A stretch of DNA of 64,000 nt from Demequina sp. NBRC 110055. Lineage in GTDB: Bacteria; Actinomycetota; Actinomycetes; Actinomycetales; Demequinaceae. The notes under the pieces are model-generated. The model did no database searches. It had not been told where the DNA came from and was given only the letters and a program-made list of their open reading frames with translations. The stretch covers positions 682,001 to 746,000 of the forward strand of contig NZ_BBRL01000004.1 in NCBI RefSeq assembly GCF_002090135.1, written 5' to 3'. Below, one piece after another: positions 1 through 64,000 of the stretch (the first letter of the stretch is position 1; every line of letters starts with the position of its first letter). The translations under genes and the position numbers were made by a program.

Positions 1-38
1 CGGCCTGGTCGCACACGGTCCCGGCGCACTTCGCCTAA
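1..38 (+). CDS. purL: 3' end of a gene, probably purL (partial)
   Basis: The first in-frame codons from base 3 read AWSHTVPAHFA and then a TAA stop at 36-38. The pattern A-x3-T-x-P-x2-F at the extreme C-terminus resembles the end of actinobacterial PurL (FGAM synthase large subunit), and the next gene is an SCP2-like gene that usually follows purL and precedes purF. Only 11 residues are visible, so the assignment rests mainly on gene order. Confidence 0.45.
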   Translation, partial: AWSHTVPAHFA

Positions 39-91
39 CCCTTCGCAGATGCGCCGCGGGTCGTCGCCGCGGGTGTGACACGCTAGAGGGC

Positions 92-517
92 ATGCCCGCC
101 CCGAGGACCACCCGCCGCCGCATCGACATCGAGGCCGGCCGCGCCGCCGTGCACGCGTGGCGCGGCTCCACTCGCGAGGCCGACCTCCACGCACCCCAGG
201 CCGCCACGGCGCCCGACGCTCAGCCCGCCATCGACCGCCCCACCCTCGCGACCGCGGTGCGCTTCACGCTCGAGGAGCTGGCGTCTCGCGCACCCGGCAA
301 TGCGCTTGAGGTGCGGGTACCGCCCTTCGGGGCGACGCAGTGCATCGAGGGTCCCACGCACCGCCGCGGCACCCCGCCCGCGGTCGTGGAGATGAAGCCC
401 GAGGTGTGGCTCGCCTTGGCGACGGGGCGAGTGTCGTGGGCCGATGCTGTGGCAGCCGGCCAGGTCGACGCCTCGGGTGAGCGCTCCGACCTCTCCGCGT
501 TGTTGCCGCTCGACTGA
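92..517 (+). CDS. SCP2-like sterol carrier family protein
   Basis: This 141-residue protein matches my memory of the small actinobacterial sterol carrier family protein encoded between purL and purF. Seen here are the segments VRVPPFGATQCIEG (about residues 75-88) and EMKPEVWLALATGR with a following W-A-D-A-V-x2-G-x-V block, which make up the SCP2 core, and a basic, Arg-rich N-terminus. No membrane segment or catalytic motif is visible. The ligand is not known. The ATG at 92 has only a weak purine stretch (agaggg) upstream. Its purine-gene neighbours support the assignment, although purF is now 4 kb away because a sugar transporter lies between. Confidence 0.7.
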   Translation: MPAPRTTRRRIDIEAGRAAVHAWRGSTREADLHAPQAATAPDAQPAIDRPTLATAVRFTLEELASRAPGNALEVRVPPFGATQCIEGPTHRRGTPPAVVEMKPEVWLALATGRVSWADAVAAGQVDASGERSDLSALLPLD

Positions 518-548
518 GCGCCCGCCCGGCCCCTACGGAGACCAGGGT

Positions 549-561
549 CGAAGCGTTTCGC
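549..561. promoter_or_regulatory. LacI-type operator O1 upstream of the sugar ABC operon
   Basis: The sequence CGAAGCGTTTCGC is a near-palindrome around a central CG. Its AAGCGTTT core recurs in a second site at 652-664. The layout (one site upstream and one downstream of the promoter) suggests repression of the alpha-glucoside-type operon by a LacI-family protein encoded elsewhere. Confidence 0.5.
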
Positions 562-616
562 AACCGCGGCATCGGCCGTGAGGAAAGTCACGATTCGGTG
601 ACTTTGGTGACAAGAC

Positions 617-664
617 TTGGCAAGCGCCCACTGCCCGCCTACTGTGACATGTAAGCGTTTGCGA
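617..664 (+). promoter_or_regulatory. Promoter with overlapping LacI-type operator O2
   Basis: TTGGCA (617-622) and TACTGT (640-645) are separated by 17 bases, a good sigma-70-type promoter. The predicted transcription start falls on TAAGCGTTTGCGA (652-664), which shares the AAGCGTTT core with O1 about 100 bp upstream. Repressor bound to both sites could loop over the promoter. Confidence 0.55.
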
Positions 665-750
665 AGCCGCGAAGCAGCGGCGGAGCTCTCGCCGCTTCGG
701 CACCGCGACGGCTCGCCGAAGCCCACTCAACGAGGAGGAGGGTGCTTCAC

Positions 751-2136
751 ATGAAGCGACGTTTCATCGCCCCCATGGCCGCGCTCGCGGCAGCGGGGCT
801 CGTGCTGGCGGGCTGTTCGTCCGACAGCGACCCAGAAGAGACCACCGACACCACGGCAACGGGTGGCACCGACGGTGGCGACGGCGGCGAGATGATGGCC
901 GGCTGCGAGGACTACGCCGACTACGGCACGTTTGACGGCGCTGAGGTCGAGCTCTACGGCACCATCTCTGGCGTCGAGGCCGAGCAACTCACGGAGTCGA
1001 TCATGACGTTCGAGGAGTGCACGGGCATCGACGTGACGTACAACGGCTCGGACGAGTTCGAGACCGAGATCAACGTCCGCGTCGAGGGCGGCAACGCTCC
1101 CGACCTTGCCATCATCCCGCAGCCCGGTCTGCTGCAGCGCGTGGTTGGCACGGGCGCGGTGGTTCCCGCTCCCGAGGCCGTCTCGGCCAACGTCGACGAG
1201 TTCTGGTCCGAGGACTGGAAGAACTACGGCACGGTCGGCACCACGTTCTACGCCGCTCCGCTGATGGCCTCCGTCAAGGGCTGGGTCTGGTACTCGCCCT
1301 CTGAGTTCTCCGAGAAGGGCTACGAGGTCCCCACTACGTGGGACGAGCTCATGACTCTCACCGAGACGATGGCGGCCGATGGAGGTAGCGACAGCTACAA
1401 GCCGTGGTGCATCGGCTTCGAGTCTGGCACCGCGACCGGCTGGCCGGGCACGGACTGGATCGAGGACCTGGTCCTTCGCCAGCACGGCGCCGACGCCTAC
1501 GACCAGTGGGTGGCCGGTGACCTCGACTTCACCTCGCCCGAGATCACGGAATCCTTCGAGTCCTTCGGCGCGATCGCCACGAACCCGGACTACGTCAATG
1601 GTGGTCTGGGTGACCCGTCGTCCATCGTGGAGACCTCGTTCCAGGAGGCCGGCCTCCAGATCCTCGAGGGCAACTGCTCGCTGCACCACCAGGCCTCGTT
1701 CTACGAGGCTCAGTGGCCCGAGGGCACCACGGTCGCAGAAGACGGCGACATCTGGGCCTTCCTCACGCCCAACATCAACGCGGATGACCCCGCGGCGGTG
1801 ACCGGCGGTGGCGAGTTCGTGGCCGCGTTCAACGAGGAGGAGCCCACCCAGGCCCTCCAGGCCTTCCTGTCCTCGGACACCTGGGCCAACGAGCGCGTCT
1901 CGATCGGTGGAGTCATCTCGGCCAACAAGGGTCTCGACCCGGCCAACGCCTCGAGCCCCATCGGCCAGGCCTCCATCGAGATCCTGCAGGGAGAGGACAC
2001 GGTGTTCCGTTTCGACGCCTCCGACCTCATGCCTGCCGAGGTGGGTGCCTCCGCCTTCTGGACGGGCATGAACGATTACGTCGGCGGCACGGACCTGAAC
2101 ACCGTGCTGACCAACATCGAAAACGCCTGGCCCTGA
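751..2136 (+). CDS. Sugar ABC transporter substrate-binding lipoprotein (alpha-glucoside type)
   Basis: This is the extracytoplasmic binding protein of a family-1 carbohydrate importer, most like the alpha-glucoside AglE group. The start is the ATG at 751 after a strong gaggaggag site; a GTG at 742 in the same frame would cut into that site. A basic N-terminus, a hydrophobic stretch and the lipobox LAGC (Cys22) mark a lipoprotein, followed by a Thr/Gly/Asp-rich linker to about residue 48. The mature part ends in an aromatic, Asn-rich region typical of these proteins. It heads an operon with two permeases, and LacI-type sites lie upstream. The precise sugar cannot be read from sequence. Confidence 0.85.
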   Translation: MKRRFIAPMAALAAAGLVLAGCSSDSDPEETTDTTATGGTDGGDGGEMMAGCEDYADYGTFDGAEVELYGTISGVEAEQLTESIMTFEECTGIDVTYNGSDEFETEINVRVEGGNAPDLAIIPQPGLLQRVVGTGAVVPAPEAVSANVDEFWSEDWKNYGTVGTTFYAAPLMASVKGWVWYSPSEFSEKGYEVPTTWDELMTLTETMAADGGSDSYKPWCIGFESGTATGWPGTDWIEDLVLRQHGADAYDQWVAGDLDFTSPEITESFESFGAIATNPDYVNGGLGDPSSIVETSFQEAGLQILEGNCSLHHQASFYEAQWPEGTTVAEDGDIWAFLTPNINADDPAAVTGGGEFVAAFNEEEPTQALQAFLSSDTWANERVSIGGVISANKGLDPANASSPIGQASIEILQGEDTVFRFDASDLMPAEVGASAFWTGMNDYVGGTDLNTVLTNIENAWP

Positions 2137-2151
2137 TCGCACGCTGATGAC

Positions 2152-2188
2152 CCCGGTGGGGCCTCGCGCTGAGCGGGGCCCCACCGGG
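2152..2188 (+). other. Intra-operon stem-loop after the binding-protein gene
   Basis: CCCGGTGGGGCC (2152-2163) and its exact complement (2177-2188) form a 12-bp GC-only stem with a 13-base loop, 15 bases after the stop of the binding-protein gene. There is no T-run. It could stabilise the 3' end of the binding-protein mRNA or partly terminate transcription, giving more binding protein than permease. Confidence 0.6.
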
Positions 2189-2217
2189 CTCGTCTCCCAC
2201 CACGAAAGGAGTCGACG

Positions 2218-3285
2218 ATGGGGTCGACTGCATTGTCCGGGCGCTCGGTGATCGCCGCCGGCGATCTGGGCGCCGACTTCTGGGCCTCTCAGGGCCAAAA
2301 CCTGCTGTTTGCCGGGGTCGCGATCGTCGCGTTCATCGCGATCGTCGCGCTCATCATGTTTGGCGCCGACCTCATCAAGGGTGGCGCACGCGACAAGGTG
2401 CAACTCGTCGTGCTCGTCGCGCCCGTCCTTCTTCTTTTGGGCGTGGGCCTGATCTACCCCGCCGTCGACACCGCGTGGCTGTCGTTTAATGAGATCACCC
2501 AAGCGCCCGACCCCGACACCGGCATCTACACCACCACGATGCAGTTCATCGGGCTCGACAACTACCGCTTCGCCTTCTCCGACCCGTCGACGCTGCGCAC
2601 CATCCTCAACACTTTCGTGTGGATGATCCTGGTGCCGCTGCTGTCGACGGGCTTCGGTCTCGCCTACGCCGTCTTCATCGACCGCGCGAAGGGCGAGAAG
2701 GTGCTGAAGTCGCTGGTGTTCATGCCGATGGCCATCTCGCTCGTGGGCGCCTCGGTCATCTGGGGCAACATCATGTACGACTACAACCAGGTGGGCGAGC
2801 AGACGGGCATGCTGAATGCCCTGCGCGAGCTGGTGGGACTGGACCCCTATAACTTCCTGCGCGATAGTCCCTGGAACACCTTCTGGCTCATCGTCATCCT
2901 GGTGTGGATTCAGACCGGTTTTGCCATGGTCATCCTGTCCGCCGCCATCAAGGGCGTGCCGGCAGAGATGAACGAGGCCGCCTCGCTTGACGGTGCGAGT
3001 GCCTGGCAGCGCTTCTGGCGCATCACGGTGCCGTCGATTCGCTCGACGATCGTGGTGGTGCTCACGACGATCACGATCATGGCCCTCAAGGTCTACGACA
3101 TCGTCCGCACGGTCACCCAGGGTCGCGACAACACCGACATCGTCGCCAACAGGATGTACGTGCTGAGCTTCGTCGAGGGCCGCGAGGCGCTCGGTGCGGC
3201 GCTGGCCGTGATCCTGTTCATCTTCGTGATCCCGGTGGTCGTCTACAACGTGCGATCCCTCAACAAGGTGAAGGAGACTCACTGA
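2218..3285 (+). CDS. Sugar ABC transporter permease (AglF-like)
   Basis: The first of two membrane subunits of the alpha-glucoside-type importer. The 355-residue protein has an extra N-terminal membrane helix (about 30-50) before the six-helix MalF-type core, and a clear EAA loop at about 250-270 (EMNEAASLDGASAWQRFW), the coupling helix that docks on the ATPase. An aaaggag site precedes the ATG. No ATPase gene lies in the operon, so a shared MsiK/MsmK-type ATPase encoded elsewhere is likely. Its stop overlaps the next start by one base (TGATG), which suggests translational coupling. Confidence 0.85.
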   Translation: MGSTALSGRSVIAAGDLGADFWASQGQNLLFAGVAIVAFIAIVALIMFGADLIKGGARDKVQLVVLVAPVLLLLGVGLIYPAVDTAWLSFNEITQAPDPDTGIYTTTMQFIGLDNYRFAFSDPSTLRTILNTFVWMILVPLLSTGFGLAYAVFIDRAKGEKVLKSLVFMPMAISLVGASVIWGNIMYDYNQVGEQTGMLNALRELVGLDPYNFLRDSPWNTFWLIVILVWIQTGFAMVILSAAIKGVPAEMNEAASLDGASAWQRFWRITVPSIRSTIVVVLTTITIMALKVYDIVRTVTQGRDNTDIVANRMYVLSFVEGREALGAALAVILFIFVIPVVVYNVRSLNKVKETH

Positions 3286-4226
3286 TGAGCGTCACCATGC
3301 CTCCCCAGCACCCCGTCGAGGACCCCAAGCCGACTCAGGGCAAGAGCCTCACCAAGGCTGCCAAGGCGAAGAACACCCTCACCAGCCCGTGGGCCACCGC
3401 CGCGGCGATCATCATCGCGCTGGTGTGGACCATCCCCACCGTGGCGCTGTTCATGACCTCGCTGATCCCCGGGGACCGCTACCGCACCGACGCGTGGTGG
3501 ACGGTGCTCGCCGACGGCGGACTCACGTTCGACAACTTCAACCAGGTGCTGTTCGACTCGTTCGGCGACAACTCGACGGCGCCTCCGCTGCTCGAGTACG
3601 TGTTCAACTCGATCGTCGTCACCGTGCCGTCCGTCGTGTTCCCCGTCGTCTTGGGGCTCATGGCGGCCTACGCGTTCGCGTGGATCCCCTTCAGGGGCTC
3701 GAACTTCCTGTTCGTGCTGATCTTCGCCCTCCAGGTGGTGCCGCTGCAGCTCGCCCTCATCCCGCTGCTGCGCATCCTGGGCCCCGACAACCTGGGGCTT
3801 GCGGGCGAGTTCGGCGGTGTGTGGATCGCCCACACCATCTTCGCGTTGCCACTGTCGGTGTTCCTGTTGCACAACTTCGTGTCGCATATCCCGCGCGAAG
3901 TGCTCGAGGCGGCCCGCGTGGACGGCGCGAGCCACACGCAGATGTTCTTCCGCATCATCATCCCGCTGTCGCTGCCGGCGGTCGCGTCCCTCGCGATCTT
4001 CCAGTTCCTGTGGGTGTGGAACGACCTGCTCGTCTCGGCTGTGTTCGGCTCCGCGAACACGTACCCGCTGACGTACCCCATCTCGAACCTCGCCGGTGAT
4101 TATGGCCAGTACGCGTACCTGGTCCCGCCGGCGGCGTTCATCTCGATGATCATCCCACTCATCGTGTTCTTCTCGCTGCAGCGCTACTTCGTTCGCGGCC
4201 TCCTGGCCGGCTCGACCAAGGGATAG
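3285..4226 (+). CDS. Sugar ABC transporter permease (AglG-like)
   Basis: The second membrane subunit, 313 residues, MalG-type. It has six predicted helices starting near residue 38 and the EAA loop EVLEAARVDGASHTQMFF at about 205-222. The start codon overlaps the stop of the upstream permease. The operon ends here: a long palindrome follows within a few bases. With the upstream permease and binding protein it should form the importer once an ATPase is supplied from elsewhere. Confidence 0.85.
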   Translation: MSVTMPPQHPVEDPKPTQGKSLTKAAKAKNTLTSPWATAAAIIIALVWTIPTVALFMTSLIPGDRYRTDAWWTVLADGGLTFDNFNQVLFDSFGDNSTAPPLLEYVFNSIVVTVPSVVFPVVLGLMAAYAFAWIPFRGSNFLFVLIFALQVVPLQLALIPLLRILGPDNLGLAGEFGGVWIAHTIFALPLSVFLLHNFVSHIPREVLEAARVDGASHTQMFFRIIIPLSLPAVASLAIFQFLWVWNDLLVSAVFGSANTYPLTYPISNLAGDYGQYAYLVPPAAFISMIIPLIVFFSLQRYFVRGLLAGSTKG

Positions 4227-4231
4227 CAGAC

Positions 4232-4281
4232 GGCCGATGCCGTGGCGGGCTTCCTTGCGAAGCCCCGCCACGGCATCGGCC
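4232..4281. terminator. Long inverted repeat carrying two copies of the dispersed 15-mer
   Basis: GGCCGATGCCGTGGCGGG and its complement flank a short loop, giving a stem of about 22 bp with one bulged base. It directly follows the sugar operon and could end its transcription, although no T-run follows. Each arm contains the 15-mer GGCCGATGCCGTGGC, which is dispersed in the window. Confidence 0.6.
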
Positions 4282-4305
4282 ATGCTGGCGCCTAGACTGG
4301 GCGCC

Positions 4306-4659
4306 GTGAGTGAGCAGCAGCCTTCCCCCGAGCCCGCCGACTTCGACGCGGCCGACCGCGAGGTGCTGCCCGCGTCCGTGCGCCGCGCGCCCAAGTTCGC
4401 GGCCTTCATCGCGACCGGCGTGATCGTGGGCGGCGTGCTGGGTCTCATCTTGGGACTGGTCCTGCCCAACTCGACCGGCGTGGGCCGCGGCACGGTGGCG
4501 CTGCTAGTGGCCTCGGGGTTCATCGTGCTCGGCGTCGTCGTGGGCGGCGTGGTCGCGGTCTTGCTCGACCGCGGTACCCCGCGTGAGCTCAAGGCGATGA
4601 AGCAGGCGGAGGCCGAGGCCGAGCAGCGCGACGCCGGTCCCGACGAAACCCAGGCCTGA
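4306..4659 (+). CDS. Conserved small membrane protein next to purF
   Basis: 117 residues with a hydrophilic, acidic N-terminus, two Gly/Val-rich membrane helices (about 31-55 and 62-85) and a charged Glu/Ala-rich C-terminus. The GTG at 4306 is preferred because a longer in-frame reading would start inside the terminator palindrome. Proteins of this shape often precede purF in actinobacteria, but I know of no function. Confidence 0.6.
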   Translation: MSEQQPSPEPADFDAADREVLPASVRRAPKFAAFIATGVIVGGVLGLILGLVLPNSTGVGRGTVALLVASGFIVLGVVVGGVVAVLLDRGTPRELKAMKQAEAEAEQRDAGPDETQA

Positions 4660-4732
4660 CGGCCGAGCCCCGGGGAGCGTCGGCCGTGTGGGACACTTGT
4701 CCGGTGATCTCCCGCCCCCAGGAGGACTGCTG

Positions 4733-6208
4733 ATGGCCCGCGGCGATGGCCTGCTTACCCACGACCTGCTTCCCGGCGAGAAGGGGCCGCAGGATGCCTG
4801 CGGCGTCTTTGGCGTCTACGGCCCCGGCGAGGAGGTCTCGAAGCTCAGCTACTTCGGCCTCTACGCCCTGCAGCACCGCGGCCAGGAGTCCGCGGGCATC
4901 GCAACCTCGGACGGCCAGAAGATCCTGGTCTACAAGGACATGGGCCTGGTCTCGCAGGTGTTCGACGAGGCCGCGCTTGAGGCGCTGACGGGCCACATGG
5001 CCGTGGGCCACGCGCGCTACTCGACCACCGGCGCGTCCGTGTGGGCCAACGCGCAGCCCACGCTGGGGCCCACCAAGAACGGCACGGTCGCGCTGGGTCA
5101 CAACGGCAACCTCACCAACACGCACCGGCTGCTCGAGCTGGTTGCCGAGCGCCTCGGTGAGGAGCGCCGCGATGAGATGTTCAGCGGCGGCGTGACCGAC
5201 ACCGCTATCCTCACCGCCTTGTTGGGCTGGGATCGCTACGACACCGTCACCGAGACCGCGCTCGAGCTGCTGCCCCATGTCGAGGGCGCGTTCTCCCTGG
5301 TCTTTATGGACGAGGACACGCTGTACGCGGCGCGTGACCCGCAGGGGGTGCGCCCGCTGGTGCTGGGTCGCCTCGCGTCGGGTGGCTGGGTCGTCGCCTC
5401 CGAGACGGCCGCGCTGGATATTGTGGGCGCCGTGCAGGAGCGCGAGGTCGAGCCCGGCGAGTTCCTCACCATCAACGCCGACGGCGTGCACTCGCAGCGC
5501 TTCGCCGAGGCCGCGCCCAAGGGCTGCGTTTTCGAGTACGTCTACCTCGCCCGCCCCGACACCAAGATCGCCGGCCGCTCCGTGCACGCCTCCCGTGTCG
5601 AGATGGGCCGCCAGCTGGCGCGTGAGTACCCCGTCGAGGCGGACATGGTCATGCCGACCCCCGAATCCGGCACCCCCGCCGCCGTGGGGTACGCCCAGGA
5701 GTCCGGCATCCCGTTTGGCCATGGGCTCGTCAAGAACTCCTACGTGGGCCGTACCTTCATTCAGCCCTCGCAGACGCTGCGCCAGCTGGGCATCCGCCTG
5801 AAGCTCAACCCGCTGCGCGAGCAGATCGAGGGCAAGCGCCTGGTGGTTGTGGACGACTCGATCGTGCGCGGCAACACCCAGCGCGCCGTGGTCGCCATGC
5901 TGCGCGAGGCCGGCGCGGCCGAGGTGCACCTGCGTATCTCCTCGCCGCCCATCCAGTGGCCGTGCTTCTACGGCATCGACTTCGCGACGCGCGACGAGCT
6001 CATCGCCGTCGAGCACTCCGTCGACGACGTGCGCCGGCACCTGGGTGCTGACTCGCTGGGCTACATCTCGGTGGACGGCATGATCGCCGCGACCGAGCAG
6101 CCCCGCTCCAAGCTCTGCACCGCCTGCTTCACCGGCGAGTACCCCATCGAGCCGCCCGTGAGCGCGCGCCACCTGCTTCTCAACCAGCCCGTGGAGGTCT
6201 CCTCGTGA
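4733..6208 (+). CDS. purF: Amidophosphoribosyltransferase
   Basis: PurF catalyses the first committed step of purine synthesis, using glutamine and PRPP to make phosphoribosylamine. The 491-residue protein has an N-terminal nucleophile domain: after a 22-residue propeptide (usually removed) comes Cys23 in ACGVFGVYG, then YALQHRGQESAGI. The PRPP-binding motif VVVDDSIVRGNT lies near residue 371, and late Cys residues (CTACFTGEYP) fit the iron-sulfur type of PurF. The ATG at 4733 is chosen over an in-frame GTG at 4688 because AGGAGG lies just upstream of it. It is coupled to purM by a GTGA overlap. Confidence 0.95.
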   Translation: MARGDGLLTHDLLPGEKGPQDACGVFGVYGPGEEVSKLSYFGLYALQHRGQESAGIATSDGQKILVYKDMGLVSQVFDEAALEALTGHMAVGHARYSTTGASVWANAQPTLGPTKNGTVALGHNGNLTNTHRLLELVAERLGEERRDEMFSGGVTDTAILTALLGWDRYDTVTETALELLPHVEGAFSLVFMDEDTLYAARDPQGVRPLVLGRLASGGWVVASETAALDIVGAVQEREVEPGEFLTINADGVHSQRFAEAAPKGCVFEYVYLARPDTKIAGRSVHASRVEMGRQLAREYPVEADMVMPTPESGTPAAVGYAQESGIPFGHGLVKNSYVGRTFIQPSQTLRQLGIRLKLNPLREQIEGKRLVVVDDSIVRGNTQRAVVAMLREAGAAEVHLRISSPPIQWPCFYGIDFATRDELIAVEHSVDDVRRHLGADSLGYISVDGMIAATEQPRSKLCTACFTGEYPIEPPVSARHLLLNQPVEVSS

Positions 6209-7308
6209 CCGAGCCCATCACCTATGCCGACGCCGGCGTCGACACCGAGGCGGGCGATAAGGCCGTCGAGCTGATGAAGTCTGCCGTCTCGCGCACCCAC
6301 GGACCCGAGGTCCTCGGCGGCGTGGGCGCCTTCGCGGGTCTCTTCGACGCCTCGGCGTTGAAGGCGTACGACCGTCCGTTGCTGGCGTCCTCGACCGACG
6401 GCGTGGGCACCAAGATCGTGATCGCCCGCGCGCTCGACGTGCATGACACCATCGGCCAGGACCTCGTGGCAATGGTCGTCGACGACATCGTGGTGTGCGG
6501 CGCGAAGCCGCTGGTCATGACCGACTACATCGCGTGCGGCAAGGTCGTGCCTGAGCGCATCGCGGACATCGTGCGCGGCATCGCCGAGGGCTGTGAGATG
6601 GCCGGCGTGGCGCTCGTGGGCGGCGAGACCGCCGAGCACCCCGGCGTCATGGAGCCCGACGACTACGACGTGGCGGGCGCGGCGGTGGGCGTGGTCGAGG
6701 CCTCCGCGGTCCTCGGGGCCGAGCGTGTGCGTGAGGGCGACGTGGTCGTGGCGATGGCCTCGTCGGGCTTGCACTCGAACGGCTACTCGCTGGTGCGTCG
6801 CGTGGTCTCCCACGCGGGCTGGCATCTCGACACGCACCTGGACGACCTCGGTCGCACCGTGGGCGAGGAGCTCCTCGAGCCCACCCGGATCTACTCGCAG
6901 CTGTGTGTCTCGCTCGCGGCGTCCGTGCCGGGCCTGCGCGCCTTCTCGCACGTGACCGGCGGTGGGCTGGGAGCGAATGTCGCCCGCGTGCTGCCGCAGG
7001 GCCTGGCCGCGACCGTGTCACGTGGCGCGTGGGACCTGCCCGCCGTGTTCTCCGTCGTTCAGGCCGCGGGCTCCGTGCCCTGGAACGACCTGGAGTCCAC
7101 CCTCAACATGGGCGTGGGCATGGTGGCGGTCGTGGCGCCGGAGGACGCGGAGGGGCTCATGTCCACCTCGCGCGCCGCGGGCGTCGAGGCCTGGACCCTG
7201 GGCGAGATCGTCACGGACGACGGCCGCATCCCGTCGCCCGACACCATCCGCGGCGCCAAGGGCGTCGACGGGGGAGCGGTCTACCTCAGCGGCGCGTACC
7301 GGGCGTAG
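6205..7308 (+). CDS. purM: Phosphoribosylformylglycinamidine cyclo-ligase
   Basis: PurM closes the imidazole ring, converting FGAM to AIR with ATP. The 367-residue protein has the family motifs SSTDGVGTK near residue 62, DDIVVCGAKPL, ALVGGETAEHPG, and the C-terminal block LNMGVGMVAVV. Its GTG start overlaps the purF stop by four bases, so the two enzymes are translationally coupled. Confidence 0.95.
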   Translation: MTEPITYADAGVDTEAGDKAVELMKSAVSRTHGPEVLGGVGAFAGLFDASALKAYDRPLLASSTDGVGTKIVIARALDVHDTIGQDLVAMVVDDIVVCGAKPLVMTDYIACGKVVPERIADIVRGIAEGCEMAGVALVGGETAEHPGVMEPDDYDVAGAAVGVVEASAVLGAERVREGDVVVAMASSGLHSNGYSLVRRVVSHAGWHLDTHLDDLGRTVGEELLEPTRIYSQLCVSLAASVPGLRAFSHVTGGGLGANVARVLPQGLAATVSRGAWDLPAVFSVVQAAGSVPWNDLESTLNMGVGMVAVVAPEDAEGLMSTSRAAGVEAWTLGEIVTDDGRIPSPDTIRGAKGVDGGAVYLSGAYRA

Positions 7309-7337
7309 TCCCGTCGCGTCGCGTGTCGCCCTGATGC

Positions 7338-7401
7338 GTCCGAGGAGCCGCTGGCTGCCCGCTTTCGCGCGAAACCGGGCGCTGAGTGGCTCCTAGGAGA
7401 C
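7338..7401. repeat. Dispersed imperfect palindrome, family 1 copy a
   Basis: A 64-bp element with ends resembling CGAGGAGCC and GGCTCCTAGGAGAC and an inner GCGCGAAACCGGGCG block. It aligns along its whole length with 40785-40848 and more loosely with 55443-55508. It lies in the gap after purM. Confidence 0.6.
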
Positions 7402-7446
7402 TCCGGGGGCTGCGCCGGTCCGTGCACACCACCCGGGCACGCCGAA

Positions 7447-7474
7447 AGCGCGCCAGCCGCGAGGCCGGCGCGCT
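7447..7474 (-). terminator. Hairpin downstream of the DUF3073 gene
   Basis: AGCGCGCC and GGCGCGCT form an 8-bp stem around a 12-base loop, about 20 bases beyond the stop of the leftward DUF3073 gene. It is a plausible terminator without a strong T-run. Confidence 0.45.
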
Positions 7475-7492
7475 CAGGTGGAGCGAAAGAGC

Positions 7493-7666
7493 TTAGCGCT
7501 CGTCGTCGTCCGCCCAGCGGTCGTACTTGTCGTCGGCCTCATCGGGCTCCTCGGCAGAATGGCCGATCAACTCGCGCTCGAGGTCGCGAATGTCGCTGCC
7601 GTGGTTCGAGTACTTGAGCTGACGCGCGATCTTCGCGTCCTTAGCCTTCTGACGGCCGCGCCCCAT
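7493..7666 (-). CDS. DUF3073 family protein
   Basis: This short gene reads from ATG (7666) to TAA (7493) and encodes 57 residues. It begins MGRGRQKAKDAKIARQLKYS and ends in a strongly acidic stretch (DEADDKYDDWADDDER), the recognisable shape of the actinobacterial DUF3073 family: basic N-terminal half, acidic C-terminal tail. The function is unknown. It is often found near purM and bldC in actinobacteria, as here. Confidence 0.85.
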   Translation of the reverse strand: MGRGRQKAKDAKIARQLKYSNHGSDIRDLERELIGHSAEEPDEADDKYDRWADDDER

Positions 7667-7929
7667 GTCGCCGCCCCTTCCGCTCGTCGCGGGCGCGCGT
7701 ATTTCGCGGGCCCTGCGTGATGAGTGCTGAGTAGAACTTTACAACGTGCGGGGGCGTGATCGCGACTCCCTGCGTGGCCCGGAGCGCCGCGACACGCAAA
7801 GCACTTGCATCAAAAAACCGGAACTTCTCTCCCAAAACGACGTCATAATCGAGAATGTGAACGGTCTCACTGTTCACGAGGTCCCAACGCCGGGGCCGTA
7901 CACGCCATGAATTCTGAGGGGAATCACGG

Positions 7930-8133
7930 ATGATGACCGATGTTGTCAAGGAACCGGAGAAGCTGCTGACGCCGAGTGAGGTGGCCGCGATCTTCCGCGT
8001 CGACCCCAAGACGGTGACCCGTTGGGCGAAGGTCGGCAAACTCTCTTCGATTCGCACTCTTGGCGGTCACCGCCGCTTCCGCGCCGCGGAGGTCAATGAG
8101 CTGCTGGCAAAGGCGCAGGAACAGGGCGCCTGA
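7930..8133 (+). CDS. bldC: BldC-like MerR-type DNA-binding protein
   Basis: A 67-residue single winged-helix protein (LTPSEVAAIFRVDPKTVTRW, then KLSSIRTLGGHRRFRAAEVNELL), almost the length of Streptomyces BldC and with the same helix-turn-helix and wing. BldC proteins lack an effector domain and bind DNA cooperatively at direct repeats to control development or stationary-phase genes. Two ATGs occur in tandem (7930, 7933) after a gagggga stretch. The 260-bp upstream region is gene-free and somewhat richer in A/T (a CATAAT at 7844-7849 could be a -10). Confidence 0.85.
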   Translation: MMTDVVKEPEKLLTPSEVAAIFRVDPKTVTRWAKVGKLSSIRTLGGHRRFRAAEVNELLAKAQEQGA

Positions 8134-8164
8134 CGGGCCGGGTGGCGGGCGTACGCTGACGCCT

Positions 8165-8716
8165 GTGCCCGCCCCCGTCCTCGTCTCGTCACATCCCACT
8201 CCCGTCGGCCCGCTGACCGTCGCGCTCACGGCCGCAGACGGCGTGGTCCGCGCTGCCAGTTTCCTGCCGTGGGAGGAGGCGGTGCTGCGGTTCCCGCGTG
8301 CCGTGATGGCGCTGGGCTGGGCTGAGGGTGCCCAACCCCAGGTGGCCGATGCCGTGGCCGGCTGGATCGCCGGCGACGACACCGCGCTGATGACGCTCGC
8401 TGTCGCCCAGGAGGGCGGCGCGTTCACCCAGGAGGTGTGGGCCCAGATGCGTACCGTCCCTGCGGGCAGAACCGTGTCGTACGGAGAGTTGGCCGAGATG
8501 GCCGGTAGGCCTCGCGCGGCGCGAGCCGTAGGCACCGCCTGCGCGGGCAACACCATCGCAGCCTTCGTGCCGTGCCACCGCGTGGTGCAGGCCGGCGGGC
8601 GGCTGGGGTCGTATGGGTTTGGTGGCATGGAGAACAAGGCCGCGCTGCTGAGGCTCGAGGGGGTGGAGGTGTCCTCCGCGACGCCCGCCGCCCGCCTCGT
8701 GGAGCGCACCGCGTGA
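8165..8716 (+). CDS. ogt: Methylated-DNA--protein-cysteine methyltransferase
   Basis: A suicide repair protein that transfers the methyl group from O6-methylguanine to its own cysteine. The active-site motif PCHRVV is at about residues 136-141, followed by the G-x-LGSYGFGG segment; TVSYGELAEMAGRPRAARAVG is the DNA-binding helix-turn-helix region upstream. The GTG at 8165 gives 183 residues, normal for the family, whereas the longest reading frame would run back into bldC. The gene carries one copy of the dispersed 15-mer, read as VADAVAGW. It overlaps the next gene by four bases (GTGA). Confidence 0.9.
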   Translation: MPAPVLVSSHPTPVGPLTVALTAADGVVRAASFLPWEEAVLRFPRAVMALGWAEGAQPQVADAVAGWIAGDDTALMTLAVAQEGGAFTQEVWAQMRTVPAGRTVSYGELAEMAGRPRAARAVGTACAGNTIAAFVPCHRVVQAGGRLGSYGFGGMENKAALLRLEGVEVSSATPAARLVERTA

Positions 8717-9651
8717 CGCCGGCCGATGCCCCGTTGCGTGCGTGGCTGCCGTACTTCCTGGGCGTCTCGGCGGCGTGGGGCGCGAGCTTCCTGTTCATCT
8801 CCATCGGGCTGCGTGCCTTCGCGCCCACGCAGGTGGCGTTCGGCCGAGTGCTGTTCGGCGCGATGACCCTGATCGCGCTCGTCGTCATCACCCGCAACGT
8901 CCCGCGCCTCACGTGGCGCAAGGTGGGCGCCGTTGCCGTCGTCGCGGCGTTCATGTCGGGGATCCCGCTCGTCCTGATCCCCGCCGCGCAGCAGCACATC
9001 TCGTCGATCCTCGCGAGCCTGTTGAACGCGACCACGCCGCTGTGGACGGCGCTGTTCGTCGCCCTGCTGATCCCCGCGGAGCGGGTGACGCGCGCGCAGC
9101 TCACGGGACTCGTGATCGGCGCGGTCGGCATCGCGATCCTGCTGGGCGCGTGGCGGGTAGCCGACTTCCCGGTGCTGGGAGCGGCGCTGATGTTGTCCGC
9201 GACGGCCTGCTACGGCATCGGCTCCACGCTGTCGCGCGTGCTTCTCAGCCGCGTCCAGGACTCCCCGGCGGCACTGTCGTCGATGCAGATCACGGTGTCC
9301 GCGCTCATGCTCGCGCCGTTCGCCCTCGCGGCGCCCACGCCCGCGCCCGGCGCCATCGCGCCGGACTCGGTGTCGCTGTGGGCGATCGTGGCGCTGGGCG
9401 TGACCGGCACGTCGTTTGCGTACGTGTGGTTCTGGAAGGTGGTGAAGGTCGCCGGGGCGACCACGGCATCGTCCGTCACCTACGTGGTGCCCGTCGTCGC
9501 GACCTTCCTCGGCATCGTCGTGCTGGGCGAGGAACTGGTCTGGTACGAGGTCGCCGGAGCCGTGGTGGTGTTCGCCGGCGTGTGGCTCGCACAGCGCAAG
9601 CCCAAGCCCCGGCCGGAGACGATGCCGGAGCTGAAGGGCTCCGCGGCTTAG
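8713..9651 (+). CDS. EamA/DMT family membrane transporter
   Basis: A 312-residue protein with about ten hydrophobic helices in two EamA repeats (ASFLFISIGLRAFAPTQVAF in the first; SSVTYVVPVVATFLGIVVLG in the second). This family exports metabolites such as amino acids; the substrate is unknown. The GTG start overlaps the ogt stop by four bases. The 3' end overlaps the convergent holin-like gene by about four bases. Confidence 0.85.
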   Translation: MTPADAPLRAWLPYFLGVSAAWGASFLFISIGLRAFAPTQVAFGRVLFGAMTLIALVVITRNVPRLTWRKVGAVAVVAAFMSGIPLVLIPAAQQHISSILASLLNATTPLWTALFVALLIPAERVTRAQLTGLVIGAVGIAILLGAWRVADFPVLGAALMLSATACYGIGSTLSRVLLSRVQDSPAALSSMQITVSALMLAPFALAAPTPAPGAIAPDSVSLWAIVALGVTGTSFAYVWFWKVVKVAGATTASSVTYVVPVVATFLGIVVLGEELVWYEVAGAVVVFAGVWLAQRKPKPRPETMPELKGSAA

Positions 9652-10019
9652 AAGACCGAGTCCTTGATGCGCTGGATCGAGGCGGCCGGGTAGATGTCCT
9701 TGTAGCGCTTGATCTTGCCCGCGCCGATGCCGGCGAGAATCAGCATGATCAGCAGCATGGCGCCGGCGACCACGAGCGCGGCGAGCCACACGGGCCACAC
9801 CACCGACAGTCCAGCGATCGCAGCGACGATCAGCACGAAGAACAAGAAGAAGCCGAGCGCCGCGGCTGCGGCGATGAGGCCGATGCCGATGCCAAGCTGG
9901 CGGCCCTTGACCTTGAGTTCGAGCTTGATCACCTCGGACTCGGCCTTGATCGTGGCGATCCACTGACCGGCGATCGCGCCGAGCAGGGTGTTGAGCAGGG
10001 TCTTGCCGAAGCTGGCCAT
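9648..10019 (-). CDS. Phage holin superfamily-like small membrane protein
   Basis: 123 residues. An amphipathic N-terminal third with alternating charges (IKAESEVIKLELKVKGRQ) is followed by two adjacent hydrophobic hairpin helices (about 45-66 and 72-95) and a basic tail, the shape of the PF07332 phage-holin-like family found in many bacterial chromosomes. No prophage genes are nearby, so it is probably a host envelope protein. The start at 10019 has gaggag upstream; the longer reading has none. Confidence 0.65.
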   Translation of the reverse strand: MASFGKTLLNTLLGAIAGQWIATIKAESEVIKLELKVKGRQLGIGIGLIAAAAALGFFLFFVLIVAAIAGLSVVWPVWLAALVVAGAMLLIMLILAGIGAGKIKRYKDIYPAASIQRIKDSVF

Positions 10020-10138
10020 GGCTGGTCTCCTCAAAGTTTGCGTTGTGCCCAGTCAACCGCCTGGTACGGGGCGAGCGCAAACGAATGGGCTCGTCGTGCG
10101 CTAGCGAGCCACGGCATCGGCCCCCTGGAGACAAAGCG

Positions 10139-10167
10139 AAAGGCCCCCGGGATTCCCGAGGGCCTTT
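10139..10167 (-). terminator. Terminator after tRNA-Phe
   Basis: AAAGGCCC and GGGCCTTT flank a short inner hairpin, with a T-run on the leftward transcript. It lies 8 bases past the 3' end of tRNA-Phe and should end the tRNA operon. One copy of the dispersed 15-mer lies just beyond, at 10108-10122. Confidence 0.75.
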
Positions 10168-10174
10168 CTTGCTG

Positions 10175-10247
10175 TGGCTCCGACCGGCGTCGATCCGGTG
10201 ACCTTTCGATTTTCAGTCGAACGCTCTACCAACTGAGCTACAGAGCC
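10175..10247 (-). tRNA. tRNA-Phe (GAA)
   Basis: The leftward strand folds into a 73-base cloverleaf: acceptor GGCTCTG/CGGAGCC, D-stem GCTC/GAGC, anticodon loop CTGAAAA, T-stem ACCGG/CCGGT, discriminator A. No CCA is encoded. It is the last gene of a Glu-Asp-Phe cluster. Confidence 0.95.
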
Positions 10248-10277
10248 AATCGCAGGGGTGGAGCCCCGCTTGCGCGA

Positions 10278-10301
10278 AAGCCCCTCCGAATGAAGGGGCT
10301 T
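10278..10301 (-). terminator. Hairpin between tRNA-Asp and tRNA-Phe
   Basis: AAGCCCCT and AGGGGCTT form an 8-bp stem with an 8-base loop; the leftward transcript continues with GGGGCTTTCG. It could be a partial terminator or a processing signal between the two tRNAs, so tRNA-Phe may have its own promoter or depend on read-through. Confidence 0.6.
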
Positions 10302-10310
10302 GTCGCACCG

Positions 10311-10384
10311 CGACCCTGACGGGACTTGAACCCGCGACCTCCGCCGTGACAGGGCGGCGCGCTAACCAACTGCGCTACAGGGCC
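10311..10384 (-). tRNA. tRNA-Asp (GTC)
   Basis: A 74-base cloverleaf on the leftward strand, with acceptor GGCCCTG/CAGGGTC (one G-T pair), anticodon loop CTGTCAC and discriminator G, as expected for Asp. Confidence 0.95.
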
Positions 10385-10448
10385 TTGCAAATCGACTCTC
10401 CGCAAGGAGGGCCGAGGAATAGTGTAGACCATTTTCAGGCCTACGTTG

Positions 10449-10521
10449 TACCCCCAACGGGATTCGAACCCGTGCTACCGCCGTGAAAGGGCGGCGTCCT
10501 AGGCCGCTAGACGATGAGGGC
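10449..10521 (-). tRNA. tRNA-Glu (TTC)
   Basis: A 73-base cloverleaf on the leftward strand, with anticodon loop CTTTCAC and T-arm CGGGTTCGAATCCCG. It is the first tRNA of the cluster and lies divergently from the zincin gene. Confidence 0.95.
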
Positions 10522-10610
10522 GCCGTCTCCCGGCCGCCAAGGCGACCACGAGGACCTGACAATCATAGAGGCTCGCGGGACGTGCTGTGAACCTGCGCGA
10601 CAATGGCGCC

Positions 10611-10964
10611 ATGGTGCAGATGTCCCACGAGGAGTTCGAGTCCGCCGTCGACGACGCGATCGATGCGATCCCCGAGGACCTGCTGAACCTCGTCGACAAC
10701 GTCGTGATCCTCATCGAGGACGAGCCCGAGGGCCCAGACAAGGACCTCCTGGGCCTCTACGACGGCGTCGCGCTGACCGAGCGCGGCGCGGACTGGGGGA
10801 TGGCCGACCTGCCCGACCGCGTCTTCATCTATCGCGGGCCCACGCTGCGGTTCTGCGACGACGCCGATCACGTGCGCGAGGAGGTGGCGATCACCGTGGT
10901 GCATGAGATCGCGCACCACTTCGGCATCGACGACGAGCGGCTCCACGCGCTCGGATGGGGGTAG
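10611..10964 (+). CDS. Minimal metallopeptidase family protein (zincin-like, DUF1025 type)
   Basis: 117 residues ending with HEIAHHFGIDDERLH (from residue 98), an HExxHxxG-x2-D zinc site characteristic of the short zincin family represented by Thermus TTHA0227. The rest is acidic (EDLLNLVDNVVILIEDEP). Whether it is an active peptidase is not known for the family. The ATG at 10611 is preferred over an earlier GTG. Confidence 0.8.
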   Translation: MVQMSHEEFESAVDDAIDAIPEDLLNLVDNVVILIEDEPEGPDKDLLGLYDGVALTERGADWGMADLPDRVFIYRGPTLRFCDDADHVREEVAITVVHEIAHHFGIDDERLHALGWG

Positions 10965-10982
10965 CTGGCGTAGCGTGAGGCC

Positions 10983-11360
10983 ATGAGGCAGACCTTCGGC
11001 TCCGGCGGCCCCTTCGAGGACATGTATGGCTACTCGCGCGCGGTGCGGGTCGGCAACCACGTCATGGTGTCCGGCACGTGTGCCAGGGACGATGCGGTGG
11101 TGCCGGACGCATATGCGCAGGCGCTCGATGCGCTGCACACCATCGGCCGCGCCCTCGCGGAGGCCGGCGCCCAACTGGGCGACGTGGTGCGCACCGTCAC
11201 CTATGTCACGGACATGCGCGACATGGAGAAGGTGGCAGCCGCGCACCGGGAGGTGTTCCAGGACATCCGCCCGGCGGCGACTATCGTCGAGGTCTCGGCC
11301 CTTGCCGACAAGCACTATCTGGTCGAGATTCAGGCCGATGCCGTGATCGAGCAGCCCTAA
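10983..11360 (+). CDS. RidA family protein
   Basis: 125 residues of the RidA/YjgF fold: GPFEDMYGYSRAVRVGNHVMVSG at the start and RPAATIVEVSAL near the end. RidA enzymes hydrolyse reactive enamines and imines made by PLP enzymes, but this version lacks the usual C-R-x-A-V-x2-L-P pattern, so it may be a subfamily with another role. It starts 18 bases after the zincin gene, probably in the same transcript. Confidence 0.85.
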   Translation: MRQTFGSGGPFEDMYGYSRAVRVGNHVMVSGTCARDDAVVPDAYAQALDALHTIGRALAEAGAQLGDVVRTVTYVTDMRDMEKVAAAHREVFQDIRPAATIVEVSALADKHYLVEIQADAVIEQP

Positions 11361-11364
11361 GGCT

Positions 11365-12342
11365 TCAGATCTCGTCGGGCGCAGCCTCCCAGGCCGACGA
11401 GGCCATCTCCTCGATGGTGTGCGCCATCTTCCACTCGATGTCGTCCGCCGCGAGCTCGCCGCGGGCCACGATGCGGGCGGGGTCGCCGGGGCGGCGGTCC
11501 TTCACGACGGGCTCAAGGTCGGAGCCTGCGGCCTCGAGCAGCGAGCCCACGATCTCCTTGACGGACGTGCCGTCGCCCGAGCCCAGGTTGTAGACGGGGG
11601 CGAGGGGGCGGCCGGCGTCGAGCATGCGGGCCGCGGCCACGTGGGAGTGGGCGAGGTCCTGCACGTGCACGTAGTCGCGCACGCAGGTGCCGTCCTCGGT
11701 GTCGTAGTCGTCGCCGAAGATCAGCGGCGCCTGGCCGGCCTTGATCGCGCGAATGACCTTGGGGAACAGGTTGTGCGGGGACGCGTCGTAGACCTCGGGG
11801 GTCCCCGAGCCGACCACGTTGAAGTACCTCAGCGAGGTCGCGCGCAGGGGAGCGTCGGACTCGGCGGTGGCCTTGACCTGGTCGCGGATCAGCCACTCCC
11901 CGATGAGCTTGGACTCGCCGTAGGGCGACTCGGGCGTGGTGGGCGTGGTCTCGTTGACGATCTCCACGTCGGGCGTCCCGTAGACCCCCGCCGAGGACGA
12001 GAAGACGAGCTGGGTGACCCCGGCATCCGCCATCGCCTCGAGCAGGCACGCGGTGCCCTCGACGTTCTGGCGGTACGTGTGGATGGGCAGGCGCACGGAC
12101 TCCCCGGCGTACTTGTACCCGGCGCAGTGGATGACGCCCTGCACGCTGTGCTCCACGAGCGCCTCGCGGACCTTGTCGGTCTCGAGGATCGAGGCCTTCA
12201 CGAACGGCACACCCGCGGGGATGAACTGCTCGAAGCCGCTCGAGAGGTCGTCGAGGACCACGGCGTCGATGCCGCCGTCGGTGAGGGCCCGCACCACGTG
12301 GGATCCGATGTAGCCGGCTCCGCCGGTCACCATCCAGCTCAT
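11365..12342 (-). CDS. galE: UDP-glucose 4-epimerase
   Basis: GalE interconverts UDP-galactose and UDP-glucose in the Leloir pathway. The 325-residue protein has the NAD-binding motif GGAGYIGSH at residues 7-15, an S-S-A-G-V-Y block and the catalytic Y-G-E-S-K (YxxxK) near residue 146, plus DYDTEDGTCVRDYVHVQDLA typical of GalE. It lies 39 bases after galK on the same strand and is probably co-transcribed with it. galT is not in the window. Confidence 0.95.
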   Translation of the reverse strand: MSWMVTGGAGYIGSHVVRALTDGGIDAVVLDDLSSGFEQFIPAGVPFVKASILETDKVREALVEHSVQGVIHCAGYKYAGESVRLPIHTYRQNVEGTACLLEAMADAGVTQLVFSSSAGVYGTPDVEIVNETTPTTPESPYGESKLIGEWLIRDQVKATAESDAPLRATSLRYFNVVGSGTPEVYDASPHNLFPKVIRAIKAGQAPLIFGDDYDTEDGTCVRDYVHVQDLAHSHVAAARMLDAGRPLAPVYNLGSGDGTSVKEIVGSLLEAAGSDLEPVVKDRRPGDPARIVARGELAADDIEWKMAHTIEEMASSAWEAAPDEI

Positions 12343-12381
12343 GTTCTTGACTCCTTGCGTGCGCTTAGCGGTCGGGTGTGC

Positions 12382-13530
<1,149 letters not shown>

Positions 13531-13783
13531 CGATGACTCCAGTTCTGTGTGCACGGTGTGCGGGGGCGCCGGCATGCGCCGCGCCTGCTGGCCCCTATCC
13601 TTCCACGGCGCGGGCACTGCGAGGGAGGACGTTGCGGGTGCGGTCAGGGAGATTCCTGGGGACCGACGCAACCCCCGGCTGGGACCGGTCTCAGTATAGC
13701 GGGACGGGGTCGACGATGGCCGATGGGGACTCTCGCCCTCCGTACGTGCGGTGTGGCGGGAAGCGAAGTCCGGGACCGGGTAG

Positions 13784-13795
13784 GTTAACGTTCAC
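13784..13795. promoter_or_regulatory. LacI-type operator in the galK/lacI gap
   Basis: GTTAACGTTCAC, with an AACGTT core, lies about 45 bp before the LacI-family gene. The same AACGTT core occurs in the perfect palindrome CGAACGTTCG at 15059-15068 before the ChvE-type operon. Self-regulation plus control of the adjacent sugar genes is a reasonable inference. Confidence 0.5.
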
Positions 13796-13840
13796 GCGTG
13801 AGACGCATCGGGGCGGTCTCAGGCGCGCAAGGAGGCAGCA

Positions 13841-14842
13841 GTGGCACGGGACGGACGTGGTCCGAGCATGCATGACGTCGCCGCACGTGCCGGCGTCTCG
13901 CACCAGACCGTCTCCCGTGTCCTGAACGACTTCGAGGGCATTCGGCCCGAGACCCGCGAACGGGTCGTGGCCGCCATCGAACAGCTGGGGTACCGGCGCA
14001 ACCTGGCGGCACGCGCTTTGGTGACGGGGCGGACGCAGACCATCGGCATGATCGGCCCGGTCGTCACGGATATTGGTCCGCTGTCGACGCTGCACGCCCT
14101 GGAGCGGTCCGCCCGGGCCGCAGGCCTGCACACCATCATGACGAGCACGGAGGCGACGGCCGCCCAGGTCACGGAGGCGTTCGAGTTCCTGCTGGGGCGC
14201 GGGATCGACGCCCTCGCAGTCGCGGCGCAACATCAGGAGATCATGGACGCGGTCGAGGCCGTCAATCCTGGTATCCCGGTCGTGCACCTGCTCACCGGCG
14301 GACAGCCTGTCGGAGCGGCGGCCGCGATCGACCAGAATGCCGGCGTGCGCCTCGCCATGGAGCATCTGCTGGACCTGGGTCACACGCGCATCCAGCACGT
14401 GATGGGGCCGCAGACCTATCAGGAGGCGCTGCTGCGCCGCGACGCCTATGAACTCGTCATGCGCGAGCGCGGGCTCGAGCCACTTCCCCTGTTGGCAGGC
14501 GACTGGACAGCGGACTCCGGGTTCGAGGCCGCCGCCTCTCTGGACCCCTCTGCCTCGGCCGTGTTCTTCGCCAACGATCAGATGGCGCTCGGTGCGCTGC
14601 ACTACCTCACGGAAAGTGGGGCGGTGGTGCCGCGCGATCTATCGATCGTGGGCTTTGACGACAACGCCGAGGCCCGCCACACCGTGCCGCCACTGACGAC
14701 GGTGCGTCAGGACTTCGCCGGCGTGGGCCGCCTCGCGGTGGACATTGTGGTCGCGATGCTCGCACGAGACCCCTTGCCGTCGACCCAGGTGCTCGCGCCC
14801 GAGTTGATCGTTCGCTACACGACGGCCCCGCCGCGGTCATAA
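13841..14842 (+). CDS. LacI family transcriptional regulator
   Basis: 333 residues. The N-terminus has the LacI headpiece MHDVAARAGVSHQTVSRVLN, followed by the hinge and a periplasmic-binding-protein-like effector domain (SAVFFANDQMALGALHYL; LSIVGFDDNAEA). A strong aaggagg lies before the GTG start. It sits between galK-galE and the monosaccharide ABC operon, and AACGTT-core palindromes lie before both this gene and that operon. I infer that it is their sugar-responsive repressor; galactose or a related sugar is a candidate inducer. Confidence 0.9.
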   Translation: MARDGRGPSMHDVAARAGVSHQTVSRVLNDFEGIRPETRERVVAAIEQLGYRRNLAARALVTGRTQTIGMIGPVVTDIGPLSTLHALERSARAAGLHTIMTSTEATAAQVTEAFEFLLGRGIDALAVAAQHQEIMDAVEAVNPGIPVVHLLTGGQPVGAAAAIDQNAGVRLAMEHLLDLGHTRIQHVMGPQTYQEALLRRDAYELVMRERGLEPLPLLAGDWTADSGFEAAASLDPSASAVFFANDQMALGALHYLTESGAVVPRDLSIVGFDDNAEARHTVPPLTTVRQDFAGVGRLAVDIVVAMLARDPLPSTQVLAPELIVRYTTAPPRS

Positions 14843-14868
14843 GCGGGCCTGCCCCCACCTCCGCGCCG

Positions 14869-14934
14869 GTGGCGCAAATGGGGACATTTGCGCCGCGAAG
14901 CGCGGGTTCGTGGCGGAAATCGGGCCGCCAGGAG
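14869..14934. repeat. Dispersed palindromic repeat, family 2 copy a
   Basis: The element contains GGCGCAAAT-GGGGAC-ATTTGCGCC, followed by a GC-rich segment that ends GGGCCGCCAGGAG. It aligns with 62081-62146. It occupies much of the 348-bp gap between the lacI-type gene and the ChvE-type operon, together with a 15-mer variant at 14979-14993. Confidence 0.6.
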
Positions 14935-15058
14935 TGAGGCGCGACCTCGACATCAGGACACCGAGAGCGTGGGGCGACCGCGGCATCGGCCGCCTGAGAT
15001 CGGTCTCAGCCCAGACAGATCACAAATTCCCTGTTACTGGTCGGAATCCTGATCGTTT

Positions 15059-15068
15059 CGAACGTTCG
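15059..15068. promoter_or_regulatory. LacI-type operator before the ChvE-type operon
   Basis: CGAACGTTCG is a perfect 10-bp palindrome located just upstream of the promoter at 15101-15130. It shares its AACGTT core with the site before the neighbouring LacI-family gene. A second inverted repeat (TCACG-GAAT-CGTGA, 15076-15089) lies between it and the -35. Confidence 0.55.
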
Positions 15069-15100
15069 GCAAACATCACGGAATCGTGACCTGACGGAAA

Positions 15101-15130
15101 TTGACGCGCCGGTGTGAACGTGAACATACT
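15101..15130 (+). promoter_or_regulatory. Promoter of the monosaccharide ABC operon
   Basis: TTGACG (15101-15106) and CATACT (15125-15130) are separated by 18 bases. The leader is about 55 bases, and a strong aaggaggag precedes the binding-protein ATG at 15191. Confidence 0.6.
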
Positions 15131-15190
15131 GGCTCCTGCATGACAGCCGCGCGAAGTCGCGCGGCGGAATCTCAAGGAGGAGAAACACAC

Positions 15191-16375
15191 ATGAAGGCGA
15201 AGAAGTACTTTGCCGCTGCCGCGGGTGCCGCTCTGGCCATCTCGCTCGCAGCGTGCTCCGGTGAGGGTGCGGGCTCCGAGGAGGAGTCGACCACTGGCGC
15301 CACCACCGGTACCGAGTCGACCGAGTCGAGCGCTCCCAGCGAGGGCGGCCTGGTCGGCGTTGCGATGCCGACCCAGACCTCCGAGCGCTGGATCGCCGAC
15401 GGCGACGCAGTCAAGGCTGGTCTCGAAGAGGCCGGCTACGAGGTGGACCTCCAGTTCGCCAACGACGACATCCCCACCCAGGGCCAGCAGGTCGACCAGA
15501 TGATCACCAACGGTGCTGAGGCCCTGATCATCGCGGCGATCGACGGCACCGCCCTCGCCTCGCAGCTGGACGCGGCTGCCGCCGCGGGCATTCCCGTCAT
15601 CTCCTACGACCGCCTGATCCGTGACTCGGAGAACGTCGACTTCTACGTGACGTTCGACAACTACCAGGTGGGTGTCCAGCAGGCCACCTCGCTCCTCGTG
15701 GGTCTCGGTGTCCTGGACAAGGACGGCAACGAGACCGGCGAGACCGGCCCCTTCAACGTCGAGCTGTTCGCCGGTTCGCCCGACGACAACAACGCCACGT
15801 TCTTCTGGAACGGCGCGATCGACACGCTCCAGCCCTACCTCGACGCGGGCACGCTGGTCGTTCCCTCGGGTCAGACCGACTTCGAGCAGGCCGCCATCCT
15901 GCGCTGGCAGCAGGAGACCGCGCAGAAGCGCATGGAGGACCTCCTCACGGGTACCTACGTGGGCACCGACATGACCGTCGACGGCGTGCTGTCGCCCTAC
16001 GACGGCCTGTCGCGCGGCATCATCACCGCCCTGCAGAACAACGGCTACGAGGGCACCGTCACCGACGGCTTCCCCGCCGTGTCTGGCCAGGACGCTGAGA
16101 TCGCCTCCGTCAAGCTGATCGCCGACGACGTCCAGTTCGCGACGATCTTCAAGGACACCCGCAAGCTCGCCGCTCAGGCCATCACCGCCACCGAGGCCTA
16201 CCTCGAGGGCACCGAGCCTGAGGCGAACAACACCACCGACTACGACAACGGTGTGAAGGTCGTTCCGTCCTTCCTGCTCGAGTCCGACATCGTGTACGCG
16301 GACAACATCGAGTCGCTCCTCGTCGACTCGGGTTACTGGACGGCCGAGGAGGTCGCCTCGGGCGTCGCCGAGTAA
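15191..16375 (+). CDS. chvE: ChvE-type monosaccharide-binding lipoprotein
   Basis: A 394-residue binding protein of the multiple-monosaccharide importer (ChvE-GguA-GguB, also called MmsA/MmsB). The lipobox LAAC sits near residue 22, followed by a Ser/Thr/Glu-rich linker to about residue 55. The fold shows [16 protein letters not shown], then [30 protein letters not shown] and [14 protein letters not shown], characteristic of the xylose/galactose-binding ChvE group. An excellent site (aaggaggag) precedes the ATG. A strong stem-loop follows the stop. Galactose, glucose, arabinose or xylose are all possible ligands; the adjacent gal genes favour galactose. Confidence 0.9.
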
Positions 16376-16399
16376 TTCGGTTCGACTCCCCGCATTCAT

Positions 16400-16442
16400 G
16401 CTCTGCGGTGCCGGCCCCACGCCGGGGTCGGCACCGCAGAGC
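16400..16442 (+). other. Strong intra-operon stem-loop between binding-protein and ATPase genes
   Basis: A 19-bp stem (16400-16418 with 16424-16442, one G-T pair) closes a 5-base loop. It lies in the 95-bp gap between the binding-protein and ATPase genes and has no T-run. It parallels the stem-loop at 2152-2188 in the other sugar operon. Confidence 0.7.
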
Positions 16443-16470
16443 ACCGCGCGTCATGGTTTGGAGAGGACCG

Positions 16471-18045
16471 ATGGCTAGCAACATCCTGGAGATGCGCGGC
16501 ATCTCTAAAGAATTCCCCGGCGTGAAGGCGCTCTCGGACGTGGAACTCCACGTCCGTGACGGCGAGATCCACGCCATCTGCGGCGAAAACGGCGCAGGCA
16601 AGTCCACGCTGATGAAGGTGCTCTCGGGTGTGTACCCCCACGGCACCTATACCGGCGAGATTCACTACGGTGGCGAAGAGGCCAAGTTCGGGTCGATCAA
16701 CGACTCGGAAGAGGCCGGCATCGTCATCATTCACCAGGAGCTCGCGCTCGTTCCGCACCTCACGGTTGCGGAGAACATCTTCCTCGGTAACGAGACCAAG
16801 GGACGCCTGGGACTCATCGACTGGAACGAGGCGAACAAGCGCGCCCTGGACCTCATGGAGCAGGTCGGGTTGCACGAGAACCCCGTCACGCCCGTCGGCC
16901 AACTGGGAGTCGGCAAGCAGCAGCTCATCGAGATCGCGAAGGCGCTGTCGAAGGACGTCAAGCTGCTGATCCTCGACGAGCCCACGGCCGCGCTGAATGA
17001 CTCCGACTCGGAGCACCTGCTGGGTCTGCTGCGCACGCTGAAGGAGCGCGGCATCACGTCGATCATGATCTCCCACAAGCTCAACGAGATCGAGGAGATC
17101 GCGGACCGCACCACGATCATTCGTGATGGTGAGTCGATCGAGACCATCGACATGTCGGAGCCCGAGTCGACCCAGGACCGCATCATCCGCGGCATGGTGG
17201 GCCGCGACCTCGAGCACCGCTACCCCGAGCGGATCGACCACAGCATTGGCGAGGAACTCTTCCGCGTCGAGGACTGGACCGTGCACCACCCCACGCAGCC
17301 CGACCGCGTGGTCGTGGACGGCGCGAGCTTCAACGTGCGCGCCGGCGAGGTGGTTGGTATTGCCGGCCTGATGGGTGCCGGTCGCACCGAGCTCGCCATG
17401 AGCATCTTCGGCGGCACGTATGGCCGCGGGATCTCGGGCAAGGTCTTCAAGCGTGGCGAGGAAATCAAGACTCGCTCCGTCTCCGAGGCGATTCACCACG
17501 GCATCGCGTACGCCACCGAGGACCGCAAGAAGTACGGCCTCAACCTCATCGAGGACATCCGCCGCAACATCTCGGCCGCCGCGCTGTTCAAGCTCACCAA
17601 GTCGGGCTTCGTCAACGGCAACGAGGAGTTGAAGGTCGCGGAGGAGTACCGCTCCTCGATGAACATCAAGACGCCGTCCGTCCTGCAGCTTGCCGGCAAC
17701 CTGTCCGGTGGTAACCAGCAGAAGGTCGTGCTGTCCAAGTGGATGTACACCGACGCGGACGTCCTGATCCTCGACGAGCCCACTCGCGGCATCGACGTGG
17801 GTGCGAAGTACGAGATCTACACGATCGTCAACAAGCTTGCCGCACAGGGCAAGGCGGTCGTCATCATCTCGTCGGAGCTGCCCGAGCTAATGGGTACCTG
17901 CGACCGCATCTACACCCTGGCCTTCGGCCGGATCACCGGCTGCCTTGACGTGGCCGAGGCGACCCCGGAGTCCCTGATGACACTCATGACCCAAGAACGA
18001 AACGCAGCGTCCCGCGAGGGCGCGGACGCTGAGGAGACCCACTGA
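16471..18045 (+). CDS. mmsA: Multiple-monosaccharide ABC transporter ATPase (GguA/MmsA)
   Basis: 524 residues with two fused nucleotide-binding domains, as in all monosaccharide importers of this type. Domain 1: Walker [10 protein letters not shown], Walker [12 protein letters not shown]. Domain 2: a degenerate Walker A ([10 protein letters not shown]), signature [13 protein letters not shown] and Walker [13 protein letters not shown]. The degenerate second P-loop is normal for the family, so only the first site is expected to be fully active. The ATG at 16471 follows gagaggacc; the longer frame would run into the stem-loop. It overlaps the permease start (TGATG). Confidence 0.93.
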
Positions 18046-19223
18046 TGACCGGCATCGCCAACGTGCGCGAACTGCTGACGCGCAACCTCCGCCAGAGCGG
18101 AATCTACATCGCCTTCGTCGCGATTGTGGCCCTCTTCGCCATCCTCACCGATGGCAAGCTGCTGGGCCCCACCAACCTGACGAACATCGTCCTGCAGTAC
18201 TCCTACATTCTGGTGTTGGCCATCGGTATGGTCATCGTCATCATCGGCGGGCATATCGACCTGTCGGTCGGATCGGTGGTCGCCCTTGCGGGTGCCACCG
18301 CGGCCGTGGTGATGATCAAGCAGGGTCAGCCGTGGTGGGTGGGCGTGCTCGCCGCCCTCGCGGTGGGTCTGCTCGCCGGAGCCTGGCAGGGCTTCTGGGT
18401 CGCCTTCGTCGGCATCCCCGCGTTCATCACGACCCTGGCGGGCATGCTCCTGTTCCGTGGTCTGACGTTCCGCGTGCTGGACAACATCTCGCTGTCGCCG
18501 GTGCCGGCGGAGTACGCGAACATCGCGACGGGCTTCCAGAACGGCCTCTTCGGTGGCAACGGCTACGACGTCTTCACGCTGGTGATCTTCGCCATCGCGG
18601 TCGCCGGATACGTGTTCTCGGAGATCCGCAAGCGTCGCGCCGCGATCGCCTACAAGCAGACCGTGGGGGCGACCCCGCTGTTCATCACCAAGCTTGTGAT
18701 CGTCGCCGCTGTGGTGATGTGGTTCGCCTGGCAGCTCGCCAACTACCGCGGCCTGCCCAACGTGCTGATCATCCTGGCGGTGCTGGTGCTGGTCTACACG
18801 GTCGTCACCACGCGCACGGTCTTCGGTCGCCACGTCTACGCGATCGGTGGCAACCTCACCGCCGCGACCCTGTCGGGTGTGAAGGTCAAGTGGGTCAACT
18901 TCGGCATCATGCTGAACATGGGCCTGCTGGCCGGTGTGGCCGGTGTGGTCTACTCGGCCCGCTCCAACGGAGCGCAGCCCTCGGCCGGTGAGATGTTCGA
19001 GCTCGACGCCATTGCCGCATCGTTCATCGGTGGCGCCGCCGTCACCGGTGGTGTCGGTCGCGTGACCGGCGCCATCGTCGGTGGTCTGATCATGGCGATC
19101 ATGACCAACGGCATGCAGCTGCTGGGCTACGAGCAGTCCATCCAGAATATCGTCAAGGGCCTCGTGCTGCTGCTCGCGGTCGCCTTCGACGTCTGGAACA
19201 AGCGCCGGGCGGGCGCGCGCTAA
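18045..19223 (+). CDS. mmsB: Multiple-monosaccharide ABC transporter permease (GguB/MmsB)
   Basis: 392 residues with about ten helices. The family signature is visible in IGMVIVIIGGHIDLSVGSVVALAGATAAV in the first half (shown in pieces: GGHIDLSVGS) and the C-terminal block GAAVTGGVGRVTGAIVGGLI. It follows the ATPase with a one-base overlap. It is the last gene of the operon and is followed by a good terminator. Confidence 0.92.
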   Translation: MTGIANVRELLTRNLRQSGIYIAFVAIVALFAILTDGKLLGPTNLTNIVLQYSYILVLAIGMVIVIIGGHIDLSVGSVVALAGATAAVVMIKQGQPWWVGVLAALAVGLLAGAWQGFWVAFVGIPAFITTLAGMLLFRGLTFRVLDNISLSPVPAEYANIATGFQNGLFGGNGYDVFTLVIFAIAVAGYVFSEIRKRRAAIAYKQTVGATPLFITKLVIVAAVVMWFAWQLANYRGLPNVLIILAVLVLVYTVVTTRTVFGRHVYAIGGNLTAATLSGVKVKWVNFGIMLNMGLLAGVAGVVYSARSNGAQPSAGEMFELDAIAASFIGGAAVTGGVGRVTGAIVGGLIMAIMTNGMQLLGYEQSIQNIVKGLVLLLAVAFDVWNKRRAGAR

Positions 19224-19241
19224 GCGCCTCGTTCCGCTACG

Positions 19242-19283
19242 ACGGCCGTCTACCCCTCGGGGGGTGGGCGGCCGTTGTCTTTT
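19242..19283 (+). terminator. Rho-independent terminator of the monosaccharide operon
   Basis: ACGGCCG...CGGCCGT with an inner ACCCC/GGGGT pairing forms a long hairpin, followed by TGTCTTTT. It starts 19 bases after the permease stop. A copy of the dispersed 15-mer follows at 19289-19303. Confidence 0.8.
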
Positions 19284-19456
19284 CAGACGGCCGATGCCGT
19301 GGCCGGGCTCCGTACCCGGCTCCCCCATGCGAGGACCGAGGCCGCGCGACACCGGTACGGCACACATCGCCCAGAGCAGCGCGGCCTCGGCCAGGGGTAA
19401 CGCTACCTCGCTACTACAGTGATCGCATTGGTCCCTTTGTCCCCCTGGAGGTTCAC

Positions 19457-19945
19457 ATGCCCATCGCCGACGAGCTCATCGCCAACAACGCGGAATACGC
19501 CAAGACCTACGTGGCCGACCGCCCGCTGCCCCCGCGCCGCAAGGTCGCCGTCGTCGCCTGCATGGATTCCCGCCTCGACACGTTCGCCCTGCTGGGCCTC
19601 GAGGTCGGTGACGCCCACGTCATGCGTAACGCCGGTGGCGTCATCACCGACGACATGATCCGCTCGCTGGTCATCTCGCAGCGCAAGCTCGGCACGCGCG
19701 AGATCATCCTCATCCACCACACCGACTGCGGCGCGCTGACCTTCACGGACGACGAGCTGCGCAATCAGTTGCTCGACGAGACCGGACTGAAGCCCGCCTG
19801 GAGCCCCGAGTCCTTCAAGGACCTCGACGCGGATCTCCGCCAGTCCATGGAGCGCCTGCGCCGCTCGCCGTTCCTCGTCGAGACCGAGCAGGTCCGCGGC
19901 TTCGTCTTCGACGTCCACACCGGGCTGCTGCGCGAGGTCGTGTAG
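19457..19945 (+). CDS. Beta-class carbonic anhydrase
   Basis: 162 residues. The zinc ligands are Cys35 in ACMDSR, His88 and Cys91 in HHTDCG; Asp37 and Arg39 form the conserved dyad. It interconverts CO2 and bicarbonate in the cytoplasm. This short beta form resembles the mycobacterial Rv1284 type. An isolated gene with a ggagg site before the ATG. Confidence 0.9.
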   Translation: MPIADELIANNAEYAKTYVADRPLPPRRKVAVVACMDSRLDTFALLGLEVGDAHVMRNAGGVITDDMIRSLVISQRKLGTREIILIHHTDCGALTFTDDELRNQLLDETGLKPAWSPESFKDLDADLRQSMERLRRSPFLVETEQVRGFVFDVHTGLLREVV

Positions 19946-20051
19946 CCGGCTCCGGCACGGGGCCGGGAAGTGCCCGGCCCCCTGTCGGCGTTACCGTGAA
20001 AGCGCGAGCCGGCCACGGCATCGGCCGTTCGCAGACATCAGGGAGGCAGAC

Positions 20052-20303
20052 ATGTCGTGGTGGAAGTTTTTCCAGGCGGTGCGTCGCGGCGAGCACAAGC
20101 TGGGGCCCATGACCTGGTTCATGACCGCGGCGTCGCTGATCTATACGATCTCGCCCCTCGACCTCATCCCCGAGCTCATCCTGCCTATCGTCGGCTACGC
20201 GGACGACATCGGCCTGTGGAGCCTCACCTTCATGATGCTCAGCCGCGAGAAGGAGGCGTGGGAGGCCAGTATCGCGAGCAGCCCCCGCGTCGTCGGCGTC
20301 TGA
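20052..20303 (+). CDS. YkvA/DUF1232 family small membrane protein
   Basis: 83 residues with the family core YTISPLDLIPELILPIVGYADDIG, seen as ISPLDLIPE and GYADDIG, in the middle of a mostly hydrophobic region. The function of the family is unknown. A copy of the dispersed 15-mer lies just upstream (20012-20026). Confidence 0.8.
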   Translation: MSWWKFFQAVRRGEHKLGPMTWFMTAASLIYTISPLDLIPELILPIVGYADDIGLWSLTFMMLSREKEAWEASIASSPRVVGV

Positions 20304-20346
20304 ATCGCGTCGGCTCGCGCCATGGAATAGATCGCACGGCCCACGC

Positions 20347-20370
20347 GTGACACCCCTATGGAGGTGTCAC
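20347..20370 (+). promoter_or_regulatory. Inverted repeat overlapping the ribosome binding site
   Basis: GTGACACC (20347-20354) pairs with GGTGTCAC (20363-20370). The ribosome binding site GGAGGT (20360-20365) lies in the loop and right arm, and the ATG follows three bases later. In RNA this would hide the site; as DNA it could be a repressor operator. Confidence 0.5.
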
Positions 20371-20372
20371 CG

Positions 20373-21104
20373 ATGACCGATTCGACAGCAGACTTCAGCG
20401 CCCTCAAGGCCGTCTTCGTCAACTGCACGCTCAAGCCCAGCCCCGCGACCAGCAACACGCAAGGTCTCATGGACAACGCCATCGCGATCATGGAGTCCCA
20501 CGGCGTGAGTGTGGATGCATTCCGCCTTGCCGACTACGACGTGCCCGAGGGTGTCTACCCCGACATGACCGAGGACGTCCCGGGCGGCAACCGGCCTCAG
20601 GACGACTGGCCGGAACTGTCTCGCCGGATCCTCGAGGCGGACATCCTCGTGATCGGCACGCCGATCTGGCTGGGTGAGAAGTCCTCGGCCGCGACGCGCC
20701 TGATCGAGCGCCTGTACGGCCTGAGCGGCGAGCTCAACGACCGCGGCCAGTTCCTCTACTACGGGCGTACCGCCGGCGTCATGATCACTGGCAATGAGGA
20801 CGGCATCAAGCACATCTCGATGAACGTCCTCTACTCGCTCCAGCACCTGGGCTATGTGATCCCGCCCAACGCCGACGCCGGCTGGGTGGGTCCGGTGGGT
20901 CCCGGTCCGTCCTACCTCGACGAGGGCTCGGGCGGCCCCGAGACGGAGTTCACCCGCCGCAACACCGCCTTCATGGCGTGGAACCTGATGCACACCGCCG
21001 CGTGGCTCAAGGCCGGCGGAGGCTTCCCGACCGGCGGCAACTCGTCCGAGGAGTGGAGTGAGGGGGCCACGTTCGACCACCCCAATCCGGAGTACCGGCG
21101 ATGA
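20373..21104 (+). CDS. NADPH-dependent FMN reductase family flavoprotein
   Basis: 243 residues with a flavodoxin-like fold: the strand and phosphate loop VNCTLKPSPATSNTQGLMD, then DILVIGTPIWLGEKSSAATRLIERL, the flavin-binding region of the NAD(P)H-dependent oxidoreductase superfamily. The C-terminal half has an aromatic/Gly-rich extension. The substrate is unknown. The ATG at 20373 follows GGAGGT, which is part of an inverted repeat that may regulate translation or transcription. Confidence 0.8.
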   Translation: MTDSTADFSALKAVFVNCTLKPSPATSNTQGLMDNAIAIMESHGVSVDAFRLADYDVPEGVYPDMTEDVPGGNRPQDDWPELSRRILEADILVIGTPIWLGEKSSAATRLIERLYGLSGELNDRGQFLYYGRTAGVMITGNEDGIKHISMNVLYSLQHLGYVIPPNADAGWVGPVGPGPSYLDEGSGGPETEFTRRNTAFMAWNLMHTAAWLKAGGGFPTGGNSSEEWSEGATFDHPNPEYRR

Positions 21105-21177
21105 GGGAGGTCATGGCGGAGGGCCGATGCGCCACTCGCCTCGCGCGGTCGACCCCGCGTGGGTGAGGATGAGACCT

Positions 21178-21687
21178 ATGGCCGAGTTCAGCATTGAGCA
21201 CCGGGCCGCGCTCACCTATGTGGGCCTGGCGGTCGATGTCACCATGGACACCATTCCCGAGCGCGTCGCGCCGGCCTTCGATGACCTGGCGCGCTACCTC
21301 GACGAGCGTGGCATTGCCACCACCGGGCCGTCGGTGATGCGGTACGGCCGCATCATGATGACCGCGCCCTTCACAATGCAGATCGGCTTCGCGGTCGAGG
21401 GCCAGCCGTGGATCGACCATCCCTATAGTGCCGACCGCGTCCCTGCCGGCACTTACGTGGTGGGTCGTCAGGACGGGCCGTACGCGAACCTCGGCCAGCT
21501 GACCGAGCGCACCATGGCATGGGGCGACGAGCAAGGCGTGGCCTACGCGTTGGAGGTCGGCACGGACGGCGCGCGCGGTGACGGCGACACGTGGGAGGCC
21601 TGGTACGAGTGGTACCCCGTCGCTCCCACCTACGGCGAGGACGGCCCTCACGGACCCGTCGAGGTGTGCCTGCTCGTGCGTGACTGA
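21178..21687 (+). CDS. GyrI-like / AraC effector-binding domain protein
   Basis: 169 residues without a DNA-binding domain. RYGRIMMTAPFTMQIGFAVE and ADRVPAGTYVVGRQDGPYANL fit the GyrI-like small-molecule-binding domain (SHS2 fold) seen as a stand-alone protein in actinobacteria. The start at 21178 gives the normal domain length; the longer frame overlaps the preceding gene. A role in binding a drug-like or hydrophobic ligand is plausible but unproven. Confidence 0.7.
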   Translation: MAEFSIEHRAALTYVGLAVDVTMDTIPERVAPAFDDLARYLDERGIATTGPSVMRYGRIMMTAPFTMQIGFAVEGQPWIDHPYSADRVPAGTYVVGRQDGPYANLGQLTERTMAWGDEQGVAYALEVGTDGARGDGDTWEAWYEWYPVAPTYGEDGPHGPVEVCLLVRD

Positions 21688-21719
21688 GACGATGCGACCG
21701 GTACGGCGGGCAGCCGCCG

Positions 21720-22223
21720 TCAGTCAGCGATCTCCTCGCGCAACTCCCTGACCCGCTCGAGGCAGGCCTCCTTCTTCGCGACCAGGCGGCGAGCGATCTG
21801 TCCCACCTCGGACGTGCGCTGGAACAGCAGCAGGTTGAGGCATCGCGTCACGCCGGCCATGAGGTTCATGTCCCACAGGTCCAGGATCCCGAGCGTGAGT
21901 TCCTTTCCCTTGAGGGTGCCGACGGAGTGCAGCGAGCACAGCGACCCCTCGCGGTCGGTCACGGAGTCGTAGCCGCGCGACTGCAACCAGGCGACGAGCG
22001 CCGCCGTTTCGGGCTCGAGCTCGGCGGCGAACCGTGCGGCCTCGGCACGCACCCGCGGGTCGATACGGGCATCCGCGGAGATCTCCAGGAGCTGTGCCTC
22101 GCCGTCCAGGTGGTGTGCCACGCTCTGCTCGGCGAAGAGGAGGTCGCGGCTGAACGTGTACGACGTCGGAAGTGCGCGCTCGGACGGATGAACCCGTCGG
22201 CGTTCGGGTGAACTGATGGTCAT
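21720..22223 (-). CDS. Unknown helical protein, possibly a divergent DUF305/ferritin-like protein
   Basis: 167 residues, mostly predicted helix. FAEQSVAHHLDGEAQLLEIS with a following D-P-R-V-R-A-E-A-A-R-F-A block and AALVAWLQSRG recalls the DUF305 four-helix fold (an HH pair, then a W-L near the end of the next helix), but two key residues differ. The C-terminal quarter is a charged coil (KKEACLERVRELREEIAD). No signal peptide is present, unlike typical DUF305 proteins. The start at 22223 follows aagggg. Confidence 0.5.
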   Translation of the reverse strand: MTISSPERRRVHPSERALPTSYTFSRDLLFAEQSVAHHLDGEAQLLEISADARIDPRVRAEAARFAAELEPETAALVAWLQSRGYDSVTDREGSLCSLHSVGTLKGKELTLGILDLWDMNLMAGVTRCLNLLLFQRTSEVGQIARRLVAKKEACLERVRELREEIAD

Positions 22224-22347
22224 GGCGCGCCCCTTGTGGTGTGGATCGGCGGGCGTCTCGGATGGCGCTCCAGCCTCCGTTAACCGTACGAAACGGACAC
22301 GGCGATCGCCAGGGACCATCGTCCCCACGGCCCACTAGGTTGGTGCC

Positions 22348-23109
22348 ATGGCAAGCATCGACCTCAACGCGGACCTGGGGGAGGGGTTCGGGCGCTGGGC
22401 GCTGACGGACGACGCGGGGCTCCTCGACGTCGTCACGAGCGCGAACGTGGCCTGCGGATTTCATGCGGGAGATCCCGCGACCATGCGTCGCGTGTGCGCG
22501 CTTGCGGCCGAGCGTGGCGTCGTCATCGGCGCGCAGGTGGCCTACCGCGACCTCGCCGGTTTCGGCAGGCGCGCCATGGACGTGCCCGCCGATGAACTGT
22601 CCGCCGAAGTCGCGTATCAGGTGGGGGCCCTCGAGGTCTTCGCGAAGGCGGCGGGCACGACCGTCGCCTACGTGAAGCCCCACGGCGCGCTGTACAACCG
22701 TGCGGTCCACGACGAGGAGCAGGCCCGCGCGGTCGTCGACGGTGTCATGCTCGCGGGCGGCCTGCCGGTGCTGGGACTGCCTGGCTCGGCACTGTTGGCC
22801 GCGGCGCGCGCGGCGGGGCTTGAGGCCATCGAGGAGGCGTTCGCGGACCGCGCCTACACGTCCAGCGGCACGCTCGTCCCGCGGAGCGAACCCGGGGCCG
22901 TCGTGACGGCGGCCGATGCGGTGGTCGCCCGCGCGGTCGCCGTCGCCACCGGCAGCCCGGTGGAGGCAGTCGACGGAGGATCGCTCGACCTGCGTGCACG
23001 GTCTTTATGCCTGCACGGCGACACCCCAGGAGCGGTGGCGCTCGCTCGTCGAGTGCGCGACGCGCTTGTCGAGGAGGGCGTCGAGGTCCGCTCCTGGGCA
23101 CAGTCATGA
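22348..23109 (+). CDS. pxpA: 5-oxoprolinase subunit A
   Basis: 253 residues of the LamB/YcsF family: IDLNADLGEGFGRWALTDD at the N-terminus, ANVACGFHAGDPATM, and YVKPHGALYN in the middle. With PxpB and PxpC it cleaves 5-oxoproline (pyroglutamate) to glutamate using ATP. First gene of a pxpABC operon; it overlaps pxpB by four bases. Confidence 0.92.
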   Translation: MASIDLNADLGEGFGRWALTDDAGLLDVVTSANVACGFHAGDPATMRRVCALAAERGVVIGAQVAYRDLAGFGRRAMDVPADELSAEVAYQVGALEVFAKAAGTTVAYVKPHGALYNRAVHDEEQARAVVDGVMLAGGLPVLGLPGSALLAAARAAGLEAIEEAFADRAYTSSGTLVPRSEPGAVVTAADAVVARAVAVATGSPVEAVDGGSLDLRARSLCLHGDTPGAVALARRVRDALVEEGVEVRSWAQS

Positions 23110-23747
23110 GCGCCACCCCTCGGACAGCCGGGGTCAGGCTCCTCCCCATGGGACACGCGGCGACGCTCATCGAGCTCGATGACGCCGACCTCGTGCCGGC
23201 GCTCGCCGCGGCCATCTTCGCGGCCTGCGAGGCGGGCGAGATCGCCGCGCGTGACGTGGTGCCGGCGGCCACCACCGTGCTGGTCGATGGGCTGTCGCGC
23301 GTCGACACCGCGGTGCTGGCCGACATCGTGGCGGCGTGGGAGCCGGACGATGTCGAGACTCATCTCGGCGGTCTCATCGAGGTGCCCGTCGCCTTCGACG
23401 GACCCGATCTCGGCGACGTCGCCGCCGCGTGGGCCGTCACCCCCGATCAGGCGGTCGCCGAGATCGCCGCCACCGAGTTCACCGTCGCCTTCTGTGGCTT
23501 TGCGCCTGGCTTCGCCTACCTGACGGGCTTGCCCGAGCATCGGGCGGTGGCACGCAGGGCCGAGCCTCGCACCGCCGTGCCTGCGGGCGCCGTCGGTCTC
23601 GCCGGACCGTATGCGGGGGTCTACCCGCGCTCCTCGCCGGGCGGCTGGCAACTCGTCGGTACGGCGTTGGGCCAGCCGCTGTGGGACACCGATCGCACGC
23701 CGCCCGCGCTACTCACTCCCGGCACGCGTGTGAGGTTCCTGCCGTGA
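23106..23747 (+). CDS. pxpB: 5-oxoprolinase subunit B (KipI-like)
   Basis: 213 residues with the cyclophilin-like CT_C_D domain: EFTVAFCGFAPGFAYLTGLP and SPGGWQLVGTALGQPLWD are hallmark blocks of the KipI/PxpB family. It forms a complex with PxpC. It overlaps both neighbours by four bases. Confidence 0.92.
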   Translation: MSATPRTAGVRLLPMGHAATLIELDDADLVPALAAAIFAACEAGEIAARDVVPAATTVLVDGLSRVDTAVLADIVAAWEPDDVETHLGGLIEVPVAFDGPDLGDVAAAWAVTPDQAVAEIAATEFTVAFCGFAPGFAYLTGLPEHRAVARRAEPRTAVPAGAVGLAGPYAGVYPRSSPGGWQLVGTALGQPLWDTDRTPPALLTPGTRVRFLP

Positions 23748-24610
23748 TCGAGGTCATCGACGCGGGAACTCTCCTCACGATTCAGGATCTGGGCCGGCCG
23801 GGGCACGCCCACCTGGGGGTGCCGCGCTCGGGCGCCGCCGATGTGCGCTCGCTGCGCCGAGCCAACGCCCTCGTCGGGAACGCGCCGGGCGCCGCGGCGT
23901 TCGAGGCCACGCTCACCGGCGCGGTCCTGCGCGCCAGGGTGTCCTTGATCGTGGCGGTCGCCGGAGCGAGCGCACCCGTCTTCGTGGGCGACGTGCCCGC
24001 GACCGTGGGTCGCCCGGTGAGGCTCGCTCCCGCGCAGGTGCTCGACGTGGGCGCCGCCACCGCCGGCGCGCGGACCTACATCGCGGTGCGCGGAGGCATC
24101 GCGGTACCTCCCGTACTGGGATCCCGCTCGGCGGACACGCTGTCCGGGCTCGGGCCGGCACCCCTCGTTGCCGGCGACCGGGTGGACGTCGGGGAGAGTG
24201 TCGCCGCGCCCCAGGACCTCTTCACCACGGCCGTCCCCGAGCACCCTCTGTCGGGCCCCGAGGAGGCCGTGACCCTGCGCATGCTGCCCGGCCCTCGTGC
24301 GGACTGGGTCGCGCCGGCGAGCCTCGAGAGCCTTCCCCATCTGCCCTTTGTCGCGTCCGAACGGTCCAACCGCGTGGGTGTGCGCCTCACCGGCGCGACG
24401 GTGGCTCGCTCGCGCGACGAGGAACTACGCAGCGAGGGGCTCGTGGTGGGTGCGGTGCAGGTGCCGCCATCGGGCGAGCCCGTGATTTTCCTGGCGGACC
24501 ACCCGACCACCGGGGGCTACCCGGTGATCGGGGTGCTCGACAGTGCGTCGCGCACGGCGGCCGCCCAGGTGCGACCGGGCCAACAAGTGCGGCTGGTCGC
24601 CTCGCGATAG
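23744..24610 (+). CDS. pxpC: 5-oxoprolinase subunit C (KipA-like)
   Basis: 288 residues of the biotin-dependent carboxylase-like family (AHS2): LTIQDLGRPGHAHLGVPRSG near the N-terminus, RSADTLSGLGPAPL in the middle and DHPTTGGYPVIGVL near the end. The GTG start overlaps the pxpB stop. It completes the ATP-dependent 5-oxoprolinase complex. Confidence 0.92.
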   Translation: MIEVIDAGTLLTIQDLGRPGHAHLGVPRSGAADVRSLRRANALVGNAPGAAAFEATLTGAVLRARVSLIVAVAGASAPVFVGDVPATVGRPVRLAPAQVLDVGAATAGARTYIAVRGGIAVPPVLGSRSADTLSGLGPAPLVAGDRVDVGESVAAPQDLFTTAVPEHPLSGPEEAVTLRMLPGPRADWVAPASLESLPHLPFVASERSNRVGVRLTGATVARSRDEELRSEGLVVGAVQVPPSGEPVIFLADHPTTGGYPVIGVLDSASRTAAAQVRPGQQVRLVASR

Positions 24611-24639
24611 CCTCGCCCGCACCGTGCCTTCCGCTCCCA

Positions 24640-24688
24640 GCGGGACATGAGGGTCGATCTCGCGCCGAAAACGACCCTCATGTCCCGC
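24640..24688. repeat. Dispersed palindrome, family 3 copy a
   Basis: GCGGGACATGAGGGTCG and its perfect complement (17 bp each) flank a 15-base loop in the gap between convergent pxpC and the BCCT gene. It can act as a bidirectional terminator. A second copy with one changed arm lies at 41633-41679. Confidence 0.75.
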
Positions 24689-24704
24689 CAGGAGGACGCG
24701 ATGG

Positions 24705-26828
24705 TTACTGCTTGTCGTGATCCTCGGGCAGATGATCGATCGGCATGATGATCTGATCGGTCGGGTGCTTCTCGAACGACGGCGCCTCATCGGCGGGGAC
24801 ATCGGTGGTGTCGCCCCCGTTCCCATCGGCCGGAGTGGTGTCGGCATCGGTGCCGCCGGCCCGGCCGGGAACGTCCGCGCCGTCCGCCCCCTCGGCTTCG
24901 GGAGGCGTCGAGCCTGCCATCGAGACGGCAGCAGGCGCCGATTCCGATCCCGGCACCACGGACTCCGCAAGGTGATCCTCGGCGCCGGGAGGGGCCGCCG
25001 CGGCCTTCGCCACGGCATCGTCCGTCGCGGTGACGACCATGCCGGTCGCGGCAACCGCCGTCCCCGTAACCACGGCATCCGAGCTCGTGGGTCCCGCGCC
25101 ACCCTTCTTGTGGCGCCGCGGGATCGGGGCGCCCAGCGTCCACCGTCGTACGGATGGGAGGTGCGTGCGCGCGGCCTCGGGGTCCACATCTGCATCGGTG
25201 GGCTCCAGCCCGTACTCGCCGGAGATGGTGTCGCGGATGTGGTCCATGAAGTCGGCCCGGTTGGCGGCGAGGTAGAGCGCATGCTCGCGCCTGAACGCCT
25301 TCACCGTGGACAGCATGATGCCGATCATGACGATCGAGAACGGTAGCGCCGTAATGATCGCGGCGGTCTGCAGTGCCGAGAGCCCTCCGGACAGCAGCAG
25401 CGCGATCGCGACCAGCGCCGTGGTGCATGCCCAGAACACGCGCACCCAACGCTTGGGGCTCTCGTCGCCGCCGGTGGTGAGCATCGACAGCACCAGCGAA
25501 CCCGAGTCCGAGGACGTCACGAAGAACACCGCGATGAGGATCATGGCCCCGATCGTCAGCACCGTCGATCCCGGCAGGGTGTCGAGCATCGCGAACAGCG
25601 AGCCGTTGTAGTCGACCTCACCATTGGGTCCCACGAGCCCGCCGCCCTCGTAGAGCTCCTCGTAGATGGCGGTGCCGCCCATGACGGCGAACCAGAAGAA
25701 GGTCACGACCGAGGGTACGAGCAGCACGCCCCAGATGAACTCGCGGACGGTGCGTCCCTTGGACACGCGAGCGATAAACACGCCCACGAACGGCGCCCAG
25801 GAGATCCACCAGCCCCAGTAGAACGTGGTCCACGCGGCCTGCCACTCCTCGCCTGCCTCGCCCTGGAAGGCGGAGACGTTGAAGCTCAGTCCAATGAAGT
25901 TCTGGATGTAGGAGCCGAGGTCCTGCACGAACTCGCGCATCAGGAACTCGGTGGGCCCGGCGAACAGCACGAACAGCAGCAGGAACAACGCGAGCGCGAG
26001 GTTGGTGTTCGACAGCCACTTCATGCCGCGCTGGAGGCCCGTGACGAGGGAGAAGATGGTGACGATCGTGATGACGATGATCAGCACGATCTGGGTGGTC
26101 GTCGAGGGCTCGGCGATCCCGACCGACTCGAGGCCGGAGGAGATCTGCAGCACGCCCAGTCCCAGCGACGTCGCGACACCAAACAACGTGCCGACGACTG
26201 CGGTGACGTCGATGACGTTGCCCCACCCGCCCTTGATGTGCTTGCCGAGCAGCGGCTCGAGGGCGTAGCGGATCGATACGGGGCGCCCGCGGCGGTGGAC
26301 GGCATACGCGATGCCGAGCCCCACCACGATGTAGATGGCCCACGCGTGGATGCCCCAGTGCAGGAACGTCTGGCTCATGGCCTGCTGCGCGAGCTGCTCG
26401 GGGGTGCCGCCCACGCCGGGCCGCGGCGTCGCGAAGTGCGCGAGGGGCTCGGAGACGCCGTAGAACACCAGGCCAATGCCCATGCCGGCCGCGAACAGCA
26501 GCGCGAACCAGGAGAACATCGAGAACTGTGGCTTATCCGAGTCCTTGCCTAGCTTGATGTTGCCAAAGCGGGAGAAACCCATGACCAGCGCAAACGCGAC
26601 GAACACCGCGGCGATCAGCACGTAGTACCAGCCGAAGGCGTTGATGATGGTCGACTGGATCTGGTCGAAGAGGCTCTCGGCCGCCTCGGGCCAGATCATC
26701 GCGAATAGCACGAAGCCGAGGATCAAGATCGCCGATGGGTAGAACACCCAGGTCGCGAGGGCTTTGCGGGACATCGGCTCGCGTTGCTCGAGCTCGCTTG
26801 CGGAATGATGTGCGGACTCAGTTGTCAT
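24705..26828 (-). CDS. BCCT family (betaine/choline/carnitine) transporter
   Basis: A 707-residue transporter for quaternary ammonium osmolytes. After a short hydrophilic N-terminus it has twelve helices; the family region with Trp and Gly (FYWGWWISWAPFVGVFIARV and SKGRTVREFIWGVLLVPS) is clear. The last 170 or so residues form an unusually long hydrophilic tail rich in Ala, Asp, Pro and Thr, with a basic patch first (PRRHKKGG). Long tails in this family serve osmosensing in BetP, but this one is of low complexity. The ATG at 26828 lies behind a hairpin in the leader. Confidence 0.9.
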   Translation of the reverse strand: MTTESAHHSASELEQREPMSRKALATWVFYPSAILILGFVLFAMIWPEAAESLFDQIQSTIINAFGWYYVLIAAVFVAFALVMGFSRFGNIKLGKDSDKPQFSMFSWFALLFAAGMGIGLVFYGVSEPLAHFATPRPGVGGTPEQLAQQAMSQTFLHWGIHAWAIYIVVGLGIAYAVHRRGRPVSIRYALEPLLGKHIKGGWGNVIDVTAVVGTLFGVATSLGLGVLQISSGLESVGIAEPSTTTQIVLIIVITIVTIFSLVTGLQRGMKWLSNTNLALALFLLLFVLFAGPTEFLMREFVQDLGSYIQNFIGLSFNVSAFQGEAGEEWQAAWTTFYWGWWISWAPFVGVFIARVSKGRTVREFIWGVLLVPSVVTFFWFAVMGGTAIYEELYEGGGLVGPNGEVDYNGSLFAMLDTLPGSTVLTIGAMILIAVFFVTSSDSGSLVLSMLTTGGDESPKRWVRVFWACTTALVAIALLLSGGLSALQTAAIITALPFSIVMIGIMLSTVKAFRREHALYLAANRADFMDHIRDTISGEYGLEPTDADVDPEAARTHLPSVRRWTLGAPIPRRHKKGGAGPTSSDAVVTGTAVAATGMVVTATDDAVAKAAAAPPGAEDHLAESVVPGSESAPAAVSMAGSTPPEAEGADGADVPGRAGGTDADTTPADGNGGDTTDVPADEAPSFEKHPTDQIIMPIDHLPEDHDKQ

Positions 26829-26835
26829 GCCGTCG

Positions 26836-26861
26836 GTGCCTCGGGGATGGGGCCGAGGCAC
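26836..26861 (-). promoter_or_regulatory. Leader hairpin before the BCCT gene
   Basis: GTGCCTCGG and CCGAGGCAC (9 bp each, perfect) flank an 8-base loop and end 7 bases before the ATG on the leftward mRNA. The only ribosome-binding-like run (CGAGG) lies inside the stem, so translation could be gated by this hairpin. Confidence 0.55.
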
Positions 26862-26931
26862 GTTCCTCCTTCGCTGGTTCTCAACCTAGTGGATGGGGAC
26901 ATTTCCGTCGCTTGCAGGGCCGATGCCGTGG

Positions 26932-28122
26932 TCACCCGCCGTTGGCTTCCACCACGACGGTGTCGGTGAAGCGGGCGGCAGGCGTGCGCCACGCGACGAC
27001 AGCCAGCACCACGATGACGACGAGGATCGCGACCGTCGCATCGAGCAGGGGCAGCCACCACGCCGCGACGGCGAAGAACGCCGCCGAGCCCGCGAGCCAG
27101 CCCCACGCGCCACCCACGAGCCTCATGATGATCGCTCCAGCGAGCGCGAAGAGTGCGGCGCCGCCCGCGATGAGCACGGCCGATTCGCCCGAGACGTCCT
27201 CGTCGGCGCGCGCCATGACCCCCTCCTCGAGCCCGGCGGCGACCAGGATGATCCCGGCAATCAGCGGCAGGTGGATGTAGGTGTAGGAGTCGCGCGCGAT
27301 GTCCGCCTTGTGCTCGTCGTCCGCGTCGTGGAGCGCGCGCTCGACGGTGGGGCCGATGCCCTTGAAGTAGGGCCACCACAGCGCGATGGACGCCAGGACT
27401 CCAAGGAGGCCGACAGCGAGGAACTCCCCGGTGAGGTCGATGTCGGCGATGGTGATGCCCAGGGCCAGGACGGACTCGCCCAGGGCAAGGATGACGACCA
27501 GGTCGAAGCGTTCGGAGAAGTGCGAGCCCGACTGGACCCGCCAGCCCGGTCCCTTCACGGACAGCACCCACGTCGCGAGGGCCTCGAGCGCGACCGTTCC
27601 GGCCCACCACCACAGGCGCTGCTCGGGCGGGAGGATGGCGCCGGCAACGAGTAACACGGCCGCCGGGATCCACGCGGCGGTCGACAGCCAGATCTGCCGG
27701 GTGAGCCGTGCGTCGCCGCGTGCCGCCCACAGGTAGACGGCGGCGTGTACCACGCGGACCACCAGGTAGAGCAGGGAAAAGGCGAGGGGCTCAATCGCTC
27801 CGCCCTCGGCCCCCCAAATCCCATCGATGGTCATGGCGATGCCGAACACCGACACGAGCGCGACGATGAAACCAAACAGCGGCAGCCCGCGGTCGGCGCG
27901 CACCACGTTGCCGAGCCAGCCCCACACCACCCAGACCCACCACAGCACGGCGAGGACCAAGAGGCCCTCGCCGGTGGCGCGCCACGTGTGCTCCTCGGCG
28001 ATCCACGTGGTGACCTGGACGAAGGCAAACACGTAGACCACATCGAAGAGCAGCTCGAGCGTGGTGACGCGATGGTCGTCCTCAGTGCCTTGCGCGCCCA
28101 GGCGGCGCGCCAGGTTTCTCAC
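26932..28122 (-). CDS. ltrA: Low temperature requirement protein A family
   Basis: 396 residues with a short basic N-terminus and about eleven helices. TTLELLFDVVYVFAFVQVT near the N-terminus is the diagnostic LtrA motif. The function is unknown; it was named for a Listeria cold-growth mutant. The GTG at 28122 overlaps the stop of the APC permease gene by four bases. A dispersed 15-mer variant abuts its stop. Confidence 0.88.
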   Translation of the reverse strand: MRNLARRLGAQGTEDDHRVTTLELLFDVVYVFAFVQVTTWIAEEHTWRATGEGLLVLAVLWWVWVVWGWLGNVVRADRGLPLFGFIVALVSVFGIAMTIDGIWGAEGGAIEPLAFSLLYLVVRVVHAAVYLWAARGDARLTRQIWLSTAAWIPAAVLLVAGAILPPEQRLWWWAGTVALEALATWVLSVKGPGWRVQSGSHFSERFDLVVILALGESVLALGITIADIDLTGEFLAVGLLGVLASIALWWPYFKGIGPTVERALHDADDEHKADIARDSYTYIHLPLIAGIILVAAGLEEGVMARADEDVSGESAVLIAGGAALFALAGAIIMRLVGGAWGWLAGSAAFFAVAAWWLPLLDATVAILVVIVVLAVVAWRTPAARFTDTVVVEANGG

Positions 28123-29420
28123 GCCGCGTCCTCGTCTGGGTGGCGCGCGAGGTACCAGCGCTGCCACGCGAACACCGCCGCCACGGCGGCACAGGCGCCC
28201 ACGATCTGCCAGGGTGATTGGCCGCCCCGGACGAGGACGAACGCGACGAGGACCACGGCATCGGCCGCCAACGCCGTGACGAGCACCCAGGCACGTGCCC
28301 CCACCTCGTCGCGCAGGCGCGTCAGCACGCCCCAATGGATGACCATGTCCATGACGAGGTAGAAGATGATGCCGACGGCCGCGATCTGGGCCATCCCGAG
28401 GGTGACCGCGAGGACGGCGGCGACGACGCCCAGGTAGACCAGCAGGTGGTGGCGCACCTCGCCGGGAAGGCCGAAGTGGCGGTGGGGGATCATGCGCATG
28501 TCGGTCACCATCTCGAGCATGCGCGACACGGCGAACATCGAGGAGATGAGGCCCGTGAGGCACGCGACGACCGCGACGACGACGGTGGCTCCCACGCCCC
28601 ACGATCCCAGTGCGGGCTTGGCGGCTTCGGCGAGCGCGTAGTCCTGCGCCTTGACGATCTCGTCGACGCTGAGGGACGACCCCGCAGCGAAGGCGACGAC
28701 CGCGTAGACGGCCGCGACGATCACGAGCGAGATCACGATGGCGCGGCCCACGTTGCGGCCGGGATCTTTCAGCTCGGAACCGTCATTGGTGATGGTCGTG
28801 AAGCCCTTATATGCCAGCACGCCGAGGCCGGTGGCGGCGATGAAACCGCCGATGCTCGCGCCGGCCGTGAGGCCCTCGGAGCCGGCCTCGTAGGAGCCGC
28901 CGGAGGCGACGATCGCGGCGACGGCAAGCAGTCCCAGGCCACCGACCTTGATGATCGCGCCGCCGGTCTGCAGCCAGCCGATGTTCTCGTTGCGCGCGAG
29001 GTTGACGGCGACGGCGGCGACGACGGCCGCCACCGCGAGCACGGGGACCAGCCAGCCGGGTAGCCCGAGCGGCTCGACGAGGTACGTGCCGAACGTGCGG
29101 GCGACGAGCGCCTGGTTCAGCACCATGGACAGCGCCATGAGCATCGCCGAGCCCGCGGCGATGGTGGTGCGGCCGTAGGCCTGCGTGAGGATCATCGCGA
29201 TGCCACCCGAGGACGGATGCTTGCGGGTGACCTTGATGTACGAATACGAGCCGAGCCCGGCGACCGCGGCGGCCGCCAGCAGCGCGAGGGGGAAGAGCGG
29301 ACCGGCGAGGTCGGCGACCTGGCCGGTGAGGGCGAAGATGCCCGCACCGACCATCACGCCCGTGCCCATCGCGACGGCGCCGCGGAGCGTCAGCGATCCT
29401 TCACGGTAGTTGCCGGCCAT
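28119..29420 (-). CDS. APC family amino acid permease
   Basis: 433 residues with twelve predicted helices. GTGVMVGAGIFALTGQVADLAGP is the start of the APC core (seen as MVGAGIFALTG), and FTTITNDGSELKDPGRNVGRA is the typical helix-6/7 segment. It probably moves an amino acid or polyamine. It is coupled to the LtrA gene. One copy of the dispersed 15-mer, with one changed end base, lies inside it at 28252-28266. Confidence 0.88.
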   Translation of the reverse strand: MAGNYREGSLTLRGAVAMGTGVMVGAGIFALTGQVADLAGPLFPLALLAAAAVAGLGSYSYIKVTRKHPSSGGIAMILTQAYGRTTIAAGSAMLMALSMVLNQALVARTFGTYLVEPLGLPGWLVPVLAVAAVVAAVAVNLARNENIGWLQTGGAIIKVGGLGLLAVAAIVASGGSYEAGSEGLTAGASIGGFIAATGLGVLAYKGFTTITNDGSELKDPGRNVGRAIVISLVIVAAVYAVVAFAAGSSLSVDEIVKAQDYALAEAAKPALGSWGVGATVVVAVVACLTGLISSMFAVSRMLEMVTDMRMIPHRHFGLPGEVRHHLLVYLGVVAAVLAVTLGMAQIAAVGIIFYLVMDMVIHWGVLTRLRDEVGARAWVLVTALAADAVVLVAFVLVRGGQSPWQIVGACAAVAAVFAWQRWYLARHPDEDAA

Positions 29421-29470
29421 GCCTCATGCGACGCGAGCATCGCCTCAGGTATTCCCCTACCGCGGCGCGC

Positions 29471-29716
29471 TTACCCCCGTTTCGCCTTGAGGGCGGTGGC
29501 GTTGAGCACCGCAATGAGGCGGTCAAGGTTCGCGAGCGACAACTTGCCCTCGGACGTCATCGCGATGGCGCGCAGCGGCATATTGCGCATGAACGCCTCC
29601 ATCATCTGCTTGGTCTCGTCGGTCGCCTTGGGGTCCGATCCGAACGCCTTCACTACCTGCGACATGAGGGCCTTCTCGACGAGGCGTCCGCCCGCGCTCG
29701 CGGACAGGTCCGCCAC
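29471..29716 (-). pseudogene. C-terminal remnant, probably of a glycoside hydrolase family 3 protein
   Basis: The frame encodes 81 residues from a GTG; open codons continue upstream to about 29830 but no ATG/GTG start is found there. From memory, TVADL, then SDPKATDETKQMMEAFMRN and PLRAIAMTSEGKLSLANLDR match the extreme C-terminal domain seen in actinobacterial GH3 beta-glucosidases (a D-S-T-x2-D-L start and an ending near LLNA/VLNA). The catalytic domains are absent, and the frame ends where the divergent methyltransferase begins, so I read it as a truncated gene. It could alternatively be a small intact gene of unknown function. Confidence 0.5.
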
Positions 29717-29892
29717 GGTCGAGTCGTAGTGGAACGGGAACGTCGGCGTCGGCTGGGGGACCGGGCGGCCCAGCGGGGCGGTGAACTCGGTGGACGCCGA
29801 GGGCCGCGCCCGCGGACGCCCTCCTCCCCTCCTGACGCGCGAGCGGACTGGCGCGCGCTCGCCGGCCCGCCTCGCACCGTAGGCTCGCGACC

Positions 29893-30747
29893 ATGGAGAC
29901 CTGGCCCGACCACGTGGTGAGCGCGTTGCGTTGTCCCGTCTGCGGCGAGGTCCTGACCCGGGCTGAGGCGGGCCTCACGTGCTCCACCGGCCACCGTTTC
30001 GATGCCGCCCGCCAGGGCTATGTGACCCTCCGCGCGGGCCACGGCCGCTCCCTCAACGCCGACACCGTCGACATGGTCATGGCGCGCGAGCGCCTCCAGT
30101 CCGGTGGTTGGTACCTGCCGGTGGCCGATGCCGTGGCGAGCGCCGTAGCCGAGGTCGCCTCGGTCGGGGCCTCCGGGACGGGTCTGCTGCTCGACCTCGC
30201 GGGAGGCACGGGCTATTACGCGGCCGCGGCGCTCGAGGCGTTGCCCGGTTGGGGCGGCATGGTGATGGACCTGTCGACGCCGGCCCTCAAGCGCGCGGCG
30301 CGCGCTCATGAGCGGGCAGTCGCGGTGGGGGCCGACGCCCTCAAGGTGCTGCCCATGGGCGACCGCGCGGTGGACCTCGTCTTGTCGGTCTTCGGCCCGC
30401 GCGTGCCGGCGGAAATCGCCCGTGTGCTGCGCCCGGGGGGTGCCCTGGTCGTCGTGACTCCGCTGCCCGCACACCTCGCCGAGCTGGTCGCCGCCGTCGA
30501 CGGGGTGCACGTCCACGAGGGGAAGTCCGAGCGGCTGGCCGCCCAGTTCCCCGGGTGGGAGCGGGTGGTGTCTCGCGACGTGGTGACTCCGCTCTCGTTG
30601 ACGGCGGATGCCGCTCGAGACGTGCTCGCCATGGGTCCCAACGCCCATCACGTCTCTGGCGAGGCGCTCGAAGCGTTGGGCCCACGCCACGCGACCCTCG
30701 CGGTCAGGGTCGAGGCACTGGTGGCGCCAAGCGGGGGAGCGTCGTGA
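29893..30747 (+). CDS. 23S rRNA (guanine) methyltransferase, RlmA/TlrB-like
   Basis: 284 residues. A zinc finger opens the protein: CPVC (residues 14-17) and C-x4-H in LTCSTGHRFD. The SAM motif I LLDLAGGTGYYAAAALE follows near residue 97. This architecture belongs to RlmA(I)/RlmA(II) enzymes that methylate 23S rRNA hairpin 35 (G745 or G748); the latter group gives tylosin-type resistance. Which site is used cannot be read here. It contains one copy of the dispersed 15-mer (VADAVASAV) and is coupled to the next gene by a GTGA overlap. Confidence 0.85.
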   Translation: METWPDHVVSALRCPVCGEVLTRAEAGLTCSTGHRFDAARQGYVTLRAGHGRSLNADTVDMVMARERLQSGGWYLPVADAVASAVAEVASVGASGTGLLLDLAGGTGYYAAAALEALPGWGGMVMDLSTPALKRAARAHERAVAVGADALKVLPMGDRAVDLVLSVFGPRVPAEIARVLRPGGALVVVTPLPAHLAELVAAVDGVHVHEGKSERLAAQFPGWERVVSRDVVTPLSLTADAARDVLAMGPNAHHVSGEALEALGPRHATLAVRVEALVAPSGGAS

Positions 30748-31172
30748 CGGATCAGGAACTCGCCGCGGTGGTCGCGGTCATCATCGCCGTCAGCGCGGTG
30801 ATTCATGCGGGTCTTGCCGTGGTGGGCTTCATGTCCCGTCGTCGTGCGGGTGCTGGGGCGAGTGGTCCCGCCGTCGATCTTCGCGGCGCGCTCGCGGCCG
30901 GCCGCTGGCGCCTCACCGTCATTACCGTCCTGCACGCGATTCCGTTGACGTTTGCGACGTCGCTCGCCGTCGTGGAAGAGCCCAAGGCGATCATGATGGC
31001 GGCGCTGTGGATCGGCGCGCTAGCGTTTGCGCTCATTGGCGTCGTCGGCATCGCGATGGCGAGGCTCGGCGCGGACCAGCCGGGCGGTCCCCTGTTGTCG
31101 CGGGTGGTCGGCCTGGGCGCCCTCATCGGCGGAGCGCTGGTGTTCGCCGTGATGGCGACGGTGGGCGGATAG
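30744..31172 (+). CDS. Small four-helix membrane protein of unknown function
   Basis: 142 residues with four hydrophobic helices (about 8-28, 55-75, 82-105, 118-140) separated by short basic or acidic loops. I do not recognise the family. Its GTG overlaps the methyltransferase stop, so the two are probably co-expressed. A copy of the dispersed 15-mer follows at 31176-31190. Confidence 0.6.
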   Translation: MTDQELAAVVAVIIAVSAVIHAGLAVVGFMSRRRAGAGASGPAVDLRGALAAGRWRLTVITVLHAIPLTFATSLAVVEEPKAIMMAALWIGALAFALIGVVGIAMARLGADQPGGPLLSRVVGLGALIGGALVFAVMATVGG

Positions 31173-31205
31173 TCGGCCACGGCATCGGCCGCCGTGAATT
31201 ACGCA

Positions 31206-31226
31206 ACACGTACGTGTGCATATACT
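31206..31226 (+). promoter_or_regulatory. Operator palindrome and -10 of a likely leaderless transcript
   Basis: ACACGTACGTGT (31206-31217) is a perfect 12-bp palindrome set between where the -35 would be and TATACT (31221-31226). Only eight bases separate the -10 from the ATG at 31235, so transcription should start at or near the A of the start codon. A repressor bound here would block the promoter. Confidence 0.6.
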
Positions 31227-31234
31227 GAGCGGCG

Positions 31235-32002
31235 ATGAAGCCTCAGAACCGTCCCCCGCGCCCCGTCCACACCGCTACCGTGAGGCGTACCGAGCAGCTC
31301 ACCCCCGCGATGGTGCGGGTCGTGGTGGGCTCCGATGCGCTGAAGGACCTGGGACCCTTCGAGCTCACGGACCACTACATCAAGATCAAGTTCGGTGACG
31401 TGACCCGCACCTATACGGTGCGCTGGCACGACCGTGCCGCCGGCGAGATGGCGCTCGACTTCGTGATCCACGGCGACGAGGGCCTCGCTGGACCGTGGGC
31501 CGCGCGGGCGACCGCGGGCGACGAGATCGCCTTCATGGGCCCCGGTGGCGGCTGGGCTCCGCGACCCGACGCCGACGTCCACCTTCTGGTGGGCGACGAG
31601 TCTGCCCTGCCCGCGATCGCCGCCGCGCTCGACGCCCTCCCGGCGGATGCTCGCGTCGAGGTGTTCCTCGAGGTTGCCACGGCCGCGGAGCGCCAGCCCC
31701 TGCGTGAGACCAGCAACACCACCGTCCACTGGATCCACCGCGACGAGCACGGCATGGGCTACGGCGAGGCGCTCACCTACGCCGTCGAGACGGCGACGCT
31801 GCCCGAGGGCGACCTCGAGGCCTTCGTGCACGGCAACGCCGACATGATCAAACCGCTGCGTCACCACCTCTTCAACGTCATGGGCGTGCCGCGCGAGCAC
31901 GTGTCGATCTCCGGCTACTGGCGCACCGGCATGAACGAGGACGGCTGGCAGTCTTCCAAGCGCGAGTTCGTGGCGCAGATGGAGGCCGAGCAGGACGCCT
32001 AG
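31235..32002 (+). CDS. Siderophore-interacting protein (FAD-dependent ferric reductase)
   Basis: 255 residues of the ViuB/YqjH family. An N-terminal FAD-binding barrel includes VRVVVGSDAL and YTVRWHDRAAGEMALDFVIH; next comes WAARATAGDEIAFMGPGGGW, and the NAD(P)H-binding C-terminal part holds LLVGDESALPAIAAALDALP and ISGYWRTGMNEDGW. It releases iron from imported ferric siderophores by reduction. No siderophore transporter is adjacent. A palindrome lies in its promoter; it does not look like a DtxR box, so iron control is not shown. Confidence 0.88.
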   Translation: MKPQNRPPRPVHTATVRRTEQLTPAMVRVVVGSDALKDLGPFELTDHYIKIKFGDVTRTYTVRWHDRAAGEMALDFVIHGDEGLAGPWAARATAGDEIAFMGPGGGWAPRPDADVHLLVGDESALPAIAAALDALPADARVEVFLEVATAAERQPLRETSNTTVHWIHRDEHGMGYGEALTYAVETATLPEGDLEAFVHGNADMIKPLRHHLFNVMGVPREHVSISGYWRTGMNEDGWQSSKREFVAQMEAEQDA

Positions 32003-33351
32003 CCGGCGAACACCGCCGGCAGCACCGCGACCACCACGAGCGCCCATGCGCCGTAGGCGGGCAGCATGCCCGTCTGCCACCGCTCGAGCCGGTGGGCGGC
32101 CCCGGGCGCGGCGCGGTTCAGCCGAACGAGCAGCCACGCGGTGACGACGAGGTTCACGAGGAGCAGGGCGTTAAGCCCCAGGATCACGACGCGGTTGAGG
32201 GTCCAGCCGCCGTCGCCGATGCGGATGAGGACATTGACGAGCGCCACCGCGTCGAGCGCCAGGGCTCCGGTCACGAGCGCGAGCTGCACACGGTCGAACC
32301 ACGTGGGCCCACCGTCGTTGTCGCGCGCGGTCAGGCTGTAGAGCACCAGCCCGATCGCGATGATCAGGATGACGTTGCACACCAGCAGAAGGTCCCTCGA
32401 CAGCCCCGCGACGTTGCCCGAGGCGAGCACCACGATCAGCAGAAGCGCAAACGCGACGGCGAACAACGGCGTGAACACGCGCGCCAGCACCGGTGCCATG
32501 TTCTCGATCACGGACTGCTTTGCCTCGACCAGCCACGCGGCCACGACGGCGGCGCCGCCTGCGCCCAGCGGCAGCATCCACTCGAGCACGAAGGCCGAAG
32601 CATCGCGTCCCGCCGCCTCGCAGGCCAGCGCGACGATGCCCATGAGGACCCCGCCGCCGAGGCCGAGCAGGACCATGTAGATGACCCACTCGCCCGTGAA
32701 GCGCACGGAGTCCATGAGGCCGTCGGTCTCGCGCCAGCGGGTGCCGGCGTAGGCGAGCATGACGAGGAGCCACGCGAGCACCGGCACGTGCAGTGCCGTC
32801 GTGACGAGGGCGTCATCGTTCGCTCCGGGGCGATAGACCGAGGCGAGGGCCGCGACCGCGATCATGCCGACGCTCGCGGTGGCGCTGACGGTCACGCCGG
32901 GACGGTGGCGCCACAGGAGGTAGCCCCCGACGGCGGTCAGGAGGAGCGGACCCAGGTAGAGCGCGTAGGCGGTGTCCACGCCGGCGGGAGATAGCCACAG
33001 GGGCAGCCGCATGAGCAGCCCGCCGACGATCGCGAATGCCAGGGCCGCCCACACCGAGGCGCGCTGGCCGTCGCGCCCGCGCGACGACACGCCGTCCTCG
33101 CCCAGTACCAACTGCTTCCACAGCCGGCGGGAGTTCTCGCGTGCGAACTCGCGCGCGATGTCGCGCTGGCTGCCCAGGCGCTTGACGGCGACCAGGAAGG
33201 CCTCGTCGTCGTTGAGGCCCGCGGCGAACAGTGTCTCGATGTGTCCGCGCAGGTGGTCCTCGAGCTCGTCGACATCGGCAGGCGCGACGCCGGGCTGCGC
33301 CTCCAGGTGGGCGCGCCACAGGTCGATCTGCGACTCCAACGGGCCGGTCAC
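31999..33351 (-). CDS. Membrane protein with N-terminal permease-prefix (HAAS) domain
   Basis: 450 residues. The first 95 or so form the soluble prefix domain (DLWRAHLEAQ, DVDELEDHLRGHIETLFAAG, DEAFLVAVKRLGSQRDIAREF), followed by nine or more hydrophobic helices. Genes of this type are regularly paired with a PadR regulator, as here with a GTGA overlap. The prefix domain is thought to link such membrane proteins to PadR control. No ABC ATPase lies nearby. The exact role is unknown. Confidence 0.75.
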   Translation of the reverse strand: MTGPLESQIDLWRAHLEAQPGVAPADVDELEDHLRGHIETLFAAGLNDDEAFLVAVKRLGSQRDIAREFARENSRRLWKQLVLGEDGVSSRGRDGQRASVWAALAFAIVGGLLMRLPLWLSPAGVDTAYALYLGPLLLTAVGGYLLWRHRPGVTVSATASVGMIAVAALASVYRPGANDDALVTTALHVPVLAWLLVMLAYAGTRWRETDGLMDSVRFTGEWVIYMVLLGLGGGVLMGIVALACEAAGRDASAFVLEWMLPLGAGGAAVVAAWLVEAKQSVIENMAPVLARVFTPLFAVAFALLLIVVLASGNVAGLSRDLLLVCNVILIIAIGLVLYSLTARDNDGGPTWFDRVQLALVTGALALDAVALVNVLIRIGDGGWTLNRVVILGLNALLLVNLVVTAWLLVRLNRAAPGAAHRLERWQTGMLPAYGAWALVVVAVLPAVFAG

Positions 33352-33704
33352 GCGAGGCTCACCTGCCCACCGAAGTCCATGCGCCCCCACGCGGTTTCGA
33401 GCGCTGCGGCGACCGTGCGCCATTGGCTCACGTGGGTCGCGAGCGCGCTACGCCCCTCGGCGGTGAGGGCGTAGTACTTGCGCCGCCGGCCCGTCTCGGA
33501 CTGGCCCCAGCGGCTCTCGATATGGCCGATGCGATCCAGGCGGTGCAGCAGCGGGTACAGCAGGCCCTCGGTCCAATCCAGCTCGCCGTCGGACAGTTCG
33601 CGGACGCGGCCCAGGATCGCGTAGCCGTACGAGTCGCCCTCGGCGAGGATGCTCAGCACCATGGGCGCCGCGCTCGCGGCGACCAGGTCCTTGGGGATGT
33701 CCAT
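33348..33704 (-). CDS. PadR family transcriptional regulator
   Basis: 118 residues with the PadR winged helix: VLSILAEGDSYGYAILGRVREL, then EGLLYPLLHRLDRIGHIES and GRRRKYYALTAEG. It is a short (type 2) PadR. It is coupled to the HAAS-domain membrane gene, and a perfect inverted repeat 32 bp upstream is its likely binding site. Confidence 0.9.
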   Translation of the reverse strand: MDIPKDLVAASAAPMVLSILAEGDSYGYAILGRVRELSDGELDWTEGLLYPLLHRLDRIGHIESRWGQSETGRRRKYYALTAEGRSALATHVSQWRTVAAALETAWGRMDFGGQVSLA

Positions 33705-33735
33705 GCGTCACTCCGTCCGGCCTCGTCCACGCAAG

Positions 33736-33767
33736 ACCTAGCAGCATGATGCATAGAACTGCTAGGT
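33736..33767. promoter_or_regulatory. Likely PadR operator between padR and the alarmone synthetase gene
   Basis: ACCTAGCAG (33736-33744) and CTGCTAGGT (33759-33767) form a perfect 9-bp inverted repeat separated by 14 bp. It is 32 bp before the padR start and adjoins the first possible start (33769) of the divergent alarmone synthetase, so both directions could be affected. Confidence 0.65.
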
Positions 33768-33822
33768 AATGTCAATCGGCGCGGCACCGGAACCGCCCCG
33801 TCGCCGCATCCGTTGCCATGAT

Positions 33823-34611
33823 GTGCCCGTTCACGATGATCTGCCGCTGACCGATGACAGGGCCCCGGCGCCCGCAGGTCACGCTCACCCCGACCCCGCA
33901 GTCATGGAGTTCGCACGTCAGATGCGCGCGGATCTCTCCCGCCTCCTGATGGAGCACCAGTTCGGCGTCGACGAGGTGCTGACCAAGGTCACGATCCTGC
34001 GCGAGGAGTTCCTGCACCTGCGCCGGTACAACCCCATCGAGCACGTGGCGAGCCGGGTGAAGAGCCCCGAGAGCCTGCTGGCCAAGATGGCGCGCAAGGG
34101 CGTGGCGCCGGACACGGAATCGATCCGCGCCGCCATCACGGATATTGGTGGCGTGCGCATTACCTGCAGCTTCATCGAAGACACGTACCGGGTGCTCGAG
34201 GCGCTCGTGAGCCAGGATGACGTCACCGTGATCGAGGTCAAGGACTACATCGCCTCGCCCAAGCCCAACGGCTACAAGTCCATCCATGCCATCATCCAGC
34301 TGCCGGTGTTCCTGTCGACGGGCGCGGTGCCCGTGACCGTCGAGGTCCAGATCCGCACCATTGCGATGGACTTCTGGGCGTCACTCGAGCACAAGATCCA
34401 CTACAAGTTCGACGGCGAGGTTCCCGACCACCTGGCCGAGAGCCTCTCGGACGCCGCCGCCATCGCCGAAAGCCTCGACCACCGCATGGAGGAGCTGCAC
34501 CGCGAGGTGCACGGCGACCACCATGATGACGACGCGGGTGCTCCGGCGGAGATCGACGAGGACCTCGTGGTGCGCATGTGGGAGATGATGCGCTCCGCGC
34601 CCGACGCATAG
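33823..34611 (+). CDS. Small alarmone synthetase (RelA/SpoT synthetase domain only)
   Basis: 262 residues from the GTG at 33823; an in-frame ATG at 33769 would add 18 residues, and neither start has a good ribosome site. The (p)ppGpp synthetase domain is complete: DIGGVRITCSFIEDTYRVLE, YIASPKPNGYKSIHAIIQ and VEVQIRTIAMDFWASLEHKI. There is no hydrolase (HD), TGS or ACT domain, so it can only make alarmone. A His/Asp-rich tail follows. It resembles the RelQ/RelP-type stand-alone enzymes, which are regulated mainly by transcription; a probable PadR site lies upstream. Confidence 0.88.
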   Translation: MPVHDDLPLTDDRAPAPAGHAHPDPAVMEFARQMRADLSRLLMEHQFGVDEVLTKVTILREEFLHLRRYNPIEHVASRVKSPESLLAKMARKGVAPDTESIRAAITDIGGVRITCSFIEDTYRVLEALVSQDDVTVIEVKDYIASPKPNGYKSIHAIIQLPVFLSTGAVPVTVEVQIRTIAMDFWASLEHKIHYKFDGEVPDHLAESLSDAAAIAESLDHRMEELHREVHGDHHDDDAGAPAEIDEDLVVRMWEMMRSAPDA

Positions 34612-34615
34612 CGAA

Positions 34616-34654
34616 GGCCACCGCCGCAGGGTTGCAACTGCGACGGCGGCCTCC
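34616..34654. terminator. Bidirectional hairpin between convergent genes
   Basis: An imperfect 14-bp stem (AGGCCACCGCCGCAG region with CTGCGACGGCGGCCT) lies in the 63-bp gap between the alarmone synthetase and the convergent FAS1 gene. Confidence 0.6.
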
Positions 34655-34674
34655 GCGGTCCGTGGGGTGGGCCG

Positions 34675-35391
34675 TTACGGCATCAGCACACCGTCGATGA
34701 GGTAGACGGTCGCATTGGCGGTCTGCACGCCGCCGCACAGCACCATCGAGTCGTTGACCATGAGCTCGTCACCCTCGCCGGTGACCTCGACGTCGGTGCC
34801 CTCCACCGTGGTGTGGGTGCCAGGGATGTCGGCGGGCTCGATCTGGCCGGGAACGACGTGGTAGGTGAGGATCTGCGTCAGCAGGTCGGCGTCGGTCGAC
34901 AGGGTGTCGATGGTCTCCTGGTCGATCTCGGCGAACGCGTCGTCGACCGGCGCGAACACGGTGAACTCGTCGCCGTTGAGGGTGTCGACCAAGTTGACGT
35001 CGGGGTTCAACTCACCGCTGACGGCAGCGACGAGCGTGGTGAGCATGGGGTTGTTCGACGCGGCCACGGCAACCGGGTCCTGGGACATGCCCTGAATGGA
35101 ACCGGGGCCGTCGGGGACCTCTTCGGCGTACGCCGCGCACGCGGGGCCCACCAGGTTGGCGGCCGGATCCATCGCCATCGAGTCGTCCTCCATGGACTCG
35201 TCCTCCATCGCGTCGTCTTCCATCATCGAGTCGTCCGACATGGACTCCTCGGGCATGGCCTCTTCGGTCATGGCGGGAGTCGTGGACTCCATCTCCTCCT
35301 CGCCGGCATCGGTGCTGCACGCCGCCAGCGTGAACACGCCCGCCACCGCAAGCGCCACTCCCGCCGAGTACTTCTTCGTTCCCTTGAGCAT
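34675..35391 (-). CDS. Fasciclin (FAS1) domain lipoprotein, MPT83/MPT70-like
   Basis: 238 residues. A signal peptide ends in the lipobox LAAC (Cys25). Residues 26-66 form a spacer made almost only of Asp, Glu, Met and Ser (repeats such as MEDDSM). The FAS1 domain follows: [42 protein letters not shown] and [12 protein letters not shown], very close to mycobacterial MPT70/MPT83. Two cysteines ([14 protein letters not shown]) are at the positions that form the disulfide in MPT70. It is divergent from dipZ, repeating the mpt83-dipZ-mpt70 linkage of mycobacteria. The start follows ggagga. Confidence 0.92.
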
Positions 35392-35473
35392 GGTTCCTCC
35401 AGTCTCTGGGCGTTGATATGCCCTGGTAGGGCACCCCTCGCGGGGTGCCTGCCGCCGATGCGGCGTCACCGGG

Positions 35474-35501
35474 GGTTCGGTCCCCGGCGGCGAGCGGATG
35501 G
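35474..35501 (-). promoter_or_regulatory. ECF-like promoter for the FAS1 gene
   Basis: On the leftward strand CCATCC (35501-35496), 16 bases, then CGAACC (35479-35474). The same -35 and the same spacing occur on the other strand for dipZ. The leader downstream can form two small hairpins (35430-35449 and 35451-35464) before the FAS1 start. Confidence 0.6.
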
Positions 35502-35537
35502 GAAAAAAGAAAAGAAATCTCGGAAGGGACGGCCATC

Positions 35538-35565
35538 CCATCCGCGCCGCCGTCGTCAGCGAACG
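35538..35565 (+). promoter_or_regulatory. ECF-like promoter for dipZ
   Basis: CCATCC (35538-35543), 16 bases, then CGAACG (35560-35565), with the ribosome site GGAGG at 35581 and the dipZ ATG at 35593. It mirrors the FAS1 promoter. From memory, mycobacterial SigK promoters before mpt70/mpt83 look similar (CCATCC with a CCGAAT-like -10). Confidence 0.6.
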
Positions 35566-35592
35566 TCTCCTAACGACTACGGAGGCACGGGC

Positions 35593-37407
35593 ATGGAACT
35601 GGTCATCATTGGGCTGCTGGGCGGCCTCATCACGGGGATCTCACCCTGCATCCTCCCGGTGCTCCCCGTCATCTTCCTGACGGGCGGCGCGCAATCGGCG
35701 AGGATCCAGCGCTACGACGCGCTGGGAACGATGGGCGGAGTGGGAACCACCGCGGCGGTAGGTTCGCCGGGCGGCGCCGTCGCGACCGCTACCAGGGACA
35801 CGACCACTGCCGAGCCGGCCGCGGAGGTGTCGAGGTGGCGACCCTTCCTCGTGATCGCGGGCCTCGTCACCAGCTTCACCCTGGTCACGCTTGTCGGCTC
35901 GCTCATCCTGAGCGCCCTGAGCCTGCCCCAAGACGTCATCCGGTGGGTGGCGATGGCGGTGCTCATCCTCATCGGCATCGGGCTGATCGTTCCGCGCTTC
36001 GAGCACGTTTTGGAGCGCCCCTTCGCGTTCATGCCGAAGCGTCGCGTGGACAGTAAGGGCAACGGCTTTGGCGTGGGTCTTGCCCTGGGTGCCGTCTTCG
36101 TTCCCTGTGCCGGCCCGGTGCTGGCCGCCATCATCGTGGCCGGGTCGACGGGCCAGATCGGCGCGGGCACCGTCGCGCTCACCGTGTCCTTCGCGATCGG
36201 CGTGGCCGTCCCGTTGCTGTTCTTCGCGCTAGCGGGCCGCGGCCTCGCCGAGCGGGTGAAGGCGTTCCGCCGCCGCGAGCGCGGACTGCGCATCGCCGCC
36301 GGCATCGCGATGATTGCGCTCGCGGTCGGTCTCGCCTTCGATCTTCCCGCCGCCCTCCAGCGCGCGCTCCCCGACTACACCGCGCAGATCCAGGAGGACC
36401 TCACCGATAGCGACGCCGCGCAGGATGCGCTGGCGTTGGGAGGTCTCGTCAACGACGAAAACCGCGAGCTCGACCAGTGCACCAATGGGGCCGAGGAGTT
36501 GGAGAGCTGCGGCACCGCGCCGTCCATCAAGGGCATCGAGGCGTGGTTCAACACCCCTGGCGACCAGCCCCTCAGCCTCGACGAGCTCCGCGGCGAGGTG
36601 GTCCTCATCGACTTCTGGGCCTACTCATGCATCAACTGCCAGCGTTCCATCCCGCACTCGGTGGCGTGGGACGACACCTACGGCGATCTGGGCCTCAACG
36701 TCATCGGCGTCCACTCACCGGAGTACGCCTTCGAGAAGGACGAGGACAACGTGCGGGCGGGAGCCGAGGACTTCGGCATCACCTATCCCGTCGCGCTCGA
36801 CAACAACCTCGCCACCTGGACCAACTACCGCAACCGCTACTGGCCCGCGCATTACCTGATCGACGCCGACGGCACCGTGCGCCACATTTCCTTCGGTGAG
36901 GGCAACTACGAGGCGACCGAGGACATGATCCGCGAGCTCCTGGTCGACGCCAACCCCGATGTCGATCTTCCAGGCGAGACGAACATCGACGATGTCACGC
37001 CCGAGGTGGGCTCCACCACGCAGGAGACCTTCCTGGGCACTTCCAAGGACGTGAACTACGGCGGCGACGATCGTTACGCGCCCGGCGACGGCTCGTATAC
37101 GCTGCCGGACGCCCAGCCTGACGACTCGTTCGCGCTGGAGGGGAAGTGGACGCTCAAGACCCAGTACGCCACGCCCACCGACGGGCCTGCGTCCATGCGT
37201 CTGCGTTTCCACGCCTCCGACGTGCGCATGGTGCTCGCGGGGTCCGGTGAGGTCACCGTCACGCTGGACAACGGTCAGTCGCGCACCATCGACGTCGACG
37301 GCACCCCACGGTCGTATGCGGTCGCCGAGGATGTGGCCGAAGGTCAACACACCCTCGATGTCGAGGTGTCCGAAGGTGTGGAGGCCTACTCGTTCACGTT
37401 CGGGTAA
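35593..37407 (+). CDS. dipZ: DipZ: CcdA-like membrane domain fused to a thioredoxin-like domain
   Basis: 604 residues in three parts: a DsbD/CcdA-type membrane domain ([17 protein letters not shown] at the start; [18 protein letters not shown] later, each with one of the two transport cysteines), an extracytoplasmic thioredoxin/TlpA domain with the active site SCINC near residue 346, and a C-terminal beta domain (about the last 150 residues) as in mycobacterial DipZ. It should carry reducing power from the cytoplasm across the membrane to extracytoplasmic thiols. The adjoining FAS1 lipoprotein contains cysteines and is a plausible partner. GGAGG precedes the ATG; the longer open frame upstream is antisense to the FAS1 gene. 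Confidence 0.9.
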
Positions 37408-37413
37408 GCGGAA

Positions 37414-38262
37414 CTACATCTCTTCGTGCGTGTTGGGATCGCCACCGAAGAGTCGCCCGTCGGCCTTGGTGAGCGCGGAGATCGCCGTCATCTCTTCAGG
37501 CGTGAGCTCGAAACCGAACACGTCGAGGTTGTCCACCTGGCGCGACGGGGTCGCTGACTTGGGCAGCGGCACGCTGCCCAGTTGGACCTGCCAGCGCAGG
37601 ATCACCTGGGCGGGCGTCACGCCGTGCGCCTCAGCCGCCGACACCACCGCCGCCTCGCCGTAGGGCGCCTGGCGCTTACCCAACGGGCTCCACGACTGCG
37701 TGAGGATGCCGCGCTCCGCGTGCACCGTGCGCATCGCCTCCTGGTTGAAGTACGGGTGTAGCTCGATCTGGTTGATGGCGGGCGTGATGTCGGTGTCGGC
37801 GATCACATCCGCGAGGTGCTGGGCGGTGAAGTTGGACACCCCGATGCTGCGCACGTAGCCGCGCTGTCGCGCCTCGATGAGCCCCTGCCACGCGTCGCGA
37901 TACTTGCCGGTGATGGGGTTGGGCCAGTGGATCAACACCACGTCGATGGTGCCCAACTGCAGCTTGTCGAACGACTCCTCGATCGAGTTCACGGCCGCGT
38001 CGGTGTCGTGGTGGCGCCCGGGCAGCTTGGTCTGCACGGTAATCTCGTCGCGCGCGGTGCCGGTGGCTGACATGAAGTCGCGGATGCCCTGGCCCACCTC
38101 GACCTCGTTGCCGTAGTTCACCGCCGAGTCGATCAGCCGGTAGCCCTTATCGAGGGCGGAGCGCACGCCCGCGACGCACTCGTCGCCCTTCATGGGGTAG
38201 GTGCCAAAGCCCAGCGCGGGGATCTCGAAGCCGTCATTGAGGGTGCGGGTCGGGATAGCCAT
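37414..38262 (-). CDS. Aldo/keto reductase (2,5-diketogluconate reductase type)
   Basis: 282 residues with the AKR barrel: the catalytic tetrad residues lie in GYRLIDSAVNYGNE (Asp, Tyr), ITVQTKLPG (Lys) and VVLIHWPNP (His), and the NADPH-binding SATPSRQVDNLDVF near the C-terminus. It reduces carbonyl compounds with NADPH; the physiological substrate is unknown. It is convergent with dipZ, six bases apart. Confidence 0.9.
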   Translation of the reverse strand: MAIPTRTLNDGFEIPALGFGTYPMKGDECVAGVRSALDKGYRLIDSAVNYGNEVEVGQGIRDFMSATGTARDEITVQTKLPGRHHDTDAAVNSIEESFDKLQLGTIDVVLIHWPNPITGKYRDAWQGLIEARQRGYVRSIGVSNFTAQHLADVIADTDITPAINQIELHPYFNQEAMRTVHAERGILTQSWSPLGKRQAPYGEAAVVSAAEAHGVTPAQVILRWQVQLGSVPLPKSATPSRQVDNLDVFGFELTPEEMTAISALTKADGRLFGGDPNTHEEM

Positions 38263-38332
38263 ACCGCCAACCTACGCCCGATGCCGTGGCGGAGTCACGC
38301 GCTCGGCCCGCCCTGATGACCGGTGGCGTGGG

Positions 38333-39685
38333 CTAGCGCCGTCGTGCGGCGCGACGCCGCGCGAGGACCTCACGGATGGGCGGCACGATGACGCCCGCGG
38401 CGGCCATCTCGGCGCGGGTGCGCCTGCGGGCCCACAGCACTCCCACGATGCCGACCGCCCAGGGCAGGGCCGTCGTCGAGAGGCCGATGCGGTACTCGTC
38501 GAGCGTGTACTCGCTGACCCCCGCGGGGGAGACGGCCTGGAGGGCCACGCCCACCAGGAGCACGGCGACGACGGTCGCGGCGAATCCGCCGATGTTCGCG
38601 AAGCCCGTCGCCGCTCCGCCGCGACCCGCGATGCCGTGGGTGCGCGCAAAGTCGAGGCCGATGAGCGACGCGGGGCCGCTCACTCCGGTGACCGCAAGCC
38701 ACAACACCAGCTGCCACAGCGGCCTCGGCGTGGACGGGATGAGGACCGACGCCCACGTGGCGGCGGCCACGACGCTGATCGCGAGAACCAGCCACGAACG
38801 GCGCAGCGGGTGACGGCCCGTCAGGACTCCGAGGACCGGGCCCGCACACACGTTGGCAACGACCATCACGGTCAGCAGCCCGCTGGCCGTGGTCGCCTCG
38901 AGGCCCTGCGCCTGCACGAGGAAAGGCACGCCCCACAGCAGGGCGATCGTGTTGGGTCCGATGAGTCCCAGCCAGTGCGTCCAGAAACCCAGCTTCACGC
39001 CCGCGGGGCGGATCGCCTCGCGCAAGGTGACCCGAGCGGTCGGTACGGCGGAAACAGAGGCAGCCGCAGCATCGGCCGTCGGGGGACGGCGGATGCCGAC
39101 GATGACCGATGCGGCCGCCGCCAAGCCCAGCGCGGCGAGTGTCGCGAACGTCGCCGACCAGCCCTGCTGGTGCAGCAGGAAGGCGACCGGGATGGCCGAG
39201 GCGACCTGGCCCAGCTGGCCGATGAGTCCCAGCGACTGCACGATGACCGGCACCTGGCGCGCGGGGAAGTACTTGGCGGCGATCTGGTTGCCGGCGATGA
39301 AGATGGGGGCGTCGCCCAGGCCGATGAGGACGCGCGCGATCACGGCGCCCGCGAGGGCCGGGGTGGTCGCGAGCAGGAGTTGGCCCGCGGCCATGATGAG
39401 GGAGCCACCGATGAGGACCGCGCGCGAACCGAAGCGGTCGATGAGCGAACCGGCCGGCAGCTGCATGGACGCGTAGACGGCGATCTGCACCATGGCGAGG
39501 ACGGACAGCGTCGTCGCCTCGATGCCGAAGCGTTCGGAGGCCTCGATACCAGCGATGCCGAAGCTCGTGCGGTGCACCACCGCCATGAAGTACACGAAGG
39601 CCGCGATGCCCATCGCGATCCAGGCGCGGCGGGACGCCTTCGCCGGTCCCGTCGTTGCGACCGCGGGCGCTGGGGAATCGGGCAT
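38333..39685 (-). CDS. MFS transporter
   Basis: 450 residues with twelve predicted helices. The loop between helices 2 and 3 has LIDRFGSRAVLIGGS, a variant of the G-x3-D-R-x-G-R motif, and AAKYFPARQVPVIVQSLGL resembles the nitrate/sugar-phosphate groups of the superfamily. The substrate is unknown. The C-terminus is strongly basic (RRRAARRR). Confidence 0.85.
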   Translation of the reverse strand: MPDSPAPAVATTGPAKASRRAWIAMGIAAFVYFMAVVHRTSFGIAGIEASERFGIEATTLSVLAMVQIAVYASMQLPAGSLIDRFGSRAVLIGGSLIMAAGQLLLATTPALAGAVIARVLIGLGDAPIFIAGNQIAAKYFPARQVPVIVQSLGLIGQLGQVASAIPVAFLLHQQGWSATFATLAALGLAAAASVIVGIRRPPTADAAAASVSAVPTARVTLREAIRPAGVKLGFWTHWLGLIGPNTIALLWGVPFLVQAQGLEATTASGLLTVMVVANVCAGPVLGVLTGRHPLRRSWLVLAISVVAAATWASVLIPSTPRPLWQLVLWLAVTGVSGPASLIGLDFARTHGIAGRGGAATGFANIGGFAATVVAVLLVGVALQAVSPAGVSEYTLDEYRIGLSTTALPWAVGIVGVLWARRRTRAEMAAAGVIVPPIREVLARRRAARRR

Positions 39686-39769
39686 GGGGGCCTCCGGGGC
39701 GTACGCGGTCAGGCCAGCGTATCGGCGTGAGGAGGGTGGTCGGGACCGTGCTGCCGTGAGGACGGGGTG

Positions 39770-39814
39770 CTGGCGGCGGCCGGGCCCGCACCATCCGGGT
39801 CCGGCCGCCGCCAG
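39770..39814 (-). terminator. Long hairpin after the small secreted-protein gene
   Basis: A 19-bp stem with one G-T pair (39770-39788 with 39796-39814) lies just past the stop of the leftward gene at 39818. It probably ends that transcript. Confidence 0.65.
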
Positions 39815-39817
39815 GGG

Positions 39818-40048
39818 CTAGGCGCGCACGCGCTGAGGCACGTCCGTCTCGCTCACGGGGGAGGGGGAGGCGAGGGAGACGGTCGCGTGCTGCGGCAGCC
39901 AGCCGTCCGGGGTGGGTAGGGAGGAGGTGCCCAGGGCCTGCGCGGTGGTCACGTCCGCGTCGGCCGTCGCCCCGGTAGGAGCCACCACCGCGACCAGGCC
40001 GATCGCCGCGACGAGGGCGATGATCCTGAGCGGCCGGGTGATGTTCAT
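39818..40048 (-). CDS. Small exported protein of unknown function
   Basis: 76 residues. Residues 1-30 look like a signal peptide (basic start, hydrophobic IIALVAAIGLVAVVAP core, then GATADA as a possible cleavage site). The mature part is about 45 residues, rich in Ser, Thr and Pro, without cysteines. I recognise no family. Because the gene sits alone with its own terminator it is probably expressed independently. Confidence 0.5.
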   Translation of the reverse strand: MNITRPLRIIALVAAIGLVAVVAPTGATADADVTTAQALGTSSLPTPDGWLPQHATVSLASPSPVSETDVPQRVRA

Positions 40049-40118
40049 GTCTTCATCACACCGCACCAACCTGGGAGTGCGCTGAGAATCGGCACACAAG
40101 TGGCGCCGGGTGGGGGAC

Positions 40119-40502
40119 TTACTGCTGGACCGGCTCGCCGTCCACCTCGGTGACGCCCTCGTACAGGCCGATGACGTTGCCGTCGGGGTCCTCGATGACG
40201 GCCCACCAACTGGTCGGCGTGATCTCGTCCTTCTCCATGAGCACCGTGGCTCCTTGGGACTTCGCGAGCGACAGCGTGGCGTCGATCGAGTCGACCTCCA
40301 CATAGGAGCGCGGCTGTGCGAAGTCCTCGCTGCGCGGCGCGAGCCCGCCGCCGCTGATCTTGTTGGGTGCCTGCCACATGGGGTAGTCCTCGAAGCCGGG
40401 AGGAGCGGCAATTTCCCAGCCAAACAGCAGGCCGTAGAAGTGCTTGGCGCGTGCCATGTCGGACACGGGGATGTCGATGTGGGTGATGTCGCCGTGAGCC
40501 AT
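40119..40502 (-). CDS. VOC family (glyoxalase-like) protein
   Basis: 127 residues: THIDIPVSDMARAKHFYGLLFGW at the N-terminus, then YVEVDSIDATLSLAKSQGAT and VIEDPDGNVIGLYE at the end, one complete pair of vicinal-oxygen-chelate modules. The metal ligand pattern is partly conserved (His at the first strand, Glu near the end). The substrate is unknown. The start follows aggagaaaccc. Confidence 0.85.
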   Translation of the reverse strand: MAHGDITHIDIPVSDMARAKHFYGLLFGWEIAAPPGFEDYPMWQAPNKISGGGLAPRSEDFAQPRSYVEVDSIDATLSLAKSQGATVLMEKDEITPTSWWAVIEDPDGNVIGLYEGVTEVDGEPVQQ

Positions 40503-40595
40503 GGGTTTCTCCTTCGCTGGTGGGGCGTGGCGGTTCCAGTATGAGCGCACACGACCGAGGTGACCTGGCGAGGATGGGGGACGTACCATCAAGCC

Positions 40596-40772
40596 ATGAA
40601 ATATCTCTTGATTGCCCTGCTAGTTGCCGCCGTCCTGCTCGGAGTCCTCGGCTTCATCATCAAGGCGGCGCTGTGGCTCGCCTTCATCGGCCTGGTCGTG
40701 TTTGTCGGCACCATCGCGTTTTGGGTCATCCGTGCCAAGATCAACAACCGGTCCGAGATCGAGTCGCCGTAA
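40596..40772 (+). CDS. Small membrane peptide of unknown function
   Basis: 58 residues; residues 4-46 are a nearly continuous hydrophobic stretch (two helices) followed by a short polar tail (RAKINNRSEIESP). No family recognised. The ATG at 40596 is preferred because the upstream part of the frame is hydrophilic and improbable. Confidence 0.55.
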   Translation: MKYLLIALLVAAVLLGVLGFIIKAALWLAFIGLVVFVGTIAFWVIRAKINNRSEIESP

Positions 40773-40784
40773 GCCGGTCCCTGC

Positions 40785-40848
40785 GTGCTAGGAGTCGCTG
40801 AGTGCGCGGTGTGCGCGACAACCGGGCACTAGACGACTCGTAGGAGAC
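40785..40848. repeat. Dispersed imperfect palindrome, family 1 copy b
   Basis: GTGCTAGGAGTCGCTGAGTG through ACCGGGCAC to GACTCGTAGGAGAC aligns over its 64 bp with 7338-7401. It lies between two convergent small genes. Confidence 0.6.
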
Positions 40849-40859
40849 GGCCGTGGCGC

Positions 40860-41039
40860 TCAGCGGTCGCAGGCGCACACATAGTTGAAGGACACCACCT
40901 CGTCGCCTTCGTCTGGACGCGCCCACGCGCGAGCCTCGGCCTCATCGGCGAAGGCTCGCGGCGCCAGGCGACCGTTCGCCATGCGCACGCTGAACTCGAT
41001 CTGCTCGCGCGGATCGATCCATTCCACCGGGGTTGTCAC
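40860..41039 (-). CDS. Small unknown protein coupled to the VanZ-like gene
   Basis: 59 residues from a GTG that overlaps the VanZ stop by four bases. Visible features: an aromatic start (VEWIDPREQIEFSV), an acidic/alanine helix (ADEAEARAWARPDEGD) and a C-terminal CAC near the end. No family recognised. Its coupling to the upstream gene supports it as real. Confidence 0.5.
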   Translation of the reverse strand: MTTPVEWIDPREQIEFSVRMANGRLAPRAFADEAEARAWARPDEGDEVVSFNYVCACDR

Positions 41040-41575
41040 CCTTCGAGGGTACGCCCGGGTCGCCGAGTGGTGCCCGTCGATGCCGCCAGCGTGGCCGCCA
41101 CTACTGAGCCCACGAGCGCACCGGCGGTGTTGAGGATGATGTCGTCGATGTCGGCGACCCGCCCACCCCAGTGCTGCGCGACCTCGATGGACGCCGACAA
41201 CACGGCGCCGAGGACGGTCGCCGTGACGACGCGTCGCCAGAAGCGTCCCCTGATCAGCCCGGCGACGGCCGCGCCGAACGGCATGAAGAGCACCACGTTG
41301 CCCACGAGGTTGCGCCACGGGCTTGAGCCGCGGTTGTCGAGGCCGCGCTGAATCTCCTGGAACGGCACCAGGTTGACGCCTCCCGCCTGCCCGGACGTGC
41401 CTCCCAGGAGGAACCCGAGGGTGAGGGCCGCGATGAGCGCGAGACTCAGCGCGAGCGACAGCCACAGCCCTGCCGTACGGGTGCGCCGGCCGGTCACCAG
41501 GCCCACCGCGACCGCGGCGCCCAAGGCGACCAGGAGCATCGGCCATGTGAGGTCGACGCCGTCGACGGCAATCAT
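41036..41575 (-). CDS. VanZ family membrane protein
   Basis: 179 residues with four to five helices: a pair at the N-terminus, then VNLVPFQEIQRG, the VanZ motif, NLVGNVVLFMPFGAAV, and EVAQHWGGRVADIDDIILNTAGALVG, the most conserved VanZ block. The family is linked to low-level glycopeptide resistance in some bacteria but its activity is unknown. The start follows aaggag. Confidence 0.85.
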   Translation of the reverse strand: MIAVDGVDLTWPMLLVALGAAVAVGLVTGRRTRTAGLWLSLALSLALIAALTLGFLLGGTSGQAGGVNLVPFQEIQRGLDNRGSSPWRNLVGNVVLFMPFGAAVAGLIRGRFWRRVVTATVLGAVLSASIEVAQHWGGRVADIDDIILNTAGALVGSVVAATLAASTGTTRRPGRTLEG

Positions 41576-41632
41576 GGGTGCTCCTTGTTGATCGGGAGCG
41601 GCCATCCTATGTCGTGAGGCCCGGTCTCCTGC

Positions 41633-41679
41633 CGGGACATGAGGGGCGCAGAATCGCGTTCTTCGACCCTCATGTCCCG
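41633..41679. repeat. Dispersed palindrome, family 3 copy b
   Basis: CGGGACATGAGGG and CCCTCATGTCCCG (13 bp) flank a 21-base loop in the gap between the AKR gene and the VanZ gene. Its right arm and flanks match the copy at 24640-24688; the left arm has a changed end (GGGGCG for GGGTCG). Confidence 0.7.
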
Positions 41680-41698
41680 CTGCGGAGCGGGTGGGGGT

Positions 41699-42631
41699 TT
41701 ACGGGACGGTGTAGCCCGCGGCGCGCACCAGCTCGTACCACTCGGAGCGCGTCAGCGGCACGTCCGAACCTTGGGCGGCGGCGGTCACGCGCGCGGGCGT
41801 AGTGGTGCCGAGCACCACCTGCATCCGTGCGGGGTGGCGGGTGATCCATGCCACCGCGATCGCCTCGGCCGGTACGTCGTACTTGTCCGCGAGGCGGTCG
41901 ATGACGGCGTTGAGCTCGGGGTAGCGCTCCGAGCCCAGGAACGGGCCGTCGAAGAAGCCGGCCTGGAACGGCGACCATGCCTGGATGGTGATGTCGTTCA
42001 GGCGGCAGTAGTCGACGATGCCGTTGTCGCGCTGGATGGACTGGTCCAGGTTCTGCATGTTGGCCGCGATGCCCTGAGCGATCATCGGGGCGTGCGTGAT
42101 GGACAGCTGCATCTGGTTGGCGACGATGGGCTGCTTGACGGAGCGCTTGAGCAGTTCGATCTGGCCGGGCGTGTGATTGGAGACGCCGAAGTGGCGCACC
42201 TTGCCCGAGGCCTCGAGCTCGTCGAACGCGCGGGCGACCTCGTCGGGCTCCATGAGGGCGTCGGGTCGGTGCAGCAGCAGGATGTCCAGGTAGTCGGTGC
42301 CGAGCGCCTCGAGCGACGACTCCGCAGACTCGATGATGTGCTCGTACGAGAAGTCGAAGTACGGCCCCGGCTGGCGGATGCCGCACTTGGTCTGGATGGT
42401 GAGCGCCTCGCGCTCAGAGGAGCTCAGCTGCATCGCCTCCGCGAAGCGGCGCTCGCAGCCGTGGTACGGCGGGCCGTAGAGGTCGGCGTGGTCGATGAAG
42501 GTGATGCCGGCATCGCGCGCGGCGGTCATGAGGTCGCGCACCTCGTTGTCGGACTTGTCGACAATACGCATGAGGCCGAGGACCACATTGGGGGCCTCGA
42601 TGTCGGTGCCGGGCAGGGCGAAGGTCTTCAT
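41699..42631 (-). CDS. Aldo/keto reductase (YdhF-like)
   Basis: 310 residues. GITFIDHADLYGPPYHGCE near residue 50 (Asp and Tyr of the tetrad), TIQTKCGIRQPGPYFDFSYE (Lys) and DYLDILLLHRPDALM (His) match the YdhF group of NADPH-dependent reductases. It lies immediately after a second AKR gene on the same strand, 24 bases apart, with a divergent LysR regulator at the head of the pair. Confidence 0.9.
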   Translation of the reverse strand: MKTFALPGTDIEAPNVVLGLMRIVDKSDNEVRDLMTAARDAGITFIDHADLYGPPYHGCERRFAEAMQLSSSEREALTIQTKCGIRQPGPYFDFSYEHIIESAESSLEALGTDYLDILLLHRPDALMEPDEVARAFDELEASGKVRHFGVSNHTPGQIELLKRSVKQPIVANQMQLSITHAPMIAQGIAANMQNLDQSIQRDNGIVDYCRLNDITIQAWSPFQAGFFDGPFLGSERYPELNAVIDRLADKYDVPAEAIAVAWITRHPARMQVVLGTTTPARVTAAAQGSDVPLTRSEWYELVRAAGYTVP

Positions 42632-42654
42632 TGTTCTCTCTTCAGTACGGGGGC

Positions 42655-43509
42655 TTAGGCGGAGAGCCAGGCGACCTGCTCGGCGGTGAGCGTGAGCTCG
42701 GCGGCGCCGGCGGAGTCGCGGATCGACTCGGGGCGCGAGGCGCCAGGAATCGGGATGACGGTCGGCGCGAGCGCGAGCTCCCACGCGAGGGTGACCTGGT
42801 AGACCGAGGCGCCCACGGCATCGGCCACCTCTTGGAAGGCTCCGTGACGACCGGACAGGTCCTTCGCGTTGGCGATGCCGCCCAGCGGGCTCCACGGCAG
42901 GAACGCGATGCCGAGCTCCGCGCAGTGCTCGAGCTCGCCCTGGCTCGAGCGGAACGCGGGGGAGAACTGGTTCTGGACGGACACGAGCCGCCCGCCGAGG
43001 ATCTCCTGCGCCTGGTCGATCTGCTCGACGTTCGCGTTCGAGATTCCCGCCATCTGGATGACACCCTCGTCCAGCAGGTCGCGGACGGCGCCCACCGAGT
43101 CGGCGTACGGGACGGCCGGGTCGGGGCGGTGGAATTGGTACAGGCCGATGCTGTCGACACCCAGGCGCTGGGCCGATGCCTTGGCCGCCTCCTTGATGTA
43201 AGTCGGGTCGCCGTTTTGGGTCCACGTGCCGTCGCCGGGACGCAGGTGGCCGCCCTTCGTCGCGACGAGGACATGATCGGCGTCGCCGTGCGAGCGCAGG
43301 GCGCGGGCGATGAGCTCCTCGTTGTGGCCCACCTCGGCCGCGTCACGGTGGTACGCGTCGGCGGTGTCGATGAAGGTGACGCCCGCGTTCACGGCGGCGT
43401 GAATGGTGGCGATGGAGCGGTCGGCGTCGGGGCGGCCCTCGATCGACATGGGCATCCCGCCCAGTCCGATGGCCGAGACCTCGCGTCCGCCGATGGTGCG
43501 CTGCTGCAT
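42655..43509 (-). CDS. Aldo/keto reductase
   Basis: 284 residues. FIDTADAYHRDAAEVGHNEE (Asp, Tyr), VATKGGHLRPGDG (Lys) and IGLYQFHRPDPAVPY (His in place of the usual LH pair) give the AKR tetrad; the C-terminal VIPIPGASRPESIRD binds NADPH. It is the first gene of a two-AKR operon divergent from a LysR gene, so the pair is likely LysR-controlled. A copy of the dispersed motif lies inside (42813-42826). Confidence 0.9.
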   Translation of the reverse strand: MQQRTIGGREVSAIGLGGMPMSIEGRPDADRSIATIHAAVNAGVTFIDTADAYHRDAAEVGHNEELIARALRSHGDADHVLVATKGGHLRPGDGTWTQNGDPTYIKEAAKASAQRLGVDSIGLYQFHRPDPAVPYADSVGAVRDLLDEGVIQMAGISNANVEQIDQAQEILGGRLVSVQNQFSPAFRSSQGELEHCAELGIAFLPWSPLGGIANAKDLSGRHGAFQEVADAVGASVYQVTLAWELALAPTVIPIPGASRPESIRDSAGAAELTLTAEQVAWLSA

Positions 43510-43632
43510 CGTGGCAGTCCTCCTGAGGGTGGGGAGTGCGACGCCGGGCGGCGCCGCCACCTTCACTGTAGGAAGGGCTAGCCTAGAAATCCAACAGTTG
43601 CCAGTTCTCAGATTCATCGATGGGAGACATGA

Positions 43633-44532
43633 ATGGATCTGCGCCAGATGGAGTACCTGCTCGCGGTCGCCGAGGAACGGCATTTCACTCGGGCGGCCGA
43701 GGTGGCCGGCATCTCTCAGTCGGGGCTGTCCTCGGCGATTCGCAGCCTCGAGACCGAGCTTGGCACGGCCTTGTTCGACCGCACCACGCGCAGGGTCGAG
43801 CTCACCGAGGCCGGCGCGGCGCTCGTCCCATATGCCAGGACGATGCTCGCGCAGGCCGCTGGGGCGCGCGACGCCGTCGTGAAGGCGAGCCGTGAGGTGA
43901 CGGGCTCGCTGCGCATCGGCGCCGAGCAGTGCCTCGGTTTTGTCGACGTGTCGGCGTTGCTGGAACGCTTCCACCGGCGTCACCCCCGGGTCGAGACCCA
44001 CTTCACGCAGGCGGGGTCGCAGGACCTTGTCGCGATGATTCGCGCGGGAGACCTCGATGTGGCGTTCGTTGCCGCGACGCGCCACCTCGGTGCGCTGCCG
44101 CACGAGACGCTCGGGGAGGAGGACCTGGTGCTGCTCGCCCCGCCGGAGCACCGGCTGGTCGCGGGACCGGCGGTGGCTCCCGAGGTGGCCTGGAGCCTGC
44201 TCGAGAGTGAGGACTTCATCGACTTCACACCCTCGTGGGGAGTGCGGTCGCTGAACGACGAGGCGCTCGCGGCGCACGGCGTGCACCGACGCATCCGCTG
44301 CACGGTCAACGACGTGCATACCCTCATCGACCTGGTCAACAGGGGACTGGGCATCGCCATCGTGCCCCGCCACGTCGCGAACAAGCCCGAGGCCACGCGC
44401 CTGCGAATCCTGGCGTTGCCCGAGACGCCGGGACTCAGGTGGCAGGTGTCCGTCGTGTCCTCGGCGTGGGACAAGGTCGAGGCGCCGTCCACCCGTCTGC
44501 TCGAACTGCTGGCCGACGTCGCACGAGGCTAA
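43633..44532 (+). CDS. LysR family transcriptional regulator
   Basis: 299 residues: the N-terminal winged helix MDLRQMEYLLAVAEERHFTR and AAEVAGISQSGLSSAIRSLE, then the two-lobed effector domain. It is divergent from the two AKR genes across a 123-bp gap that is visibly less GC-rich and should hold its binding site. A carbonyl compound or its metabolite may be the inducer. Confidence 0.9.
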   Translation: MDLRQMEYLLAVAEERHFTRAAEVAGISQSGLSSAIRSLETELGTALFDRTTRRVELTEAGAALVPYARTMLAQAAGARDAVVKASREVTGSLRIGAEQCLGFVDVSALLERFHRRHPRVETHFTQAGSQDLVAMIRAGDLDVAFVAATRHLGALPHETLGEEDLVLLAPPEHRLVAGPAVAPEVAWSLLESEDFIDFTPSWGVRSLNDEALAAHGVHRRIRCTVNDVHTLIDLVNRGLGIAIVPRHVANKPEATRLRILALPETPGLRWQVSVVSSAWDKVEAPSTRLLELLADVARG

Positions 44533-44581
44533 CCGGGCCCCACAGGTGGCGCCAGGGTGCGCCGTGGCGTAGACAGATGCC

Positions 44582-44941
44582 ATGACGAAGACCTCGGAGT
44601 GGTTGGCCGCGTACGTTCGCGCATGGGAGACCAAGGAGCCCGATGACGTGCGCGCGCTCTTCACCGACGACGCGGAGTACTGGTACCGGCCCAATGACAA
44701 GGAACCCGTGCGGGGAATCGACGCGATTATTGCGTCCTGGCAGGAGCCCGAGCCCAGCGTCCCCGAGCACGACCTCCGGGTGCTCATCGAGAATGGCGAG
44801 CTCGGCATCATCACCGGCGATGTGAATTACCCCGGCCATGAGCACTACACGAACATGTGGGAGGTGTGGTTCGCGCCGGACGGCCGCGCCAAGAAGTTCG
44901 TCGAGTGGTGGATGCTGCCGCGCACTCCCGCGGGCGAGTAG
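44582..44941 (+). CDS. SnoaL-like (NTF2 fold) protein
   Basis: 119 residues: VRAWETKEPDDVRALFTDDAEYWYRP at the start is the typical opening of SnoaL-like domains, and WEVWFAPDGRAKKFVEWWM the typical end. Such proteins are small cone-shaped isomerases/hydrolases or binding proteins of unknown substrate. Its stop marks the left edge of the accessory island. Confidence 0.8.
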   Translation: MTKTSEWLAAYVRAWETKEPDDVRALFTDDAEYWYRPNDKEPVRGIDAIIASWQEPEPSVPEHDLRVLIENGELGIITGDVNYPGHEHYTNMWEVWFAPDGRAKKFVEWWMLPRTPAGE

Positions 44942-44942
44942 T

Positions 44943-45482
44943 GGTGGGAAGCGCGCATAACTCTGCTACCTCGATGGATACTCCGGGCCGACCAGGCCCA
45001 GTCCATGCAAAGGCTGTTCCCAGTCCATACGGCCAGCGTCTTCCCAGTTAGACGCTTCTTCTGAGTCGTGCGCATGCGATCGTTTCTGCGCCGAGAAACG
45101 GCAGGGTGCCGGACCGCCGGCCTGCGGAGTGCTCGCATCTTTTCCCCCGAAGGCATGGGTCGCTGCGCGCGACTCTCCGCTACGGAACGCGCGGCTCGAA
45201 CCTGCTGCGGTGGGACGGGTCTCGCAGTCACGAATCCGGCGGCAGCCCCAACCCCGCGCCGCATAAGCGTCTAGGCCAAAACTCACTTACAGACCTGTAG
45301 GGCCCAGCCGAAAGGCTAGGGCCCTACAGGTGCTTGACGCATATCCGGACGACTGCACGAGCGACGCGTCCAGTCCAGCACAGAGCCGCGCATGACCACA
45401 CCCTCGACGGCACTCAAACGGCTGGAAGCAGTAATCGTGCAGTTACGCATCAGAATCGCGTCAGTTCTGCGCACTTCCCCCG
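44943..45482. mobile_element. Island unit 1: short tandem unit without genes
   Basis: 540 bp with no convincing gene. The left end (44943-45036) aligns with the left end of unit 2 (45483-45575): both run GTGGG, then CTACCTCG, TGGATACTCC, and CCCAGTCCAT. The right end carries hairpin H1 (45293-45331) and repeat A1 (45441-45479), which match the right end of unit 2. It is best read as an internally deleted or miniature relative of unit 2. The middle (45060-45280) is GC-rich DNA in which I recognise nothing. Confidence 0.55.
45293..45331. repeat. Hairpin H1 at the right end of island unit 1
   Basis: ACCTGTAGGGCCC-AGCC-GAAA-GGCT-A-GGGCCCTACAGGT forms a 17-bp stem with one bulged A and a GAAA loop (written here in its separate arms). 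The partner hairpin H2 at 48335-48361 has the same plan, the same bulged A and a changed inner base pair. No T-run follows. Confidence 0.8.
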
Positions 45483-45488
45483 AGTGGG
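45441..45488. repeat. Right-end repeat A1 with core AGTGGG
   Basis: A 39-bp sequence (45441-45479) identical at 36 positions to 48476-48514, followed after 3 bases by AGTGGG (45483-45488), which is also the first bases of unit 2. The second copy runs into the 3' end of tRNA-Lys. This is the pattern of an attachment-site repeat. Confidence 0.65.
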
Positions 45489-46141
45489 TAGAGCGCGTAG
45501 CTCAACTACCTCGGTGGATACTCCCGATCCTATGAGTCCAGCGCATGGAATTCCTGATCCCAGTCCATTTCGGTAGCAAATCAACTGGTAGAGACACCTT
45601 CGCGATCACTGACGGGGGCTTTACAGCCGGCCCTACCGTGGGCCAGGGTACGACTTCTGTTGGAAAAGCTCCGTCGGGATCGAGCGACCGCGTGTGCGAG
45701 CGCAGCCGCGCATACCTCCGCGAACGACGCCCCGGCGTCCCCTTCGAGCTGCGTTCGAACGCGAATAGCGAACGCACCAAACCACGTCGGGCCTGCGGCG
45801 TCTCCGAAGACTGCCCGAGTGTTCGTAGTCCTCGGGAGTGCCGAACGGTGCCCGCCCGCTTGCTATGTCTCGTTGCTTGTCGATGGTGGGCTCTGTCCTC
45901 ACGCCCTCACAACTTTCAAAATGGAAATCTGATCCTGACACTCTGTCCTCTGTGGACCTGTCCTAGTGCCAACTCCCCCTACTACCGGCCAAGTGGTGAC
46001 CGCCGTTCTGATGACTTGGAAATCCGGCCTCTTTTTCGCAGGGCCCGCCAGGTCAGCACCGAGATGGAGCTCTGCGGAATGCAGACCCACGGCACCGGAC
46101 GGACTACTACTGGTTGATATCTGCTCCATCTGACCTGGGGT

Positions 46142-46243
46142 ATGGCGCACTGCGCGCTTTGCGGGAAGCGGCGCAGCGTGCGGGAGATCTATCAGAGGGG
46201 CGAGGAGCCAGGTTCCCACGCCGCTAGCGTTGCGGGGCCCTAG
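46142..46243 (+). CDS. Possible 33-residue CxxC peptide
   Basis: A short frame from ATG 46142 to TAG 46243 reads MAHCALCGKRRSVREIYQRG and ends in VAGP. A CxxC pair followed by basic residues recalls half of a zinc ribbon. The preceding bases (ctggggt) are a weak ribosome site. It may be a chance frame or a truncated gene. Confidence 0.2.
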   Translation: MAHCALCGKRRSVREIYQRGEEPGSHAASVAGP

Positions 46244-46327
46244 AACCCGAACCTCGTCAGCCTCAAATCGGCGTGTGCGTGGAGCGCTTCACTGCGGAAT
46301 CTAGGGTCGTGAGCCTACAGTTGGGCC

Positions 46328-47365
46328 ATGGTGAGCATCGAGACGCCCGCGCCTGCCGCGGGCCCTCAGATCCCCGTCACGGGCGTGCGAGGGCGCAGAT
46401 TTGTGCTGGATCTTGCCGCCGCGGTGAGCGACGACGTTTGGCGGACGTTGTTCGATCTGGAGCTTGCCATTGATCGGGGTTTGCCCCGGACCGACGTCAC
46501 GCACCATGCGCGTGAGGTGGCGCGAGCGCTCACAGACGCTCCGATACCGCACTCCTCCACCGATCTTTTGGTGCCGTTGCACCGCTCGATTCAGCATGCC
46601 GTGTACTGGGGGCCCGCCTCGGTGGAGGACAAGGCCAGCACCATTCAGGACCTGAGGGCGGCCACTGTCACGTACGCCGACCGACTGGCCCGTGCAGGAC
46701 TTGTCCAAGAACTGCTTTCTCCTGGTCCAGTTGAGGTGATCCTCCGCACTGAGGACACGCAGGCCCATGCCCCCGCGAACGTCCAGGCGGCGCTCGAAGA
46801 GTGGCGCTCGCCGGCCCGGGCACGCCGCAGAGTCTTCCGCCTCAAGCCCAGGGCGGCGTCCCTGGGTACCTGGTGGGTAGTACCGCCACAACTGCCCCGC
46901 ACCACCCGCCTGTGGCCAGGCCATACTCCGGCCGCCCTTTACTCGAGGGAGGATGATCGAGGCGAACTCGAAGCGACGAGCGTCTCCATCGACGACCGTC
47001 CCGCTCGGGTCCTTGAGATTCGCGCGGCTCACGACTGGCTCGGGCTGGTCGATCGCTACCCGCTCGATGGGACGCGGCGAGTCGGGAAGTGCTGGGATAT
47101 CGCGTTCGAAATGTCATCCCGGTGGATGGTGCCCGATTGGTCGGCAGCCGCACAGGAGTGGGACGCGGTCCATCTCCCGCTGCAGTCGTATCTGAGCTTC
47201 GGCGCGATGCCGCTGCCTCTGTCGTCGGAGAACACTACCGCGATCGCCGGCTTCGACGCCGATACGACTGTGTGGCTCAACGGCTCCCCGACGGGCCGGG
47301 GAGCCGCCACGGGCTGGCGACGCGAGGACGGCGACAGCCCGTGGCGACCAGCCGCCACCGAGTAA
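46328..47365 (+). CDS. Unknown cytoplasmic protein, island cargo
   Basis: 345 residues, no signal peptide or membrane helix. From memory, the C-terminal half (about 225-325) has a pattern I have seen in unassigned actinobacterial proteins: RAAHDWLGLVDRYPLD, then WMVPDWSAAAQEWDAVHLPL and AGFDADTTVWLNGSP. The N-terminal half is predicted helical and acidic/basic mixed. No catalytic motif is evident. A TACAGT six bases before the ATG could make it leaderless, though the -35 is weak. Its stop directly abuts the stop of the convergent secreted-protein gene. Function unknown. Confidence 0.65.
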   Translation: MVSIETPAPAAGPQIPVTGVRGRRFVLDLAAAVSDDVWRTLFDLELAIDRGLPRTDVTHHAREVARALTDAPIPHSSTDLLVPLHRSIQHAVYWGPASVEDKASTIQDLRAATVTYADRLARAGLVQELLSPGPVEVILRTEDTQAHAPANVQAALEEWRSPARARRRVFRLKPRAASLGTWWVVPPQLPRTTRLWPGHTPAALYSREDDRGELEATSVSIDDRPARVLEIRAAHDWLGLVDRYPLDGTRRVGKCWDIAFEMSSRWMVPDWSAAAQEWDAVHLPLQSYLSFGAMPLPLSSENTTAIAGFDADTTVWLNGSPTGRGAATGWRREDGDSPWRPAATE

Positions 47366-48052
47366 TTACGTGCCGCAGGAGTATTCCTTCTTCGGGGACT
47401 TGGTGACGAGCGAGTACACGCAGTTGTCCCACCGCACTACAACGTGCTGATTGACCGTGTGCCAGGTTGTATTCTTGTTATTGGTGCACTTCTTGCTCCA
47501 ACTAGTGGGTCCGTAAGCGGCTACGCCGTAGTTCTTGCCCGACCAGTGATCCACTTGGCTACTTCCAGTTCCCCATACGGAGCGCACCTTCATAAGCACG
47601 GTATTGATCCGCAACTCCTTCTTGCTCGACTTGCATTTGGTCGTCGGCTTCGACCCAATAGCTTCATAGTTGCTGCTTTGACGTTCGTACGGCCACCCTG
47701 GCTTGGCCTCACAGTCCGTGTTGGGGATGTTCGGCACGATCGCCGCAAGCGCCGTCATGCCACCCAAAGTGTTCACGCTGGCCTGCGGAGCCGCGTCGTC
47801 GTGAGGGACGAGTAGCGTTTCACCCGGCTCAATTGCGGCGTCGATAGCCGAAAGCTCGTCATCCGACAACGTACCCAGCCCGTTTTCGATCATAAGGATG
47901 AACGCCTCTGCAGTGCGCTGGTCGAGATCTTCAAGCACGACCACTTCGACACTGTTCGGCCCGTCGTCAGCCGAAGCAGGTACGCTCCCACCGGCCAATA
48001 GGGCAACTGTGCCCGCAAATGCCATCGCAAATGTTCGCATTCGAGTACTCAT
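47366..48052 (-). CDS. Unknown secreted cysteine-containing protein, island cargo
   Basis: 228 residues. A signal peptide with a likely Ala-Ser-Ala cleavage site (GGSVPASADD) is clear. An acidic N-terminal third (EDLDQRTAEAFILMIENGLG) is followed by a Lys/Ser/Thr-rich C-terminal half with five cysteines and several tryptophans (WSGKNYGVAAYGPTSW, NTTWHTVNQHVVVRWDNCVY). No family recognised. Codon use is less GC-rich than in the neighbours, consistent with transfer. It shares the stop region TAATTA with the convergent cargo gene. Confidence 0.65.
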   Translation of the reverse strand: MSTRMRTFAMAFAGTVALLAGGSVPASADDGPNSVEVVVLEDLDQRTAEAFILMIENGLGTLSDDELSAIDAAIEPGETLLVPHDDAAPQASVNTLGGMTALAAIVPNIPNTDCEAKPGWPYERQSSNYEAIGSKPTTKCKSSKKELRINTVLMKVRSVWGTGSSQVDHWSGKNYGVAAYGPTSWSKKCTNNKNTTWHTVNQHVVVRWDNCVYSLVTKSPKKEYSCGT

Positions 48053-48334
48053 CTAGTTGGCTCCATTCATAGAGTGGAGTTGCAAAAGCGCCGCTCCGAG
48101 CAGATCGTATTTCGTTACTGCCGAATTCACCAGAGTGTCGAATCGCATATCTCTCGCGACTTACATATTCGCAAGAGTGATACTTGTCGGCCGAGGCGCG
48201 GACGAAAACCCACGCATACAGGCTTCGCCGAGTACGGCGTCGAGCCCGGCGAAGCGCCTCTACGCATCCCGGGGCGTCTACCGCCCGGCACAGAAGCCGC
48301 CTAGCCGCCGCTCAAAACTCCAGAGACAGCCCCA

Positions 48335-48361
48335 AGGGCCCCGCCACCAGGCGAGGGCCCT
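48335..48361. repeat. Hairpin H2 at the right end of island unit 2
   Basis: AGGGCCC-CGCC-ACCA-GGCG-A-GGGCCCT: same stem plan and same bulged A as H1, with the inner pair changed from A-T to C-G and the loop from GAAA to ACCA. The flanks also match (CAAAACTC upstream, GACGCATA downstream of both). Confidence 0.75.
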
Positions 48362-48475
48362 ATCGGGCGTTCCTCGAGGCTCCTGACGCGCCAGAACAAC
48401 TCCCGGCCAAGACTCTGAGTGACGCATAATCTGGTCACGGATCCAGTTTCGATCAGCCCACATGCGATCGCGCGA

Positions 48476-48524
48476 GGTTACGCAACAGAATCGCGCCAGT
48501 TCTGCGCACTTCCCGACTAGTGGG
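48476..48524. repeat. Right-end repeat A2 running into tRNA-Lys
   Basis: The 39-bp repeat (48476-48514) matching A1 at 36 positions, followed by AGTGGG (48519-48524). The last four bases, TGGG, are the discriminator and first acceptor bases of tRNA-Lys. Confidence 0.65.
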
Positions 48525-48593
48525 CCCCGTGGGGCTCGAACCCACGACCTACGGATTAAAAGTCCGCTGCTCTACCAACTGAGCTAGAGGCCC
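48521..48593 (-). tRNA. tRNA-Lys (TTT)
   Basis: A 73-base cloverleaf on the leftward strand: acceptor GGGCCTC/GGGGCCC with one T-G pair, anticodon loop CTTTTAA, T-arm GTGGGTTCGAGCCCCAC, discriminator A. Its 3' end forms the right boundary of the accessory island. Confidence 0.95.
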
Positions 48594-48603
48594 GCGAGCA
48601 ATC

Positions 48604-49530
48604 CTACGCGGGCACGCTCACGCCAAGTTCCGCGAGCGCGCGCCACGCCATCGAGACATTGAGGCGCCGGTCGAGCGTCGCCCATAGCAGCGCCTTGTGC
48701 AGGGCCACGCCGTGCAGCCTCGCCTCAAGTCCAGGATCGTCCAGCCTGGTGATCCCCACATACGTATTCAGTGCAGCGATCACGCCGTCGCGCGGCATCA
48801 CGGTGTAGAGGAAGCCCAGGTCGACGGCCGGGTCACACGCGGCCATCTTGCCCCAGTCGATGATGCCCGCGAACGTCCCAAACTCGCTCAACACATTGGA
48901 GCCGTGCAAATCGGCATGTGACCACACGGGCGGGCCGGGAGCGGGGGCCGCCACGGCATCGGCCCACATGGCCCGCACCGCATCGAGGTCGAGCCGGTCG
49001 CCCAAGGCGCCGGGCGCATCGCCCAGGATCCCGATCGCGTAGTCGACGTCCGCCTGGCGCTCGGCCATCGGCAGCGACTGCTCGGGGTTGTAGGGCGCGT
49101 CGGCGGGCGCTGGCTGGTGCAGGTCCGCTAGCGCCCGGCCCAGCGCCGCCCCCGAGTCCGCGCCCAGGGGCATCAGGTCCGTCGTGTTGCCCGGCACCCA
49201 GTCGACGATGCGCCACGGCCATGGGTAGCCCTCGCCCGGCTCGCCGGAGCGCACCACCGACGGGTGCGGGAAGTCCCAGCCTGGCCCCAACTCGGCGAGC
49301 AGGCGTGTCTCGGTTTCGAGGGGACCCACGGCGGCCTTGACCCGCGGCAGCCGCACGGTGAGTTCCTCGCCCAGCCGGAACACGGCCATGTCCCAGCCGT
49401 CGAAGCGTTCGCCTAGCTCAAGCTCCGCGAGATCGGGATGCTGCGACTGCAGCAGGGCCCGCACCGTGTCCTCGCCAATCGAGCCGTGCGCTTGGGGCGG
49501 CCCCGTATCCAGGGGCCGGTGTGCGCTCAT
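48604..49530 (-). CDS. Aminoglycoside phosphotransferase (APH) family kinase
   Basis: 308 residues with the small-molecule kinase fold: RFDGWDMAVFRLGEELTVRLPR is the N-lobe, VWSHADLHGSNVLSEFGTF holds the catalytic H-x-D-x5-N motif and GIIDWGKMAACDPAVDLGFL the metal-binding D. Most chromosomal members phosphorylate unknown metabolites, and resistance cannot be inferred. The start at 49530 avoids overlap with the divergent gene. A copy of the dispersed 15-mer lies inside at 48950-48964. Confidence 0.85.
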   Translation of the reverse strand: MSAHRPLDTGPPQAHGSIGEDTVRALLQSQHPDLAELELGERFDGWDMAVFRLGEELTVRLPRVKAAVGPLETETRLLAELGPGWDFPHPSVVRSGEPGEGYPWPWRIVDWVPGNTTDLMPLGADSGAALGRALADLHQPAPADAPYNPEQSLPMAERQADVDYAIGILGDAPGALGDRLDLDAVRAMWADAVAAPAPGPPVWSHADLHGSNVLSEFGTFAGIIDWGKMAACDPAVDLGFLYTVMPRDGVIAALNTYVGITRLDDPGLEARLHGVALHKALLWATLDRRLNVSMAWRALAELGVSVPA

Positions 49531-49636
49531 GGACGCGACGCTAGCAGTCGCCATAGGGGTGGCCCGGGACGGAATGCCCGGCGGGGGTGAACCCGTTGAC
49601 GCCCATGACGGAACGCACGGAAGGGAGCCAAGAATC

Positions 49637-49882
49637 ATGAGCGATCACGAGCACCGCGACCAGGACAAGCCCGTCGACGTCGACAACGCCGCCGACCACC
49701 GTCCGGCCCAGGCCGACGGACCCAACTGGCAGTCACCCTCGAAGGACCCAGTGTCGGCCGAGGGCCGCATCGCGAAGGGTGGCAACCAGAACCCCGACGC
49801 GAAGGCCCCGAACCCCTCGCAGGTCCAGAAACAGCAGCGCAGCCAGGGTATGAACCACTCCGGCTGGGAGGGCAAGAACTGA
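49637..49882 (+). CDS. Small hydrophilic protein of unknown function
   Basis: 81 residues, free of hydrophobic core and probably disordered: His/Asp-rich start (MSDHEHRDQDKPVDVDN), then Gln/Asn/Pro-rich (AKGGNQNPDAKAPNPSQVQK). A good ribosome site (gaaggga) precedes the ATG. It may be a stress or hydrophilin-like protein, but I do not recognise a family. A 15-mer palindrome follows the stop. Confidence 0.6.
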   Translation: MSDHEHRDQDKPVDVDNAADHRPAQADGPNWQSPSKDPVSAEGRIAKGGNQNPDAKAPNPSQVQKQQRSQGMNHSGWEGKN

Positions 49883-49887
49883 CGTGT

Positions 49888-49932
49888 GGCCGATGCTGTG
49901 GCGGGGTCGCGTACCCGGCCACAGCATCGGCC
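49888..49932. terminator. Palindrome built from two 15-mer variants
   Basis: GGCCGATGCTGTGGC (49888-49902) and GCCACAGCATCGGCC (49918-49932) are perfect complements around a GC-rich loop. It lies between convergent genes. Both arms carry the same T variant of the dispersed 15-mer, so the pair has changed together. Confidence 0.65.
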
Positions 49933-49935
49933 GCC

Positions 49936-50268
49936 TTAGGTCTGGGCGGGCCGCAACTCCACCGACGCCCCGCATGCCCACGCGAGCCGCGTCGCCCAAT
50001 GCCGCGCGTGTGACTCGTCCTCCACGGACAACAGCCACAGGCCCCGCGGCTCGTGGGTCGCGTTGACCCCGGCGCCCGGGGTGACGCGGCCCTCGGGATC
50101 GATGACCTCCGCTTCGTCGCCTTGGGCGAGCCCGGTCGCCGATTCGAGCACGCCCGCCGCCTCCAGTTCACCCGTGACCTGGTGCAAGCGCGCCGCGAAG
50201 TCCGCCATGCGGGCAGGTGACGGCGCGGGCGCGCCGACCCTGTCGTGGACGGTGACGAGGAAGCGCAC
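49936..50268 (-). CDS. YCII-related protein
   Basis: 110 residues with the dimeric alpha-beta barrel shape: MRFLVTVHDR at the start, EVIDPEGRV in the middle, and GLWLLSVEDESHARHWATRL with a following A-C-G-A-S-V-E-L-R-P end typical of the family. The function is unknown. It follows a second YCII gene by three bases. Confidence 0.8.
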   Translation of the reverse strand: MRFLVTVHDRVGAPAPSPARMADFAARLHQVTGELEAAGVLESATGLAQGDEAEVIDPEGRVTPGAGVNATHEPRGLWLLSVEDESHARHWATRLAWACGASVELRPAQT

Positions 50269-50271
50269 CGT

Positions 50272-50622
50272 TCACTCGGCCTTGAAGGGCCGCACCTCGA
50301 CCTGGGCGCCGCAGGCCACCGCACCCCGTGTGGCCCACCGCAATGCGGCGTCGCGGCCGGCGGCGGTGATGATCCACATGCCGCCCATCGTGGGCGCGGA
50401 ATCGTTGGCGGGGCCCTCGATCGTGCGGGGCTCGTCGCCCGTCGGGTCGACGACGGCGGCGGACTCGGGCCACTCGAGGCCGCCCGCGAACACCCAGGCG
50501 CCAGCCTCGCGTAGCTCGTCATTGAACGCGCTCACGCTGTCGTACATGGCCTGGAGCGCCTCACCTTCGGGCATCTCGAGGTGGGCGTAGTCGTGCAGCA
50601 CGGACAGCAGGTACTCGGGCAT
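50272..50622 (-). CDS. YCII-related protein
   Basis: 116 residues: MPEYLLSVLHDYAHLEMPEG, then AVVDPTGDEPRTIEGP and GMWIITAAGRDAALRWATRG with VEVRPF at the end. It resembles the downstream neighbour in its last third and probably arose by tandem duplication. Function unknown; such proteins often accompany sigma factors, but none is adjacent. Confidence 0.82.
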   Translation of the reverse strand: MPEYLLSVLHDYAHLEMPEGEALQAMYDSVSAFNDELREAGAWVFAGGLEWPESAAVVDPTGDEPRTIEGPANDSAPTMGGMWIITAAGRDAALRWATRGAVACGAQVEVRPFKAE

Positions 50623-50699
50623 GGTCGCCTCCGGGGCTAGGGCCTGTGCGGCTCAGGCTACGTCCGCCGCCTCTTCGGCGCGCGCGATAGCGTGGCGAC

Positions 50700-51266
50700 A
50701 TGATGTACGAGGGTGAATGGACCGTCGAGCCCGCGGCGTGGCACGTCGAGGGCACGCGCATGACCGTCACGCCCCGCGCCGAATCGGACGCCTGGCGCCA
50801 CACGTCGTATGGCTTCGTGCATGACGATGCCCACGCTCTTCTCGCGCCCTTGGCCGTTGGCGAGGCTATCGAGGTGTCGTTTGTGCTCGACTACGCCGAG
50901 CAGTTCGACCAAGCCGGACTCATGATCCGTGCCGACGAGGAGACGTGGATCAAGGCGGGCGTCGAGGTCTCGGACGGCGTCGCGCAGGTGGGCGCCGTCG
51001 TCACCCTGGGCAAGTCCGACTGGTCCGTGGCCCCGGTGCCCGAGTGGGTGGGGCGCGAGGTCACGGCCCGTGCGTCGCGTGCGGGCGACGCCGTCACCAT
51101 CCGCGCGCGCGTCGACGCCGAGCCGTGGCGCCTGGTTCGCGTGGCACCGTTCCCTGAGGGTGCCGCCGCGGGCGCCGGCCCCTTCTGCTGCTCACCCACG
51201 CACGGCGACCTGACGGTGACGTTCACCGGCGTGAGTCGCGGTGCGGCCGACGCCTCTTTGCACTGA
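50700..51266 (+). CDS. DUF1349 family protein (concanavalin-like fold)
   Basis: 188 residues: DAWRHTSYGFVHDDAHALL, then EQFDQAGLMIRADEETWIKAG and APFPEGAAAGAGPFCCSP are signatures of DUF1349, a beta-sandwich family related to yeast Ypr-type regulators and carbohydrate-binding folds. No export signal, so it acts in the cytoplasm. The biochemical role is unknown. Confidence 0.85.
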   Translation: MMYEGEWTVEPAAWHVEGTRMTVTPRAESDAWRHTSYGFVHDDAHALLAPLAVGEAIEVSFVLDYAEQFDQAGLMIRADEETWIKAGVEVSDGVAQVGAVVTLGKSDWSVAPVPEWVGREVTARASRAGDAVTIRARVDAEPWRLVRVAPFPEGAAAGAGPFCCSPTHGDLTVTFTGVSRGAADASLH

Positions 51267-51267
51267 C

Positions 51268-51924
51268 TCAGGCCGCCACGCGCTCGGAACTCGCCCTCGG
51301 GGTGCGATCGATACGGGAGGTGCGTGCGGCATCGGCCGTCCCCAAGGCGGAGGCCTTGGCGATCCAGCGCTCGCGGGCCGCCGCGCTCGAGCCGCGCACC
51401 GGGGTGAAGACCGAGGTGCCGACCATGCGCACGCCGGTGTACCAGAGCGTCGCGCGGCGCAGCCACCACAGCGACGAGTCGCGGTAGACCCAGCGGTTCC
51501 ACCAGCGCGGCGAGTCCATCGTGTGGATGATGCGCGCGGTGCGGCCGGTCAGGAGTTTGTCCCAGCCGCGTCCGTCACCGCGGTACCGGAACGCGAAGCC
51601 GGACAGGAAAACGCGGTCGATGAAGGCCTTGAGGACCGCGGGCGCTGACCCCCACCACTCGGGGTAGACGAAGACGAGGTGATCGGCCCAGTCGACGGTG
51701 TCGATGGCCGATGCCGTAGCCGGGTTGAGCTCCTGGCCGCCGGCTTGCGGGTGGCGTAGTTGGGCGCGCTCGGTGGGGTGCGCGGTGGCTTCGGTGGGCT
51801 CGGCGAGGTCGATCACGCGCACCTCGGCTCCGGCGGCGCGAGCGGCCTCGGTGTAGGAGTCCGCGAGGTGGTGGTTGAGGCTGCCGGCGATGGGGTGGCC
51901 GACAATCACGGCGATGCGGGTCAT
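51268..51924 (-). CDS. NAD(P)H-dependent quinone oxidoreductase (flavodoxin fold)
   Basis: 218 residues: IAVIVGHPIAGSLNHHLADS at the FMN phosphate site, DHLVFVYPEWWGSAPAVLKA and FIDRVFLSGFAFRYRG are diagnostic of the MdaB/Kef-ancillary NAD(P)H oxidoreductases. Its start overlaps the stop of the MarR gene by four bases. A likely target of that regulator, giving a redox- or electrophile-inducible pair. Confidence 0.88.
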   Translation of the reverse strand: MTRIAVIVGHPIAGSLNHHLADSYTEAARAAGAEVRVIDLAEPTEATAHPTERAQLRHPQAGGQELNPATASAIDTVDWADHLVFVYPEWWGSAPAVLKAFIDRVFLSGFAFRYRGDGRGWDKLLTGRTARIIHTMDSPRWWNRWVYRDSSLWWLRRATLWYTGVRMVGTSVFTPVRGSSAAARERWIAKASALGTADAARTSRIDRTPRASSERVAA

Positions 51925-52361
51925 GCGGTGGGACCGTTTCCTCGGAGGATGCGGGTAAGGGTGGCGAGCTGGTCGTTGAGCACGGCGAGGTCGATGCCCG
52001 CGGCTTCCGGGTGGTCGATGAGTTCGGCGAAGCGGGCGTCGAGCTCGGGTCCGGCCGTCGCGACGAGGTCGCGGGCGGTGGGGGTGAGTTCGAGGATGAC
52101 CCGGCGCCCCTGGCCCGGCTCGGAGCGGGTGGTGACCCAGCCAGCCTCGACGAGTCCCGGCACACGCTTGGACACCGCGGCCTTGCTCACGCCCAGACAG
52201 AAGGCGAGCCGAGTGATGTCGGTGGGCTCCACGTCGGCCAGCACGGCGAGGGCGACGAACTGGCTGCCCGTAATGCCATAGCGCTCGCGCAAGATGCGGT
52301 CGGCGTGGGCGTCGACCTCGGCGACGAGCTCGTGGAGGGTGAAGGTGATCTTGTCCGACAT
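51921..52361 (-). CDS. MarR family transcriptional regulator
   Basis: 146 residues with the MarR winged helix: SQFVALAVLADVEPTDITRL, GVSKAAVSKRVPGLVEAGWV and GQGRRVILELTPTARDL. The single Cys lies in the helix before the recognition helix (RLAFCLGVSK), a place where some MarR proteins sense oxidants. It is coupled to a quinone reductase gene. Its promoter contains two copies of a GTYAAC-N2-GTTGAC operator, and the transcript is probably leaderless. Confidence 0.9.
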   Translation of the reverse strand: MSDKITFTLHELVAEVDAHADRILRERYGITGSQFVALAVLADVEPTDITRLAFCLGVSKAAVSKRVPGLVEAGWVTTRSEPGQGRRVILELTPTARDLVATAGPELDARFAELIDHPEAAGIDLAVLNDQLATLTRILRGNGPTA

Positions 52362-52409
52362 ACCGACGAGTTAACCGGTTGACTCGTCGGTATGTCAACA
52401 GGTTGACAC
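52361..52409 (-). promoter_or_regulatory. MarR promoter with two operator copies, probably leaderless
   Basis: On the leftward strand TTGACA (52398-52393), 18 bases, TTAACT (52374-52369), then 7 bases to the ATG at 52361. GTTAACCGGTTGAC (52371-52384) and GTCAACAGGTTGAC (52395-52408) are two copies of one palindromic operator. In addition TACCGACGAGT and ACTCGTCGGTA make an 11-bp perfect inverted repeat around the inner copy. Confidence 0.7.
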
Positions 52410-52441
52410 GTAAGCGTGGGATGGCGTCTCTTGGGCGTGCC

Positions 52442-52759
52442 TCAGAGCCCTGCGAGCAGCAACGCCGCGAATGCGACCACGCCGGCCGCGAGGGTCCAGC
52501 CCATCGACCGCTTCCACAGCGCGACCCCGACCGCGACGAGCGCGGCCAGATGCCACGCGCCAAACGCGCGCCACTCGCCCTCGTTCAGTAGCAGTGAATT
52601 CGCGACAATCGCCGCCATGGCGGCGGGCGCTACCAGGGACAGCGCCTTGCGCACGCGTGGCGGTAGCTCGCGGTCGCCGCCCAGCAGGAACACGCCGGAC
52701 AGGCGGATCGCATAGGTGCCAATCGCGGCGATGGTGAAGACGACGAAGGCGGTGATCAC
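52442..52759 (-). CDS. azlD: AzlD family branched-chain amino acid exporter subunit
   Basis: 105 residues with four helices; AAIGTYAIRLSGVFLLGG near the N-terminus and LVAPAAMAAIVANSLL are typical of AzlD. With AzlC it forms an exporter for branched-chain amino acids. The GTG start overlaps the azlC stop (GTGA). Confidence 0.85.
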   Translation of the reverse strand: MITAFVVFTIAAIGTYAIRLSGVFLLGGDRELPPRVRKALSLVAPAAMAAIVANSLLLNEGEWRAFGAWHLAALVAVGVALWKRSMGWTLAAGVVAFAALLLAGL

Positions 52760-53577
52760 TCGGCCACCTCCTCGGGAGAGCCGGGAGCTGTGCCGGCCCC
52801 GGCATCGGCCCTGTCCGGGATGAAGGAGGCGAGGCCGATGCCTGCCAAGGCTCCCGCGAGGACGTTCAGCCCGTACGGCAGGTCCTTGAGGAGCAGCACG
52901 ACCGCGACCGAGATGCCGGTCGCCGCGACGGCGGGCAGGGTGCGCAGCGCGGGAACGAGCACGGCGATAAACATCAGGGGCACGATGAAGCCGATCTGCC
53001 ACTCGGACGGGATCACCGGCCCCAGGATCGCGCCCGCGGCGGTGCCGAGTATCCACACGCCGGTGAAGGGGCCCGAGACCCCGAAGATGAACCAGCGCCG
53101 GCGCACCGGGTCGGGCCACTTGTCCGCCGTGATCACGGAGACCGCCGCGGACTGGTCCGTCATGAGGTAGGCCAACAGCAGCTTCCAGCGGGTGGGAAAG
53201 GCCGCGAACACGGGAGCGAGCGAGGCAGAGTAGAGGGCCAGGCGGGCGTTGATGACGAGCGCCGTGACGATGGCGATGATGGCAGGCGCGCCTTGCGTCA
53301 GCGCGTCGATGATCGCGATCTGGCTCGCGCCGGCCGACACGGTCGCGGAGGCGTAGGGGCCGAGCCACGCGGGCCAGCCCGCGAGATTGATCAGCGCGCC
53401 CACGGCGAGGCCGAATACGGCGGAGCCCGGCATCAGCGGCGCGATGGCCTTGGTGCCCGCCCAGAAGTCGGCCCATTGGGCATGGCCGATGCGCGCGAAG
53501 GCGCGGGGCTGTGGCGAGGGTGCGGCGGGGTCGCGGTGGTCCGGTCCGCCGGCCGCGTCGGCGGGGTCCGGGGTCAT
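52756..53577 (-). CDS. azlC: AzlC family branched-chain amino acid exporter subunit
   Basis: 273 residues. After a short Pro/Asp-rich N-terminus, PLMPGSAVFGLAVGALINLA and YASATVSAGASQIAIIDALT are the AzlC signature, and YLMTDQSAAVSVITADKW follows. Partner of AzlD, with a four-base overlap. Possible substrates are leucine, isoleucine and valine or their analogues. Confidence 0.88.
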   Translation of the reverse strand: MTPDPADAAGGPDHRDPAAPSPQPRAFARIGHAQWADFWAGTKAIAPLMPGSAVFGLAVGALINLAGWPAWLGPYASATVSAGASQIAIIDALTQGAPAIIAIVTALVINARLALYSASLAPVFAAFPTRWKLLLAYLMTDQSAAVSVITADKWPDPVRRRWFIFGVSGPFTGVWILGTAAGAILGPVIPSEWQIGFIVPLMFIAVLVPALRTLPAVAATGISVAVVLLLKDLPYGLNVLAGALAGIGLASFIPDRADAGAGTAPGSPEEVAE

Positions 53578-53646
53578 GCGTGCCAGTGTGGCACGCGCGC
53601 ACGGTGCCGGTGGCGCGCGAACTGGCGGGTATGACGGGCGTCGTTG

Positions 53647-53937
53647 CTAGGCGCGCGCCTCGAAGGTGAGGCAGTCCGCGGTGTCGAAGGAGGCTCCGAC
53701 CTCGATCGCCTCCGCGGTGCAGGCCATGTCCTCGTTGTAGGTGCAGTCGGTGCGCATGCACGCACCGACCCCAGCGTGGTCGGCGTGACCACCCTTGTCC
53801 TCGCTCGCCACAAAGGTTGAGCAATGGGCATGATCACCGGAGACATTGATGGCGCCGGCGCGGCAACCGTCATGGTTGAAGCCGCAGGTCTCGACCGAAC
53901 ACGATGAGACGATCGGCAGGCTGATCATCGTGGCCAT
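53647..53937 (-). CDS. DUF1540 cysteine-rich protein
   Basis: 96 residues with two copies of the DUF1540 motif: CSVETCGFNHDGCRAGAINV with a following H-C, and CMRTDCTYNEDMACTAEAIE with a following D-C. Each has four cysteines suited to bind a metal. The function is unknown. The start follows ggaggaatc; the region upstream is unusually A/T-rich for this genome. Confidence 0.85.
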   Translation of the reverse strand: MATMISLPIVSSCSVETCGFNHDGCRAGAINVSGDHAHCSTFVASEDKGGHADHAGVGACMRTDCTYNEDMACTAEAIEVGASFDTADCLTFEARA

Positions 53938-54040
53938 GATTCCTCCAAGGGGCTCTGGGAGCGGGACTGTCAGGCCCAGAATAGGCACGACAAAGGCGCG
54001 GTTGCCACATTTATCTTTAAAGAAACAAAGGCATTCCTTT

Positions 54041-54187
54041 ATGGGAAAAACGTGCGTGAAATGCGCGTATTTCCGAGACGGTTCGGGCAGTCGCGTCGGG
54101 AGTGCCCGTGCGGTCAGGGCGGAGTGTGACTTTTCCGTCTCCGGCGGTGGGGAACAAAACGGGTCGCTGCCGCGTCTAACACTCTGA
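54041..54187 (+). CDS. Possible 48-residue CxxC protein
   Basis: From ATG 54041 the frame reads MGKTCVKCAYFRDGSGSRVG and ends SLPRLTL at 54187. A CxxC near the start, at the edge of an A/T-rich patch with the small hairpin AAAGG-CATT-CCTTT (54028-54041 region), could mark a small gene, but there is no ribosome site. The 437-bp gap between the DUF1540 gene and msrB otherwise holds nothing I recognise. Confidence 0.2.
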   Translation: MGKTCVKCAYFRDGSGSRVGSARAVRAECDFSVSGGGEQNGSLPRLTL

Positions 54188-54374
54188 ACCCGTCACGGCG
54201 CGAGCCGCATGGGCGACTCCGGTCGACCTCCGCTTGCCTGGCCAATCCCCCCCTCAGCTGGCCAGGCAGGCGGGTCGCCGAGTCGCGTACCCTGTGGGGG
54301 CACCGCGCCTGGCGCGACTCCCATGAAGCGCCCGCCGGGCGGGTTCCCTTACTTCCCTTCTTCAGGAGGCAGTC

Positions 54375-54791
54375 ATGACCGCGAAGATCACGAAGTCCGA
54401 CGCCGAATGGCGCGCCGAACTCTCCGACGCCGAGTACCAGGTCCTTCGGGAGGCCGGCACCGAACGCCCATGGACCGGCGAACTGCTCGACAACACGCGC
54501 GACGGCGTCTACCGGTGCCGCGCCTGCGGCGCCGAACTGTTCCGTTCGGACACCAAGTTCGACTCTCACTGCGGCTGGCCGTCGTTCTTCACCGCCGAGA
54601 ACGACGCCGTCACGCTGAGTGAGGACCGCTCGCTCGGGATGCTCCGCACGGAGGTGCGTTGCGCGACGTGCGACTCCCACCTGGGACACGTCTTCGCCGA
54701 CGCCCCGCAGACCCCGACTGGTGACCGCTTCTGCATCAACTCGGTGTCGCTCACGTTCGAGGATGCCGCCGGCGACGCTGAGCAGGCCTGA
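54375..54791 (+). CDS. msrB: Peptide methionine sulfoxide reductase B
   Basis: 138 residues. MsrB reduces the R form of methionine sulfoxide. The zinc cysteines are Cys48/Cys51 ([10 protein letters not shown]) and Cys96/Cys99 ([13 protein letters not shown]); the catalytic Cys120 is in [11 protein letters not shown]; Cys66 (SHCGWPSF) is the usual resolving residue. A strong aggaggcag precedes the ATG. Confidence 0.95.
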
Positions 54792-54793
54792 TT

Positions 54794-55423
54794 TTGGTTG
54801 AGCCCCGCTTCCGCCGGCCCGCCATGCTCGACATGGAGGAGGCCGAGCAGATCGAAGGCGACATCGATCCTGCCGACCGCGGCCTGATCGCTCACGAGAC
54901 AGCACTCGCGCTCGTGTCCCAGGCGCGCGCGTCTCAGGATCCCGAGCTGACCCAACGCCTGGTGCGGCTCGTGGACGAGGAAGGCATCGACACCGTCGCG
55001 ATGATGTGGTCGAAGGCCGGCGCCCACACCCTGCCCGGCGCCCTGTGGCGCATCTACATGCTGCGCGAATGGGTCAAATACGACGCCGAGTCCGTGGCGC
55101 GGTCCTACCACCACGGTGTCCACGCCGCTCACGTGCGCCACGCGATCGCAGGAGTCGAGGACCCGCCCGGTCCGCGCGAGGTGCAGACCTTGGCGGACTC
55201 GGTGTTGTCCGGTGTCTTCAGCGGAGACTTGGCGGTGGCCCTGCAGCGTGCAGGGGCCTTCTGCCGCGTGGTCGCGACGGGTGCCGCGTATGAGGCCGAG
55301 TCGGACGACGGGCACAACGACCGCCGTGCCCACCGCACCGCGCTGCGCGCCTCCCAGCTGTTGCGCACCGGGGAGGACCTCGAGAAGTGCGCCGCGATGT
55401 GGAACGAGGACCGGCTCGACTGA
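54794..55423 (+). CDS. Conserved helical protein of unknown function
   Basis: 209 residues from a TTG at 54794, or 199 from the ATG at 54824; neither has a clear ribosome site. It is all-helical by composition, with MWSKAGAHTLPGALWRIYML and ADSVLSGVFSGDLAVALQRA as the most ordered segments and an acidic N-terminus. I have the impression of an actinobacterial family of unknown role but cannot name it. It follows msrB by two bases, so it is probably co-transcribed. Confidence 0.65.
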   Translation: MVEPRFRRPAMLDMEEAEQIEGDIDPADRGLIAHETALALVSQARASQDPELTQRLVRLVDEEGIDTVAMMWSKAGAHTLPGALWRIYMLREWVKYDAESVARSYHHGVHAAHVRHAIAGVEDPPGPREVQTLADSVLSGVFSGDLAVALQRAGAFCRVVATGAAYEAESDDGHNDRRAHRTALRASQLLRTGEDLEKCAAMWNEDRLD

Positions 55424-55442
55424 GTCGCCGGCCGCCCCGCTC

Positions 55443-55508
55443 GCGCCAGGGGAGCCACGAAGTGTGCGGTTCCGCGCGAAAGCGGGCACCCCATGGCTCC
55501 TGGCGCGC
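55443..55508. repeat. Dispersed imperfect palindrome, family 1 copy c
   Basis: GCGCCAGGGGAGCCACGAAG and the matching CATGGCTCCTGGCGC form the ends, with GCGCGAAAGCGGGCAC inside, as in copies a and b. It lies in the 262-bp gap between convergent genes, where nothing else is recognised. Confidence 0.6.
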
Positions 55509-55685
55509 ACGGCCGCGGAGGCGCATCCCCAGGGCGGGAACAAAACCTGGCCAGCCGACGTAGAGTAGAGACAGGACATCGGACCGCGGTAGCCCCGGGC
55601 TCCAACATCAGCCGCCACGAGCGGCCTTCGCGCCGACTGGCGCTCCCGGTCCGGTGTCCGCCCCTTCCACCGGCCGCGTTCGCGG

Positions 55686-56660
55686 CTACGGGTGAATCTG
55701 CAGCAGGTGGGTCTCGATGGCCACCACCCGCGGTCCGGCCGAGGTGTCGAGCATGTGCGCGACCAGCACACCGCCGGCGGGCAGATAGGGATTCTTGCGA
55801 GGCAGCGCGCCACGCGTGTACGGCCTGGTCGCGGCCCGCATCATCTCCACGATCGTGGGCAGCGTCGGCCGGTGCGCGCACACCACCCGCGAACTGGACT
55901 TGCCCAGCAGCTTCACAAACGTGTTGGCCGTCGCGAGCGGCTTCTCGGCGTGGCCGGGCTCCGTCAACGCGTCGTGGGTGCGGATCTCGAGTCCGGACGC
56001 CTCCGCATACGGCTCGACCGTCGCCACGCACCGGCGAGCGGGCGAACTCTCGATCGACTTCGCGCCGAAGGCCGCGAACAGCGGCACCAGCTGGCGTGAG
56101 CGCTCGGCGCCCTTCTTCGTGATGGGGCGGCGCGCATCGGCCCCCTTCCAGGCCTTGCGCCGCTTGGCGCGAGCGTGGCGCACCAGCACAAACGCGCGGG
56201 TGTCGAGGCGCTCGTCCTCCCACGCCTGCACCAGCACCTCGAGCGGGCGGAGGTCCTCGGGGAAGGTGATGCGTTCGCGCGCCTGCTCCACGGTGAGCCA
56301 GCGCACCTGGTCGATCTCGTTCTTCGACGCGCTCTTGACCGCGGGGCGTGCCAGCACCGCGGGGTGGGAGGTCGACGAGACCACCTCGGCCGCCCAGTAC
56401 TTCACCACCTTGGTCTTGCCGCCCGTGGGGTAGCGCAGCGTGGGCAGCGGCTGGCCAAGGATCACCTGCTTGCCGGTTTCCTCGGCGACCTCGCGGATGG
56501 CGCACGCGGGTAGCGTCTCGCCCGGGTCCAGCTTTCCCTTGGGCCACGACCAGTCGTGGTACCGGGGACGATGCACCGCGAGCACCTGCAGCTCGCCGTT
56601 CTTGACCCGCCACACGAGCGCACCTGCCGCGATGACGGTGCCCGGCGGATAGTGGGTCAC
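55686..56660 (-). CDS. mutT1: Nudix hydrolase fused to a histidine phosphatase (MutT1-like)
   Basis: 324 residues. Domain 1 (to about 140) is Nudix with the box [22 protein letters not shown], seen as G-x5-E-x7-REVAEETG. Domain 2 (about 155-324) is a histidine phosphatase with the RHG-like [12 protein letters not shown] and a late H ([10 protein letters not shown]). The arrangement matches mycobacterial MutT1, which hydrolyses 8-oxo-GTP and dinucleoside polyphosphates. The GTG start overlaps the ppk stop by four bases. Confidence 0.9.
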
Positions 56661-58864
56661 TTGCGCTTGGCCCTGCGCTTGGGTTGACGGCGAATATAGG
56701 TCGCCTGAAGGTCGTGCAGGCGGGTGCCCTCGGCGTCCTCCACCACGCGCGTGTAGGTGCCGTCCTCGCCGAGCTCCCAGCCGGCGACCTGGTCGGACAT
56801 CGCCATGTCGATGTTCTCGACCAGGAAGTCCTTCTGCTGGGGAGCCACGATGGTGATGAGCGCCTCGATGCGGCGGTCAAGATTGCGATGCATGAGGTCC
56901 GCGGAGCCGATGAAGACCTCGGGCTCCTCGTCGCCCGCGAACGCGAACACACGCGAGTGCTCCAGGAACCGACCCAGGATGGAGCGCACGCGGATGTTCT
57001 CGCTCAGCCCGGGCACGCCGGGGCGCAGCGCGCAAATGCCGCGCACCACCAGGTCGATGCGAACACCCGCCTGCGATGCGCGGTACATCGCGTCGATGGT
57101 CTTCTCGTCCACCACGGAGTTGACCTTGATCTTGACCCAGGCCTCTTTGCCCTCGCGGGCGCGCTCGGCCTGGGCGTCGATGCGCTCGATGAGGCCCATG
57201 CGCACGCCCGTGGGCGCCACGATGAGGCGGCGAAACTTCGCCTTGGGCGCGTAGCCGGACAGCTGGTTGAACAGCTTGGTGAGGTCGGCTCCCACCTCGG
57301 GGTCGCGCGTGAGCAGGCCGTAGTCCTCATACAGGCGCGCGGTCTTGGGGTGGTAGTTGCCGGTGCCGACGTGGCAGTAGCGCACCAGCCCGGTCTCCTC
57401 CTGACGCACCACGAGCGAGAGCTTGCAGTGCGTCTTCAGGCCTACCAGGCCGTACACGACGTGCACTCCCGCCTTCTCGAGCTTGCGGGCCCACGAGATG
57501 TTCTGCTGCTCGTCGAAGCGCGCCTTGATCTCCACGAGCGCGACGACCTGCTTGCCATTGCGCGCGGCCTCGATCAGGGAGTCCACGATGGGGGAGTCGC
57601 CCGAGGTGCGGTACAGCGTCTGCTTGATGGCGAGCACCTTGGGGTCCACGGCGGCCTGCGCGAGGAACGCCTGCACGGACGTCGAGAACGAGTCGTACGG
57701 GTGGTGCAGCAGCACGTCGCCGCGGCGGATCGCCTCGAACACGTTCTGCTCGTCGGCCGTCTCGACCGGCGCGAGCTGGTGATGGGTGGTGGGGCGGAAC
57801 GCGGGGAACTGCAGGCGCGGGCGGTCCAGGTCCGCGATGACGTTCAGCCCGGTGAGGTCCAGCGGCTCCACGAGCGCGAACACGTCGCGCTCCGTGATGC
57901 CCAGCTCGCGCACCAGCAGATCGTGGATGTGCTGCGGCAGGTCCTGCGCGACCTCGAGCCGGACGGCGGGGCCAAAGCGGCGGCGCAGCAGCTCCTTCTC
58001 CATGGCCTTGAGGAGGTTCTCGGCGTCGTCCTCCTCGACCTCCACATCCTCGTTGCGGGTGACGCGGAAGGTGTGGTGGTCGGTGACCTCCATGCCGGGG
58101 AACAGGTAGTCCAACTGCGCGGCGATGACGTCCTCGAGCGGCACGAACGAGCGCGGCTCGTCGTCTAGCGCGGAGGCGTCAACGACGGCCGCGGCGTGGC
58201 CCTCGGAGTCCACCGACAGGAACCGCGGCAGCGTCTCGGGGATCTTCACGCGCGCAAACAGGTTCTTGCCGTTGTCCGGATCGCGCAGCTCGACCGCGAG
58301 GTTGAGCGACAGGCCCGAGATGTACGGGAACGGGTGCGCGGGGTCCACCGCGAGCGGCGTGAGCACCGGGAAGATGTCCGAGCGGAAGAGCTTGCGCAGC
58401 CGGTCCTGCTCGGAGGGGCCCAACTCGTCGAAGCGCACGATGTGAATGCCCTGGTCGTTGAGCGACGGCAGGACGTTCTCCTCGAACACCGCGGCGTGAC
58501 GGTCCATGAGTTGGTGGGCGCGCTCGGTGAGGATCTCCACCAGGCGGGTGGCGCTCATGCCGGTCGCGCTCGGCAGCGCGAAGCCCGCCGCGATGCGTCG
58601 CTTGAGGCCGGCGACGCGCACCATGAAGAACTCGTCGAGGTTGGAGGCGAAGATCGCGAGGAACCGCGCGCGCTCCAGCAGCGGCGTCGCCTCATCCTCG
58701 GCCAGCTCCAACACGCGCTGGTTGAACGCGAGCCACGACAGTTCGCGGTCGAGGAAGCGGTCGTCGGGCAGGTCGGAGCCCTCGGGCTCGGGCTCGGCCA
58801 GGTCCACCGTCGCGAGAGCGGTGGTCTCGTCGGACTCGTGGGCGGTGGTCGAGGTCTCTGACAT
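56657..58864 (-). CDS. ppk: Polyphosphate kinase 1
   Basis: 735 residues. PPK1 polymerises the gamma-phosphate of ATP into polyphosphate. [20 protein letters not shown] opens the N domain, [19 protein letters not shown] follows, and [20 protein letters not shown] holds the autophosphorylated His; a second conserved His lies in [16 protein letters not shown]. It forms an operon with mutT1, a conserved actinobacterial pair. The ATG at 58864 is chosen; the longer frame is antisense to the divergent regulator gene. Confidence 0.95.
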
Positions 58865-58931
58865 AGGGGCCATCGTGTCACGGCCCGCGCGGGCCGGACT
58901 AGTCCTTTGCCTGGAATTTGCCTGGGCACGC

Positions 58932-58966
58932 TTGTGATCTTCAGAGATTTCAGGTATCACTGAAAT
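58932..58966 (+). promoter_or_regulatory. Promoter and operator of the GbsR-like regulator, probably leaderless
   Basis: TTGTGA (58932-58937), 17 bases, TATCAC (58955-58960), then six bases to the ATG at 58967. The inverted repeat ATTTCAG-GTATCA-CTGAAAT (58947-58966) covers the -10 and the start region, as expected for self-repression. Confidence 0.7.
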
Positions 58967-59488
58967 ATGGCCGATGCTGTGGTCGCCGACAACGGCGACG
59001 CGCCCGGCGGGCGGGGTGACTCCGACGGACTGGACCCCGCCCGCGAGGCCTACGTGCGCCAGGTGGCCGCCTATTGGGAAAGCGGCGGTCTCACCCACGC
59101 CGCGGGCCTGATCCTGGGATACCTGTCGGTGTGCGAACCGGCGGCCCAAACGCAAGCCCAGGTGGCATCGGCCCTCCGCCTGTCCGCCGGCTCCGTCTCG
59201 ACCCAACTGCGCCAGCTCACCCCCGTCGGCATGGTCGAACGCGTGCGGCTGCCCGGCGAGCGCGCCGCCCGCTACCAGGTGCCGCAGGACATGTGGACCG
59301 AGATCATGGGCACCGAGGACCAGCGCATCGCTGGGTTGAGGGCCTTGGCCGATGCCGGTGCGGCGGTCATGCCCGCCGAGCGCCCCGACCGCATCCGCTC
59401 GCTGGACCTGATGGTCCGCTTTTGGGAGGCCGAATGGCCTGCCACCCGTCGCCGCCTCGCGGCGTTTCTCGCTCAGGAGACCTCATGA
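58967..59488 (+). CDS. GbsR/MarR-type transcriptional regulator
   Basis: 173 residues. A winged helix is clear: [16 protein letters not shown], then [20 protein letters not shown] and [15 protein letters not shown], the GbsR-like subgroup of MarR. It is the first gene of an operon with an ABC exporter (ATGA overlap) and probably represses it. A variant of the dispersed 15-mer overlaps the start codon region (codons ADAV). Confidence 0.85.
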
Positions 59489-60399
59489 CCGACACCCCCT
59501 CCCTCGAGGTAGATCACCTCACCAAGCGCTTTGGCGACTTCACCGCCGTGGACGACGTGTCGTTTGCGCTGCATCCCGGCGAGATCTTCGGCTTTCTCGG
59601 CCCCAACGGCGCGGGCAAGTCGACGACCATCCGCACGCTGCTCGACCTCATTCGGCCCACGTCGGGAGCGTGCCGCGTGCTCGGCATGGATTCCCGCCGC
59701 GACGCCGTCGAGATCCACCGGCGCATCGGGTTCCTGCCTGCCGACCTGGCGCTGTGGAACAACCTCACCGGGCGTCAGACGCTGCAGTACCTGGCGAACC
59801 TGCGCGGCGGTGTGGACTGGGGCTGGGTGGACCAGCTGAGCGAGCGCATCGGCGCCGACCTCGAGCGCAAGGTGGGCGAGTACTCGAGCGGCAACCGCCA
59901 GAAGATCGGCATCCTGCAGGCCTTCATGCACCGGCCCGAGGTGTTGATTCTCGATGAGCCCATCACCGGCCTCGACCCCCTCGTCCAGCTCGAGTTCCAC
60001 TCGCTGTTGAGGGAGACGGCCGATGCCGGGGGGACCATTTTCCTGTCCAGCCACACCATTTCCGAGGTCGAGCGCGTCGCGGACCGGGTCGGGTTCATCC
60101 GCCGCGGTCACCTCATCGCGGTGGAGCGGATGGCCGAGCTGCACGACAAGGCGCTCCGGCGCATCACGCTCGAGTTCGCCGCGCCCGTGCCGGCCGCGGC
60201 ATTCGAGGGGCTCGAGGGCGTGCACGAGGCCACGGTCGAGGGAGCCACCGTCACCGCCCAATACGAGGGGTCGATGGCGCCGCTGCTGGCCGTCGCCACG
60301 CAGCACGACGTGCTGTCCGTCGCGTCGGCGAGTGTGGACCTCGACGAGATCTTCCTGGAGTTCTACCGCGACGAGGTCGAGGCGGCGGAGGAGCGGTGA
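59485..60399 (+). CDS. ABC exporter ATP-binding protein
   Basis: 304 residues: Walker A FLGPNGAGKST near residue 40, signature EYSSGNRQKIGILQA (S-S-G-N instead of the usual LSGGQ), Walker B VLILDEPITGLDPL and the switch His in FLSSHTISEVER. A C-terminal regulatory portion follows (about 230-304). It works with the adjacent permease, probably as a drug or lipid exporter, and is co-transcribed with its GbsR-like regulator. Confidence 0.92.
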   Translation: MTDTPSLEVDHLTKRFGDFTAVDDVSFALHPGEIFGFLGPNGAGKSTTIRTLLDLIRPTSGACRVLGMDSRRDAVEIHRRIGFLPADLALWNNLTGRQTLQYLANLRGGVDWGWVDQLSERIGADLERKVGEYSSGNRQKIGILQAFMHRPEVLILDEPITGLDPLVQLEFHSLLRETADAGGTIFLSSHTISEVERVADRVGFIRRGHLIAVERMAELHDKALRRITLEFAAPVPAAAFEGLEGVHEATVEGATVTAQYEGSMAPLLAVATQHDVLSVASASVDLDEIFLEFYRDEVEAAEER

Positions 60400-62054
60400 T
60401 GCTGCGCTCGGTCTATCTCAAGACGCTGCGCGACCGGTGGCTCGGCGCGCTCATCGGCGTGGTCGCGCTGTTCCTCGTGGCGTGGATGGGGATCGCCGCG
60501 TTCGCCGGGATGGGCGAGGACGCCGACGCGTTCATCGCCGCCATGCCCGAGGCGTACCTGTCGATCGTGGGTATCTCCGCCGAGGGCGGCGTCGTCGGCA
60601 TGATGCTGGGCAACATGTTCAATTTCATGGGCCCCTTCGTGATCGCCGGGATCGGGGTGTCCATGGCGGCGGCGTCCATCGCGGGCGAGGAGGCCGAGGG
60701 CACCATGAATGTGCTCGGGGCGATCCCGCGCTCGCGGACGCGCCTGCTGACCTCGAAGGGCCTCGCGGCCGCGACGGTCGTCGCCGCCACCGCCATCCTC
60801 GCCTCCCTGTCCTACGGGCTCGCGGCGCTCATGTCGGGCGAGACGCTCGATGGCATCAACGTGACGGCGGCCACCGTCCACCTTGTGGCCGTGGCGCTGC
60901 TGTACACCGCGGTGGCGCTCGCGCTCGGCGCGTGGACGGGGCAGAGGGCGCTCGCCTCGTCGGTCACGGTGGGACTCATCGTGCTGTCGTTCCTCGCCTC
61001 GGGCATGCTGCCCCTGCTCGACGGCGGGGAGGCGTGGGCCAAGATCTCACCGTGGTACTGGCTGCAGGGCCCGCAGCCCATGCTGAACGGCGTGGACTGG
61101 GCGCCGGTGGTGATCGTGCTCGGCGCGGTGGTGGTCCTCGCGCTCGTGGCGTGGTGGGGACTGAACCGCCGCGACCTGGGCGCCGGGGGCGCGCGCACGC
61201 CCCTGCTGGACCGTTTGCGTGCCGATCCGCGCGTGGGCAGGGTCGTCTCGCTCCTCGTCGGCAGCGGCTCCACGCGCGGCATCGCGACCAAGGCGGTGAC
61301 AGACGTGCGGCCACTCATGCTGGTCGGCGCCGCCTTCGTGGCCTTCCAGGCCGTAGTGGTAGGCGTGCTGTTTACCGCCATCGGCGGCGACATTGGATCG
61401 CTCGCGGACTCCATGCCTGACGCGATCCTCGCGATGATCGGTTTCGTGGACATGTCGACGCCCGAGGGGTTCTACTCGGGCGAGGTCCTCTCGATCGTCG
61501 CGCCGCTCGTGGTCATTGCGGCCGCAGTGAGTGCGGGCGCGGCGCTCGCGGGCGAGGAGCGGCGTCGGTCCGTGGCGGTGCTGCTCGCCCTGCCGCTCTC
61601 GCGCACGTCGGTGGCGGCACGCAAGGGCGTGGCGGTGGCCGTGGTGCCGGTCGTGGTCGGGATCAGCGTCGCGTTGGGCTTCGCGCTCGGCAACGCCGTG
61701 GGCGGCCTAGGAATGACGTGGTCCGGCATCGCCGCGTCCGGGCTCATGGTGGCCGGGCTCGGGTGGTTCTTCGGCGCCCTGGCGTTCGCGATCGGCGCGG
61801 CGACCGGGCGCGCGCAGTGGGCGACCGCCGGCACCGCGGGTCTCGCCGTCCTGGCCTGGGGCGTCAACGCGTTCCTGCCGGTCAACCCCGACTACGCCGA
61901 GTGGGCACGGGTGTCGCCCGTGCACTGGTACGCGAGCCAGAACCCGCTCGAGGTGGGGGTGTTGTGGGGCGGCCTGGGACTGCTCACCGCCCTCGCGGCG
62001 GTGCTGATCGCAGTGGGCATTGCGGCGTACGGCAGGCGTGACCTGCGCGGCTGA
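60399..62054 (+). CDS. ABC exporter permease (two fused ABC-2 halves)
   Basis: 551 residues with about twelve helices in two similar halves: each starts with a basic segment and contains a G/A-E-E motif (AGEEAEGTMNVLGAIPRSRT in the first; AGEERRRSVAVLLALPLSRT in the second), which is the loop contacting the ATPase. It is therefore an internally duplicated ABC-2-type permease. The ATG at 60399 overlaps the ATPase stop (TGATG); a GTG three bases earlier is the alternative. Confidence 0.88.
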   Translation: MLRSVYLKTLRDRWLGALIGVVALFLVAWMGIAAFAGMGEDADAFIAAMPEAYLSIVGISAEGGVVGMMLGNMFNFMGPFVIAGIGVSMAAASIAGEEAEGTMNVLGAIPRSRTRLLTSKGLAAATVVAATAILASLSYGLAALMSGETLDGINVTAATVHLVAVALLYTAVALALGAWTGQRALASSVTVGLIVLSFLASGMLPLLDGGEAWAKISPWYWLQGPQPMLNGVDWAPVVIVLGAVVVLALVAWWGLNRRDLGAGGARTPLLDRLRADPRVGRVVSLLVGSGSTRGIATKAVTDVRPLMLVGAAFVAFQAVVVGVLFTAIGGDIGSLADSMPDAILAMIGFVDMSTPEGFYSGEVLSIVAPLVVIAAAVSAGAALAGEERRRSVAVLLALPLSRTSVAARKGVAVAVVPVVVGISVALGFALGNAVGGLGMTWSGIAASGLMVAGLGWFFGALAFAIGAATGRAQWATAGTAGLAVLAWGVNAFLPVNPDYAEWARVSPVHWYASQNPLEVGVLWGGLGLLTALAAVLIAVGIAAYGRRDLRG

Positions 62055-62080
62055 CCCCTACCGTCGCGCCCACCCCCCTC

Positions 62081-62146
62081 GTGGCGCACATGTCCGCATG
62101 TGCGGCGCCAGAGTGCGGTAAGTGCCGGATTCCGGGCCGCCAGGAG
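62081..62146. repeat. Dispersed palindromic repeat, family 2 copy b
   Basis: GTGGCGCACATG-TCCG-CATGTGCGGCGCC and the following segment ending GGGCCGCCAGGAG align with 14869-14934. It follows the exporter operon and may end its transcription. Confidence 0.6.
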
Positions 62147-62179
62147 AGCGCCAAGGGGCGCGCAACGTAGGCTGACCCG

Positions 62180-62878
62180 ATGCGTGACCAGTGGCTTCGT
62201 CTCCCTCCCCTCGTCCGGGCCCTCGTCCCGGGTCTCATCGTCGCGGTGGTCTCGGCGTTCGCGTTCCTCGAACTGATGGACGTGGTGGTCGAGCAGGACG
62301 AGTTCGTGCCGTGGGACGAGCCGCTCATTCAATGGTTCGCCGACCACCGCGTCGCGTGGCTGACCGCCGTCATGACCGTGATCACGACCGTCTTCGGGCC
62401 CATCGTGTTGCCCATCCTGGTCGCGGTAGGCGCGGGATTCTGGCGCTGGAGATCGGGCTCGTGGCGCGATCCCGCGCTGCTCGTCGGGGCCATGATCGTC
62501 TCGACGGTCATCACGCAGGTGGCCAAGATGGCCATCGGTCGTGCCCGGCCCTCCGAGGAGGTGCAGGCGGTGCCCGGCCTCGAGACCAGCTTCTCGTTCC
62601 CCTCCGGCCACACCACGGGAGCCGCGACCCTCGTGCTCGTCACCGGCTACCTGCTGTGGCGCGGCGAACGTTCCCGGCACGCGCTGTGGTGGTGGGCGCT
62701 GTCATCGGTGCTGGTCATCGGCATCGTGGGCCTGACCCGCATGTACCTCGGCTATCACTTCCTCACGGACGTCGCCGCCGGCGCGTGCGTGGGGCTGTTC
62801 ACCCTGGGCCTGGTGGTGACCGTGGACCGGCTGATGGATCTCAAGCGAGACCTGCCGGAGGGTGCGCAACCGGCGTAG
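62180..62878 (+). CDS. PAP2 family phosphatase
   Basis: 232 residues with six helices and the three PAP2 motifs: KMAIGRARP, PSGHTTGA and GLTRMYLGYHFLTD (S-R replaced by T-R). The active site faces the outside of the membrane; likely substrates are undecaprenyl diphosphate or phosphatidic acid. Ordinary length and arrangement. Confidence 0.9.
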   Translation: MRDQWLRLPPLVRALVPGLIVAVVSAFAFLELMDVVVEQDEFVPWDEPLIQWFADHRVAWLTAVMTVITTVFGPIVLPILVAVGAGFWRWRSGSWRDPALLVGAMIVSTVITQVAKMAIGRARPSEEVQAVPGLETSFSFPSGHTTGAATLVLVTGYLLWRGERSRHALWWWALSSVLVIGIVGLTRMYLGYHFLTDVAAGACVGLFTLGLVVTVDRLMDLKRDLPEGAQPA

Positions 62879-62900
62879 GCCCCTGCCGTTCCCTGCGCCG

Positions 62901-63359
62901 CTAACGGACCTCGCGCGTCATGAACCGGCTGAGGGGATCGGGCCCGTAGTCCGCGAACGGCGGGCAGTTCACGAACCCGTGGCGCTCGTAGAGCCGATGC
63001 GCCGGCCAGAACGGCTCGTCCCTCCCTGTCTCGAGGCTCACCCTGGCGTAACCACGCTCGCGGGAGGCGCGCAGGATTTCTCCTAGGAGTGCCGTCGCGA
63101 CTCCGCGGCCACGCGCGGCATCGGCCGTCCTCATCGACTTCACCTCGCCGTGCGCATGGTCGAGTTCTTTCAGCGCGCCGATGCCCAGCAGCGTGCCGTC
63201 CTCCCAGGCCGTCCACACCGTGATGTCCGGACCGCGCAAGGAATCGAGGGGGAGGGCGTGGACGGACTCGGCCGGTGACCCTGCATGCATGGCCTCAAGG
63301 TGTGCGGCGAGCAGTGCGTGCACCTGGGGTCGGCTGAGGTCGTCGATCTCGATCTCCAC
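62901..63359 (-). CDS. GNAT family N-acetyltransferase
   Basis: 152 residues from the GTG at 63359: TVWTAWEDGTLLGIGALKEL, then SMRTADAARGRGVATALLGE (the acetyl-CoA loop R-x2-G-x-G/A) and RLYERHGFVNCPPFADYGPD, which resembles ElaA/YiaC-type acetyltransferases. The substrate is unknown. It carries a 15-mer variant at about 63114-63128. Confidence 0.9.
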   Translation of the reverse strand: MEIEIDDLSRPQVHALLAAHLEAMHAGSPAESVHALPLDSLRGPDITVWTAWEDGTLLGIGALKELDHAHGEVKSMRTADAARGRGVATALLGEILRASRERGYARVSLETGRDEPFWPAHRLYERHGFVNCPPFADYGPDPLSRFMTREVR

Positions 63360-63437
63360 GCCTGGAGTGTGCCACGCGGTACGCCTGTGAGGGGCCGCGT
63401 GCACCGCGTCGTGTCCCGGCGGCGCTACTCTCACCGC

Positions 63438-63629
63438 ATGGGAACGACTGCGTGGATCGTGATCGCCGGCATCGTGGCGATCGCGACGATCATCGCGTAC
63501 GTGGTGCGCCATCGCGACCGCTGGCCGCAGGCGATCTTCGTGGGCCTCGGAGTCTTCGTCTTGCTCTTCGCCGTGAAATGGGGCATCGACGAGATCACCT
63601 CGTTTGTGTGGATCCCCGCCGAAGGATAG
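63438..63629 (+). CDS. Small membrane protein of unknown function
   Basis: 63 residues: helix 1 (about 5-23), a charged turn (RHRDRWPQ) and helix 2 (about 32-48), with a short aromatic tail. No family recognised. It is close to the divergent acetyltransferase gene and has an isolated start without a strong ribosome site. Confidence 0.55.
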   Translation: MGTTAWIVIAGIVAIATIIAYVVRHRDRWPQAIFVGLGVFVLLFAVKWGIDEITSFVWIPAEG

Positions 63630-63813
63630 GCCCGGCGAGCCGGTTCGGTCACGTTTCGATCACGGCACGCGGGCGCTCGTCACGGGCCTGTTGCACGCGT
63701 GTTAACAGTGGTCGCACTCTGTGAGAACTGAGCGTTCTCCCTGCTAGGAATGAAGGCGCGGAGCCTCCCTCAACCCGGGGGCGGCAACCGTCTCATCCAG
63801 GAGGGACCCATCC

Positions 63814-64000
63814 ATGTTCAACCCGTCTAGCCGTCGCCGTGCAGCAGCGTTTGCCACGGTGGCCGTCGCCGCGTTCTCGCTCGCGGCCTGCTCCGACAGC
63901 GACCCCGAGTCGAGCTCGACCGCCTCCGCAGGAGCGGAGTCGAGCGGCGGTGGGGAGCCGATCATCGTCGGCACCACCGACAAGATCACGACCATCGACC
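63814..64000 (+). CDS. Solute-binding family 5 lipoprotein, N-terminal part (runs off the window)
   Basis: Only 62 codons are visible, from the ATG at 63814 after a strong caggaggga site. Basic start (NPSSRRRAAAF), hydrophobic segment, lipobox LAAC at Cys27, a Ser/Ala/Glu-rich linker and then PIIVGTTDKITTID, the usual opening of dipeptide/oligopeptide-binding proteins of ABC importers (GTTDKITTIDPA pattern). The 184-bp region upstream contains no gene. Confidence 0.8.
   Translation, partial: MFNPSSRRRAAAFATVAVAAFSLAACSDSDPESSSTASAGAESSGGGEPIIVGTTDKITTID

Follow-up and report, generated by a model that had tools for sequence, protein, structure and literature searches.

Which machinery stacked two units with common ends, but no recombinase, against a single tRNA gene? 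Tyrosine integrases are the usual explanation for islands at tRNA genes in bacteria. In Demequina sp. NBRC 110055, however, none of the PF00589 matches of the genome falls within the window (the whole 64,000-nucleotide stretch of DNA analysed here), in agreement with the initial annotation, which saw no recombinase in the units. The evidence assembled below makes it very probable that both units are derivatives, lacking the transposase, of a family of cargo-carrying DDE transposons that insert precisely at tRNA 3′ ends, since the same ends surround a DDE transposase in another Demequina genome and a relic of such a transposase persists in one of the units. This transposon family is apparently undescribed, and it can carry large anti-phage defence islands.

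Two units stacked against tRNA-Lys

The insertion target, tRNA-Lys(TTT), is intact (48520-48593, reverse strand), and the native left flank of the site is a SnoaL-like gene (44582-44941, forward strand; Pfam SnoaL_2, 8e-10). Between them lie two inserted units of 540 and 3,036 bp, each length including the left GTGGG: unit 1 (44944-45483), a miniature element, and unit 2 (45484-48519), which holds cargo, a transposase relic and a right end. Two units with a shared end architecture at this tRNA are what the initial annotation had described. Its AGTGGG core stands at two sites, where an A precedes (45483 and 48519), but not at the first, where the preceding base is a G (44943, reading GGTGGG). 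The core common to all three sites (44944, 45484 and 48520) is the 5-bp GTGGG, a target duplication whose first copy (44944-44948) is followed by one at the boundary between the units (45484-45488) and by a third that coincides with the final five bases of the predicted tRNA gene (48520-48524).

The left ends of both units (44944-45030 and 45484-45570) are 83% identical over their first 41 bp and align without gaps with those of four other genomes; that of unit 1 consists of a core-proximal block and, at a constant spacing, two repeats of the CCAGTCCAT type. The right ends are alignable, as had been noticed, over about 215 bp rather than ~110 bp, and the repeat within them (45442-45479 and 48477-48514) has the 36 identical positions first counted, in a length of 38 bp instead of 39. 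A hairpin with perfect 13-nt arms occupies 45293-45331 in unit 1, and the 215-bp right end of unit 2 (48305-48519) has a hairpin-forming stretch near 48335-48362. The terminal inverted repeats of unit 1 (44946-44963 and 45462-45479) agree at 15 of 18 positions, a value reached by 0/2000 shuffles; those of unit 2, whose right repeat is at 48497-48514, are weak (12/18, reached by 24/2000 shuffles).

No convincing gene was seen in unit 1 when its open reading frames were judged by eye, as in the first description. Unit 2 encodes a protein of 345 aa with no assigned function (46328-47365, forward strand), with homologues in 77 of the 396 genomes of the order (its own included), and one of 228 aa, secreted-looking by eye (47366-48052, reverse strand), for which only 2/396 genomes gave matches, namely itself and one weak match. 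Neither of these two larger genes had a Pfam or PHROGs match. Beyond them, the last 36 codons and stop of a transposase remain on the forward strand (48194-48304), and the stop codon (48302-48304) is 215 bp from the tRNA. Searches of the host genome for further copies of either unit returned those of the window only.

An empty site joining the SnoaL-like gene to tRNA-Lys, which the initial annotation had thought worth seeking, is found in two related Demequina genomes, with 3 bp (G026) or 0 bp (G042) between the SnoaL stop codon and the tRNA, and it was by comparison with these sites that the GTGGG duplication in the window was read. Together with the recurrence of the left end, they bear out successive precise insertions at one tRNA. 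Unit 1 would have arrived first, and unit 2 later, between unit 1 and the tRNA.

A DDE transposase beside tRNA genes

The key to the units came from another Demequina genome (G009), in which a 52-kb island at tRNA-Lys is bounded by the same ends. A sequence-only model built from six left ends, with that of G009 outside the training set, recovered the G009 left end with E=3e-11. This end opens the island and tRNA-Lys closes it, and the flanking genes on both sides are conserved in relatives. The same ends thus occur around other cargo, as had been anticipated, the left end recurring in other genomes including this one. The last gene of the island encodes a 591-aa DDE-type transposase, the right end is the same as in the window, and the terminal inverted repeats agree at 16/18 positions (0/2000 shuffles). 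The relic in unit 2 has 69% identity to the C-terminus of this transposase and ends at the same distance from the tRNA; unit 2 and G009 are 70% identical over 413 bp spanning relic, right end and tRNA. The site-specific recombinase mechanism initially suggested for the units is not supported by these findings: their ends are those of a DDE transposon, and what unit 2 retains is a transposase relic. The idea that the inverted repeats around the core are attachment sites was likewise dropped once the G009 right end had revealed the transposase.

Judging from conserved residues and relatives, the transposase is of the DDE type. D194, D307 and E492 are invariant in 14 diverse sequences, all from relatives, the window holding the C-terminal relic only. 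Among these members, 5/14 match the NCBIfam IS1182 model NF033551 (best 4e-11), three match DDE_Tnp_1_6 and one DDE_Tnp_1 in Pfam. The G009 transposase is not among the IS1182 matches and found no match in Pfam, NCBIfam or PDB sequences, and the family profile matched no PDB sequence. Scans of viral contigs yielded neither transposase relatives nor matches to the two left-end patterns. An intact transposase of this subfamily is missing from the host, where the search recovered the relic and, at tRNA-Met, a relative with 34% identity; attempts to place the left end of the tRNA-Met island gave no position.

A tRNA 3′ end adjoins 22 of 25 further places with a transposase homologue, and the genes concerned are those for tRNA-Met, Lys, Leu, Glu, Ser, Gly and Pro (the last, tRNA-Pro(TGG), at L156). 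The three others (L148, L158 and L160) are without a tRNA, and around four copies on Streptomyces plasmids no tRNA lies closer than about 4 kb. The distance from transposase stop to tRNA is 216-264 bp in 14 of the 17 cases measured. Near-identical copies (95-97%) at two tRNA-Leu genes of one genome (G020) suggest recent movement. The duplicated tRNA end, GTGGG at tRNA-Lys here, is TGGTG at tRNA-Leu, and at the tandem junctions of G015 and G020 TGGTG is flanked by inverted repeats.

Most other left-end loci at tRNA-Lys are without the right end seen in the two units, and a single right end conserved across left-end genomes was rejected, clear likeness among 12 junctions being confined to R1/R2, G031/G006 and G037/G034; G014/G006 and G037/G002 were only marginally above 60 shuffles. 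G031 and G006 break off within one and the same cargo gene, each at its own point; G009 has this gene at full length. Plasmid homologues of this gene exist and gave no lead.

A companion gene and a proposed mode of insertion

Upstream of the transposase, a companion gene is present at 20/30 transposase places, twice in tandem at L145, L147, L149, L152 and L154; all ten places from which it is missing show decay or lie at a contig end, and the longest of them is L146. Its product is XerA-like (5e-12) and is predicted to have a tyrosine-recombinase fold from which most catalytic residues have been lost. The box I arginine is kept in 2/20 sequences, the box II histidines in 1/20 and 0/20 and the box III H/W in 0/19; the box II arginine is kept in 19/20, and about 7/19 have a tyrosine near the expected place. 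Recombinase activity is unlikely because the residues of boxes I-III are mostly lost. The family looks like a pairing of a DNA-joining enzyme with a disabled integrase, and the companion is plausibly the target selector, recognition of tRNA 3′ ends being common among proteins with this fold.

In the mechanism that we propose, the transposase would bind the terminal and subterminal repeats and join the element to its target, while the companion would recognise the tRNA gene and direct the insertion, a division of labour like that of TnsB and TnsD of Tn7. As the sequences show, insertion duplicates five bases of the tRNA end; the tRNA thus remains intact and the next element can insert against it, which builds up stacks. 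It is nearly an even question, however, whether the companion is instead an end-binding or regulatory protein, or an unusual recombinase, with the transposase alone recognising tRNA genes. The tandem companions, the retained box II arginine and the occasional tyrosine are consistent with such a role, and in eukaryotes tRNA genes are targets of the Dada DDE transposons (PMC3706591); the loss of most catalytic positions and the habits of the fold argue against it. The most inclusive version of our proposal, an actinobacterial two-component system that moves whole defence islands and trans-mobilises miniatures like unit 1, with a catalytically dead tyrosine integrase guiding the DDE transposase to tRNA 3′ ends, is put forward tentatively, as an idea with somewhat more against it than for it.

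How the units became small is a separate matter. Mobilisation in trans is possible, and unit 1 has the shape of a mini-element produced by internal deletion, of which it is the single copy. We lean slightly towards the alternative that units of the same family arrived full-size and shrank at the site through internal deletion, never having moved as small elements. Unit 2 keeps the transposase tail only, the host lacks both a second copy of either unit and an intact transposase of the subfamily, and decay is common, as seen in an interrupted relic (G017), in broken transposase frames at L142-L144, L148, L164 and L165 and in the G006 and G031 truncations. Nevertheless, unit 1 retains both ends (about 90 and 215 bp) and has lost all else, like a selected mini-element, and a 1.4-kb unit in G015, which retains its two ends and part of a transposase, is again stacked before another element. 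In-place decay and a trans-mobilised miniature family differ only in history.

Remnants of tyrosine-integrase islands (attL/attR of an ICE, IME or phage, CIME-like) that lost their integrase would also show a tRNA 3′ target, tandem accretion and end repeats resembling integrase arm sites, and true integrase elements do occur at tRNA-Lys in G018 and G029. In these, however, an integrase adjoins the tRNA and a repeat comprises 36-39 bp of the tRNA, whereas the stretch that a putative att site in the window would share with the tRNA 3′ end is only 5 bp long. The intact both-ended relative, G009, has a DDE transposase and no PF00589 match in its island, and the window retains a relic of a G009-type transposase, which leaves an integrase origin very improbable. 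A XerC/D-dif-like site was set aside as a passing likeness to a XerC arm, and a phage or plasmid origin was rejected, 45277-45580 being unmatched in phages and plasmids.

Relation to known elements

Targeted DDE transposons are already known as a kind, of which the tRNA-3′-end family is a variant. IS1182 elements are normally short single-gene insertion sequences. A likeness to them, and to DDE_Tnp_1 and DDE_Tnp_1_6 transposases, would lie in the catalytic protein, for which 5/14 members match the IS1182 model and G009 does not. An 86-kb circular megatransposon of Thermoanaerobacter kivui arose through an IS1182-like transposase (PMC12056078). The new family differs in its tRNA 3′-end specificity, companion gene and cargo of up to 52 kb. 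Tn7 combines a DDE transposase, a 5-bp duplication, a fixed safe site, defence-rich cargo and a separate target selector; the first four traits recur here, with a possible selector, but the transposase is of another family, the companion has a tyrosine-recombinase fold and no Tns proteins were recognised in the G009 gene list, read by eye. Dada elements target tRNA and snRNA genes, inserting inside the RNA gene with 6-7 bp duplications, and their transposase is described as a relative of those of hAT, P, MuDR and IS256 (PMC3706591). They resemble the present family as DDE transposons with a tRNA-gene target and differ in being eukaryotic, in duplication length and in inserting within the gene. 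The tRNA-associated islands (ICE, IME and CIME) are similar in site, accretion and integrase-less members. They are driven by tyrosine integrases and have longer tRNA identity, in contrast to the DDE transposase and 5 bp found here.

A family of tRNA islands, some of them rich in anti-phage genes, would be explained by a DDE transposase that annotation libraries mostly miss, and integrase-less tRNA islands can be re-read in this light. The pairing of an apparently dead integrase with a transposase offers a case, open to direct testing, in which an integrase would have been recruited for aiming, and possibly an insertion tool that spares its target tRNA. Unit 1 is itself reminiscent of MITEs, being short and gene-less, with inverted repeats, a target duplication and ends in common with G009, but unlike them it is a single copy at a fixed target site.

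Two stacked insertions and an autonomous relative

Two units are found between the SnoaL-like gene and tRNA-Lys(TTT), unit 1 (44944-45483) and unit 2 (45484-48519), both of which open with GTGGG and a left end of 87 bp and terminate in a right end of ~215 bp, while a further GTGGG (48520-48524) forms the final five bases of the tRNA-Lys gene as called by ARAGORN. Empty sites joining the SnoaL-like gene to tRNA-Lys, as envisaged in the initial annotation, were found in two relatives, where three bases (G026) or none (G042) separate the stop codon of the SnoaL homologue from tRNA-Lys. G026 is 92.6% and 82.7% identical to the window in the left flank and 87.4% in the right flank. Both units are therefore insertions. 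To the left of the SnoaL gene, a segment of ~1.9 kb that includes a LysR-type regulator gene (42640-44565) is replaced in G026 by 84 bp (locus L038, 16185-16267).

The autonomous relative, in G009, is a 52-kb island opened by the left end, closed by tRNA-Lys and flanked on both sides by genes conserved in relatives. Its right end is 70% identical to that of the window over 413 bp, transposase tail and tRNA included. The final gene of the island codes for a protein of 591 aa, and the stop codon of this gene lies 215 bp from the tRNA. Window positions 48194-48304 correspond to the last 36 codons of such a transposase (69% identical), with the stop of this relic likewise 215 bp before the tRNA. 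The left and right terminal repeats in G009 match at 16 of 18 positions in a variant of their own, GGGAAACGTGCA-AACT, agreement of the kind that would be kept up if a single transposase recognised the two ends. Within the 52 kb, PF00589 had no hit. Defence models are matched by seven of the nine cargo proteins tested (type I restriction-modification, GmrSD-like, NsnB-like ATPase); the other two have no such match.

Unit 2 is thus an element of the DDE-transposon type reduced to cargo, transposase tail and ends, and unit 1 is one reduced to its ends plus ~230 bp. They may have transposed in their present small form, the transposase being supplied in trans, or they may have shrunk by deletion in place. 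The same stacked arrangement is seen in G015: a unit of 1.4 kb that has its two ends and a fragment of the transposase stands in front of an element whose transposase frame is long. The 345-aa cargo protein (46328-47365), which has no match in Pfam or PHROGs, has homologues in 77 of the 396 genomes of the order and a second copy in its own genome (C6:53161).

Recurrence of the left end

A sequence-only model built from six left ends and run on the 396 genomes gave matches in eight. Five are training genomes (G000, the window's own, twice; G002, G006, G017 and G018) and three are not: G009 (E=3e-11), G031 (5e-4, at a SnoaL stop codon, with tRNA-Lys 13.2 kb away) and G359 (8e-4), the last a partial match of 29 bp that is probably due to chance. 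Weaker left-end-like sequences lie left of tRNA-Lys in G014, G020 and G037. An exact-pattern search of 84,980 species, among which the window's own record was possibly not covered, matched four contigs, every one from Demequina (D. oxidasica, D. gelatinilytica, D. pelophila and D. aestuarii). In G017 a tRNA-Met, its 3' end likewise GTGGG, lies 7.5 kb from the left end, and the left end of G002 is on a short tRNA-less contig. On this contig (L027, contig 4) a Hint-type polymorphic-toxin tail lies to one side of the left end and a very long frame resembling a surface protein to the other; the contig may be one piece of the tRNA-Lys island, broken up in the assembly.

Mean pairwise identity by column among eight left ends is high in columns 1-30 (0.79), 54-67 (0.74) and 76-84 (0.81) and low in columns 31-53 (0.35) and 68-75 (0.38). 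The conserved modules keep a fixed spacing, as protein-binding sites would be expected to do. In G006 the left end is followed by GmrSD and PD-(D/E)XK genes, in G031 by a methyltransferase, Mrr and two GmrSD-type genes, and in G018 by a toxin-antitoxin-like pair (judged by eye), so the left end does recur with other cargo.

A predicted DDE transposase family and tRNA 3' ends

The 591-aa protein of G009 has no match in Pfam at E up to 0.1, nor at E up to 1 in NCBIfam or among PDB sequences, and the family profile matched no PDB sequence. D194, D307 and E492 are common to all 13 relatives (18-34% identical to it), and of the 14 members three are matched by DDE_Tnp_1_6, one by DDE_Tnp_1 and five by IS1182. 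The conserved glutamate is surrounded by an R-x3-E-x6-K pattern, which resembles that of IS4-type transposases. Judged by sequence, these proteins appear to constitute a DDE transposase family.

Homologues occur in 23 of the 396 genomes, in 30 rows that represent 28 places, two of the genes being split: three already known (the window, G009 and a relic in G017) and 25 others, all fetched. A tRNA 3' end lies on the C-terminal side of the transposase at 22 of these 25 (17/20 and 5/5), most frequently tRNA-Leu(CAG) (10), Met (3), Ser (3) and Lys(CTT) (2), with Leu(GAG), Glu, Gly(CCC) and Pro seen once each. No tRNA stands beside the homologue at L148, L158 is a tandem junction with 18 kb devoid of tRNA, and L160, where the contig ends, has no adjoining tRNA. 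The distance to the tRNA is 216-264 bp in 14 of the 17 cases measured, the outliers being L154 (107 bp) and, both with broken frames, L142 (616 bp) and L144 (52 bp). The transposase has matches in seven plasmid records of Streptomyces or Embleya as well; none of the four copies fetched has a tRNA within about 4 kb, and the association is therefore not universal. All four of these (Streptomyces, L169-L172) share a cassette in which a hypothetical gene and a divergent HTH gene accompany the transposase and the companion gene that precedes it.

At tRNA-Leu in G015 and in a G020 tandem, TGGTG stands between the right end CGAACCA(C/G)CCGT and the left end GGTGGTTCGG that comes after it; TGGTG duplicates 5 bp of the tRNA-Leu end and is bordered by inverted repeats, which in G015 match at 14/18 (1 of 2000 shuffles) and 13/18 positions (10 of 2000). 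Transposase and right-end DNA are 95-97% identical between the copies at two tRNA-Leu genes of G020. The window's own genome has a ~28-kb insertion at tRNA-Met (contig 11, about 40810-69227; L167, L141) with a companion and an open transposase frame 34% identical; its left end was sought and could not be placed, and the corresponding site in G026 is empty. A 3.8-kb unit in G034 (L030, original coordinates about 5984-9852) lies between tRNA-Lys and a 46-bp partial tRNA copy, contains none of the four PF00589 hits of that genome and has a right junction resembling that of G037. A nested locus in G018 (L032, 5380-15327) consists of the family left end and 1.5 kb with the toxin-antitoxin-like pair, then a 36-bp tRNA-Lys fragment and an element whose true integrase adjoins the tRNA.

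A literature search covering mainly open-access journal papers turned up no family of bacterial DDE transposons that specialises in tRNA 3' ends. The nearest parallels it gave are the eukaryotic Dada transposons (PMC3706591) and a megatransposon of IS1182-like type (PMC12056078); a further paper, PMC13313380, is unrelated.

The companion gene

The companion, a putative target selector of roughly 300-450 aa, is encoded upstream of the transposase, often with a 4-bp overlap. Its profile matched XerA chains (4a8e, 5e-12; 5hxy, 2e-7), and the other 23 matches listed are tyrosine recombinases too, at weaker values (0.0065 and above); PF00589 is matched by 8/20 companions at E up to 0.1. The XerA alignment gave the catalytic positions, at which 2/20 companions retain the box I arginine, 1/20 and 0/20 the box II histidines, 0/19 the box III H/W and 19/20 the box II arginine; about 7/19 (counted by eye) have a tyrosine close to the expected place. 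Profiles of both proteins placed a companion at 20 of the 30 transposase places, including three (L151, L162 and L163) detected though absent from the training alignment. Where none accompanies it (ten places), the transposase is truncated or broken or lies at a contig end; L146, the longest of the ten, is missing its N-terminal part. At five loci (L145, L147, L149, L152 and L154), the transposase is preceded by two consecutive companion genes.
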